Shown here one piece after another: positions 1-64,000 of a stretch of 64,000 bases of DNA. A program made the translations under genes and the position numbers. The notes under the pieces are model-generated. The model was not told the origin of the DNA and searched no databases. It saw nothing but the letters and a program-made list of their open reading frames with translations. Positions within the stretch are counted from its first letter, which is position 1, and each line of letters begins with the position of its first letter. Source of the stretch: Ganoderma boninense (taxonomy: Eukaryota; Basidiomycota; Agaricomycetes; Polyporales; Polyporaceae); the NCBI GenBank assembly GCA_002900995.3, contig CM035313.1:496001-560000 (forward strand). Reading direction: 5' to 3'.

Positions 1-802
1 GGAGGTCGAGGTCGAGGTCGCGAGGTCCACCGCACCCGCCGAACCTGAAGCCTGAAGCTTGACGTCTGGGTCGGTGTCATGGCCGAGGGGTCCACACCAT
101 ACTCCAGTCCTTTGGCTCGCTTCGGACACGAGAGCCTTGTCACGCGTTTCGCTTCGCCGGGCTCATGTACCTATAGGCTTCGTCACCATTTTTGTGGGCC
201 TGTGGGTTCGCGATGCTCGCACTACATAGCTGCTGTACTTCCCGACGCGCTCTCCACCGTAATGGACACCGTGACTGGGCACAGGTGACCACTCTCGACC
301 TCGACGTGAATGGGCGCTCCGATACGGAACACAATCTTCTCGCCGTTATTCCCGGAAAGTCAGTCAGTCGATAGACGCACTTGGAATTGCAGCGCTGAGA
401 GCCTTTCATTGAATGATTGCCCGAAATGCGAGTTGATGTTCCTCCTCAGCATTCACGAGCGGGAGATTTCAAAGTGGTCCGTACTTGCTCGTGATGCGTG
501 AGCAGACAGTCTCCGTTGCTGACCATATTCAAGGCATTCGGTTGGTGCCTCTCTGGGACCCTCCGCATGGTTGCCAGACCTTCCAAGGGGCTACGAGGGG
601 TACTGAACCGAGCCCCCATTGGAGATGTCCTAGGAACGTTACGGCATGTGTGCACCACAAACGTTAACAACAACACGTGTATTTGTTGGGACATTGTTTA
701 CACTTCGTGAGAACGGATCACATATGACGTTACAGGTATCATCGCTCGATGTCAGCTTCGGTTCGACTTTGTTCATGGTTAGACGGTTGCGGCGGTATGG
801 CC
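1..802. other. No gene recognised (window edge)
   Basis: Only short overlapping frames without splice-supported continuity or family resemblance are present. It lies downstream of the minus-strand gene ending at 803 and may hold its 3' UTR and the edge of a gene outside the window. Confidence 0.5.
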
Positions 803-3800
803 TCAGTCGTCCCGCTGCGTCGACTTCAAGAAGGCCTCTTCGTTCCAGCCGTAGTACTCCCTCAGCTTCTTCGCGAAGTCCTTGAGCTTCATGGGGTGGA
901 TCGTCGGATCGGGGTGCGCTGTTCAGACATCATCAGCCTCTATGCAAAACGCTGTAAGAGACACCAGCAGACGTACGCTTGTGAAAACTGATCGACTAGG
1001 GAAGGAAGACGACCAGATCAGTGCTCATGCAGCGTAGAGGATAAATCGGATCATACTTACGCGGTCTCTCGGGTTCGGCGGGTCGAACCGCACACGGGAG
1101 CCAGCCGTGCTCGGGACGTACGTGAAGCCCATATCCTCCATGAGCTATCAGCGTCATCCAAAACCCCCATCAGCTCCAAGTACACCTTACCCAACGCCGT
1201 AAACCGCGCATATATGCACACACGCACCTTCACGAACTTCTCCCACCGCATGTCCGCCAAGCCCTGCTTCTTGTCCTCGGACGTGCGCAGCAGCTGGTGC
1301 ATCAGCTCAGACGTGCGCTTGCTCAGCCCCGCGAAGATGCCGCGCTTCCTCTCCTCCTTCTGCGCCTCCTCCCCGCGCGCCTCGTCCTCCCCCTCGTCGT
1401 CGCTCTCCTCGATGTTCTTGACCTCCCGCCCCTTGTCCTTCTTCGCGAACGCGCTCCAGAACCGGTTCTTCTTCTTCTCCGGGATCCCGTCGAGGTTCCC
1501 GAGGTTCCCCACCGCGCCGCGCGTCTTCACCTTCTGCTTCCCGCCCGTCAGGCCCTCCGTCTGCAGGTACTTGTGCGCGGACTGCGCAGTCTGCTCCGTG
1601 TGGAGCGACGTCGTCGACGCCCCGAACGGCAGCGACGTCGTCGAGCCCAGCGACGGCGCGCGGGCTGGCGGCGGAGGCGACTTCGTCTTCGCCGGAGCGG
1701 GAGCGGGGGCCTTCTTCGGCGTGACGGGCGGGGTGGCTGCCGCGGGCTGCGGGCTAGCGGGGGTGGCAGCGGCCATCGGCGGGGACGAAGGCACCTCGCC
1801 CTCTGCGGTGGACGAGGCGGGTTTCTTCTTCTTCTTGGGCTTCTTCTTCTTCTTCTTCGCCGCGCCAGAAGGCGCTTCTTCGTCTTCGACCTCCTCGACC
1901 GTGGTTTGGTGAGGGCGTTGAGTAGCTGGTAGGGTGTTCGGTCAGACTATATGCACTAATGAGAAACACCTGCAGACTGACAAGGACCGGTCGAGGGCTT
2001 CGGCTTCGCAGCCGGAGTAGCAGGCTTGGAGGGTGCCGCGCCAGTCTGTGTCTTGGTGACGGGCACCTTCGGACCCGTGTACGGCTTGCGGGGTTGATCG
2101 CGAGTGGCGGTCTTCAGCGTAGGGCTCGCCGAGAACATACGGCCTATGGCACATTTGAGAACGGCCAATGGATGCGCAAACCGCGTACAACGTACCTCTC
2201 AGGGAGCCGAGGATCTTCAGGAACGGGTTTCCCTTGCGCTCTTCAGCGAGAGCATCGAACTCCGGGGCGGGACCCTGGCCGTAGAAATCGGACGAGGCGA
2301 CAGCAGTGTCCATCGCCTCGCGCATCCAGTCCCGGAGCTCGTCCTCCTCGTCCGTGTCGTACTCCTCGGATCCGTCGCTGTCCTCGTCCTCCTCGTCGAA
2401 GTCATCGTCGTCATCGCCCTCCTCCGCTCCTTCTTCGGACGAGTCCGAGACCGTCTGGAGCGACGGCATCGAGTCGTCGCTCTCGTTTCCGTCAGTGATC
2501 GCGAGCTGCTTCTTCTTCCCGCCCTTCCCGCCGGCCTTCCCGCTCGGCACGAGCGCAAGGTCGTCCTCGCCGTTCCTGCGGCGATACTTGGGGTCCCACC
2601 CGTGCCACATCGGCTTCACCTTCTTGATGTCGTCAATGTGCCACAGCTGGTCGGGCGTCTTCCCGCACACGTTCTGGTAGTTCTACATGCACACGCCCAC
2701 CGTCAGCCAAAGCAAACGAAAACGAAGCACGCTGTATGCGCGTGTATACGGAGCAGCGACGGACCTTGCGGACGTACGTCCAGAACTGGTCGAGGACGGA
2801 CCGCTTGAGCGTGCTCTCGAGCGGGAAGATGACGTCGCTGTAGACGTCCCACAGCGCGGCCGCCTGCGCCGAGTGTATCTGCGCGTCGACCCACGCCTCG
2901 TACGCCTCGGGCATCTTGCGCGGCTCCTCCCGCCACTTCGCGCCCTCGGCGCCGAGGAGGAGGCCCTCGAGCATCGCCTGCACCTCGACGATCGTCTGTC
3001 GGAGCGGCCGAATGAGCGGCGGGCAGGGCTGAGATGAGCATGAGCATGAGCGGGGGGGAGGGTACTGACGGAGAGATCGCCGACGGCGTCCCAGACGGCC
3101 TGCGAGAACTGCTTGGCGTCCTTGGGCGACTCTTCCATCGCCTCGTTGAGGAGCTGGTAGAGGACTTGCTTGGGGATCGGGGAGTTCGGGAGGCACAGCT
3201 CGACGATGAGGGAGTCGAGGAACGACTTGTGGACAGACTTGAGGGCGCCCCAGTCGAACGTGTATTCCTCTTGCTTGGTCTGTGGATCCTTGACGATGTT
3301 GAAGTACTGGCCATAGTGCCCTGCGTCATCACGTCAGCGCCATCTACATGCAAGGTAGAAGCATTGTGATACGGCGTAGAGACGAAAAAATGGCTGTAGC
3401 ACTGGCCTGCGAGCCTAGATGTGTGCCTAGGCCAGGCCGCGGTGGTGCACACCGCCAGAACTCGACGGATTGCCCGTAACGTCTTTACGAGGGTCCACAT
3501 GGGCCCTTGACTAAGGATGTACGCGAAAGTGGGGGCTTTTCTCCGCATAAATCCGGACATCGCTGACAGCGACAGATGGCATCGTTGTCGCGAGGAGAGC
3601 GGTCTTGCGGCTGATGCTGACATGCGCAGCCCAGGTGGAACTAAGCATTTCACAACGACGTCAAGGAAAGACGTGGTGTGGAACGCCAAGCTCTAACAAA
3701 TGACGTCGCAACGGTGAAAGCAAGGACTCGCGAGAGAGAGTATTTCAAAGTCTGTAAATCCTTCTGAACCAATTTCACCAGACGTTTTGGAACATGACCC

Positions 3801-4863
3801 GCCCCTCCGGGTTCGAATCGCGTTCCAAGACGGCCGGTCCCAAAACCAGAAGAAGGCGTTATCGAGGCGGATATTTCCGGCTCGTGCTTTCCATGGACCT
3901 GGCGATGGCAGGATGAAAAACAAGGAAGATAGAATGAAACGCCGTTTTGACGAATATTCACTTCACAGCATTGAGTGATACGATGAATAAATGTACACGT
4001 ACGAGTTGCACTAGCAAGGACAGCAAAGTTGCTCTGGCCGGCCTGCACGAGGATGTTGACGGTGTCGTAGAGGACGAGGAAGCGCGACCGCATGGATGGC
4101 TCCGCACGAAGCTGAGACTTGATGACTGAGTCGTCTAGGCCATCCTCTATGAGCTCGCGAATCAGATCACCCACGACTCGCCAGCCAGAGGCCATCATGT
4201 ATGTGTTGTGGATGCTTCACGGGCATAGACGCTTAGTGGTGTTTTTCGACATCAGAATAGGGGAGCACTCACTGGCTGGCGACCATGGGGATGACATGCT
4301 CCCTCTTGTTGAAGAGGGCCTTTGCGCGCGACGGATTGGTGTGTGAATCGATCTCTTCTTTAATCCTCTGGTAGAAGAAGTCGGGATCTTGGAGCGCGCC
4401 CAGCTCGTCCAAATACGCTGCAAAATCGGTGCGTTGAGGTATCTGACTGCATATGGAAGGTCGAATGATATGTACCGCCGAGCTGCGAGTCCGCGATCCT
4501 CAAGCATACATCGAGTTTGAAGGGAGCGGCGACAGCCTGCTTGATGAGATCCTCTGTGGGTGTCTGATTTAGCCAAACCGCACACCCGACGCGCCAATCG
4601 GTGGGAAGCGTACCCGCTAACAGCTCCAGCTTCTCGCGCCCACTCATCCGCGTCGCGAGGACGACCTCTCCGGTGCCCATGGCGCCGTGCTTGCCATGAC
4701 GGAGGACGAGGGCGCGTGCGGTGAGTGGCTTGTTGCCGTTCTCGTCGCGCTCGCGTCCATGGTGCTTAGACCTGAAGACTTCACGGGGCCCGACGGGCAC
4801 GAGCTCACGCGAGGTGGACGGGACAACCTTGGGCCTGTTCTTAGGCGGCGCCTTGGATGGCAT
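803..4863 (-). CDS. Large basidiomycete protein of unknown function, HicA-like C-terminus
   Basis: Eleven exons (4863-4476, 4417-4273, 4214-4003, 3320-3070, 2995-2765, 2682-2196, 2143-1988, 1925-1228, 1144-1061, 995-977, 918-803) give a closed frame of 928 aa. The first ATG opens a Lys/Pro-rich N-terminus (MPSKAPPKNRP). The N-terminal half is helical and well folded in appearance. The middle is strongly acidic (Asp/Glu/Ser runs near residues 500-550), followed by Lys- and Pro/Ala-rich low complexity. The last ~85 residues (WEKFVKLMEDMGFTYV, GSRVRFDPPNP, HPMKLKDFAKKLREYYGW) resemble the HicA/YcfA double-stranded-RNA-binding-like fold; the His usually found in its GSH motif is Arg here, so catalysis is doubtful. 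One intron is 682 bp (4002-3321) and one exon only 19 nt. I do not know the function; the fold assignment is inference. Confidence 0.85.
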
Positions 4864-5935
4864 CGAGGATGCAACGCCTTGGGCTACGCGGACGGGGGGC
4901 GGGGACGGGGATGTAAATGGCGACGGGGAAAAGAGGAAGATTGGACCTCGCGGCCAACTTCTGCCGGCAAGCTCCTACCCAATCGGGATGGCGCATCACC
5001 TAGATGAGGCAATTCTAGCGCCCTATCTCCCCGAGAGTCCAACGTCAACGCCAATTCAATGTTCAACACTCTACTGATATCCATATCCCCCCTCTCCAGT
5101 TCCTATTCCCAGTACTACTCTTCCAACTGATATATTTATATCTTGGCTTGGATGCACAACCAGGGAGCTACTTCATCTGACGCCTCGAGAACTGAATCCT
5201 GATGTGTGTTGTCGCAGTTTGGACGAGCGAACTTAAATTGTCTGACATTCCCATGACATTCGAGAGTTTTCTGTGTGTCACCGATCTCAGATTGGGACGC
5301 CTTCTTTTCTCTTCACCTCCCTCGCAGATATATAGCCAGTCTCTTCTCTTGCGGCCGGACCTCTCACCTCCTTCCCTTTCCACCACCACAACCCCCTCGA
5401 CGACCCTCTCCCGCGTATCTCTCTCTCCGTCCATACGGTCGACGTTCATGCATTGTCTGCATATCGATCGATGGCCAACACATCCGTAAGTACATACGTC
5501 ATTCCAGCCACTGGCCCGGCTGTAGGCGGTTCACTGATGCTCCAGAGTCCCGTTGCGATCCTCGTCTCCGCAGCGCACCGCAAGTGCACCGCCATCTCAT
5601 GCATAACCGTCGCTTCGAGTTCAAACAGTCTCCAGCACCACGGATGAGACCAGGCACCACGTCCGGGCGATGCCATCGAGTGCCATCGGCACAGACGTTG
5701 CCATCATCGCCCGGAGCGCAGCCCCCGCGGTCCGAGCTGCATCGGCGGCTCGGCGTGCCCAAGACGAGCGCGGCTCCAAGCACTCCCCCAGCATCCACTC
5801 TCTGACCTTCTCTCCTCTTCCGCCGTGCTTTCGTTTCGCTCTGGGCTGGTCCCCCTTTATTTTCTCCTCTATCTCTCTTTTCGTTGCTTTCGTTGCTTTC
5901 GACTGGCGTCGAATCCACGATTGACTACAGCCTTG
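4864..5935. other. Divergent intergenic region, probable shared promoter
   Basis: It lies between two divergent starts, 4863 (-) and 5936 (+). It contains long CT-rich tracts on the plus strand (5290-5440 and 5810-5910), typical of basidiomycete core promoters and transcription start regions. No coding exon is supported; an ATG followed by a good donor at 5471 has no continuation I could verify. Confidence 0.5.
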
Positions 5936-7717
5936 ATGGCTGCTTCTAATGTCACGAGTACGTCTTCTTCTCACCATCGCGCCGCAGGGATGACGTTGAT
6001 TGGGCTGATTATCGTGCAGAAAACTCTCCCGTTTATACACGCCTTGTTGACGACTCTTCGCCCCTCCTCCTATTCGATCCAGCGAATGCGTGGAATCACA
6101 CGGCCGAGGAAGGCCCAGACTTGTATGTCAACTCCACGCACAGCTCGTCTGACATCTCGGGGGCGACATGCCAATTTTCGTTCAATGGTACTGGGTTCTC
6201 GGTTCTGGGCGCGAGGAAGCCTAATTACGGCGAGTATCTCATCTTGCTCGACGGCGAGGTGCAGCAATTTTCCAATGCGACCGCGCAACAAACCGAGTTC
6301 GGGCAGGTCCTAGGCACAGCGTCGGGCCTGGAGGATGGGTTGCACACAGTCGTCTTTATGGCAGCTGGAGGAGGTCCTGTGGACATCGATGCGATTGTAT
6401 ATGAGACGTCGGACCAGGATCAGAGGTGAGTCAATCCCACCGTCGCACACTTCGATGCCCCTGACGTCCTGCACTGGTAGCCATTCAAGCATTCAGACTG
6501 CCTCTGCCCCGTCCTCATCAAGCTCTCAGGCGGCCTCTTCCCTACCCCTATCGAGCTCGCGAACGATCTCATCAGCTCCCTCTTCGAGTCCCCAGACGAC
6601 CTCCTCCTCGTCCTTGGCCGGTTCTCAGAACAGCTCTATTGGTTCATTATCTGGCCTTCACACAAGCTCTGTTCCATCCTCAACCAGCTCTCAGATAGCC
6701 TCTTCCCCTGCCCCATCCAACGGCAATCGCATCTCTGCCAATCCGTATGTTCACGCTTCTCGTTGTCGATGTCGCGGGTATAATACTGACGCGTATTTCG
6801 GTAAGAAACACGCAAGGTCCTAACGAGCCTGCTCCGAGTCAGAATGCTTCGGTTGCGTCTGCATCCTCCAGCCAGCCTGCAACACCTTCGAGCTCCGCCA
6901 GTGCCACCGCCTCCTTGAGTGGACGGCTGTCCTCCCAGTCCAATGCTCAGCCCAGCGACTCGAACACTGCTACTGCGCACCAAGGTGCACAACCGACTGC
7001 GCAACCTGGACTCTCCGGATCCACGCGGTCGAGCGCGAGCAGTCCTTCTGCTTCTGGCCCGTCAGTTAGCCAAGCGGAGCAGGCCAACTCGCCGTAAGCA
7101 CATTATCTTTCTCGCGTCATCGCCTTGTCTCACAGTTCTTTCATTTTTTTCAGACAGATCGCCGGAACGTCAGCATCTCGGAAGGGCCTTCCTACTGGAG
7201 CAATAGTTGGGATAGGCATTGTCGTGGCAGTTGCCCTCCTCTTGATTGTGGCCCTCCTGTTCTGCCTCATGCGGCGCCGCCGTCGCGCCGCCACCGCCCG
7301 CAAGAGGATGACAGCCGGCCTTCCTTCGCCTATATTACCCCTTCAAGACCCATCCCGCCATGCAAGCTACTTTTTCGGTGGGAACGGCAACAACGCCAAT
7401 TCTGGACCAAATGGCGGTAACGGCATGCGAGAGTTGTATCTTGCTCAGGGACCACAGAATTCGGTTACCATGCAAGGCCGTTCAGCCCCTTACATGAAGG
7501 CCCCAAACACTTTGGCTCTCACCGTGATCCGAGACAGCGTGCACTCAAATTCGGACACGGCGACGCTTGTGAGCGAGGGAGGGTATCTCACCGACGCGTC
7601 TTCCAAGACGGTCAGTTCTTCATGCATTTTGTCGGCGTGGGACACGTGTGCTCACTCGACTTGTAGATCCCTATTCGCCCGCCGCGTCCGCCGAATGTGC
7701 GTCTCAGCATTGTGTGA
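5936..7717 (+). CDS. Single-pass membrane glycoprotein, N-out, basidiomycete family
   Basis: Six exons (5936-5957, 6020-6425, 6481-6744, 6806-7093, 7154-7610, 7667-7717) encode 495 aa. The N-terminal ~140 residues form a compact domain with several N-x-S/T sites and a galactose-binding-like sandwich pattern (FSFNGTGFSVLGARKPNYGE, then a second strand set ending AIVYETSD). A ~190-residue Ser/Thr/Ala/Gln-rich, probably O-glycosylated stalk follows. One transmembrane helix (AIVGIGIVVAVALLLIVALL) is followed at once by a basic stop-transfer run, and the cytoplasmic tail is ~130 aa. No signal peptide is visible; starts such as MAASNVT without one are, to my knowledge, usual for these N-out proteins. 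Ligand and role are unknown; cell-surface sensing is only a guess. The 3' end rests on one short exon and is the least certain part. Confidence 0.82.
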
Positions 7718-9929
7718 GCGCCGCTTGTGCAGAAGCTGCGTGAAGTGTTGGACGTCGAGTACAGCAACGGACCCGGTGGTTATCCAGGGTACAGTTTTAA
7801 TTGCAATGTACTTGTACGTCGTCAATTGCACAATTTGCTGTCTCTGCATCTATGTCGACGACCGCTCACAACGACGCCCCGCGCGCTCGATGTGGCCGGC
7901 CAGGCGTTGGCAGGATGCGGTGCTGGGATCCGGATCACAGAGTCGATCTCACGATCGCGCCCAGGTTCTGGCCAGATGGAGGTGATCTCCATCCCGACCG
8001 GCGCTGACGACGTTCGACGACGGCATCGCAGAGCCGTCCCGAGGGACGTTCATCACGCCTTACCCCGCCCGCGCTGTTGTAAGGTCTTGTCCAAGATGGC
8101 AATTCTCTCGGAGATGGACAGCGAATTGCTGCAAGAAAACTTAATGAGAAGGCAGATCTGGAAGTTCCATCATGACTGGTGGGCTTTGGGGAATCATTAA
8201 TCTCATACCAAGACCGTCCGAGCGTTAGCAGGGTTTGTGTCGAACCTAGGGAGATCATGTCCACCACGACGTCTGATCTGGTGCCAGTCTTGGAGTTGTG
8301 GTTGCCTTCTGGAAGATGAATGGGAGATCGGACGTGCAAGGCTCAAGCAGCTTCAGTCGAGGATCGATGGCCCAGAGTCGGTGAAACAAGCAAGATGGCT
8401 ATTGAGATGCATGCAGTGAGTCGAAGCTGGCAGCTGGTGACACCGATGGGTTTGTATGTCACTGACGCCATTCTCATTAATAAGAGCGAAACTGTCAGAC
8501 ACTTGACATTCGGGAACATATCGCGGCATCGCCACAAGTCATGGCTGGTGACCTCCTCGACTCCCCGAGACATGCGCAGTTGCGATCAGAGCGAGTCCAT
8601 CATGACGCAGGTGGTGGTGTCTCCGGGGACGAAGTTTAGTGCTGTCCAGAGGTGGCAAGCTAAAGCGACGGCGATTGCACAGTCTTTAAGTCCGTACGCC
8701 GATTCCGCAGGAGCTTGAAGCATCAACAACTTCAATAATTAATGGCTGGTCAATGTGGTTCAAGTTTGGTGAAAAGGCCTGCTGCATGTATCCAGGTACT
8801 ACTGGGGAAACGACTCCTGTGGTGCGGATGAGTGTGCATCATTATCATTAATCACAGAGAGCGATGGACATTGTTGGGTTCTCTGTACGATTGCTCACTT
8901 TACAGCACTAACTTCCTGACGACGTTGCTGTGGCACGCGCGCAATCCAAGTGTGCAGGAATCGACCAAGCCATCGAAGCCGTTGTGGCGCTGTTCTGGCA
9001 TCTTTGTGCAGGGGCGGGATCGCGCCCAATTCCCAGCGTGCCGTCGCCAGTCGTCCGGGTTGCCCACCGCCCATGTCACCCGTCGCCATCTTCATCCCCG
9101 CGCGGGCGGGATCGAAGGTGTTCGTTTCCTCGTTCCCAGGGCCGTTACCCCACTCCGTGCGGAGTGTGTGGCCCCCGTCGAATTGTCTGAGGGGGATCTG
9201 GTAAGGCTCCGTAAATCGTTGGAGTAGGTGGAAGGCGGCGAGGAGGCCTGCGGACGGGGGTCTCACACCCTCAATTGCGCACGCTCCGACTCGACGTTCC
9301 TGGACGCTGTGCTATATATGTTCTCGGCTTGTCGTCCTGGGTCATCAGCATCACGTTCGGCCATTTAGCCGTCGGAGGTCACGCCGTGTCACGCCTTCCT
9401 CGGGCAAATCGGGGACTGTCTAGGAGATGCGAAATGCCCTCTTGGAGGTCAATAGAGAAAGGAAGAGACGAAATGACCGATATTTGTAGTTCTGAGGACC
9501 TCTGTGGGATAGACGGTAAGGACGTTGGATAAGGATGGCGGGGAGAAGAGGGAGGGTGACGGACGGGAGTGCCTTGGTTACGGAGGCGGTGGGAAGGAGG
9601 TGACGGTCACGCGTTATATGAAGCGGGAGACGGAGGACCTGGAGCGGGCCAACGCTGCGTGCATTTCCCTCCGCCTCCCTTCCTCCTTTCTCCTTTCTCC
9701 AGTCTCTTCTCCTTGGTCGAGCTGTGCTCGCTGGACCACCGGCCCTTACATCCTCCACTGCCCGCCTAGTCCGTGCTTCTCGTTCTCCCGCTTCCTTCAG
9801 AACAAGAGCAGCGCTCCCTCTCGCCCGTTCATCCCTTCCCGCTTCCCTGACCGGTCTTGGTCCAAGTCGTTGCAGCTTCTTCAGCAAGCCTACCTCCTTA
9901 GCCTTCCTCTCCCTCCAGAAGCTATCGCA
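7718..9929. other. Intergenic, no gene recognised
   Basis: Short frames only, without conserved motifs. The last ~300 bp upstream of 9930 are CT-rich on the plus strand and probably hold the promoter of the downstream membrane-protein gene. Confidence 0.4.
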
Positions 9930-10820
9930 ATGGGCAACTTGGTGTGGCACGAATACGCTCGCTACGTCGCCTTGACGGCCGCTGTTTGTGAGTCCTCGCT
10001 CCCCCTCGCAACGCGCCACAGAATGTCTCCCGAACGGGCTGCTGACGCTCCCTCCCTTGTTTCTTCACTCAAGACGCTCTCTGGTCGGCCTACTTTGGAA
10101 TCTTCTACAGGAAGTACATCTTCGACTTTGTCAATGGAATTCTGCGTGCCCCCGGAGGAGTTCAGTGCGTATTGTCCTTCTTTTGTGCCAACCACTGCGA
10201 GCGAGTGTCTCCATTCCCGACGGCCCCACCCCCAGCGGCATGTAATAGTCGCATCATCGTCGACCCTTGTTGGCTGTAGCGTGCCCCCAGGAAGGGCCTC
10301 GGCCATCTGTCGTGTTCCGGGGCCCGTACGCGCGTGGGAGACGCGCCGTTTCGGCCGGTCGTGATCGTTACTGCATATTTACTGAGTCCGATTCTGCCTC
10401 TTCTAGGCCCGCCGCGAGCGACAGCATCTTCATCGCCGTCATCGTCAAGGCTCCCATTGTGCAGATCCTGAACATGGTCCTCTCCTTGGTCTACATCACG
10501 CTCGACTACCCGGCGGCATTCCTGAAGAACACGGCCCTCCATCGGAGCTTCCCGATACGCATCGTGCTGCTCTTCCTAATGACGTTCTTGTCGATCTTGT
10601 ACTATCAGGTGCGTTGTGCATTTCATGTCCTCCTTGTCTTTTGGGACAGCGTACGGACGGCGCGCTGAAACGCGGTGGTCTTGTTTGTGCGCGCGCGATG
10701 TAGGGAACGAACGCGGCGATCTACTCGTTCATAGCCGCGCTCTGCTACGCGCGGGCGCAGCTAAAGGGCGAGGTCATGCCGGAAGCGAAGGACAACAAGG
10801 GGCGGCGCGGGAGGGCCTGA
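9930..10820 (+). CDS. Small multipass membrane protein of a basidiomycete DUF family
   Basis: Four exons (9930-9987, 10074-10164, 10407-10608, 10704-10820) encode 155 aa. The start MGNLVWHEYARYVALTAAVY and the motif APIVQILNMVLSLVYITLDY are characteristic of a widespread fungal protein family of unknown function (I recall it as DUF7727, from memory). Three or four hydrophobic helices are visible: residues ~10-30, ~55-80 and ~95-140. The tail is short, charged and Lys/Arg-rich. Location is probably an internal membrane; no activity is known. Frame phases match at all three introns, and the ATG fits the family N-terminus. Confidence 0.88.
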
Positions 10821-13702
10821 GCGCAAGCGCAAGCGTTACGCGTCAGGCCCGGCACGGTACGAGGAGATCTTCCGTAGACTGGCGACAGACGGGCTGGTCC
10901 GTCTCGCCGACTCGCCCTCTTCCCTTTTTTCACACCCTCCTCTCCCCTCCTCTCCCACCTCTTCTCTCCTCCCCAACCCCCCACAAATCCCTTACATCCG
11001 CTCGTCCCCCTACTTTACCTTTACTTGCGCTTCTTCAGCACCCGAGTCCGGCGTTTCCAGTCCTTTTTGTTGTCGTTCTTTGTCTTTTCCCAACGCGCAT
11101 GCCCAGCTAAACCCCATACTGGACGCGGACTGACGGACGGCCGTCCCTCCGAGCTCGTCCTCTCCGCGCGGGCCCGGACCACAAACACAAACCACCACAA
11201 AGCCACAAATGCATGCCTTGAGCCGGTATCCCTCCCATCGAGCCCAGCCCGACTCGAGTGTCTAGTTCTGGATCTGAGTGTATGCTGCTGCCCGTTCCCC
11301 GGCCAAGGACATTCTTCTGCCCCGTCTACAGTCTGCTTATCGTTTGTTTGTTGTATTAGCAATCGAAGCGCGCCCGCGTGCTCTACCTCTACTGCCGGCG
11401 CATTACATGATTGCCTGCGCGCGGCTTCTCGTTCCCTCTCTTGCACCGGCATCTGCACCCAATGTACGCCTGGAGCGTGCGGCTCGTGAGAGCTCGAGGG
11501 GCTCTCCAACCCTGAGCCCGCCCACCGCCCACCGCCCACTGTCCATTGCCCTCGTTCGGAGTCCAGAGCCAACCGGTGAGGAGCTCGACGGTCAGCAAGT
11601 AAGTAACGTTAACGTGGCCGCTGGAGCACCCCTGCTGGCTTGTGTACTGCTGGCTCGTGTATGATATAAAGTACTAAGTACATATCCCAAATCTGATTCG
11701 TTGTTTCGTGTGTCGGAACTATCGCACACTTGTCACCTCGAGTCTCGACGGCGTGCCGGCGCGCTCTCATGCCAGCGGGCTGGGAGACGGAGACGGAGAT
11801 GGGGACGGAGACGGAGACACAGCTGATGTCGTGCAGCAGCATTCGGAATTGCGTCATTCGGAATTGCGCGGTGCGCTGCCGACGGTCGCAGCGGGAACTA
11901 CAGTAAGTATACTGTACTTATAAGTACCACGCTAAGTAAGTACTTGCTACAGACAGTCTTTGACCGGTCCTCGCGACAACCTATAAATGTTTGGCCGCCT
12001 CACTGTACTATGCTCCCCCATCCTCGATTTCCATAAGTTTACACTCCATTAAGGTGCCATACTGGAGAGTGTATGTACTTGTGTCTGTCGAAATATTTGT
12101 CGTGAGCGGAGCCCTGCGTATAGCCTGAGGACATGTACAGCTTGGGCGAGACGATGATCGAGGTCCGTCTAGATCTTGACAGAAATCTCTTATCGCGACT
12201 TCCTTGACAGTCCTTGGGCTTCCCGTATTTAGTGCGAATTTGATCTAACCAACGCCGCGAGCTCGACGCGAGCCGAGCCAAAGCCGAGCACTCGATTTAG
12301 CAAGTACAGTATATCGGACCTATTAGCACCGTCTGGCGGCCAATCAGTGCAGTGCACCCGAGAGGCATGTTCAACTTCGCGTTCAGGTGTTCGCACCCGA
12401 TGGCTATTCACTGTTATTATGATAAAAAAGAAGATGTGAGTATGAATGTTTTCATGCTTTGCTATGAATTTGGGACTGCTTGATCAAGAGCATGGTGCTA
12501 CGAGGAGATCTGCCCTCCAAATTTCACTGCGTCCTCTCTGTTTTACCGTAACGATCGCCCTACGAGAGTTAGGGCACACTGGCTCGTCCCTGCCACCCTC
12601 AATTTTTATGGTTTACTAAAAGCAAATTTTGACGCATCAGAGGTGGCATTGTGGCGAGAGAAAGAGCCGAGGGAAGCTGGCAAAGGAGTCACCGAACGGC
12701 GAAGTGGCTCGAGGACCGGCTAAAGACTGTAATAGTACCACAGGCCTGAAAACGAACTTCACGCAGACTCGTCGTTTCGGTCACAGTATAGTACAAACTC
12801 GACGTTATATGTAGGCCAGCCAGTGTTTATATACTGTAGTATGGCAGCGGCCCGGGTCCTGAATCATCTTGAGGGAAACACACCACGGCGAAGGTGGGGA
12901 TCACGATGTTTGCTCCACAACTTTATACCGCACAAAAAATAGCTTACTATAATGTCTGAAATTCTCCGCAAACTTCCCTGGCTGCTCATTTGACCACCGA
13001 AGTTCACTCTTCAGGCTGCCCACTGCCGTGCTGGCATGAGCGCTAGAGCTGCCTATTTTGGCCACCATCGATCTATTGGCGGCTGCGCGTCGTCGAAGTT
13101 GTCGGCTACCAGCGTGACGAACCCTGATAAGTTCTTAGATGGCCCATAAGGCGTAAGTTGCCCCAAGCTCCATTGGCATAAGATAAGGGTTGGTTTTGCT
13201 GATGAGTCAAGGGCAAGCATGAGGACATCCAACGTCCTCCGGTTCAACTTGAACTGTCCAGCTGAGGTGCTCGACTTCGGACTTCACCTCATGCGCGGTC
13301 ACTGGCATCCTCGCAGTCCGGATCTCGCATTAATGCCGACATATTCATTATTGCGAGAAGGTAATAATAGTAGGCTTCAACTTGCAGCTGACGATGCTCG
13401 ACTCACCGGTCGTGTCATCAGCACTGGAACCACGAAGCCCATATGATCACTGACGATCACAAGAGAACCAGCAATGATACACAGAGACCGACTAGCGAAT
13501 TTGGCGCAAACCTCGACTGGCCTATTGCAGGCACGGACTCCCAGGAAGGTGCCCAAAGCGGAAGGAAGCAGCAAATCCTTAAGACGGAAAGGAGCGTCCG
13601 AGCCTCGAGGTGACCAACACCGTATGACCCACACACGAGAGGGGCTCGCAACTTTATTGACAGAGCAGCAGCGGTAACGGTAACGTCCGCCCGCCCTCAG
13701 AG
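10821..13702. other. 2.9-kb intergenic region, no gene recognised
   Basis: No exon chain with a recognisable product was found on either strand. It contains a GGAGAC microsatellite (11783-11818), repeated AAGTACTTA-like words around 11660-11950, and a short direct duplication of CATTCGGAATTGCG near 11840. The part just upstream of 13703 is presumably the promoter of the SPT23/MGA2-like gene. Confidence 0.4.
11783..11818. repeat. GGAGAC microsatellite
   Basis: About six imperfect tandem copies of GGAGAC on the plus strand in intergenic DNA. Two positions differ (GGAGAT and GGGGAC). Confidence 0.85.
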
Positions 13703-16301
13703 ATGGCCTTCACGTTCGCTACGGAGGCTTCGTCTCCGCTGCAACGAGCGGCGGCTCACTCCCCGCCTCTAGAAGTCGTCACTTCAGCTGCCTCCTCCTC
13801 TCCCCCATCGAACTTCAGCTACAATGGGCACCCACAACCCTCCATCTCTGTCAATACAAATGTCTACGACGGTGCCGGTTCAACTGCGGCCGCTAGCCCA
13901 TACCTATCCGCTTTGGACCCCAGTCCACCCATTACCAACTTCGCCAACACCAACTTCCATGTTGATCTCACCGTGGCGACACCTGACCCCCATGGGCTCG
14001 AACATTCTGTGCCGTCGTTCCCAAATCCTTCGCATTCTCCCTTCACCCATCATCCGCCACCATCCATCCCACCACCTCCGCAAGCCGTCGAGCCGATGAA
14101 CCCTGCCGTTCCTGTGCCGGCTCCCGCCATCTCGATGCAGTACATGCTGTTCAAGCACAACCCTCCCCCACCCACCACCCTTCCCCTGCCGCGCATACAC
14201 CGACTCATTCCTGCCGCAGGTCCAACTTACGGTGGCATCGAGGTCACCGTTCTTGGCGAGAACTTCCACCCGTCCATGCAGCTCAACTGCGTGTTCGGCT
14301 CTACGCCGTCGATGGTGACACAGCGATGGAGCGATAACACGCTCGTCTGCATCCTCCCCCCAAGCGTGAGTCCCGGGCAAGTCCACGTGTGGTTCGAGGG
14401 CCTGCCGAAGGATCCGGAGTCGGAGGACGGCACGCCTCCCTGTCTGTTCACGTACACGGACGAGACGGACAGAGCCTTGTGAGCGTCTTCCTACCCTCGT
14501 TGCAGATCGTTTCGTTCGTTCGTCTGACCAGCCGTGCTCGTGCCAAGGATGAAGCTGGCGCTGCAGGTCGTCGGCTGGAAGATGACCGGCAAGATCGAGG
14601 ACGCGAAACACATCGCCCTGTGGATCGTCGGCGTCACTGGCGGCGGCGGCGGCGGCGGCCCCGAGCCAGCACTTGAACTCCACCCCGGCATGTGCGCGGG
14701 CGGTGCGATGTATCGGTCCACCGGCATGCATCTGCTTCTCGCTCGCGCAGCAGATGATGACGGCGACGTCGAGACGGTGCTTCTCGGCCTCCTCTCTCAG
14801 GACGTTCCCACCGCCCCCGCCGCGACCCGCACCGAAACGCGTTCCGAATCTATCTCTATCTCTATCTCTATCTCGAAGAGGACCCCGGGCGGGCAGACGC
14901 TCCTCCACCTCGCGGCGCTGGCCGGGTTCCCCGCGCTCGTCCGGTTCCTCCTCGTCGCGCACTGGGGCGTCGACGTCGACGCGCGCGACAACAACGGGTG
15001 CACCGCGCTCTTCCTCGCCGCGCTCGCCGGCTCCGCGGAGTGCGCACGCGCCCTCGTCGGCGCCGGCGCTGCGCTCGGCGCCGCGAATGCTGCTGGCGCG
15101 ACGCCTGTGGACGTCGGGCCGGCGGGGTTCTTCGACTTTGTGGCGTCCCGGGGCGAGCATGGCGGGCGTGCGTTCGGGGGTGGCGACCCCGACGAGGATC
15201 CGGATGAGGCTGCCTGGGGCGATGCCGAGGACGAGTCTGACGGCGAGGTCGAGCGTCGTACCACGTTGAGACTGAGGCGGAGAAGGGCCCGCAAACTTGG
15301 CTGGACGGTCAAACTGCGTGGCCGGGCTTCCACCGCCGCTCTCGAGGTGCCCGAGCCGCCCCCGTCCCCGGACCACAAGCTGTTCGCGGCTGCAGTGGAG
15401 AAGAAGGCCGTCGAAATGGGCTTGCCAGTGGCTGCCGCCGACGACTCGGAGAAGGAAAGAACCACGTTCATCGACGTCCTCTATCGCATGCTCGCAGGGC
15501 TCCGGACCCCACAGGGCACTGTGAGAGTCCCCAACGTGTCAAGCATGATCGCAGGCATGCAGACCCGGGGCCCCGCCCTCCCGCTGATTCCCAGCGTGCT
15601 CCCTGTCCTCGTGCCGATCCCGTACCTGCAGTGGTGCGACCGCCACGCACGAGGCGGCGCGGAGCACTGGAGCCTTAGGCCGTGGGCGAAGTCCGACTCG
15701 GAGGTCGCGAACACCGTCGACTTCAACCTGAAGTCGTTCCGCCGGGAGAAGCGCACGCAGCGCTGGGCGACGGCGCATGTCGACGCCGGCCTCGAAATCC
15801 CGCCCACGGCGTACAACACGCCCGCGACGGGTCCCGTTAACGCTACGCTCGACTCGGATTCCTCGGACGTGGAACGTCCACCGATCCCCGACTTGAAATC
15901 AGAGGCGCAGTCTCAGTCTCAGTCTCAGTCTCAGCCTGAGGCTGGAGCTGGGACACGGTGGGTCCCGCTTTCGCCGCGTCAGGCAGGCTATGACGAGGGC
16001 GGGATGCCTGTAGAGGACGTCCGACCGTACATGTACCGCTACCGGCCGACGCACAAGGCACCCCGGTGGGCGCGGAAAAAACGTGCGCCGTCCCTCCGTT
16101 CGTCTGTCTATCACGCTGTGGCTTATGGATATCCTTTCAGACGACCGGATGCTCGTGCTCTTCTGGATCCCGGTCCTGACCATCAGCTTCGCCTGGGCGT
16201 TCGTGCATGCGTTGAATGTCGCGCTCCGCCGCGAGGCCGCAACTCGGAGGGCCCTCGTTGCGACTCGGATCGAGGCTGGCCTCGGAGAATACACGGAGTA
16301 G
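13703..16301 (+). CDS. SPT23/MGA2-type membrane-tethered transcription regulator
   Basis: Three exons (13703-14478, 14548-16082, 16141-16301) encode 823 aa. After a Pro/Ser-rich N-terminus comes an IPT/TIG domain (residues ~164-252: IHRLIPAAGPTYGGIEVTVL, CVFGS, LVCILPP). Two or so ankyrin repeats lie at ~373-450 (GGQTLLHLAALAGFPALVRF and DNNGCTALFLAALAG). The C-terminal exon adds one transmembrane helix (MLVLFWIPVLTISFAWAFVH, ~774-795) and a short basic tail. This order is that of yeast Spt23/Mga2: ER-anchored factors released by ubiquitin-dependent processing that sense membrane saturation and activate the fatty-acid desaturase gene. It is shorter than the yeast proteins (~1,080-1,110 aa), mostly at the N-terminus. 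A Gly run and a Ser-Ile dipeptide run sit between the two domains. Target genes here are inference. Confidence 0.88.
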
Positions 16302-18894
16302 AAGTCGTCGAAGGAAGCAGGTACGTTTTGCCGTGGAATGTCACCACGAAACGCAGGGCGTTGGGTTATGATGCGGCAGGCTCATGGCCGGACTCATGAG
16401 ACGCGAATGTCGATGGGACTTTGTCCTGTGATCCCCAGGATCTTACTGTCCTCCTCCAAAAATATAAATATTCTGTTCGTTCTCCCTCTCCCTCTCCTAT
16501 TGCTTTTTGCTTGTTTTTCGGACCTAGAACTTTCCTCGCAGAATTGTCGCTAGCCTTTTTATTTCCTCGATTTGCTATTAGTTGCTTTTCCCGTCGTGGT
16601 TACGGTTACCCTGTCCGTGTCGCCTCCAGTGTGTCTATTTTGTACCAGTGCTCCGTCCAATGTCGATGTCTCCATAGAATTGTGTGTATTAGATGTATCC
16701 CTATAGATTATCGGTCATGCGACCATGCGCATTGTGATCTAACCCCTCCTCGGAGGCGCGGCAGCAAGATGTTAGGTTCAAGAGTCCAGAAACTGGTCAA
16801 GTATATTGTTATTCTGATTGTTCTGCAACTCTAGGGAAGGGGTGGTCGCAACGGGCCTCCCAGTGCAACAGTCCCGCTATGTGCTCGGAATTTGAACGTC
16901 AGCTTCTGGACCATCCGCTCAGTAAATACGCTTGATCGGTGAGGACAGACTTCTCGGCCGCCTTGCGGCCGCCGACAGTCAAGTTCTCTTTCTCATCTTA
17001 CCCACGCGGTATCGTATCTGGATAGTCCGTGAGGTCGGCATATGGCCTAATGTGCGAGTCTCTATTGGAAGCTTGCAAAGCTTTCGGGCGCAAATCAAAT
17101 TGCAGTTGCTCATGTCGATTGCAAAGCGAGTTTGATTTTGCGTGCCGTGCTTACCATTGCCCTGGCTCCTTCATCATCATGCGCCGGCGGCCTTGGAAGT
17201 GAGATTTTCGTCGTTATTTATTACCGAGATTCTAACGACGTCGAACAATGGGACACGAGGCTGGCTTCCTTCGCCGCTGATCGCTAGAGCTTGCGGAGCG
17301 CTGAATATTAGAGCCATCATGCGTCTCGGTGGGTTCCTCGACTTGCAGTGATGTACACAGTTCCGTGGCCGGGCCCAGTAAATTCGATGGTTGCATCCGC
17401 ATCCGAAGGCTCATATACCAATAGCTAGTGCAGACAACAACTCGGAGAGACGAGACGCGACGCACCTGAATTCGAAGACAAAGCCCTCGTCGGTGAACGC
17501 ACCCACATGCCACGGAGGCATCGTGCCCACACCCGATCAGAAACTGGAAATCGATCTGCAACAAACAGTCCGGCGGCGGCGGAGTCACTGATCGAATAGA
17601 AGCTAATAGAAGGTGGGGACAGCGGCGAGCACTAAGTACTAGGTAGTTAAAGGACAATGCCGACGTCGGTACCGGTGCCACGGACTATAGCTATTTTAAT
17701 GACGTTTGCGAACGCTTCTCGGAAGGGCAATTGTGGAGACGTTAGATCTAGAGACGCTTCACTTGGAAGCAGGCGACAAAAGGAAAGCCTCCTATTTTTA
17801 TGCCTGGTGAGATACACGTGAGCGAAGATTACACGTTGGTTGCGAGGAGGGAGCTAGCGACATGTGAGCCTGACGAGACAGACGGTAGTCTCAGTCTAGC
17901 AGAGACTCGGAAGTAAAAGTAAAATCCTAACCTCGACTTAGAAGGCATCATCTTGACGCCCAAGGAATTGATGGCTAGATTACGTACGGTAAATAGCTTT
18001 GATATGCGGTGCAACCGGCTACCGCGGCCACGCTCTTCCTTACAGCCTTACACTTGCCTCAGACAGTGCATGCGCAATAAGTATTGCGCCTTCTTTGTCA
18101 GTAAGTGCTGTATGCATCGCGCATGTTCCACCGCTGACACCTACTTTTCGTACATCGCTTTAACCAATTAACTCTGTAGAGGACGGTGGTCGCGACCGAA
18201 CCCATTCAGCACTGTGATTCCGATGCGCCGGCATGACAGCCAATAATGATTGCTTTCCTAGTCTGAGGTCGTAACTCCACTCCAAAGCCCCGTTCTTCCT
18301 TCTGGTTTTGAACCGCACGTGAAAGGCTGTGAAAGCTGCGAGTCCAGCGGTTTCTCCCACCTTCAAGTCGGTTCAACTTCCCGTCCTCCAGTTTCGTTGC
18401 GCGCGGTCGGTCTCGGGGCCTAGCACGATGATTGCAGTGGTGGACCACCTCTGATAACGCCAAGCTACCCACGTCTTACAAAGCACTACATTGATCAATG
18501 GCCGTCCGCAGAGAACGCAGCCTGATTTGGAGTAAGCATCGTGAGTGTGGGTGTGTGGGATAGCGTTCCTTCTGACAGTCCTATTGCGCAACTTCTCCTT
18601 CCGATTTCCAGAGAGCATGCTTACCTAGGAATAGGCTCTTTTCTTTAGAAGATAAACTGGCAATACGTGTATGCCTCCGTGACCCGCAACAAGCGTGTGT
18701 TACTTATCCTTAGCGCCGAGGTTATCCAACATGCTCTACTTAGGCCGCCCGAAACTTGCCTCAAGAGTCAAAACCCATCAAACTCTGCCATGTCCGCCAT
18801 CTAGGCCCTCAGGCTCAGGCAGCGCATTTCCACCCTTGCCTCTGTGCTCATCGGAGCCGGTGCAACACGCTCTCGACTCCGCCATCAGCATCGG
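16302..18894. other. 2.6-kb intergenic region, no gene recognised
   Basis: No coding exons with family resemblance were found. The first ~200 bp should hold the 3' UTR of the SPT23/MGA2-like gene. No start codon for the OYE-like remnant that follows could be identified here. Confidence 0.4.
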
Positions 18895-20235
<1,341 letters not shown>

Positions 20236-21390
20236 GCTGGTCGTTGAGGTAGAGCTTGGATAGAAAGAAGGTCATGAATCCGGCCGCGATTAAACGCTGG
20301 GTGGTTATAAGCTGGATGCTCATCTCATCGTGGCTACGTATACGTATACCGCTCATTAGTAGCGGATCTGGTTTGGGAGATTGGACCGTGATAGATCAGT
20401 GATTGTCGAAACCGCGGGGCAGTCGTCGTCGACGACGCCGTTTTACGCCATGGTCTGCTCCATGGTTCCACGGCTGGCGGAGATCGCGACGGGTAAAGGG
20501 CCGGCACACGGGACTTAAGCCGGTATCTCGAATTGCTGCTCTTCTCCTGCTCCCTTGGACCTTCTCTCTCTTCCCGAGTGCAGCGGCGCCTTGACCTGCA
20601 TTGTTGGTGCCGCCAGGAGGCAGTTGACGTGGACCCTGCTACTTCCGACCGAATCCAACTGCTGTAGATTCAATTTGGCCGAAACATAAACAGACTCTTC
20701 CTTGTTCCGGAATACGCGTCTCTGGAATATGGTTACCGCCCTGGCATTACGTTGTCTTCCCCGTTCCGTAGTAGACCAAAAGTCATGTCTTCGGGGGCGA
20801 AGGTCCAGACCTCCAACCCCCAACTGTCCGACGGGATGGCGAACTCGAGCCAGGAATCGAAGTCCGCGCGCATACAGTCACGGTCAAGATATAGCATCTT
20901 GTTTCTGTGGCTACTCCATGCGAGGCAACGTTCGTCGTCAGATAACCATTGTACGGGGAGCAATCGCTGGATTTCACAACTACATGTCGACGAGCATGCT
21001 CTGGCACGGTGTCACAATCACAAACACACTTGCGCAGATGATGATCGCACCTTTTCTCATCCTACAATCTCCGCCGTCTGAATCGTTGGAAGAAAGGCAA
21101 GATCGGCCCCTGAGCTCTCTGCATGCCGAAAGCTTCCAGTGGAAAGTCGTCACAGGCAGCGACCACAGTTTACAACAGAATCCTTCCGTCACGGCCGTCA
21201 TCGAGATGAAACGGAGCAGAAAGGAACATATGACCTCCGCAGTTCACGCACACAAGAGAGGCCTAGTAAAATCCCGTGGAAAAAAATGCGGTGGTGGTTC
21301 TGCTTTTAGTGCATGTGCGGGGGATACATGGCGTGCAATAAGGTCATAGCAAAGAACAAGACAGCATAAACACTGATGATACAACAACCC
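20236..21390. other. Intergenic, no gene recognised
   Basis: Only short frames without conserved features are present. The region separates the OYE pseudogene (+) from the convergent 3' end of RPL11 (-). Confidence 0.4.
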
Positions 21391-22158
21391 CTACTTCGCC
21401 TGTGAAGGAGCAGAAAATTTCCCCCGTCAGCCCCAGACAAAACCCACAGCAGCGCACGAGGCAAGCAAGCACGACGCACCAAGATGATACCATCGAACCG
21501 CTGCTTGAACCAGCCCATCGTGTCCTCCTTCTTGATCTTGTGCGTGAAGCCCACCCGCGCCGTCTTCTGCTTCCGCCGCGCGACGCGCGCGCCGGGGCGG
21601 CCCATGACGACGTAGAAGTCCATCCCGAAGATGCCGATCGTGGGGTCGTACCGCGCGCCCAGGTCGATGTGCTCCTGGATGCCGAACCCGAAGTTGCCCG
21701 TCTCGGAGAAGTTGCCGCGCTTGAGCTCGTACTCCTTCACCTTGAGCCCGCGCTCGAGGATCTCCTCCGCCTTCGGGCCCCGGATCGTGACGTGCGCCGC
21801 GATCTTCTCGTTGCGCCGGATCCCGAACTGGCGCACCGTGTACCGCGCCTTCGACGTCACGGGGGTCTGCCCGGTGAGCTGCTCCAGCACCTTCGACGCC
21901 CGCGTCAGACGATCGCCGGATTCGCCGACGGAGATGTCTATGAGGATACAATGGATGGCGATGGGGAAAGGTGGACGAGGGCATGGTCAGGGTGCTGAAG
22001 GGGGACGAGAAGAGCGAGCACAGAGAACGCACTAATGACGAGCTTGTCGATACGGAGCTCCTTCATGGGGTTCGAGGGGGTTGTCTTTTGTTCGGCCTGC
22101 AGAGTTCCAGCGCAGTTTAGCGGATAACGGAGCATATCAAGGCAGCAGGACGGACCAT
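21391..22158 (-). CDS. RPL11: 60S ribosomal protein L11 (uL5)
   Basis: Four exons (22158-22156, 22096-22033, 21937-21480, 21399-21391) encode 177 aa, the usual length. Diagnostic stretches include [59 protein letters not shown] and [19 protein letters not shown]. uL5 contacts 5S rRNA in the central protuberance of the large subunit. The first coding exon is the ATG alone; the next begins with GCC ([12 protein letters not shown]) after a 59-bp intron starting GTCCGT. The last exon carries only AK plus the stop. Intron positions close to the start are common in fungal ribosomal protein genes. It lies 0.5 kb downstream of the 577-aa gene on the same strand. Confidence 0.96.
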
Positions 22159-22659
22159 CTTGAGTGCAGCGTGGGTCTTGTCGCTGTCGTCGTCGTTGTC
22201 GGTGGTGTGCTCGATAACTCCTTGTGCGGCGGCCAGACGATTCGGTGGCTTGGGAACAGCTATACAGCTCTTCCCGGCAAATCCCGGAAGCCTATTTTGG
22301 CAACTCAGGCGCTCGACGGTGCGCGTCTGCCGAAGCCCCGAAGCGCCGGACGTGACAGTGTCGGTGATTTTGAGTCATCATGTCGTTTCGTACCAGAATG
22401 ACATTGACTATATAGTTAGTTACTTCCATCATGTGTTTCCTTCAACTTCCTTCTTTTCTGCTGTATAGCGATTCTAGACCAAAGCGTTTTCCCGAGGTTG
22501 GTGCTCCTCCAGATTATATCCCACCACGCAGCGAATAAGTAGCTTGTCCGACCAATAGAAATGCATTAATAAGGATAGTGACATATACGAAGTACACCAC
22601 CAGGTGTGCACGCCTACACGGCGAGAACCACACGCTATTACGAACCCACGACCATATAG
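22159..22659. other. RPL11 promoter region
   Basis: About 500 bp between the RPL11 start (22158, -) and the 3' end of the next gene (22660, -). No coding potential was seen. It should hold the RPL11 promoter and the upstream gene's 3' UTR. Confidence 0.45.
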
Positions 22660-24451
22660 TCAATGCCCGACGTGCGGGTGCGGGTTCGCTCCCGCGCCCC
22701 CGTCCTGCGCCTCCTCGCGTGCGATCCTGAGCTCCCGCTGCAGCCACCTAAGCAGCGGCTCCGCGCCGTTCCCGCTGCCCACGCCCTCGATCTTGTCCGG
22801 GTCCGCACGGAGCACGTCGAGCACGCGTTGCCCAACCGGCACGCCGCACTCCTCCGCGCGCCCGAACCCGCTCAGGCAGTTGCGGCGGTACGCGTCCTCT
22901 TCCATGCCGAGGATCGCGGGCACGGAGCGCTCGCTGGGGAGGTACGTGCGCAGGAGGAGCGGCAGCGCGACGACGATCGGGATGTCCGCGGTGAGCACGT
23001 CGAGGTCCGTCTCGAGCTCCGCGAGCGGCGCCGCCTTCGGGCTGCCTGCGCCGGAGCTCGGGTGCCGCGCGGCCGGGGGAGGCGGCGGGGCGGTGGTGGT
23101 GTGCACCTGGATGGCCTCGAGGAGCGCGATGAGCGCGCTCAGGCCGTCGAACGCCTCGTCCACCACCTCGCGCGCGAGCCGCGTCTGTTCCTTCGTCGCA
23201 GACGGCTTCGGCAGCTGGGCGAAGAGGTTGTAGAGCGTGCGCGCGTCCGCGGCGACGGTCTGGCCGCGGGTCGCGACCGAAGGCGGGCTTGGGGGTCGGG
23301 ACGGCGGGAGTTTGAGCGTGAAACGACTTGCGGGCGGTGTCGCAGGGGGCGTGGTGAGGGCCTTCTTCGAGTCCTTGGTCTTCAGTGTGACCGCACCCAT
23401 GGAGGGCGATGCAGGGGGTGACATGGGGGTCGGGCGGTGAGTCAGCGCCACTATGCCGTGCCAGATGAGCGAGATGACTAGGGAGGCAAGGGCATTCTCT
23501 GTGTAGGCCGAACCGACGATACGCGATAGCGCGCGAGCGTGGACGGGCATGACGGCTTGTAGCGTCATGATTGAAGGGTGGGGAACCGGAGACTTGATAG
23601 CCCCGGTTGCTTTCCCAACACTGCCGGTGGGAGCCGCCGAGGCCGGTGGCACGGTCTCCAGAGCTTGGAGGAGAGGCAGGAGGTCGGCCTTGGTGCGGGC
23701 CATGAGTGGGTCGATGACTCGCTTCACGATCGAAACGAGGCCCTCGCGAATGGTTCTGAGGCTTTCACCCCGAGTGTCAACCTCCACCCCGAAACCGATC
23801 TCGTCAAACGACTCGAGAAGCTCCCCTGCGAACGTGGCGACAGCGATCGCATGAAGTTGCGTAGCATTAAGCTCCGGGTTCTGGGCGTTGAGTGCAGGTG
23901 GGGCAGTGAAGGCAGGAGTGGAAATGAGGGCAACGAGGTTGCTGGAGAGGTTGGTCAAGAGGACTGAAAGGGGACGCTGGAGGGTGCGGATGACCGCGCG
24001 GTATACGTGGGGGTTCTCCTGGGATGCTTTGGTTTCGCTGCAGTTTCCGCGAGGTCAACGACAGAAGACTCAACGCTGCGGTACAGGACACTCACGAGAC
24101 GATGAGGGAGCCGAGGGCGCGGCCACGGCCAGCGGGTATCGGCCGCCTTCCCGCGAGCAGCTCTCCGGGTGCTCCGGGACCGGTGGGATGAGCGAGGGCC
24201 CTGGAAACGGCCTCGCTGAGCTTCAAACTAAGGACTTCCATGAACGAGCCGTCCTGGACGACGGTGGGCCCGAGAGCCGCCACCCCAGGGGCGGGGGAGG
24301 CGGTGGGCTTGCGGAAGTTGGGCAAAGAAAGCCTGGACAAGGGACGCGGAGCCCGCTCTGCACCCACTTGAGATTCCTGACGATGAGCGGGAACAGGGGA
24401 AGTGGGGCGGCTGGAGGGCCGGAAGAAAGACGTCGGCTTGAGGGCGTACAT
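22660..24451 (-). CDS. 577-aa protein of unknown function
   Basis: Two exons (24451-24096 and 24037-22660) joined in phase give 577 aa starting MYALKPTSFFRPSSRPTS. The first ~60 residues are Ser/Pro/Arg-rich. The rest alternates amphipathic helices (SFMEVLSLKLSEAVSRAL; SVLLTNLSSNLVALI; ARALSRIVGSAYTENALASL) with Pro/Ser/Thr-rich linkers (SPPASPSMG; KALTTPPATPPA). It ends GANPHPHVGH. No transmembrane segment, signal peptide or catalytic motif is visible. The helix-rich organisation could suit a scaffold or trafficking protein, but I do not recognise the family. Codon use and GC content match the neighbouring housekeeping gene, and frame continuity over 1.7 kb makes it a confident gene of unknown role. 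Confidence 0.85.
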
Positions 24452-25824
24452 TGTGTTGAGAGAGGATCAGAGGTCGCGAGGAAGAGGGGGTGCTGCTGCT
24501 GGACAGCTGTAGATGTATGCGGGTCTATTTATCTATGTATGCGGGTGTGTGGAAATGGCGGGAGGAAATCTTGTTACGACGGAGCAGGCGACCTGGATCC
24601 GATGGCGAATACCGACGAATTTAGCCCATGGGAGGGGAGAGTTATACCAGCGAGTTGGGGGTGGTAGAGCAAGAGGTTCTAAGGAGGACGGTCTGTGTCG
24701 ACAAGGGGAAGGCCAAGTGGTCCGAAGTGAATGTTGGTCGTCCGATGTGGAACACTGAAGCCGACCGACGTCATTGGCCGGGCTCGCACGGCGATCAGGA
24801 AGGAAAAACGCACCAGGGAGGCGAGAATACCATATAGATTGAGCAGTTGCCGCAGTGAGGGAAGTGCGTTGCGCGAAGCAAAAGACGGAGAGAAGGATGA
24901 GGTCCTTGGCGAAGGCGCAAAATTGCCAGCAGCTTATAAGGCAGGTGCGTTTCCCACGGGCAGGCTGCTTCCGCCCATCGCCCGCAGCGCCGACACCGAA
25001 TCGATCTTTGACTGTTGCTCCCATCCCCACATCCGCCGCTCGGCCACATGCAACCCCGCTTGCTTGCTGCAGCCTGCCAGTGCCAAGACCCGGTGTCCTC
25101 TTCCCTCAATGTTCGCCACTCTTCGCGTCTCTGCACCTTCATCCGGCAGATCTGCAGCGTGCACTCCCTCGGGCCTCGAGAACCCAGCTCACGGGAATTA
25201 CAGAAGCCTCGTCTCTTCCGGCTCCCTGCGCGACGGAAGCCGCCTTTCATATCGGGTGACAACCGGATTTCTCCCCGCCTGCCCCTGTGCCAGCTTGTGT
25301 GAGCCAGTTTTCCGTCTCTCCAAGTGAATGGAGCGCACCACGCCTGCCACGAATGGATGTGCGCGATCTCGGGCGCCCGGACGACGTGACGTTTGAACAA
25401 GACTCCACGACTGTCACTCGGGAGCCACAGGACGGGCACAAGTATGGGGCATCTTGCGACGCACTTGCGACACACAAGGCAGCCCGCTCGGAAAACGCAC
25501 AAAAAAGCCGTGCCACAGCACTCAGGTGTCCCGCTCGTGGCCGCTCCGGGTGCTTCGACGTATTGTGTGGCATCACGGGTGGGGCGTCTTCCTCGTTTGT
25601 CTTAGCGCAGGCGACCACTAGGCGACCGACCGGCGGGATCCTGCAATCGCGATTGTCGCGGGATCGAGATGCCGCAGGGTGTTGCTCCGCGGCTGGAGAC
25701 CGGGGGAGTGTGGAGGGATCGTGATCCAAGCATGGAAGAGCGCAAAAGGCATGTTTTCTTTCCTCCCTCAGTCTATTCTCTCACGTCCTCCCGGCTCAGG
25801 GTGGTGCTGCACGCTGAGCAGGTA
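24452..25824. other. Intergenic, no gene recognised
   Basis: The stretch adjoining 24451 should hold the promoter of the 577-aa gene. Overlapping frames at 24.7-25.7 kb occur on both strands and lack recognisable domains or coherent splicing. Confidence 0.4.
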
Positions 25825-26268
25825 CAGTCGAAACCCTCTTAACCCATACCCCTCGGGAAGGTCCCCAGGCTATGGGTTATTGGAGGTTATGGTATAAGGG
25901 AGGTTTGGCGCCCTATAAGCGCCCCGGCCCAAGGCGAGCCGCCGCCGCCAAGTGGGCGCCCTCGATGAAGCTCATAGAATGTCCACCTCCATCGACCCCA
26001 TACAACATGAAGCTGGATCTTCTACGGTTCACTATTCACTCGAACAGCATTTATAACCCGTATTTGATCTAGAAGACCACATTTTCGGAGGTAAGCATGT
26101 ATTTTTCCCTCAGGCGCTATGGGGTTTGAGCCCCCAGAATAGGTTATGGGTATGGGTTATCAGGGGTTTATGGCTTTCCCCCCCTTCCCCGAGTCGGGAA
26201 AGGCCTCGGGCCATGGGTTATAAGGGGTTATGGGTTATGAGAGGTATGGAATAAGAGGGTTTCGACTG
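25825..26268. mobile_element. Non-autonomous Tc1/mariner-type element (MITE)
   Basis: A 444-bp element has terminal inverted repeats starting CAGTCGAAACCCTCTTA at 25825 and ending TAAGAGGGTTTCGACTG at 26268, each flanked by TA (25823-25824 and 26269-26270). TA target duplication and CAGT-type ends are typical of the Tc1/mariner/pogo group. Inside the ends, GGTTATGGG-like words recur in both orientations, extending imperfect pairing well beyond 17 bp. No transposase frame is present, so it depends on another copy for movement. Confidence 0.85.
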
Positions 26269-27465
26269 TACATATAGCTGGGTATGAATATTCAACTCCG
26301 GAGACATGTGGACGACCCATCGATTGTCGCTAGCCCCCATTCCCGAGCATCCGATATCACACAAAGCAGGATATCCACCCCGCTTTTCGAATCACCACAC
26401 ACGCCATGTCACCGCGGAAGAAGGGTCGCGAGTTACTCAGGCAATATATGCCGGCTTCGAGTGCGTATCTGGCGCGTATATGCGGTCACTCATTCCCTTC
26501 ATTAGCTGGCCGAAGCCGCCCTGCCAAGCCCCGAAGCCAGACGGTTTAGGACATTGCCCAGAACGGAAAAGAAGAGGAAAATGAAGAAGCACCGAGCGAG
26601 GCCTTCGCGCGTATCAGTTCGTTTTCAACCCCTTCTTCGCCGGTGCGTGCCCACCATGACTACAACTGCGTGTGTGCAATGCAAGTGCAAGGAGGATATG
26701 CGCATATAAACACTCTTACTGTGCACACACTCCCCGAGTACCCTCATGCAGTGGCTGTATGCGGTCGATGAGCGGCTTCGGTCTGCTGTCCCGCACGAAG
26801 CGACGCTTGAGCTTGACTGCCACCCCCCATCAGTACCATGTCCAGCTCAGCAACGCCGTACATCCCATGGCTTGAATCTTGTGGTGGGTTTACATCATCG
26901 ACGCCCCGAGTTCTCCGGACTCACTCAAGATCTCCTTCGCAGAGATCAATATTGAACGCTCCGCCCTTCCGTTACTGTACGTTACGCACTCGGAGGGGGA
27001 GGCGAAGACGAGCCACGGCACCTTCCCAAATTCCTCCGGCATCGAACATAGCAAGCTGGGGGACAAAGGAGTCTCAGCCGGCACCCGCGTCCGATACTCT
27101 GTCCGATAACACAATACGAAATTCGAGAACTGTACATGCAAAACACACACCGTGGACAGCCGCCGATGCCGCAGCGAGAGCGAACGCCCTTCCCCTTCCC
27201 CCCCTTTCTCCCGCAAACCCGTAAGTACCGCGCCGCTGCCGCCGCAGCTGTCCAAGGAACGAGCACCCGCAGAGCCATATGAAAGGACGTAAGAACCCCC
27301 GCGCACGCAATAAGAAGAACGCAAAACTGAAACCCCCGAGCGACCGCGGCGGCCACGATCGGGTGCCGCACCTCGTCGTCACTCGCCACTCGCCGCTGGA
27401 CGGACGGCCAGGCCCCCGACCGAGCCGTCCTCCGCGCCCGCGCGCGCATGACCGCGGGCTACGTG
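26269..27465. other. Intergenic, no gene recognised
   Basis: Located between the MITE and the 3' end of the GH55 gene. Several short overlapping frames exist, none with family resemblance. The part next to 27466 is presumably the GH55 3' UTR. Confidence 0.4.
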
Positions 27466-30400
27466 CTACGTGCGCGTCCACGCGCTGAGCGTCTCCGCGA
27501 AGCCGTTCCTGTTCGCCGAGTTCGGGACGACGCCCTGGCCGTCGACGCTGAGCATCGCCGTGCTCGCGACGGTCGAGAGGAGGTAGATCGCGACGGTCGA
27601 GCCCGCGTCGATGTTGACGATCTGCTGCTGGCAGTTGAACGTGCTCAGGCAGGTCTGCGTGTAGTCCTGCCCCCATGCCCCAGATCGTTAATCGGTCAGT
27701 ATGAGATGCATCGGGTCGGGGATCCACCCCACGGCACGCGCGGGCGCTGGGCTCACCTGGAAGAAACTATACAGTCCGGCACCTGGGGGCGAAGCGGAGG
27801 AGGAGCGGGTGTGAGTGTGAGTGTGGGATGACGTCGGACGGTCGGAGGGGGGGGGGAAGGTCAGGATCAGATGGGGTGCGGAAGGGCCGGAGTGCGTACC
27901 GTAGACGAGGATGTTCTGGCAGTTGTTCACTGTGAGGCCCCACGCGGCACCCGGCCCGACGTCTGGATCGTTGTAGAGCGTGCTGTTGGGAAACGGCGCA
28001 GACGGAGCCGGGTTGGGCTGGAAGTACGGCTGCCAGAGAGACGAGAGACGACGTCAGTGCTCAGTGCTTCAGGCTTCGAGCTGGACGCCGACGTCATCGT
28101 CCGACTCCAAGCGTACCGTCTCGGACTGGATCAGGCCCATGTAGTGGTTCCTGGCGTTCAGGCAGTAGTACTCGTATATGATAGCGTGTTCGCCTGGCGA
28201 ACTCTCAATGACGCGTGGCATATTTTTGGGTCTGATAACCACTCACTGGCCGTCCCGACCATCCAGACGGGACCCTGCGATTCGGTCATGATTCCGCGCC
28301 CAGTCCAGAGGCTGATCTGGGGCCCGGCCTCGAGGTCGTGGTCCGCGGTCCAAACCCACAAGCCCTGTGATACGATGGCACAAAAAGGGACAAAGAGGCT
28401 GAGCATCCGTGTCCTCCCGTGGGTACGACGCACCGACCTCGATGTATGCGCTGGATTGCGGGGTCAGGTGGAGACCCATGAACGCCGCAAAACATTCGTT
28501 ACCGCCGATGCCAGAAATCGGACACTGACTGGCCTGCAGGTTCGTCCCCGTCTCTGTCGTAGTTTCTTTCATCAGCAGAGCCTAGGCGAGATGAGATGGA
28601 TGGTGGGACACGTACTTCCACCAAGGATGATGTGCGTGTCCCAGGTCCCTGCAACGCCGTGTTGGCCCGCAGGCTCATGGACGTTCCACTCGATGATGAC
28701 GGCGCCGGCGGCTGGTTTGAAACAGGTGAGGGATACGCACCCTGGGTTAACCTCGAGAACCGGGCACACGTACTAGGGCCGCGCGTGGAGAAGATCATGT
28801 CTGTGATCTCAAGTACGCCCACTGAGCCATTCTCGCCCGCCCGGATCATAGGACGAGCTGGAGGTCTCTGTGAGTCCCGAGGCCTAAACCACAGCGTCTG
28901 GCAAAGAAGGCTCACGGTTGTTGTAGTCCGCGAAATCGGTGCCGGTGCCGATGACAGTGGACCAGGCCTCCCCGACGATCTGGGTGCCCGCGGGGATGTC
29001 GATGGTCTTGTTGACGACGTACACGCCCGCATCGAAGAAGATGATTTTGCAGCCAGACCACTGCGGTGTGCGTCTGGCCGTCAGCGCTCACCGTGTGCGC
29101 CAGCACGAGAAACAGAAACACGAGCCCGCGACGAACCTGGTTGAACACGGCCTGGATCGCGGCGGTGTCGTCCGCCACGCCGTCGCCCACCGCGCCCTGC
29201 GACTTGACGCTGACGAACTGGTCTGGGGCGTAGTCCTCGTACTGCGGGTGGCCCCGCCCGAAGATCCTGCCCTGCGCGTCGAGCAGGCTCGGGTCCTTGT
29301 GGATGTTGGGGATGCCGGACTGGACGAAGCGCCCGGCGGGGTTCGTGCCCGTGTAGACGTTGCCCTGCGCCCACGAGTCGACGGTCAGCGAGCCGCCGGC
29401 CATGCCATAGAGGAGCACGGTCCCGTCGGCGACGCCCACGGCGGTGGAGACGTTGTTGAGGCGGATATTGTTCAGGACGAGCGCGCCGTGCAGCGAGCCG
29501 CCGCTCGGGAGGGAGTTCTGGATGAAGACGGGGGTGTCGGTCACGACGGCGTCGATGACCGCCTCGCCGCCGGCGCCCTGGCTGTCTGGCGTGGTGCCGC
29601 CGGTGTTGACCTGGAAACCGCACTGGCATTTATTGATGGTGACACCTGCGATCGTACGTATCTATACGAGAGAGTAGAGGGGAGTTGGAACTTGAGAGCG
29701 TACCTTGGAATGTCCATCCCCAGTTCCATGCCGTGAATATCTATCACTGGGGCATTGAGATCTGGCAGAGGCTGATACAGCGAAAGAAACTTACGGCTGG
29801 GACGCAACCAGGTCAGCGAAGATGAGCCACCATGCAACGACGGGCTGACATACCAGTCTGGGCGTTGTTGACCGTGATGTTACGAACAGTGAACCTTTGA
29901 GATTCAGTCGCCACAGAAGAAGGCCCTGGACGAAGGAGATGCTTACTGTTGGTTACCGACCCACAAGCCGTACTTGCCACCATTGACAACGAGATCTATG
30001 AAAGGAAGATGAAAATGAGTCCTCCACGAACGTGGCGCCGCAAAATCGGACTTACCACCCATGAAACCACCACTGGAATCATCGGGTCAGCGTAGTGCGC
30101 GGAAGGAGCTGTGGGAAAGAGCCGCTGCACCTTCCGTTCTCCATCCAAATACCTGGGGAAAAGTTATCATTTGTGAGAGGTCAAGGCCAGCACGCGCGGA
30201 ACGGCTAGGGCGAGGACGAACCTTGGTGTTGAGTTCCTGAAGCGGCGGACAAGTCAAAGACAATGTTGGTCAGGGACGTCGCCTGCGAGACCTGCCAGTG
30301 GATACCCGTGGCAATATCGGTGGGAGGGATACGCGTCGTGTCGATCCTGAAGTTGCGAATGGCATGGTAGCTATTTTCAAGTGATCAAGACGTGTAGTGG

Positions 30401-31265
30401 GCGAACGCTGTTTCTCGAAAGGCTTACAAATTGTTCTGGTTCACATACCAGCCAGGATCCGCATCTACGGAGCTCGGTCAGTAGGTCAACTGTCAACGCA
30501 ATCAATACAAAGGGGGAAAATTACACTCACCGATGACGCCGAGACCTTGGAAGTTTGCAGTCGCGACGAGGGAAGGCATGTGTTTAGCATCTCCGATGAT
30601 CTGTGTGTAGAAGTACGAGTTGATGGGCGAAGAGACGAGATAAGTTCTGCCACAGTCTGTTGAGCGACACAAAGCAAAGACACGGCGTGAGAAGGTCGTC
30701 TCACCCCGCAGGGAAGTACACAACAGCCGGCGAGACACTAAGTAAAGGGGGAAATGGGTGAGAAGAGATCGCCAGGAACAAGAAGGGTCCCCCTACGATG
30801 ATGAGCCACATCCGCTCCCGCAACGGCTCCCCGCAGAAATAGCAGCACTGCATATTGAATGAATAGGAGATCCACATAAAACAAAGGTAAGGCAATCTCA
30901 CTTGATCGCCAGAGAATCATCGGTAACACCGTCGCCCTTGGCTCCGAAATCCTGAATAGGGTATCGTCATCCCGGCCGATGGGGCTGACGATAGGGAGCC
31001 TCGACAGGAGGACGAATACACATGGAGAACTCACCTTGACGTTGCGAAATACCTGGTATGTGCTGCCGGCGAGGCCATACGGTGCGGTGCCCTGGTGTTG
31101 GATCTGTTCCATCCAGAACGGCGCAGAAGGCGCGGCGGTGCCGCTGGTAACGGGCGCAGAGCACGATGTGCCCAACGCTGAGACGAGAGAGAGCGAGAGA
31201 AAGCCTATGCTGAGAGCGGAGATAAGCGGAACGACGGAAGCATGGTGCAAAGACGGAGAGCGCAT
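27466..31265 (-). CDS. Secreted glycoside hydrolase family 55 exo-beta-1,3-glucanase
   Basis: I resolve 23 exons (31265-31035, 30951-30902, 30847-30797, 30737-30705, 30646-30531, 30464-30428, 30370-30222, 30152-30131, 30072-30056, 29995-29947, 29894-29854, 29796-29795, 29740-29704, 29645-29137, 29060-28916, 28857-28774, 28711-28616, 28553-28438, 28364-28247, 28193-28117, 28029-27900, 27782-27757, 27666-27466) totalling 778 aa in frame. A signal peptide opens the protein (hydrophobic VVPLISALSIGFLSLSLVSA). Two right-handed beta-helix modules each open with the Pectate_lyase_3 signature: DFGAKGDGVTDDSLAIN and QGAVGDGVADDTAAIQAVFN. The fused double helix is the hallmark of GH55 enzymes, which cleave laminarin-type glucan from the non-reducing end outside the cell. 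Exon 12 is only 2 nt (CC), needed to hold the frame. Very small exons and ~54-bp introns mark this family in basidiomycetes. Confidence 0.93.
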
Positions 31266-32901
31266 CACAGCACAGACGATAGACGATGCAGGGAGAGCAC
31301 AAGCACAGCGAGCGGGACTGGAGTACTGGTCGCGAGTGGGCCGCGGATGTTCGCCCCAAATGTTTTATAGAATGTCTATGAGAGGTTGACATACCTTCCA
31401 TTGTGCTGGGTCAGGCTGGTCAGCCCCTTGGCGAGAATAGCGGCGGGACGCAACCCTTCCTTTAACGTGCCAGCCGCGAGGGGGAACCGAGCTAGGGCGA
31501 CACGCCCGGAACGGGGTCTCGATGAACAAGGGGCATCTCCTGGGGCGGTGGGCAGGTTTGGATAGATATGTATATGAGCAAGGGACGAAGGTGCTTACCG
31601 AAGGATCATGGCCTCGATCTCAAGCCGGTTTCGTACATATGGCGTTGTGGCATGGCGGCGTGCCGCTCGTGACATGGCCGTATTCGTTATGGGCTCTCGA
31701 AGACAAAGAGTACGAGCAGAGATCTCCCAGAGCAAAGAAGAGGAAATCCTTCCAGCCGATCGACTTGAGATGCATTGACATTAATACTGAGCAGTTCGGT
31801 CGAGACGGCGAAGTATGTGATCTCAGCAGACGAGGGCGTCCTCGGTATCTTCTCAAGACGCCCGCCAATTGTGTCTCCGTGAGATGACTGTACACACCCC
31901 TTCGCCACCTTCTTGAACAGCTTACGGCCACTTATTTCAGGAATATATCTGCAAATTGGCATATTCTCCTAAGAAGGTCAGGCGATCAGCGCTCAGCACT
32001 CGATGGATGCGGATACGAACGTTTTCGGTGGAACACCACTTGATTCGATCCAATAGGGTTATGAATGCAAGTTCAGAAGTCAAGACTCAGCTCCTTTTCT
32101 CGGGGAGTGGAGCCGGACCGATTGAGTGTTCCTCCAGGCAAACACAGGCCGAAATCGTCGTCAAACGGCATGTCGCAACAACAAGAGAACCTAATGTCTC
32201 TTGCAACGCTTGAATCGGACGGACTGTTTTGACATGCGCAAATCTGATTATATGGAACTATGAAGGTGATCAAGTCAAAATCAAGTGCATACAATGTGGA
32301 TTTTGACATGACGACTCAGCTCATTGCCGAGATGGAACTCTGCCACGCCTCGTGGAGATGGTATCTTTTACTAGTATTTTCTTCGAAAAGAGCACTTCGA
32401 CTGCAGACATAGTCCCAACCATTGCACGGTGTGAGTATATGCGCGAAGACAAAGCAGTAGAATCACTCACCAGGAGACAAACCTTGAATTCAAGGCTGAC
32501 ATCACTGCAGCGGACCCACCTGCCAGCCACCGCGGAAATTGAATGACTCGCTCAAGTTGACTGCCCTCATCGTCCTGTGAGTAAAGAAGGTCTGCTATCT
32601 GGTAGGAGGAGTGGAGAGGTTATGTACCGCTCATGGTAGGAGGAGAAAGCCAAGTAGGAACGGCTGAGCTGAGGGCCGACAGAGGTCAACATTAAGCGCT
32701 ACGGCACTCCGGCCCGAGTCAAAACAGTCCTGCTGATGGGAAGTTCCTCCAACATAGCTCAAGAGCAACAATTTCGAACCAAATCTCGGAGTACAATCTG
32801 AGCCCCCAGTCTCCTTCCCCCTTCATCCTAGGTCAGGTATACCCGGAGAGGCTGAAGAAAATCAACAACGCCGTCCCAAACCTTGACTCTCATCTTCAAG
32901 T
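31266..32901. other. Intergenic, GH55 promoter side; weak frames only
   Basis: Upstream of the GH55 start and downstream of an OYE gene. A 91-codon minus-strand frame at 31687-31962 and a short exon-like frame near 32460-32560 with a plausible donor look faintly coding, but I could not join them into a gene or match a family. They may be remnants of a lost gene. Confidence 0.35.
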
Positions 32902-34316
32902 TCAAGCCTGCTTCAAGTTCAGGAACTGCTCGGAGAATGGATAGTCCGTATAGCCCTTCGCCTCCAGGCGCGCGAAGAACGTGGCGAAGTCGGGAGTGTT
33001 GAGCGGCAGGTCCTCCCGCAGACGGAACGGCAAGTCTGGCTGTACCAAGAATACAACACAGTCAGACGAAATGCGGTGACGGTGGAGCACTGAGCTGGGA
33101 CACACGTTAGCGAGGAACAAGACGCCGTAGCCGATGAGCTGCCCAGTCTCCTCCGCGAGCTTGAGCCCCGAGTCGCGGTCGTACCCGCCGGTGGTTATCA
33201 CCGGACGAGGGGCCCAGAGCTTGTGCACGAAGTGGGTTTGCTGCCGTGGAGTCGCGACGAGACCCCCTCGTCAGCACCACCCCCTCCTCCTCGGACAGAG
33301 AAACGCACCGTCTCGTCCTTCGGTATAAGGCTATATGGCGCGCCAGCGGAGATGAGATGGAGGTACGCCAAGTTCGGATGCCGCTGCTTGAGCTCGTCGA
33401 CGACGTACGTGAACTGCGGCACCGGGTCCGCCATGCCCATGTCTTGGAACTGCATCCACGGACTCAGCCGGATCGCACTCTTGGTCTCGCCGACGGCCTC
33501 GACGATCGCGTCCATGACCTCGAGCGCGAACCGCGCGCGGTTCTCGATGGACCCGCCATACTCGTCCGTGCGCTTGTTGGATACGTCCTGGAGGAACTGG
33601 TCGACGAGGTAGCCGGCTGCGCCGTGGACCTCGACGCCGTCAAATCCAGCGCCGTGGACCGCGTTCTTGGCCGCAGTCGCATACCACTGGACGTACTGCT
33701 TGACCTCTGCGGATCAAGATTTAAGTGGCTCGTCAGCCGTTGTCACGGTGTAACCATGGGGCATTGATGTTGAAACGAAGGGTGCGCACCATCCTTCGTG
33801 AGCTCGCGGGGGACATGGTCTGGCTGCGTACTCAACGCAATCGGAGAGGGCGCCACATACGGCGCGTCTGGAAACAGCTGGTGGAGGACATCGGGGCGGG
33901 CACTGCGGCCCAAAGCCCACAATTGGAGGTAGACATAGGAACCCTTCTCATGTATGGTATCAACGACCTGATGCAGCGCAGCTCAGCGACCATGGATGCA
34001 ATACGAAGAAGTATGGATTTTGGGGGGGAATCACAGATGAGCTCACCTTCTTCCACGCAGCAATCTGCGCGTCGTTCCAAATCCCAGGCGCGTTGAACAT
34101 TCCAGAGGCTTCGGGCGAGATGAAGGTCGCCTCAGTGATGAGGAGCGTGCCGGGGACGGAGGCACGCTGATTGTAGTACTCGACGACGAGGTCGGTTGGG
34201 ACGTGCTCGTCGCTAGCTCGATAGCGGGTGAGGGGAGCAAGGACGACGCGGTGCTTGAGCTTCATGTCACCGATCTGGATGGGGGAGAAAAGGGCAGGGG
34301 ACGGGGTGGTAGACAT
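32902..34316 (-). CDS. Old yellow enzyme-like NADH:flavin oxidoreductase, Asn-to-Ala variant
   Basis: Five exons (34316-34047, 33967-33790, 33706-33309, 33240-33106, 33039-32902) encode 372 aa, the usual OYE length. The FMN-binding TIM barrel is complete: [100 protein letters not shown] enzymes reduce activated C=C bonds with NAD(P)H. In the canonical H-x-x-N substrate-anchoring pair, His177 is present but Asn is replaced by Ala180, unlike its two neighbours, so substrate range or activity may differ. It is the most diverged of three tandem genes and shares their exact intron positions. A TATAAAAG box lies about 100 bp upstream of the ATG. Confidence 0.94.
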
Positions 34317-35268
34317 CCTCCTAGACAGTCGTTGCTGGGGAACTTTAGGGAGCACGCTACAAATGTGATGAGGATGGTCGTAGGGTCTGGTCCAGGTAGA
34401 CACCGCGGCATCGGGCTTTTATACCCTATGGACGCACGTGTGGGTCGCGTACGGCATCTTATCTTGGAAAAAGGTTGATAATGGTGCGTGTGCGACATCT
34501 GCGAGGGTGGCGGATGATAAACACAGGGATTTGTAAGGCGTGAGTAGTTAGGCAAAGCTAGAACTGTGCACGCTGTCGCAGTCGCGTTCGTCCGGTGATA
34601 ACTCCAAGGGAACATTCACGTCAATGCAACTTAAGGGGTCCTCGGTGTATCAGCTGCTGATAATAATATAGCAACTGCCATTGCTCTGGACCTGACCTCA
34701 GACAGGAACTCGTCATTGAACGGCCGATTATTATGGAGGACCAGATCAATTCAGCCATGCCCCAGTGGACATTGAGAACATTAGTATACAAATTTTGTGG
34801 AGGGAAGACAGGGCCTACCTATGTCCTATAGTGGGATGGGATTGAAGACGTCGAGGTAGCCAGTACTTGTCAGCGCGAGGAGGCGGTAGTAAAGAGATCG
34901 GCGAAGACGTATAAATGATAGCGACTATCGCCGGGTCCAATTTAGGTTCGGGAAACTCCGGCGGCCAACCTTGGCGCCTATTCTAACTGGCATTTCCTCC
35001 GACCTCTTCTTCCACTAACCTCCAAAGACCGGTAGTACTTTGAGATGGTTCTGTTACGGCTCGTCTTTTGGTATGCATGGACGACGTGTACTCTCTTACC
35101 AAGTTCCCCACATCCATCCCTGTAGCTGGCACAGAAAAATCGTCACCTAAAGTTATTGCTATTGTTCTAGGTCTATTCCGAGATCGCTGTCCAAGGAGTA
35201 GCGATGTTAGAGCACAACCAATTGATTGCAAGACGAAGGGCTGCCGTCATGGCCTCAGTCAAGGCGCC
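34317..35268. other. Promoter and spacer between OYE genes
   Basis: Contains the promoter of the OYE gene starting at 34316 (TATA box at 34416-34423) and the 3' flank of the next one. No additional gene was seen. Confidence 0.5.
34416..34423 (-). promoter_or_regulatory. TATA box of OYE gene 32902-34316
   Basis: TATAAAAG on the minus strand, 100 bp upstream of the ATG, followed by CCCGA. The same box with GCC-rich flank occurs at the same distance in both paralogues, so it is conserved across duplicates. Confidence 0.7.
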
Positions 35269-36684
<1,416 letters not shown>

Positions 36685-37853
36685 TTCTGTGGATGATCAG
36701 GCTGAGGGTGCGGTGTGGCTGCGATTGGGAGTTCAGGTAAATGCGTGTTGTGCTGTGGATTGGAAGTACTGAAGGCATACCATGACCGGGCTTTTATACA
36801 TAAGTATCCCCGAACTCGGTGTTGTGTGTGGCTTCCATCCTTGCTGACTAAAGCAAGTGAGGACCTCGGTAGGCGTGGGCTAATAGGAAGATACGCGTAC
36901 GGATGACAATACAAAACTTGTGCGAATGTCGGCGATGACGTATGGTCCAACCGCAGTTGAAAAGAAATTGTTCGTGCGAGGCTGAGCCGGTGTTCGACCA
37001 TCCACAGAGAGATCATATCCGGGGGGACAATTGACTTTGTTGACATGTCATCGTCTGGACGAGGACGCGGTTGGGGAAGACAGGCGGCTGGTAGTAAATG
37101 GAAGGAGTCGTGAGATCGTTGCACAAGATAGGCCACAACGACGCAATGTGTGCATCATCATCATACCTTCGCGGTCTAGCGAGCAGATAATAGGCGAGCT
37201 CGCTGCAGTTTGCAATGACGGGATGGCATCGCGCTGCTATATATCGGGCCTTCTGAGGCCATGCTTGAAGGCTGAATAGCTGGTGACTGCATGCCGCTGA
37301 GGGTGGGCGGATATGACGAAAGACTGGAATCATGGAGTACTTCCTTCTTCATCTCCTGCCCAAGGGACGAAATTGTCAGGAAGAAACAAAGCTCCATTTC
37401 CGCCGACTACAGCCCGAGCAACTTAGTAAGTCTCCGAAATCGGATGGGTTCGGCTAGGGCGCGGAATGGCCGGAACACTTGTGCTCTCAGATGGCGCTGA
37501 TATCAGACGCTCGTGTATGAACGTTCAACGTTGAACATGTGAAATGCCATCGTACCCACTATGTCAGTGACTCTGAGGATGCCGTGGATCATTCTGAATC
37601 TAGGAGCTCATCGAATGAGAGATATTTTCTACTTCACGTGTTCCGAGTATGTGTTTGCTGAATGCATGATGGTTTGGGCAGGGTGGCCTGAGCTTGAGCC
37701 TGGTGCCAATATGGTAGGTACTTCGGAGTGATGGGCCCGCAGTTTCAAAACTTCCCAAACACATACATGTCAGATTTCGATTAATGTCAGAGAAGTAGTG
37801 ACGTTAGGGTGCAATAAGTCATATACAAACAGTCGTGACCCCAGTCAAGGCCC
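36685..37853. other. Promoter and spacer between OYE genes
   Basis: Holds the promoter of the OYE gene starting at 36684, with a TATA box at 36791-36798. Several blocks (for example around 36985-37015 and 37140-37240) recur upstream of the next OYE gene at 39540-39570 and 39755-39840, so the duplication included upstream DNA. No other gene was seen. Confidence 0.55.
36791..36798 (-). promoter_or_regulatory. TATA box of OYE gene 35269-36684
   Basis: TATAAAAG on the minus strand, 107 bp upstream of the ATG, followed by CCCGGTC. Its position matches that in the two paralogues. Confidence 0.7.
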
Positions 37854-39262
<1,409 letters not shown>

Positions 39263-39369
39263 GTCTGTTGTAGGTGTTTGGGGATCAGGGTGAGAGTGTG
39301 GTGTGGCTGCGATTTGGAGTTAAAGCAAATGTGTGTCGTGTTCTGGACTTGGGCCATACTGTTACCCGG

Positions 39370-39377
39370 CTTTTATA
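39370..39377 (-). promoter_or_regulatory. TATA box of OYE gene 37854-39262
   Basis: TATAAAAG on the minus strand, 108 bp upstream of the ATG, in the same GCC-rich context as in the other two OYE promoters. Confidence 0.7.
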
Positions 39378-41156
39378 CATGATCCTCAAACTCGATGTTG
39401 TACGTGGCCTTCATCCTCGCTGACCAAAGCATACGCGTTCGGATGACATACAAGACCCTGGTGAATGTCCGCGATGACGTATGTGTATCAACAAGCCTCC
39501 GCCCGCAGTTTGAAAAGAAAATTGCTGGTGTTAGGCTGAGCCGGTGTTCGACGATCCACAGAGAGATTCCTTGCAGTGGGGATAATTGAGCGAATCCCAC
39601 ACAGGTTGACATATGATCGTCCGGTTTAGGACGGGGTTGGGGAAGGCGGCCGACTAAATGGAAGGATTTGTAAGACATGCGTAAGTTGCGTTACCTACTC
39701 CCATTGCCTTGTCCGTGGCACTGGGTCATAGCGACCAGAATCAGCCAACTGGATAATGTAATGTGCGTCATCATACCTTCGCAGTATGGCCTATGGGAGC
39801 AGAGAGGATAGGCGCACCACAGTTTGCAATGCCGGGGATGGATTACACCAGCATTTAGGCGCGTTTTCCAACAGGTTCGGCTGGGCCCGGAATCGGAGAT
39901 CGCGGCTGTGCGTGCAGGTGGCGCCAATATCAAACGCCCACTGCGCTTCACCGCTTCTGGACCACTTCCACCACAAGCTCTGATTTCACTCCAGTCCCAG
40001 TTGAGCTCTAGAACTAAAGCTCACTAAATGCAACATACAAAGGTATGCAGTCATTGATGATTTTACATGCAGTTGATAAGCCATGGCTTTGTGCAGGGCG
40101 ACCTGAGCTTGTGCTCCCGCTCAGGCCGCCGATCCACTGCCATCTGCCTGAGGCGTCTCAATACAGCTACTGTACTAGTCTCATGCCGCGGCGCAGTTGC
40201 ACGACTTTCTGAGAACACCGGCGACACACGGAATGTTTGAGGACTTGACTCGTGCGACCTACGTTCCTGGGCCCCTGCGCAAGTGTGTCTTGGCACGATC
40301 GAATGTTTAGTGATCATGCCGCTACTAGTCGATGCTGTTGTCAGCTCCGAGCTGTGGCCGCACTGAAGGTCTCGTCGATGGAGACGTAGTACGTATGCAT
40401 TTTCTCTATAAGCAGATGCCTACGTGCCTGTCCTTGACGCCAATCCACCAGTCTGGCCGATGCTAGCGGGGATGCTCTAGAAAGCGGTACAAGCATTGTG
40501 GCTTTATGCATAGCTTAACTCGCATTTCGACGACGCTGAATAGTTGGCTGTTACCCTTGCAAGACGTCGACGATACGAAGATGAATGCTGATAACCATCC
40601 AATCTCCCCGATTCAAAGAGCTATAGCGAACTACCTTCATTAGGATCGTTGCAACTCGTAGTGCCAAACTTCCTCCACCCTTTTAAAGGCACGTATCGAC
40701 TTCATCGGATATTGCTGACTCCGACTGACGACACTCTCTAGGCAGCTCAACGATAACCAGGCATGACGACCATCTATTCCTATTCTTATCGCCAGTAAGT
40801 AGCAATATTCTCGTCAAAGAGCGTTCTTAAGGTTATGTATGTTTCAGGCCCAAATTATCTTCGTGGCCCGGTCAATATCCCTCATCGTGACCGGGAACCT
40901 TAGTATAAATGCATCGCACCTTTATCCGGACATTGACGGCGCATTCGCCTCCCCCTCTCCGCCATTTGACATTCCCTGCTTGTAGCACACTTCAACCCCT
41001 CTCTTCGCCTTACAGGGATGGCGTCTTATTGTCCGCGCGATACCTTTCGCCCAGGGCGTTATGCTAAATGTATCGTCCCACAGGCCTAAACTCGAACCCT
41101 CGCCTCCCGGCCGCCCCCTTCTTCAACTGTCCCATCAAGAGGCGACCTAAGATGCA

Positions 41157-41162
41157 TATAAG
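41157..41162 (+). promoter_or_regulatory. TATA box of Rds1-like gene
   Basis: TATAAG within GCATATAAGTACC, 54 bp upstream of the ATG at 41216 and directly followed by a short leader. Confidence 0.5.
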
Positions 41163-41215
41163 TACCTGTGCATCGAGGAAGGTTGACGCAACGTTACACA
41201 CCATCACACCTCAAT

Positions 41216-42639
41216 ATGCTCAGCCTCGTTAAACTACACGTCGTCGTGTCCTCCCTCCTTCTCGTCGCCATCGGCGCACCTGCTCCGCACGTGTATACCC
41301 CAACTCCGCCCATCGGTTCCCCTGCGGGGATGCCATCCCTCCCCAGTCCTTGGCACACATATGAGCCGCCTGCTCCGCCCGGAGAGACCACGGTCCCAGA
41401 GGTCGGGCCTTTCATGCCTGCGGGTGGTGTGGGAACCAACACGACGCCTTTGTACCGGCCCTTGTCGGACTTCGACTTCCAGTCGCTGGTATGTCGTCTG
41501 AAAGCAATCCGTCTTATCACCCCACCTCATTCGATGTGGAACACTGTAGACGTTGGCCCTTTACCAGGAGTACATCGAGCTCGACCTCTTCGAATACGGT
41601 CTTGCGAAGTTTCCTGTCTCGGAGTTCGAGGCCGCCGGCCTCACCGCTGATGACCGCCACCTCATCCAGTTCATGGCCGACCAGGAGGTCGCGCACGCCC
41701 GGCTCCTCACAAACATCATCGGCAGTAAGTTCACGGTGTCGTCATCCGCCCGCCCCCTTGATCCTGACTCTAACGAATCATCGATCTCCATCTCCGCAGA
41801 AGGCGTCGCCGCCCAGCGCTGCACGTACACCTACCCCTTCGCGAGCGTGCGCGACTTCCTCGACTTCTGCCAGCAGCTCACACGCTTCGGCGAGTCCGGC
41901 GTGTACGGCTTCCTCGCGCACCTCGCCTCGCGCGCCGCCGCGAACCTCCTGCTGCAGTCCATCGCGACCGAGGCGCGCCAGCAGATGGCCTTCCGCCAGC
42001 TCGAGGGCCTCTTCCCCATGCCCGTCTTCTTCGAGCCCGCCATCTCGCAGAGCATGGCCTGGACCCTCCTCGCGCCGTACGTCGCCAGCTGCCCCCCGGA
42101 CAACACCCGCATCGCATGGCAGAACTTCCCGGCGTTGACCATTTTGGTGCGTCCTCTCCCCTCCTCTGCTCTCCTCACAGCGGCTAAGTCGGCGCCGAGT
42201 GTCGCGCTCGCATACATACTGACTCGAATGGCCGCACTAGAACAACCCGAACGCGTCAACCCTGTACACCCTGCAAGCGAACGGCCCCGCAGTCACGCAC
42301 GACCGCGCGCCCCCGCTCTCCGCCCCCGGCCGCGTCGTCCATTTCCAGTGGGAGAGCCCCGGCCTGCCCGTGGGGCCCGACCGCTCGTACACGACGCACA
42401 CGTCCGCCCTGGGCGTGCCCGCGTACGTCGCGTGGGTCTCGCAGCTCAACACGACGTACACGGAGCTGACGCTGACGGGCGAGCACGAGGGCACGACCGT
42501 GCAGCCGGCCGACTCCGCGATCGGCGGGATGATGTTCGTCGCGGTCGTCGACGCGCCGGCGCACGTCACGCCGCACAACATCTCGATGCTGAACGAGTCG
42601 CGGGCCCGGCTGTCTACCAGGCTTCTTGAGGAGTGGTGA
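41216..42639 (+). CDS. Rds1-like secreted ferritin-fold stress protein
   Basis: Four exons (41216-41488, 41550-41724, 41800-42146, 42241-42639) encode 397 aa. A signal peptide is clear (MLSLVKLHVVVSSLLLVAIG, cleavage near APAP), followed by a Pro-rich leader. Then comes a ferritin-like helical domain: LALYQEYIELDLFEYGLAKF, FMADQEVAHARLLTNI, FGESGVYGFLAHLASRAAAN, IATEARQQMAFRQLEG. The helices carry the Glu and His residues typical of the family (E in QEYIELD, E-H in QEVAHA, E in ATEARQQ). The C-terminal ~130 residues are beta-rich with N-glycosylation sites. Fission yeast Rds1, the named relative, is stress- and nutrient-regulated; the biochemical role of the family is not established. It is probably secreted or on the cell surface. 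Confidence 0.9.
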
Positions 42640-43178
42640 AGTGCGACGAGGTGTTACATAGACTGTACATGTGCTCGGACCATGTCTTATCTGAGCTAAA
42701 CGGTGACTTGGTGATCTTACCTACCTACCCCCGTGGTGTGGCTAATGGCTGCATGTATCCGGCCAAGTTACTGCCAGCCTGCCATTCTAAGGCCTGCGCT
42801 ACTCGACCTGGTCATCCACGACCCGATGCACAACCCTCATCACCTCCACACCACCCGCCGCGACGCCCTCGAGAATATCGCCCATACCGCCCCGACCGGC
42901 ACTATTAAAGCGCAAAGCACAGATGTTAGCAATTATTCATCATAAACGGACTCGTAAGTACAGCCTAAAGCAACTAGTAATACAACGTCCTGCGAGCCGC
43001 GTACGTCACATAGGCAGGACATCTCGCCTGTGTGCCCCACTGTCAGCAGCACAAAGCAAAATCATCCTCCCCACGCGAGGGGCACATGGAAGACGCGCGA
43101 CTCCTACACCAACACCAACATGAAAAATACAACCCAAATATCCTTCCCTTCCACCTCAACGCGCGCGCCCCTCAATCA
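42640..43178. other. Convergent 3' region, no gene recognised
   Basis: About 540 bp between the stop codons of two convergent genes. It should contain both 3' UTRs; nothing else was seen. Confidence 0.5.
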
Positions 43179-46100
43179 CTATACGGCAGGCATGGGCAGC
43201 GGAGGCGGCGGCACGTCCATCACACTAGTACTGCTCCCGCTCGGGTCCTCGCGCGCACGGCGTTGCCTGTGCCGCCGCGCCGTGCGCAAGTACTTCGAGA
43301 ACCGCGCCGCGGCGGACGATATCGGGCGCGCGTGCCCTGACCCCCCTGTATGCGCATGCAGAGGCTCAGGAAGTTCGGCGTGCTCTGCCTCCTCGCCCGC
43401 GGCCATCATCGTCTGCAATGCTTGGAAGTCTATATGCACAGCACTCGTTAGCCAGCGTTCGTCCAGGTGGGGGGAGGGGGGTGCAGGCAATAATAAGAAC
43501 AAGGACTGGAACGCACCCTGGCGACAGAGCGGGCAAGAGCTCGAGAGCTCGAGCAGCCACTGGTCGACGCACTCCTGGTGGAACCGGTGGTGGCCCTCGC
43601 ACGGCAGCACGCGCAGGTCGTCGCCCTCCTCGAAGTCCACGATGCAGATCGGGCACGTCTCCCGCCCGATCGCGTCCGGCACCACGTCCTTTTCGCCCTC
43701 CTGCTTCTCCCTCCCCCCCGTCGCCGGCCGACGTGGCACAGCTTTCTGCAGACTCGACGACGACGAAGACGGGGAGCCAGCCGGGTCACGGACCCCCAAG
43801 TCCGCTACGGGCTCGCTCTCTGCAGGAGCATGCGCGAGGGTGGGGGCCGCGACAGCGCTGGGAGCCAGCCCCCCTGCATGCGCCTCGCCCTCCGCCTCGC
43901 CGTTACCCAGACGCGACGCGACGGCGTTCCACTCGCGCAGTTCCACCGCGACCTCCTCGCCGCCGTCTCCCATCCGCACCGCCTTCGCCATGCCCGCCAT
44001 CGACACGGACGTGTCCGTAGAGCCCGCACTCTCGATATCCTTTGCGGGCCCTGGGACGTGCGCCTCGGGGCCGGCATCCGCCCTGCCAAACTTGACGACA
44101 GGGAAGGTGTCGAGGATCGCCCGGGTGAGACCCCGCGCCCGGCTCTGGGAGCCCGACGCGCCTTGGGCACCGTTGTCGCCCGAGCGGGGCCCGTAGCGTT
44201 CTGGGTGGCGGATTGCCCGGATCGCCTGCAAGGTTCGACGAACAAAGACAAAAGCGGGCATGTGAGCTCCGGGATCTATGTGATCACCCACGCGAGGGAA
44301 GGGAAAGGGAAAGAGACGCACGCCGGAGATGATCACGATGCAGAAGAGGGCAGAGACGCAGCCGGTAATGGCATACAGGATGATCCTGACAAGAAGCAAG
44401 CGCGCGGCCAATCAGCCATCCAAACCTTAGTACATCAAGAGGGAAGCAACAAGGAGAAGAGCCCACATCGCCAAGCTAGTATTGGTGTTACTGCCCGCGG
44501 GAGAAGCGCTTCCGCCGCCGCCAGGTGTGGAGGTACCTGATCCCGTATTATTCGCCGATGGAATAGTCGCGTTGGATGCGGTGAGAGTCGCGAAGAGGTA
44601 GCCGGGATCAGGGACAGTGTGGTTGGCAATCGCGTACTCTATGTCGTGCTGACTGCTGTTGAGTAGCGTGGGACTGAACCAATAGTATTTTGATGAAGAG
44701 TTGCCAAGGATGGTATTAAACTGGCTCTCAATAAGTCTTCGCGAGAAGTTCGGGTGAGTGCGATACTCCGTGCTCCAGTTCAAGGTAGAAGACATACTTA
44801 GATGAAGCAAGAGACTGGGTAGCAAAGATGTCCATAACTTGATCAAAGTTGGCAGGATTCGAATACTCGGGGTTGATATAGCACGACACAGACTTCAGCG
44901 AGTACAGCAGCTGGAACAGAATTCTTAGTCAGACGGAGAGGACAGCGGTAAACACAGACCGAGGTACGCACGGCAGCAACTGCTCCCCGATCACGGGCCA
45001 AAGTAAAGATATCATCATCCATCGAAGCATTCGTCGAGTTCGCATCACAAGATACAAGGGCGATCCATGGCGTCGTAGCTGGTCCGTGATGCAGGCGAAA
45101 ATCGCGGACAGCATCAGCCTTCAAGTGCGCAGACAAAATCCTGCGCCAAGTTGACGAAGCACTCACTCGTGGCATTAGGTAGCTTGTCTTCGGAGAAGTG
45201 AACCAGCGCTCCCTAGAATAAAATAAAAATGACATGAGCGTTTCGCCACAACCGACGCCGAATCACCGCGAAGACGTCATAAACCATCAGGTGAACGTTC
45301 TAGCACATAGCATAAAGAAGTTCATACATGAGGATTGCTCAATTTCTCCCCGTCGGCTCATTTCGCCCAAAGCTCGTCACGTCCTCAGACTCCCCGTAGC
45401 CACGGATGGTGGATGCCCTCTGTGACATCACCGTCTGGCCTGAGTCCTGGGAGCCCTTCCCGCGAATATTCGGGATCACCCTTCCCCCGCACGCTGGTCA
45501 TAATAATCCAGTCCTTTCCAACGATATATATGCGCAGCAATAAGCCCAGAAGGCAAAACAAAGGTAGGGGGCAGAATTTTTCGCCGAACGAGCCAGGATA
45601 AGCGCAGAATCATCACCGTCAACGGATACGCTCATCTAGCTCATCATTATGGCGTGTGGTGATGGAGGGCTTGGGCTGCTCAATTTCTCCAGGGCAGTTC
45701 ACTTCGCCCAAAGCACATCCTCCAGCTGCTCGTAGCCGAGTGATGGTGGCGATGACCTCTCTGACATCCGCCGGCCAGAGTGCGTTCTGCGAGCTCTTGT
45801 TCCCCCGATGTGGGGGCTCCCCCTCCCGTCGCGCCTTGGTGATGATCGAGACAGAGAGAGCAGGCTATCTTACCTTTTGAACGATATGCGCAATGGGGAG
45901 TCCAGAGGACAGAGCGAAGTCGGGGGAGAGGTTTTCTGCCCCAAGAGCCAGAATAAGCCCGGAATTACCCCCGTCAACGGCTACGCTCGGCTAGCTCATC
46001 ATTGTGGCGTCTGGCGAGGGAGGCCTTTCGAAGTGAACTGACTTGGAGAAATTGAGCAGCCCTTATATCTCTCCTCGACCAATTTAATAACAAAGCCAGG

Positions 46101-46624
46101 CTAACCCCAACGACCATATCTCATTGCGGAGACAGACACCAACAGCACGTCTCGGGTATGGTCCGTAGTGTCTCGGCAGGAGGTCGCCGTTAAATCAGCA
46201 GCCTCCCGCGAACAAACTCGGGAGCGATGGGTGTGTACGGTGTACGGGGAAGGAGCACGAAGCAGCAAGGATGCAAGAAGCCAAGAAGAGGAAGCGCGAC
46301 GCACGACCGGAACACAGAACGCACCTTGCTGATGCCCAAGCTATCCGCCCCGACGAGCTGATACGAGATCTGCTCCGTGTACGACCCCATCGGGTACCAC
46401 TGCAAGCTCAGCTTCGACACGTCCGAGAAGTTGAAGCCCGCCTGTTGCGCGACGTCCGTCTCGTTCGTCGCCTGGGCCGGGATGTACCCCACCGCGGAGC
46501 TGGGCAGCACCGCCAGGACGATCGCCGCTGTGATCGCCATCCACTGCGCCCATGCGAACCTCGAAGCGGATCCGCGAGGGGCGTCATGGAGGCGCGGGAA
46601 CGCGGGAGACGGCGACGTGGTCAT
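43179..46624 (-). CDS. PA-TM-RING E3 ubiquitin ligase
   Basis: Eight exons (46624-46325, 45212-45167, 45078-44972, 44910-44798, 44736-44434, 44385-44322, 44225-43517, 43429-43179) encode 630 aa. An N-terminal signal-anchor region (WMAITAAIVLAVLPSSAVGY) leads into a protease-associated lumenal domain (YQLVGADSLGISKGALVHF, TPWIALVSCDANSTNAS, ALLYSLKSVSCYINPEYSNP). A transmembrane helix spans ~279-311 (MWALLLVASLLMIILYAI). The cytosolic part is low complexity, then a RING-H2 at ~502-547 (CPIC, CEGHHRFHQEC, CPLCRQ). This order is that of endosomal/vacuolar ubiquitin ligases of the GRAIL/RNF13 type, which ubiquitinate membrane proteins for sorting. Intron 1 is 1,112 bp and holds a repeat insertion. 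The exon 2/3 junction was chosen on frame and PA-domain similarity. Confidence 0.9.
45333..45672. repeat. Diverged tandem repeat unit A in RING gene intron 1
   Basis: A ~340-bp unit starting GATTGCTCAATTTCTCCCC and ending just before unit B. Shared blocks with unit B occur in the same order: GCTCAATTTCTCC, CACTTCGCCCAAAGC-like, ACGATATATATGCGCA versus ACGATATGCGCA, GTCAACGG.TACGCTC and TAGCTCATCATT. Divergence is substantial. Confidence 0.75.
45673..46062. mobile_element. Small inverted-repeat element in RING gene intron 1 (unit B)
   Basis: A 390-bp sequence bounded by inverted repeats: GGGCTGCTCAATTTCTCC then CAGTTCACTTCG at the left, and the reverse complement CGAAGTGAACTG then GGAGAAATTGAGCAGCCC at the right. 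No transposase is encoded. The host intron is 1,112 bp where ~55 bp is normal in this gene, so the insertion explains most of the excess. The only flanking match is TT on each side, so target duplication is not proven. Confidence 0.7.
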
Positions 46625-48070
46625 CGGGGGCGCGGGACTCGGAGTACCAGGATGGACAGCGGTGCGGGGGCCGTGCTGGGTGCTTGGACGTACTTTGCGC
46701 GCCGTGGGGAGGCGAGGGGTGGACCGACGGTTGCTGGGAGACTCAGCAGGTGGAGGGCAGGAGGCAAGGAGGCAGCAGGAGGTGAGGCCCAGGGTGCGAT
46801 AGGAAACGAGCGTGCTCGTGGGTGCAGATGGTATGCTGCCTGTGGTGCTATCGGGGGCACTAGTACTTGAGAGGGACGCCTCAAGCTTCGGAAGCGGCAC
46901 GGTGCCGGCGCGGTCGCTGGGGAGTGGCGAGGTGGGAATAGCACGGGCAAGGAAGGGGACGACAGGCAGCCTCGCCGTGTGCTGGGGTGAGCTGGTGAGA
47001 ACCCGTCGAAGCTGGGGGTCGCCAGGTCGCAGGAGAATGGAGCCGGTGGTGGGACTCCGAGTCTGGTGGGTGTGCCTGCGCGCAGCACCGCCGCTTCAGA
47101 CGTCTGGCAGTTGTGGTCCGCCCTGGACTGAGTAAGATGTCAGCGCAGGACTCGGACGAGCGAGACAGACGTCGACGTCGACAGCCGCGCGGAGGGCTCG
47201 AGGAGGGAGCACAAAGGAGGACTCGAGGACGATCATCCCTCCAGACTGAATGAGGTCCCTCGCCTCCACGGCACAGTCCGGCATCTCATGCCGCCTCGCC
47301 GACCAATGCCGGCCGTCTCGGCAGACGCTGCCCTCACTTCCTGCGAACGTCGAACGGAGTCGAACGTCGGACATGACATACTTACTTATGTACATATTGC
47401 CACGTCTCATGCGCAACTATACTTGCAACATATGGCGTATGGATGTGCCACCGCTACAACTTGAACTAGACCAGCACAACGCCTCCCAAACTAGCGATGA
47501 TGACGTCATGTTCATGGGCGTAGAAGCGAGCAAAATCATCATAGCCAGTCGTCGATCTTGCTCTCATTCCATTCTTGGGGGGAAGCGAAGCGAAGCGCCC
47601 TCCGGGACGATTTGCTGGAATGTTGAAGCCACCAGCTTAAGCCATTGAATGATGCAGCCAACAGATGAACGAGGCTGATAATGCTACACGAGAGATGCCT
47701 ACGGGGCAACGACGAGGACTCGTGGATGTAATGGCAACATATCTTAGCGAATCACGACGTCGACACGAACAAGGCGGCTGGTATGGAAATGACGTGGTTC
47801 CGATACGCACTTAGGCCCCGTGGTTGACAGCCTTTCCTTCTCCCAGCCAGACCTTGCGATAAGACAGACTTGGAGAAACGAGGCCTGAAAAAAATACATT
47901 GGCACGACCAGATCATAGTACCAGCGGCACGGCACCATGACCAGTTATTGATACAACGCCCCCCCGACGTTTAGCAAGACCGTGGTGAGTCCAGTACACA
48001 CGCACCGACGCCTCTCCTGAGTCTTTGTCTCTCCCGCCCTCCCTCCACCCTTCCATCCACAGCTCACGCA
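46625..48070. other. Intergenic, no gene recognised
   Basis: The first ~300 bp probably hold the promoter and leader of the PA-TM-RING gene. The rest separates it from the 3' end of the aminotransferase gene. No coding exons were found. Confidence 0.4.
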
Positions 48071-49929
48071 TCACGCCTTGCCCTCCTTGACGACCTCCCT
48101 CACCGCCTCCTCGAAGATCCGCACGCCCTTCGCAAGGTCCTCCTTCGAGACATTGAGCGGCGGGATGAACCGCACGACCTCGTACACGCTCGTCGTCAGG
48201 ATCAGCATCCCCTTCTCCACGCACCGCGCCGCGACGCGGCTCGCGAGCTTCGCGGGCACCGCCGCGTCCGCGAACCGGTCGTACGCGCCCGTCCCCGTCG
48301 GCGACGCGAACTCGACCGCGACCATCAGGCCCTTGCCGCGCACGTCCAGGATCGCGCGCGCGACCGCCGGGTCGGCGTCCGCGCGGAGCGCGTTGAGCGC
48401 CGCGAAGAGCTCCGTGGACCTGCCCAGACGAATGACGTTGGATGGAGGGTTAGCGTTCGGCAGTCAAAATGGAGCGCAAGAATAGATTCAGAGTTTGGGT
48501 TCAATATTGGACGGGCGGGTATACGACCGCATGACCGCGGGGGAAGCAAGGAAGAAGAAAACTTTGCTAGACAGGCAGGAGGCTGGGACGCACCGAGCGT
48601 TAACGTTGTCCAGGATCTTCTCTTCTTTCATGGCGTCCGCTGATGCGACAGCCGCTGCGCAGGACACGGCGTTGCCCGCGTACGTCCCGCCCATCGAGCC
48701 TGCGGGCAGCTTGTCCGTCAGCTCCTTGCGGCTGATCACGGCGCTCAGCGGGAAACCATTCGCCAAACCCTGCACCGTCAAAATCAGAATTCAGATACAT
48801 TGACTGCCAGTGTCAGGGAAAGAAGGGAGGGGAAGAGTTCAGGATGCGAACCTTGGCGCTGAGGAGGATGTCCGGCCGAACGCCAGAGTACTCGGTGTAG
48901 TAGTTCTTGCCCGTGCGGCCGAAGCCGCACTGCACCTCATCGATGATGAGCATGATGCCGTGCTTGTCGCAGATCTTCCGGAGCCCGTGCAGGAACTCCG
49001 GTGGGGCGGGCACGTACCCGCCCTCGCCGAGGACGGGCTCGATGATGATCGCCGCGGTGTCCTTCGGCGCGCTCGCCTGCGAAAGCAGTAGGTTCAGCTG
49101 GTTCAGACACATCTCGGAGAGCTCCGACGACGGCGTGCTCGGGTCAACTCCGAGCTGGTGCCAGAACGGGAAGGGGAGCGTGTACGCCCCAGGCTACAAA
49201 TAAATCAAGAAAGAACAACAGAAAGCAAAAGAGCAACGTAAGCGCTGCGGAATTTCGCGGGGCAGACAGAGACGGTGTAGCGCACCATGACCGGGTGGAA
49301 GCCCGCGCTGTAGATCGTCTTGCTCTTCGTGACGGCCATCGCGCCCATCGTGCGACCGTGGTACGCGCCCTGCATGTTGATGATGTTCTGGCGGCCGGTG
49401 AATGCGCGAGCCATCTTGATGCCTGCCTCGACGGCCTCGGAGCCCGAGTTCCAGAAGAAGAACGAATCCAGCGACGGGTGCGGCATCATGGGCAACAGCC
49501 GCTCGATGAGGTCGAGGTAAGGCTGGCTAAACGCGATGCTGCACTAAGGGACGCCGTACAGCGGAGTCAGCGGCGGTGTGATGGGGGATGGGTGTAGTGA
49601 AAGAACATAGAGACGACGGACCTGTACGTGGACGGCCTTCATGCACTGGTTGGCAGCTGCCTTACTGATCTTTGGGTGGCAGTGGCCTATGCAGCTCTGA
49701 TCAACCGGCCGCCTTGCAGACGGAATGAAAATGGGCAAACACACTCACCAAGGTTAGTGACACCGATGCCGCACGTAAAGTCAAGCATCTTCCTGCCGTC
49801 TCCGAGCGTAACGTACGAGCCTTCGGCCTTGGTCAGGACCGCATCGACGACGCGACCGAGGCCGGCCGTGACATGCTTCTTGCCGAACTGCACGAAGGAT
49901 TCGTGTGATTGGGTGGATGCGGATGCCAT
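48071..49929 (-). CDS. Class-III PLP aminotransferase (4-aminobutyrate transaminase-like)
   Basis: Six exons (49929-49749, 49686-49622, 49543-49286, 49193-48852, 48769-48594, 48419-48071) encode 456 aa. Landmarks: MLDFTCGIGVTNLGHCHPKI at the N-terminus, SFFFWNSGSEAVEAGIKMAR for the PLP phosphate site, GAYHGRTMGAM with the ring-stacking aromatic, AAIIIEPVLGEGGYVPAP, and LIIDEVQCGFGRTGKN containing the Asp that pairs with the pyridine nitrogen. The Schiff-base Lys282 ends exon 4 in DILLSAK followed by GLANGFPLSA. The closest described enzymes are GabT-type 4-aminobutyrate/5-aminovalerate transaminases; omega-amino acid specificity is inferred. No clear mitochondrial presequence is seen, so a cytosolic enzyme is likely. 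Confidence 0.93.
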
Positions 49930-51681
49930 GTTGCGTTTTTGGATAGCGTGAGTTTGGGGACCCGCCGCCTTTAAATGGTTTTGGATGCCATGTTGCGCGT
50001 CATTTGAGCATCGAGTCAGAGCCGCAGTTGAAAGGCTGCGGGGGCTAAGGGCACATATTTCAGCCGGTATGTCGACGTTGAAGAGAGCCCTTGGAGGAAG
50101 GTATGAGCCGGAAAAGATCCGGGGAGGCACGAGAACGTCATGTACGATAGAGGGCGTTGGCCGTGAAATGTCTTCAGACATCACTCGCGCAAACCGTTGT
50201 GCTTCCGACGGGTTCGTGTACGGCCCTGATATCTAGGCGCACAAATTGCAAGGCTCCATCTGATCCAGCTACTTCAATTTATCCGCAGACTTGAGTGAAG
50301 AGATAGAAATGGAAATGGTGGGCTTGGTCTAGCGTGCGGCTGACCGTTCTCTGGCCGCACTCAAATGAAGACGGGATGCAGCACCAACCACGACATAGTG
50401 TTGCATCAAAAATCCCACCACTGGACTCGCAAACAAGGACTTGCGAAGGGTGCAGCACGCTCAGGTGCCGTAAACAGGTCATACGACGCCTATTCAATGG
50501 CGTTATCACGATGGCCACCGAAGACGAAGGTGCCACGCCTTGTTGGCATGTCGGAGCCATTACCACGAAAGGGTGTCTCAGCAGCTTCTCTGCGGCTGCT
50601 CCGACCACAATGTGCGTTCTAACGACGATGTATGCGCACGAATATGTCAAAGTGCCAGACAAACTCTCCAACCCACAAGCCCCCCGATCTTAGTGCAATA
50701 GCCCAGGAGATTGGTGTCCCTCGTCCACCGGTATTAACCTTGGTTGTAAACGCTGAGTACTCACCTCGAGGTGCTTGGGTTCAGCGGGCCCCTGGCGCCC
50801 CCCTTGATTGCGGTCCTGGTCTGCTGAAGACGTGTGCAACCCGAAGAGAGCATGGTGGAGATAGGAGGAGAAGGAGAAGAGCCCAGCGGATCAGAGAGCG
50901 TTCAAGAAGAGCGCATATATGTAGGTGGAGGTTCAAGGCATGTTAGAGATGACTGTGGGCCGCACGGTATCGCCGGTTAGGTCATCCGGAGGCGGGGCCC
51001 CTTTTCCGTGCCCTAGGCCTTCCCATTGGATAGATTCTCCCGACCTGCTTCCAGTTCGCGAAGAGATGTCAGAGATACCCACGGCGGAGCACAGCTTCGA
51101 GACCTGTACTCACTCCCCGACATATCCCTACCGTCGTAGAAGACCACCACAAGCTCGGAGAAGTACAACCCAACCCTCGTCGGAAGTGTCCTCGCTGTCC
51201 GGTCCGAAAGATAAACATGGACGAACCTGCGTTCAACTTCTCCACCGTTAGCTTCCGGCTCATACCCTTGCAACCCCGCCGGCTACCAGGTGACCACGCC
51301 TCATGATCGGAAGCCGTGTTTGAAGAGCGGCTTGCGGCGTCACTGGCGAAGTGGCCGCACGTCTGTGTCGCGTAGCTTTAAGGGTTATGAAGCTGGCGCG
51401 GAGCGCAGATGGTCGGGGAGATGCAGAAGAGATTAAGCGAGCGTTCCTGACGTGCGCGTACTTGAAAGCTGCGACTTCCTCGGAAAAGGCCTAGGCGCGT
51501 CCAACGCTTCCCTCCGCTTCTTCCGCATCCCGTTCTCCGAGGCGCCTCGGGGAAGTCGGCCGCAAAGCACCGCATTGCGCAAGGCTCGTCCCCAGAGTGT
51601 CTTAAGTCTCACGTAATCGACGACCAACAAGTGGAATATAGAGCACAAAGACAAGATTCAACGTGTTGCTGAGAGATACTA
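49930..51681. other. Intergenic, no gene recognised
   Basis: Contains the aminotransferase promoter (near 49.93-50.2 kb). The remainder up to the transposon insertion site has no recognised gene or RNA. Confidence 0.4.
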
Positions 51682-51690
51682 GTGAATTCG
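51682..51690. repeat. Left 9-bp target-site duplication
   Basis: GTGAATTCG directly abuts the first base of the left inverted repeat and is repeated exactly at 59111-59119. It is the footprint of a single transposition event. Confidence 0.95.
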
Positions 51691-52248
51691 CAGGCTCCTA
51701 AAACCACCCGCTCGTTAGTGTCCTCGATCCCAGTACTCCAGCGGGGGTCAGGCTATATACTCCTAGATAGACGCTAGCTTAGTCATGTACCGAGCAGCCG
51801 AGTTACTTGTTATAGAAGAAATGTGGGGATGAGGACACTACAGAGCGGCTGGCCTTTCAAGTCGTCCGAGGTTCCTCCGACCCCCCTTCGCCCACCTAAA
51901 CGCTCAAGAAAATCAGGCCACACGGAATTCGCTTCGCAACATTTGTCTGTCGGCTTCCTCTCGGCGCGAACATACGCGAACACATTTGCGAATACCCGTG
52001 TCACAGCGCTAACACATCGCGCCGCGCCGTTACTATCGCGCGCACCTGCGCGTGCATGTCGCGAGCACATCGCGAGCACTGCGCAAATGCCGCGCGAGCA
52101 CTGCGCGAACCCCACGAACACTTTGGCAGTGTCCAGCCCTAAGTCCCCATCCTCTTGGAGGACAATCGCGTCAGCTTCAATGGTATCTCGGATGACCTTG
52201 AGCCGAGTCTTGTTGGTGACCCTGTTGCGGTTACGGAGTGCAGCAGGA
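51691..52248 (+). repeat. Left terminal inverted repeat (558 bp)
   Basis: It matches the reverse complement of 58553-59110 base for base as far as I checked; both protein-length translations across it agree. An inner inverted pair, TAGTGTCCTC (51716-51725) and GAGGACACTA (51831-51840), lies near the outer end. From ~51964 to 52112 the word GCGARCA(C/T) recurs five times, a candidate recognition array. The repeat ends at CAGCAGGA, where the two sides diverge. Confidence 0.95.
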
Positions 52249-55200
52249 CCTGGATGCGTAGCGCCAGGCATTTCATGGACGAGGGTGACTTGATCTTGGA
52301 CACTCTCGACCGACGTATGCCATCCGCCCCTGCTGAATGGACTCTTGCACGCATTCGCAATCTCGTCTCACGGAAGTTTGGCAAGCGTCCGTGTCTATGG
52401 CAACTCAAGGTGGCCCAATCTCTCCGGGACAAGAAGCGCAATGACGTCGTCGCCGTCGCTGCCACAGGCTGTGGGAAGACTCTATCATTTTGGATAGGCC
52501 TTCTGATGGCTTTGGAAGATGGGGAAGACAAGGTGGTTATTGTTGTAACACCTCTCAATTTATTAGGAAGACAGAATGCGGAAGGACTCCGAGCTGCCGG
52601 CATGAGCGCAATCGCGGTCGACGCGCAAAACTGTAATGACGACCTATTTCGGGTAAGTCTTGTTTAAGGTACATACATCTAATACTGATCATGCATTGCG
52701 CCACGATAGGATATCAAGGAGGGCCTGTACCGAATCATCGTGCTTGGCCCCGAAGTCGCAATGATGGAAGGGGGTCAATGCGAAAAGTTGTGGCAGGACT
52801 CCTCCTTTATCTCGAAGATTCTTTATATCATCTTCGATGAAGCGCACTGCATTAGCGAATGGTCGACATTCCGTGAGCAATACAAGTACCTTGGAAGCTT
52901 GCGCTATCTACTCTCGCTTCAGGTTCCATTTTACCTTCCATCCGCCACCCTTCCTGCCGCCGTCCTTTCCGAGGTTTCTGACACCATGCATCTTCGAAAA
53001 GAGACGACCGAATACATCCTTCGCTCAAACGATAGGCCGGAGATCGCGCTCGCTGTTCGTCCTATGCAGCACCCCATCCGCTCCTTCAAAGACCTGGACT
53101 TCCTGATCCCCGAGGGCTTCCGAGAAGGCGATACCCCACCTCCGAAGTTCCTCATCTTCTTCAATAGTGTTAAAGAGGCCGAGGACGCCACCATGTATCT
53201 GCGCGCACGGCTCCCTCAGCCCTGTCAGGGAAAGGTCAAGTGGTTTCACGCAACAATGACAGCGCCTTACCGGGAGGACGAATTCGAGGGGTTCAAGGAT
53301 GCCGAGACCTTTGGTCTCTGCGTTACAGACTCCTTCGGCATGGTAAGCAATTCATTTCAAGCAATCTAATGTAATAATAATGTTAGTTCACAGGGCTTGG
53401 ACATCGCTGATGTTGAATTAATTGTTCAATGGAGAGCACCAGTGAACATGAATACCTTGTGGCAGCGCTTCGGGCGTGCAGTGCGAGGCAATGGTCGATA
53501 CGCCTTTGCCATTCTCCTGGTAGAGAAAGAGTACACAGATGAGGAACGAGAACGGAAAGCCATGCAAGCAGCCAAGTGCAAGAATCAGCCCGCGCGGAAG
53601 CGGAAACAGAGCGAGACGGTTCGCAACGCACCTTCAAAGCGGCCAGCCTTGGCTGAGGTTGCGATTCCAAATCGCGAGGCACCACCTCCTCGCGCGTCGT
53701 CGTCGTCGTCATCGTCGGTGCGCGCGCCGTCATCATCTGTTCGCGCGTCATCCTCGTTCGCTCGCGTAGACCCACAGACCTCTTCCATAACTCACCGTCC
53801 TAGCGCGATGGTTGGCCCGCATCCTTACCATGGGTGGGGCTTTCACCCTCCTGGCAACCCCTTCCTCCCGGCGCTACCAGAGCAACCCCCGATGGCTGCT
53901 CTCCCGTCGTCAATGGGCACACCGCATACAGCCTACCCCATGCCCGCGCAGCCACCGCTCATCGTGTCCCACCCATACATGAATAACGCACCGATGGGTT
54001 TTGCACCGCCGCACTCCCACCTGACTCCACAAGTTGTTGGTCCCTCACCCGCGGCACTCCAGCTCCCACTCCTGCCGCCCCCCCTTCAAGACATGCATCA
54101 TTACAGCCTTGTGTTCCCCTCGGTGGCGGCGATGAGTGGCGTCGGGCATCCAGTTGCGAGCGTCGGGGAGATGAGTGCAATCGGGAGGAGAGTCGAGGAT
54201 GTCAAGATGGACGGAGGCGACGGAGAGGATGTCGAATCCGGCCGGCAAGATACGGAAGCCCACCCGGCGGGAGAACAGACCGAACGTGAAGGATCAGAAG
54301 CAAGGACAATGACAGAGAGAGCTCTCACCGATGAAGACCGGCGGGCAAGCTACAATAAGCGGTCCCTCAAGCCACTGCCCGCGCGTGCAAGTACGACTAA
54401 AGAAACGCGCTCGCTGCAGCCAGTACTGGACGACTTCATCAACGCAAAGCGTCGTGGCCTGGGGTGCAGGAGAAAGGTGGTCGAACTTTACTATTCAAAC
54501 GATAAACGAAGTGCGTCTTCCCTTCTGTTGATAGCGCGCGCGCGCGCGGGGCTGTTCTCACGCACAGAGCAGGCTTCGATCACGTCCAGTGCGACCCATC
54601 CGCCCCGTCGGGTTGCTCGCGTTGCTCCCCCAAGCACACTCTTGTCTGCTGCGACGTTTGCACTCCTATCGCATTCAGTGCCATCTTTCACTCTCCCTCT
54701 CCCACCACCACAGTTGTCGCCCCCCGCAAGATGAAGAAGTCGCATATTCCCCCCTACGATCCCTCTGCTTCCTGTCGCGCGCTTCGAGATGCTCTCTTCG
54801 ATTGGCGAGATGAACGCACCGTGGAGGATTTGGGCGACGATATCCTTGAAGACTACGGCGGATGCATAATACTTCCTGTGCAATCAGTCACTCGCATCGT
54901 CGATTGCGCGCAAGCCGGGAAGTTACAGACCCTCGATAACCTCAAGCGCGAGGTCGTGTGGACGAGCGACCACTTGGAGAAATACGGGCAGTCCCTTCTC
55001 GCAGTTGTACATTCCATATTCCCCCCTGCTCCTGCTCTCGCTCCCCCCTGCTCCCCCTCCCCCCAGCCCATTCCCTCTGGCTCATCCGCACCACCAGCAT
55101 TGTCTGCGTCTCTTACCAACAGCCTCTCGGCATCAGCGGGGGGGCTGGCGGAGGCTTCTTCAAGTTCAGTGAAGAGGGTGTATAAGTGTGGTCTTTGCAA

Positions 55201-55365
55201 GCAGAGCGGCCATAACCGTGCGTTCTTGACTTCATTCCCTTGGTGCATTCTCATGTTTTCGATGGTTCTGCAGGGAGACGGTGCCCAACACTGACGGGTT
55301 TTTCGATTCCGGACGAGAACACTCCACCTGCGGGTGGACCCCATCACGAGGACGGCGCGAATTGA
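52155..55365 (+). CDS. Transposon-encoded RecQ-like SF2 helicase with zinc knuckle
   Basis: Five exons (52155-52652, 52710-53342, 53394-54510, 54573-55217, 55274-55365) encode up to 994 aa. Helicase motifs in order: CLWQLKVAQSL, Walker A AATGCGKT (K109), IVVTPLNLLG, the DEAH box IIFDEAHCIS (209-212), SATLP, CVTDSFGM-GLDIADVELIVQW, and motif VI LWQRFGRAVRG. Downstream lie a basic linker, a ~250-residue Pro/Ser/Ala-rich stretch, a Cys-rich cluster (CDPSAPSGCSRC, VCCDVC) like the RecQ zinc site, and a C-terminal CCHC knuckle, CGLCKQSGHNRRRC (CX2CX4HX4C), split by the last intron. The start is uncertain: ATGs at 52155 (inside the inverted repeat), 52275 and 52317 (MPSAPAEWT) are all in frame. It is probably an accessory transposition protein. 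The frame is fully open. Confidence 0.9.
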
Positions 55366-55506
55366 CTGGTCAGCCATTACATTCCCCTTCCTTGCGCGGC
55401 ACCACTGACACCCTTCTCTATGCTGTACAGGTTGACTCTTGAATAATTCTAAGTGCTGATAATGAACGCGTCCGCATACTAATGAGTACTGTACCTCCGA
55501 ATGTAA
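55366..55506. other. Convergent 3' gap between the two transposon genes
   Basis: Only 141 bp separates the helicase stop codon (+) from the DUF6589 stop codon (-). No motif was recognised; transcripts probably overlap. Confidence 0.6.
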
Positions 55507-58391
55507 CTATACGTCTAGATCTCCGTTGTCGCCATCAATCTCATCTTCCACCACAAGCCCGTCTGTGAGGATCTCTCCATCCCCTTCATTTGCCATCTCC
55601 ATCAGTCTGTATGCGCCATCGTCTATCGTATTTGGCACTGGATGTTTTGTTTTTCGACCAGGAGTCACGATATGGGCGTTGTTGATTTCTATGTAGGTCC
55701 GCAGCTTCCGGAACGTCTTCTCCATCTTCGGGGCAGCGTGGCGGTACGTTCTATGCTCCAGCGCGAACATTTTTTCAAAGCTGATTCTGATTAGCTTGTA
55801 GACTCCAATGAGTGCGGCTTGCCGCAGGATGCGCTTCTTGGTACGATTTGAGAACTGGCCGCCGTATATTCGCTACAACAAGTAAGTGCTTGGGATGATC
55901 AGCGTCGCGAGGAAGGGACTTACTTTGGTGTAGAAATTGTTGTGTTCCATCCACCAGTCAATTGCGCGGAAGTGGTGCTTGCGACCAGTTGGGTTGCACA
56001 GAATGTTCATTCGGATTGCTCTTCTGCACAAGCAAATGCCAGTGTGAGCTTTTATTCGCTAATGACTTGGTTTCGCTCACCTTAATCCCGGGGGATAGAC
56101 ATTATGGACGTCATGCAGGAACTTGACCATCTGCGTAGCGTACTTGTGCTTGCCGCAAGCACGGAAGATGAACGCCCATGGCATAAAGCACGTCTCCACA
56201 CGGCCAATGTCTCCAGCGTTCATGGCTCCTCATACAACAAGAAATGTTGCTGCCTCAATAGTGCATTCTCCCATTGCTGATCCCTCTCCGCACCTGGCAT
56301 GTAGCGCAATCGGTGGAAGCGCTTGTCGGCGACATAGCTGCAAGTAAGGTGAGCTGCCATTGCTTGTATCTCATCCCATGACGGCTTTCGTGCAGCCCAC
56401 TCCTCTAGGCTGCCAAGGCGGTGTCGCTTCTGGACCTCCACCCGCCAACAGTCCAATCGCGACGCGATCCCAACATGCTGTATCACCTCATGCATTCTCC
56501 GGAACCCGGGCTTCGAGCTAATTTTCCCCGTCTCCTTCGGCCGGATTTCCGCGACGTAAGCCATTAGGCTCGTTAGATCTTCTCTTGCTGCGGAGGGCTG
56601 AATAAATATCTTCCAGATCGCGTCAGCGCATGCCATCTTCAAATGAAATAGGCCAATGCAGAAGATAACATGCTGGAACCGGCGCCAGGGTGATCTCTCG
56701 AGCGAACGTGACCGGAGGACGCTCTGGACACGTTCGCAAGTCGAGAGATCGCCGTGGACAATGATGACATGGTCGCCGACCGCCTTGACTCCGGGCGTGT
56801 CCTGGGGATCTCCGACGCCGCCCTGTCGAAAGAGGTCCTCGAGTGCGTCCTTGTTCCCATCTGCCTTCGATTGATTGATATCCATCCCTTCCACAGGTAC
56901 TTGCTGTGACTTGACAAGTGGGATCTGATCGACTGGCTGCGGGTCCCCAAGCTCATTGGCGAACTTTCGGAAATACTCGGGGCCATGGCGCACGAGGTCG
57001 TCGAGGAATTTCCACTGGTTGAATTGCTGACGTCGCGTCAACCCACTGCTCGGGCGGGGACCTTCGGGGTGGAGCTTTGCGAGGGATTTCCAGTCGATGC
57101 GGACTGGCGGTGAGGCATTTGCTTCGTTGAGTTTAGACTTGGCCCACAGCTCATCCGAACATTTCAGGTCGTCGAGGGTGACACCATGATCGAGAGGAAT
57201 GATGGCGCCCGCTGTCATGTGGAGAAGGGAGTCATGGGGCTTCTCGGCGGTAGGTACGAGGTGCTTTACTTCGACATCGAAGTTGTCAAAAACGTAGGAT
57301 CCGAGAAGGGACTGTCCAGCATTTCGAATATTGACGTGAGACTCTTTCCAGAGGCTTTTGACGGCGCTATCGATGGTCGACCGCGAGATCGAAATGCCGA
57401 TCCGGGAGAGTAGCTCAATCACTGACTCTGAGGCGCGACAAGCGTGGAGGTAGATTCCAACAGTGCTCTGCAAGGCGTTACACCGCTGATTTGTGTTTTG
57501 CATCAGGATGCTCATCGTAACAACAGCTTTCTGAGGATTGGTGAGCATTGATTTCCTTGTAAGTGATTGCAAACAGGTGCTTACGAGCGACGCTATGCTT
57601 TGTCTTCGATCAGTCAAATCCTCATAATCAGCATCGTCTGCGTCCTCTCCGGCACCATTTCCATCCATGTCCTCCTCATCTTCCTCGTCCTCTTCCCCTT
57701 CCTCGTCCTCGCCATCATCTTCATCGTCGTCCGGATCCTCGCCAGGCTGGCGCCTTCCTGTCTCTGCCCTCCATAGCAACCCATCGTCGTCGCCATCTGC
57801 TTCTTCCCAGAGAAGGGGCGGAAGGTCTTCCCAGTACTCGTCGTCGGACCCTTCTGCGTGGTCTACCTCCATAGGATCCTCCGGACGAGCCTCCTGCTCT
57901 GGTGCTGTCCTCTGAGTCTCGTCTGGGACGATCCCCTGACCTCTTCGCTCCCTCCGTCGACGCTTGTACCGTTTACGCCGGCTGGCTAAGCGCTCCGCAT
58001 CTGCGTCAAGTAGGATCTGCATCAAACCCCAGAGGACTGGTGCGCCCGTTTGATACTGCTCAACAAGTGCGCTGATCTCGAAGTTCTCGAGTTGATCTTG
58101 ACTAGCATACTTGGCAGCGAAGTGAAGGCCAGCATCGCGGCGCGTGAGGGCAAGGAGCTCTCTTCGGCAGACCTCTCGGGTGAACGCAACGGCCCAGGTC
58201 GCTAGGATTGGGTTTGAAGATGGATGAGTCTCGAGGGCGTCAAGAACGGTGATGGGGTCGATCAAGGGATGGATGACAGGAGAAGGCTCTGGAGACTCAT
58301 CGAGCAGTGCGATCAATAGATCTGACAGAGTGGCATGTGAGGTTTGGAGGATTCTGATGATCTCGGTGACCTCGGCGGCGAGCAGCGGCAT
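55507..58391 (-). pseudogene. DUF6589 protein, candidate DDE transposase, with one frame break
   Basis: Exons 58391-57585 and 57530-56220 give 705 aa ending YEEP-TGA. The family-like C-terminus continues in the -1 frame from ATG 56223 via exons to ~56090, ~56031-55930 and ~55872-55507. The 54-bp intron 57584-57531 keeps frame and could be mistaken for coding. Features: long acidic Asp/Glu run (~residues 220-250); two Asp motifs resembling DDE catalytic sites (YVFDNFDVEVK and VIIVHGDLSTCERV) with the conserved GLFHLKMACADAIWK; downstream of the break, IDWWMEHNNFYTK supplies a possible catalytic Glu. Stop and restart overlap as ATGA, with no intron able to bridge them. Either a recent 1-nt indel, a sequencing error, or recoding. 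The transposase role is inference from motifs and position. Confidence 0.85.
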
Positions 58392-58552
58392 GGTGTAGGT
58401 GTGGGAGTAGTGGCTGAAGGCATGTTTATTTTCTTGTACATGTATTCTACATCAGACTACAGGTTCCGAGACCACATGGACACAGTCTTGTTCCATCAAA
58501 AGTGGCTCGTGCGCGGCGCATTGCGTGAAATGTGGTTTGGCTTCTTCCTCGC

Positions 58553-59110
58553 TCCTGCTGCACTCCGTAACCGCAACAGGGTCACCAACAAGACTCGGCT
58601 CAAGGTCATCCGAGATACCATTGAAGCTGACGCGATTGTCCTCCAAGAGGATGGGGACTTAGGGCTGGACACTGCCAAAGTGTTCGTGGGGTTCGCGCAG
58701 TGCTCGCGCGGCATTTGCGCAGTGCTCGCGATGTGCTCGCGACATGCACGCGCAGGTGCGCGCGATAGTAACGGCGCGGCGCGATGTGTTAGCGCTGTGA
58801 CACGGGTATTCGCAAATGTGTTCGCGTATGTTCGCGCCGAGAGGAAGCCGACAGACAAATGTTGCGAAGCGAATTCCGTGTGGCCTGATTTTCTTGAGCG
58901 TTTAGGTGGGCGAAGGGGGGTCGGAGGAACCTCGGACGACTTGAAAGGCCAGCCGCTCTGTAGTGTCCTCATCCCCACATTTCTTCTATAACAAGTAACT
59001 CGGCTGCTCGGTACATGACTAAGCTAGCGTCTATCTAGGAGTATATAGCCTGACCCCCGCTGGAGTACTGGGATCGAGGACACTAACGAGCGGGTGGTTT
59101 TAGGAGCCTG
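58553..59110 (-). repeat. Right terminal inverted repeat (558 bp)
   Basis: Reverse-complement partner of 51691-52248, with the same nested TAGTGTCCTC pair and GCGARCA repeats. The DUF6589 start codon (58391) lies 161 bp inside its inner edge, so this repeat probably supplies the promoter. It also carries a duplicate of the helicase's possible first codons, which here run into unrelated sequence. Confidence 0.95.
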
Positions 59111-59119
59111 GTGAATTCG
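59111..59119. repeat. Right 9-bp target-site duplication
   Basis: GTGAATTCG immediately follows the last base of the right inverted repeat and is an exact copy of 51682-51690. Confidence 0.95.
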
Positions 59120-59493
59120 AAGCATAGGGGCACTGATAACACCTGCAACTCGACTCGTGCCAGTGCGTTCAATAACCCTTTATATACCATACATACTCAC
59201 CGTCAGGCTGGTAAGTCCTCCACCCCTCCTTGCATTACCCATTGTGGCTTCTGAGACAGAATCCTTCGGCAAACATGGCCAAGCCCCTAGGAAACGAACC
59301 GCTGACTGCCACCCAACCTGGGTATCACCTCGCCAAACTTCCTTGTACTCAACGAGCATCACGATCATGCATCCAAGAAGGCCCATGTACTTAGCGGAAC
59401 GATTACCGGAGCTAGCAACACATCGTCCAATATCTCATTAAACAAATAATTTACCGCAAACGACGCAGCACCACCTCGGCGACATCCTGAAGC
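59120..59493. other. Lipase 3' flank
   Basis: Short region between the transposon and the lipase stop codon. No gene was seen. Confidence 0.5.
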
Positions 59494-60777
59494 TCAGCTC
59501 TGGCACGCCTTGTCGCCGAACGAGATCCCGTTGAAGTACGGGCCCAAATGGTTCTGGATCGAGGTGTCGAGGACAGAGTTCCCAGCGGAGCAGTTCTGCG
59601 GGGGGAAAGGAGCAAGCGCCACGAACGTAAGAGACAGCCACAACCTGTCACGCGCGGCGGACGCTAATCACTCACCTGGTTCTCCGAGCCGGGGCAGGCG
59701 ACCATCGTCGCGGCCCCAGTCGAGTTGTTCACCTGTGTGATGTGCAGCTCGCCCTCGGGGTGCTCGAAGTCGAGGAAGTGCGGCGGCACGGTCGGCACCG
59801 GGTCGTTCTGGTTCGTGACGTGCGCGAAGTCCGGGATCTGCACACGCAAGGTTACATCGGCGCCGCAGCTCGCCATCGAGCACCGAGCACTCACCAGCTT
59901 GTTCAGCAGGTCCGCCCACTCCGAGTTTCCGACGCGCGGGAGCCCGAACACGACCGAGCTCACGGCGACGTCCTCGGAGAGCGCCATCCGGAGCATCGCC
60001 GCGTCCAGGCTGGCGACGGCAGCGCCGAGCGAGTGTCCCGTGACAAGCACCTTCTTGAAGCCGCTGTCCGCGAGCGCGCTCTTGACCGTCGCGAGCACGA
60101 CGTCCGCCGTCCGGCCCTGCGTCGCCTGGAAGCCCGAGTGCAGCTGCACGCCGCTGCCGGCCTGCGGGAAGAGCGTCGTGTTCGCGTCGACCTGCTTGAA
60201 CTCGACGTCGTTCGCGATCGAGAGCACCTTGTGCGGGTCCGTGCCCTGGTGCGCGACGACGATCGTCTGCTGGTCCGGGTCCTGCGCGATGAAGACTGTG
60301 GTGTCGCGGGTCAGCGCGATCAGCCGGGAGCAATCGTTTCGGTCAGCGCATGTCCGCGATCGGAGGGTAAGAGGACGCATGCGCGCGCGATGCTCAAACC
60401 AAACCGAAACGCGAAACAGGTGTGTGTGCGCGTGTGGGTGCGCGCGCTCGCGGGAAGGGGTGGAATGGGATGCACTCACAGCTTGGGATCTCGCCATCGT
60501 CACCGCCCGCAGCCAACACCTTTACATTCGGCAGCGCCGTGCACGACGAGCCGCACGACCAATTCTCCACCTGGTCTGTGGGGCAGTATGCCGCGCGCGA
60601 GAACTGGGCGGGGCGCTGGAGGTCGGTCGTGATGTTGTTTTGCGAGAAGGCGGTCGGCTTGGCGTCTGACTCCTCTCCAGAAGCGATGTTGATGCCGAAG
60701 AGTGGGGTTGGGGCAGCTCGCGCAAGCGCGGCAAGGGCTGCGATGCCGAGGAAGGAGTTAAGGAGGACGCGCACCAT
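59494..60777 (-). CDS. Secreted class-3 (alpha/beta hydrolase) lipase
   Basis: Four exons (60777-60480, 60295-59895, 59837-59676, 59595-59494) encode 320 aa. A signal peptide is evident (MVRVLLNSFLGIAALAALAR). The catalytic triad can be placed: Ser188 in the nucleophile elbow VTGHSLGAA, Asp245 in TNQNDPVPTVPP, and His303 in QNHLGPYF. The IVVAHQGTDP stretch supplies the oxyanion-hole region, as in Rhizomucor/Thermomyces-type lipases. Paired cysteines (YCPTDQVENWSCGSSC) are typical of the secreted fungal family. It should hydrolyse triacylglycerols or related esters (feruloyl-esterase-like activity is an alternative) outside the cell. The 59-nt gap between the end of exon 2 and the start of exon 3 is a normal intron. 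Confidence 0.94.
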
Positions 60778-62497
60778 GGTTGGTCGTTGCGAAAGAGTGG
60801 TAGGAAGATGGGAAACTGGCAGCCGGAGCGAGAAGGCGAAGGGAACAGAACACGGAGCTCCAGGCAACGGATAGAAAACAAGAAGGGTACCACCGGGGCC
60901 CCAAAGGCAGAACGAGAAGAGAGAGGAGGAACAGCGACGAGGAGGTCGGCAACGCGAAGGACGAGGTGATGTTCTTATGTATCGCGCTGACCGACTGGCG
61001 CTGACCGTCGAGATATCCGGCAACCCGTCCCACTCACGCGCCGACCCGATGCGTGGGCGACAATTGGGTGCCCTGTTGAAGAGCATCTCAGACATTGCCG
61101 ACGGCGCCAGCGAGGCACTGCAAGGCAACCGGGGAGGATATGATAGGGCGCAGATGCATCACTGCTGATCGCCGCTGGAAGAACTTGGAAAAAGTCTGGG
61201 CTGTCGCATGAGTACTAACTGTGGAGACACGCGGAAGCTCACCTGGGTGAGAGGGAATTATCATCAATGCGACAGAGCAACGTGAGATGCGGGACTGACA
61301 TGCGGATCATTGCGGTGCGAAGGCAACAGTTTGTGTTATTTGACCTTTGAGAAAGCTTGGACGCTGCTTAGACTCGCTTCAAATTATGATTGAGGTCGTA
61401 CGCTTCAGTCGAAAGCAATCTAGCGCTGTTGCTTGTTTGTATATAAGTTGCTGAGCGTTGAATAGACTGAGTTGAGTATGCGGGGCCATGAGAGAGACAT
61501 CGGAGATGTGGCGGAGGCAGGCGGTGCCGGGCTTTGATGGGCTCTATAATTGGCTTAAAGGGAGTGAGGCTGTGCTCTATGTTAGCTTATAAGTAGGAAG
61601 TAAGGAGGGCACCAGGGTCCACTGAACCATCTCGGTAATTAGATCTACTTACTCAACTAGACCCTGAAGTTCCTGCCAACCAAGTTGTGCGAGGTACCAG
61701 GTTGTGCCCTGAGGCCTGAAAGCCCCTTTCTGTGTCGTCTCAATCACAGGACACTGATTTCTCCTTTAGGACTGTTTCAGACCTAATTTTGATTCAGTTG
61801 CTGTGACCCTTGCCGCAGTATATGTCCAGCCACAGGTGCCATGGTCAATCCATATGAACGCAGTGTCAGTGGCTATGTAGAAAAGTGCTTGTCCTTACGG
61901 TAAACACATACGCCGTGATACTCCTTTCCGCCAGCCAAACATGCTTCAAAATCTGGGGTTGAGTGACAATGACCCGGTGCGCGCCATCCATCTTCCGGGA
62001 TCCGCAGACAGCTTGACGCCACTGTCCGAAAAAAACAATGACTCGTGGTGAGACCATGTCGATTCACTGTCCCATAACGCACCCGTAGACTCCCCACATA
62101 CCGCCCCGCTGGGATAACAATACTTACCTGCTACTCGACAGCCTCCATGTGCACGTCATCTGTTGCGGCCCGCGGGAACCATTTGTCACATTGCGTATAT
62201 CCAGCGGGTAACGCACCCGCGCGTCAGGGGCATTCCGTTCGACTCCATGCGCGGAGGAACCCATTTGGGCAAGAGAGGCTCGTCATGCCTCGATGGAAGA
62301 GCTGCGCCATGACGACGCACTCCTCCTGGGGTCCGCTGTATCATCGAGAGCCAAGCATGACCGAATGCACGTTCGGGCGTATAAAGACCGGCTCCCCCAA
62401 GCCTGAGCCTAGTGTCAAAGGTCACTGCGCCCCGTTCCACCACCGCTCCTTCTCTCAACCCAGCATCAGCACTTTCAACGCGAATTCGACCCCGAAG
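60778..62497. other. Divergent intergenic region between lipase and HSP9/12
   Basis: Both promoters must lie here. Near the HSP9/12 end there is a TATAAAG (62380-62386) and an AGGGG word (62226-62230) that fits a stress-response element. No gene was recognised in 61.0-62.1 kb. Confidence 0.45.
62380..62386 (+). promoter_or_regulatory. TATA box of HSP9/12 gene
   Basis: TATAAAG lies 118 bp upstream of the ATG at 62498, the same spacing seen for the OYE TATA boxes in this window. A possible AGGGG stress element lies ~150 bp further upstream. Confidence 0.6.
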
Positions 62498-62974
62498 ATG
62501 TCCGATACTGGCAGGCAGTCTTTCTCTGACAAGGCCGAGTCCGCGGTGAAGGTACGTCGTCGTTCACCCCCCTGCTCGACTAGACGGACCGAGCTCGAAT
62601 ATTGACGCGAGCGCCGCTCGTGACATACAGCCGGACTCTCAGAAGTCCACAACCGAGCAGCTCGGCGACAAGGCCAAGAGCGCGTATGACTCCGTGGCGT
62701 CGACGATGCAGCCTCAGGTGAGTCCGGGGCGCGTCTCGCTAGTCTCTTCGCACCAATGGTTGCAGCGATACTGAACGGGCACGCCTGCACAGAGCGAGAA
62801 GTCGACCAGCCAGAAGGCCGGTGACGCCTTCAGCAACAACTCGAACCAGGATTCAGTGAGTTTTCTTTGTGCTTGGTCGCATCGGCGGATAGAGGTAGAG
62901 GAGAGTGATGTTGACGTCCTCTGCAGGAGTCGATGACCGAACAAGCGAAGAGAGCTTTCGGCGCGAACAAGTAG
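62498..62974 (+). CDS. Heat shock protein 9/12 family
   Basis: Four short exons (62498-62551, 62631-62717, 62793-62855, 62927-62974) encode 83 aa beginning MSDTGRQSFSDKAESAVKPD. The N-terminal MSDTGRQSFSDKA box and the repeated Asp/Lys/Ala-rich segments (LGDKAKSAYDSVAS; SEKSTSQKAGDAF; ESMTEQAKRAFG) identify the HSP9/HSP12 family. These are small hydrophilic proteins, disordered in solution and helical on membranes, strongly induced by heat, osmotic stress and stationary phase, and thought to stabilise membranes. All three introns are in phase 0, so each exon encodes one helical segment. A TATA box and a candidate stress element upstream fit stress induction. Confidence 0.92.
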
Positions 62975-63121
62975 ATGCCGAGGAGAGTTCCCTTGTGCCG
63001 ATCAGACGACCATTGTGTATGATAGTTCGCGCTTTTGCGCATCCGAGTAACACCGTTGTACCTTACAGACGAGGAAAAGGAATACTTCGTTAAACCTGTC
63101 TTCGAAAGCATTGGATGGCGG
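62975..63121. other. Convergent 3' gap between HSP9/12 and GH27 genes
   Basis: About 150 bp between two convergent stop codons. Nothing else was seen. Confidence 0.6.
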
Positions 63122-64000
63122 TTAAGCAGGCTTGATGAACAACGCCGCAGTGTCGTGGGTGTCAACCGTAGTCGCAAAGCTCGTCGTGAACTTGCCGAGG
63201 TCCTTGCCCGTCCACATGTCGTGAACCGTGAACGAACCGGAACCGAGGCCCGGAACGTTGGCGAAGTCGAAAGTCATCGTCGCGGCGGTGGAGTTGGTGT
63301 TGATGATGAAGACGTGAGTACCCCTCGACGACGCGCCTGCGTAGAACTGGGGAGGCGACGGAATGGAGGCTCCGGCGGTGGGGGTGAATGGAGCCGCGGG
63401 AGTGCCAATAGTAGCGTCTTGATGGAACGCGAGCAGTTCATGGTTTGTAATGATATCGACTTGGGTAGAGTTCAAGCGGGAGAGCTGTCAAAGTAAAGTT
63501 AATGCTAGGCATGTATTCATTGACACAGTCGAGAGCGGCTTACATCGGTGCCGAGAAGGATTGGGCTCTTGAAAAGCACCCACGCGGCAAAGTGCGTCCG
63601 CTGCTCTTGGATCGTCAGGGCCCCGTTGCCGATTTCCATCATATCCCTGTCAACATGTTAGGTTACGAGTATGTGCGATCGTGGCAGAGTCCACATACAT
63701 GTCGTTGTGAGAGTAGAAGTCAATAGAGTTGAGGTGCTGGACGTTCGTGGTGATGATGCTCGTGATGTAGCTCCACGACGCACTTGCATCCCCGGACATA
63801 CGCCACGAATGGCCCTACGCAAGTGTTTATTTAAGGGAGGGAGGGTAGCAATGCCGAAGAGAGGCGTACCACACGAGCACCCCACTCCCACACGTTTGCA
63901 TTCCCCCAGATACAGATATCGAATTGGAACGGTCGACCAGTGTCGTTCATGGCAGCACTGATCCCAGCCTGAAGATGAGTCATGTGAGCTCCGAAGAGAG
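63122..64000 (-). CDS. Alpha-galactosidase, glycoside hydrolase family 27 (3' part)
   Basis: Four exons at the 3' end of a gene running off the window (63968-63870, 63814-63699, 63646-63544, 63484-63122). The visible 227 residues begin AGISAAMNDTGRPFQFDICI. Family landmarks: CIWGNANVWEWG, HSWRMSGDASASW containing the Arg and Asp of the GH27 active site region (the acid/base is in WRxSxD), NSIDFYSHNDMDMMEIGNG, and LTIQEQRTHFAAWVFFKSPI then LGTDLSRLN. The C-terminal ~110 residues form the usual antiparallel beta domain, ending FIKPA. The enzyme releases terminal alpha-1,6-galactose from galactomannan or raffinose-type sugars. The catalytic nucleophile and signal peptide lie beyond 64000. The sequence from 63969 to 64000 ends ..CATCTTCAG and reads as intron. 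Confidence 0.9.

What the first reader, a model, noticed from the sequence alone, without database searches (positions are those of the whole stretch)
51682..59119. Complete, recent 7.4-kb transposon pairing a RecQ-like helicase with a DUF6589 protein
Seen directly: inverted repeats of 558 bp on each side, apparently identical, CAGG..CCTG ends, a perfect 9-bp duplication, and two convergent genes filling the interior. DUF6589 proteins are abundant in mushroom-forming fungi and usually annotated only as unknown. Here one sits in a sharply bounded mobile element, which argues that DUF6589 is a transposase. AcademH (Academ elements with an SF2 helicase) is the nearest described type I recall; whether DUF6589 has been formally tied to it I cannot verify.
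Basis: partly seen in the sequence, partly recalled or inferred. Interest (0 to 1): 0.88.

Follow-up and report, generated by a model that had tools for sequence, protein, structure and literature searches.

The report
DUF6589–helicase fungal cut-and-paste transposon
A genome, likely of a bracket fungus, carries a 7.4-kb transposon with identical 558-bp ends, a 9-bp target duplication, a helicase gene and a frameshifted gene of the unnamed DUF6589 family; DUF6589 is predicted to be the enzyme that moves it, so many fungal proteins listed as 'unknown' are likely transposases of the already described AcademH kind.

The parts
51682..51690 (.). left 9-bp target-site duplication GTGAATTCG
   Evidence: direct sequence
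51691..52248 (+). left terminal inverted repeat, 558 bp, begins CAGGCTCC; its first ~189 bp are 98% identical to the ends of four ~1-kb non-autonomous copies and 89-91% to two more
52254..55365 (+). RecQ-like SF2 helicase gene, five predicted exons (52254-52652, 52710-53342, 53394-54510, 54573-55217, 55274-55365), 961 aa, frame open; CCHC-knuckle-like C-terminus; start codon 6 bp inside the inner end of the repeat
   Evidence: splicing predicted by GT-AG and frame; DEAD 2.1e-19, Helicase_C 1.4e-14, knuckle PF13696 below cut-off; TIGR00614 recQ_fam 2.7e-36, below its curated cut-off; WRN, RECQ5, RecQ among solved structures
56220..58391 (-). DUF6589 gene, 5' part: predicted exons 58391-57585 and 57530-56220 around a predicted 54-bp intron; 705 aa, ending one residue after the predicted catalytic E; predicted acidic triad codons at 57287 (D351), 56750 (D530), 56228 (E704)
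   Evidence: PF20231 E 4.7e-60
55507..56219 (-). out-of-frame 3' remainder of the DUF6589 gene (C-terminal ~200 residues of homologues), cut off by the frameshift
   Evidence: tblastn frame change at one base; PF20231 275-410 at C10:551738-552253 with stops; open frame down to 55507
58553..59110 (-). right terminal inverted repeat, 558 bp, identical to the left one in reverse complement
59111..59119 (.). right 9-bp target-site duplication GTGAATTCG

Best explanation
The 7,420-bp stretch at 51691-59110 is a DNA transposon, flanked by a 9-bp duplication, whose DUF6589 gene (frameshifted in this copy) is predicted to encode an RNase-H-fold DDE transposase that likely moved it by cut-and-paste, probably together with the neighbouring RecQ-like helicase, as an AcademH-type element. 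Shown: ends, duplication, gene pair, recurrence of the same anatomy at other loci of the genome, empty sites for two related insertions, and the frameshift. Predicted: the transposase would bind the CAGGCTCC ends, cut both, and join them to target DNA with a 9-bp stagger, which host repair fills in as the duplication. Inferred: the helicase would open or process DNA at the ends or during repair, and in this element the identical long repeats would carry a promoter for each of the two convergent genes (the helicase ATG lies 6 bp inside the left repeat). This copy probably can no longer move itself.
Against: No reference Academ transposase could be compared. Foldseek alone gave no match below E 1e-3 (best Hermes 9.6e-3), and the model is largely helical, for which middling Z can be unspecific (note). 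The DUF6589 profile shows no link to any solved structure by sequence (best E 0.79). No empty site was found for the window's own insertion, though only 40 of 138 candidates were scored. For 8 of the 16 DUF6589 loci no duplication was established: three scanned without success, four searched for inverted repeats only, one not examined. For the C1 and C3 elements the scan that set the ends also used the duplication. In 3 of the 15 pairs (C3, C38, C2:2257k) the genes run apart instead of towards each other (coordinates), so the promoter-in-repeat idea cannot hold there in this form. This copy's transposase gene is broken.
Confidence: 0.86

Rival explanations
1. A Mutator-like element (MULE): long inverted repeats and about 9-bp duplications are MULE hallmarks (recalled), here with an unusual transposase and an acquired helicase.
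Against: No PF10551 match in four DUF6589 homologues at E up to 10 nor in the window exon at E up to 0.1; the six PF10551 matches of this genome lie elsewhere; a helicase at 15 of 16 DUF6589 loci is not a MULE trait that I know of.
Confidence: 0.05
2. DUF6589 elements are a separate DDE superfamily that paired with a RecQ helicase independently of AcademH.
For: No direct sequence link to Academ was tested; no held paper contains the name DUF6589 and PF20231 occurs only in four papers that look unrelated by title.
Against: Helicase type, duplication length and fungal host all coincide with AcademH as quoted.
Confidence: 0.06
3. A host helicase and DUF6589 gene pair, not a mobile element; the inverted repeats are a segmental duplication or assembly artefact.
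For: The full-length element is single-copy in this assembly.
Against: Exact 9-bp duplications at ten copies with the same CAGGCTCC ends and at two with other ends, all in megabase contigs, and empty sites for two.
Confidence: 0.01
4. A KolobokH or KDZ (Kyakuja-Dileera-Zisupton) element with a helicase.
For: KolobokH also carries a RecQ helicase and is found only in fungi (PMC9587614 passage).
Against: Kolobok duplicates TTAA (recalled); Zisupton/Dileera 8 bp and Kyakuja 7 bp (PMC12730594 passages); the DUF6589 profile does not match 12 frames from four KDZ loci of the same genome (best E 0.76).
Confidence: 0.02

Closest known systems
AcademH (lineage of the Academ superfamily; Kojima 2020, Mob DNA 11:15, not held, known from citations and recall)
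   Same: Fungal element with an SF2/RecQ-like helicase gene, a DDE-type transposase gene (predicted here) and 9-bp duplications (AcademH: 9 or 10 bp, PMC10045372 passage).
   Different: No difference found; the sequence relation of the transposases was not testable here. The Pfam name DUF6589 is not attached to it in the held library.
AcademX
   Same: Same superfamily as AcademH by the literature.
   Different: Encodes a nuclease and duplicates 3 or 4 bp.
hAT (Hermes)
   Same: Best fold match to the predicted model.
   Different: No hAT family match in Pfam; 8-bp duplications and no helicase (recalled).
KolobokH
   Same: Fungal DDE transposon with a RecQ helicase.
   Different: TTAA duplication (recalled) against 9 bp here.

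Membership tests
AcademH | 9- or 10-bp target-site duplication | tested here: met
   12 of 14 copies with both ends exact 9 bp; rule from PMC10045372 passage
AcademH | SF2 helicase in the element; in fungal Academ copies PF00270 and recQ_fam | tested here: met
   PF00270 2.1e-19, TIGR00614 2.7e-36 but below its curated cut-off; helicase at 15 of 16 DUF6589 loci; rule from PMC6416283 passage
AcademH | transposase homologous to Academ transposases | not testable with these tools
   no Academ reference sequence at hand; papers not held
AcademH | terminal inverted repeats (recalled) | tested here: met
   relatives
DDE/RNase-H transposases | RNase-H fold with D on the first strand, D after the fourth, E on a late helix | tested here: met
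   by prediction only; against: Foldseek alone above E 1e-3
MULE | PF10551 domain | tested here: not met
KDZ | KDZ transposase (PF18758) | tested here: not met
   no Pfam match; DUF6589 profile against 12 frames of four KDZ loci best E 0.76
KDZ | 8-bp (Zisupton, Dileera) or 7-bp (Kyakuja) duplication | tested here: not met
   9 bp here; rule from PMC12730594 passages
KolobokH | TTAA duplication (recalled) | tested here: not met
hAT | 8-bp duplication (recalled) and hAT domains in Pfam | tested here: not met
   the fold resemblance to Hermes remains

The most novel reading that the evidence does not exclude
DUF6589 founds its own superfamily of eukaryotic DDE transposases, obligately paired with a RecQ helicase, that spread through Agaricomycetes in several subfamilies (CAGGCTCC, TAGTCTCG and TAGRCTCG ends) and merely resembles AcademH; helicase-dependent cut-and-paste transposition would be its hallmark.
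Probability: 0.07. Interest if true: 0.75.

Novelty: new member of a known kind. Interest (0 to 1): 0.42.

Why it matters
DUF6589 proteins are numerous in mushroom-forming fungi (two searches returned 40 and 279 proteins at E up to 0.001 from capped candidate lists) and stand in databases as proteins of unknown function; naming them as transposases would clean up gene counts and keep their RecQ-like neighbours from being taken for host repair genes. The near-identical ~1-kb copies with the same ends suggest recent activity in this lineage and would be ready substrates for testing what a RecQ helicase does in cut-and-paste transposition, which I believe is open.

Tried and rejected
Papers: DUF6589 in 0 papers; PF20231 in 4 papers that look unrelated, judged by listing only; the AcademH paper and the 2017 paper on fungal cut-and-paste transposons are not held. 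Sequence search of the DUF6589 profile against solved structures gave nothing (best E 0.79), so the fold argument rests on a predicted model of a homologue. Rfam: no match in 48000-62000. Artefact and host-gene readings rejected on recurrence. No duplication was established for DUF6589 loci C38, C25 and C5:1720k (scanned; the one candidate at C38 lay inside the repeat and was discarded), for C13, C2:2257k and the two C7 units (searched for inverted repeats only), nor for the fragment C2:4111162 (not fetched). A peptide-like stretch in the repeat (52158-52285) was followed as possible gene capture; it matches short dispersed stretches of unknown nature and no Pfam family above cut-off, so it was left open. 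The second structure job and the viral fold library were not used.

Full report
What is there. Window 51691-59110 is bounded by 558-bp inverted repeats that are 100% complementary, begins CAGGCTCC and ends GGAGCCTG, and is flanked on both sides by GTGAATTCG, 9 bp. The window lies in a 3.7-Mb contig (C10) of an unnamed 55.6-Mb genome. The closest protein relative found, from Ganoderma leucocontextum, is 91% identical to the window's DUF6589 protein over 446 residues and 79% over another 89, so the host is probably a polypore near Ganoderma (inference).

Genes. On + the helicase gene, spliced by GT-AG and frame into five exons (52254-55365), gives 961 aa without a stop. It matches DEAD (2.1e-19) and Helicase_C (1.4e-14), recQ_fam TIGR00614 (2.7e-36, 125 bits, under that model's cut-off of 220) and, among solved structures, WRN (9.5e-27), RECQ5 and bacterial RecQ. 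A CCHC knuckle at the C-terminus is below Pfam's cut-off (19.6 against 27 bits). Its ATG lies 6 bp inside the inner end of the left repeat, so the repeat may carry its promoter (inference). On - the DUF6589 gene starts at 58391, has one predicted 54-bp intron and is open to 56220; PF20231 matches at 4.7e-60.

The DUF6589 frame is broken. With the homologue P0003 as query, tblastn on the window runs in one frame to residue 679 and resumes at residue 683 in another frame at the same base. P0003 and the four closest paralogues of the genome read through this place, as does the Ganoderma protein P0001. The window copy would make 705 aa, ending one residue after the predicted catalytic E and lacking some 200 C-terminal residues of P0003. 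It is probably inactive, although its helicase frame is open.

Recurrence. A search with the left end found short copies that share its first ~189 bp, at 98% in four and 89-91% in two. These six have both ends: C10:1696696-1697747, C9:922811-923862, C6:3603909-3604960, C4:226085-227715 (with a nested insertion), C1:1251615-1252668 and C3:3702722-3703775. All six have exact 9-bp duplications. The C10 and C9 copies are 99.9% identical; the most distant pair differs by 16%, yet the two arms of each copy are 99-100% alike. Two further places hold one end only (C10:2169361, C3:721409). DUF6589 elements with both ends, besides the window: C9:863861-870139, C4:689774-696037 and C2:5265909-5272329 (CAGGCTCC ends, exact 9 bp); C2:205874-213668 (CAGGCTCC ends, 8 bp); C1:454256-460581 (TAGTCTCG ends, exact 9 bp); C5:2207622-2214178 (TAGTCTCG ends, 7 of 9); C3:2005435-2013030 (TAGACTCG/TAGGCTCG ends, exact 9 bp). 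In sum 12 of 14 copies with both ends have exact 9-bp duplications. For the C1 and C3 elements the scan that set the ends also used the duplication, so they weigh less. For the other 8 of 16 DUF6589 loci no duplication was established: three scanned without success, four searched for inverted repeats only, one not examined.

Empty sites. Joined flanks of 13 insertions were searched in the same genome (40 of 138 candidates scored, 72 matches). Those of C4:689774 match four places continuously through the junction at 81-85%. Those of C4:226085 match 32 places at 97-100%, but the match extends only 18-28 bp left of the junction, 9 of them the duplication itself. The other 11, the window included, gave no match across the junction beyond their own flanks; since not all candidates were scored, an empty site may have been missed.

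Pairing. PF20231 has 33 matches that I grouped into 16 loci. A helicase related to the window's lies next to 15 of 16: 12, one, two. The gap is 1.7-3.8 kb in 14 and 9.4 kb in one; the sixteenth locus is a fragment. One of the 13 helicase matches has no DUF6589 match near it (C2:4171184). In 12 of the 15 pairs the genes face each other as in the window; in 3 (C3, C38, C2:2257k) they run apart (coordinates), so promoters in the terminal repeats cannot be general.

Placement. Papers were seen as passages only. PMC10045372: AcademH generates 9 or 10 bp duplications and AcademX 3 or 4, encoding helicase and nuclease respectively. PMC6416283: most fungal Academ copies contain recognizable domains such as DEAD/DEAH helicase PF00270 and recQ_fam and are often annotated as host genes. 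PMC10799480: AcademH is low-copy in Basidiomycota, Ascomycota and Mucoromycota. PMC9587614: KolobokH carries a RecQ helicase. PMC12730594: KDZ duplications are 7 or 8 bp. The window element fits AcademH in both features that could be tested against the literature. DUF6589 matches neither MULE nor KDZ in Pfam, and its profile does not match 12 frames from four KDZ loci of the same genome. The AcademH paper itself is not held, so the transposase comparison stays undone. DUF6589 occurs in none of the held papers and PF20231 only in four that look unrelated.

Mechanism. Committed reading: DUF6589 would bind the terminal repeats, cut at the CAGG ends and insert with a 9-bp stagger. The helicase step is inferred; candidates are opening the ends before cutting, or clearing the target gap afterwards. 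The ~1-kb copies, which share only about 189 bp with the window's ends, are likely moved in trans by a related autonomous source that was not identified here.

Noticed in passing
window 52158-52285 (mirrored in part at 58553-58643): A ~130-bp stretch across the inner end of the repeat and the helicase start is 92% identical to C4:2720819-2720947 and resembles five other short places of the genome; its nature is unknown.
   Followed up: partly
G000 C7:639494-652586: Two 6.5-kb DUF6589+helicase units lie in direct tandem, 99.5% identical.
   Followed up: no
G000 C2:205874-213668: DUF6589 element that holds a further inverted-repeat pair of about 468 bp (95% alike), perhaps a nested insertion.
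   Followed up: no
G000 C4:226085-227715: Non-autonomous copy with a ~580-bp insertion in its right arm; the copy itself sits in a repeat found at 32 other places.
   Followed up: partly
G000 C3:2005435-2013030, C38, C2:2257k: In these three DUF6589+helicase pairs the genes run apart instead of towards each other.
   Followed up: no
the twelve exact 9-bp duplications: Base 1 is G in 9 of 12 and base 8 is C in 8 of 12, a possible target preference; too few to test.
   Followed up: no
window 59664-60521: Frame with a class 3 lipase domain on the minus strand next to the insertion (Lipase_3 1.7e-21).
   Followed up: no
G000 whole genome: 152 KDZ transposase matches (a lower bound) against 16 DUF6589 loci and 6 MULE matches.
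   Followed up: no
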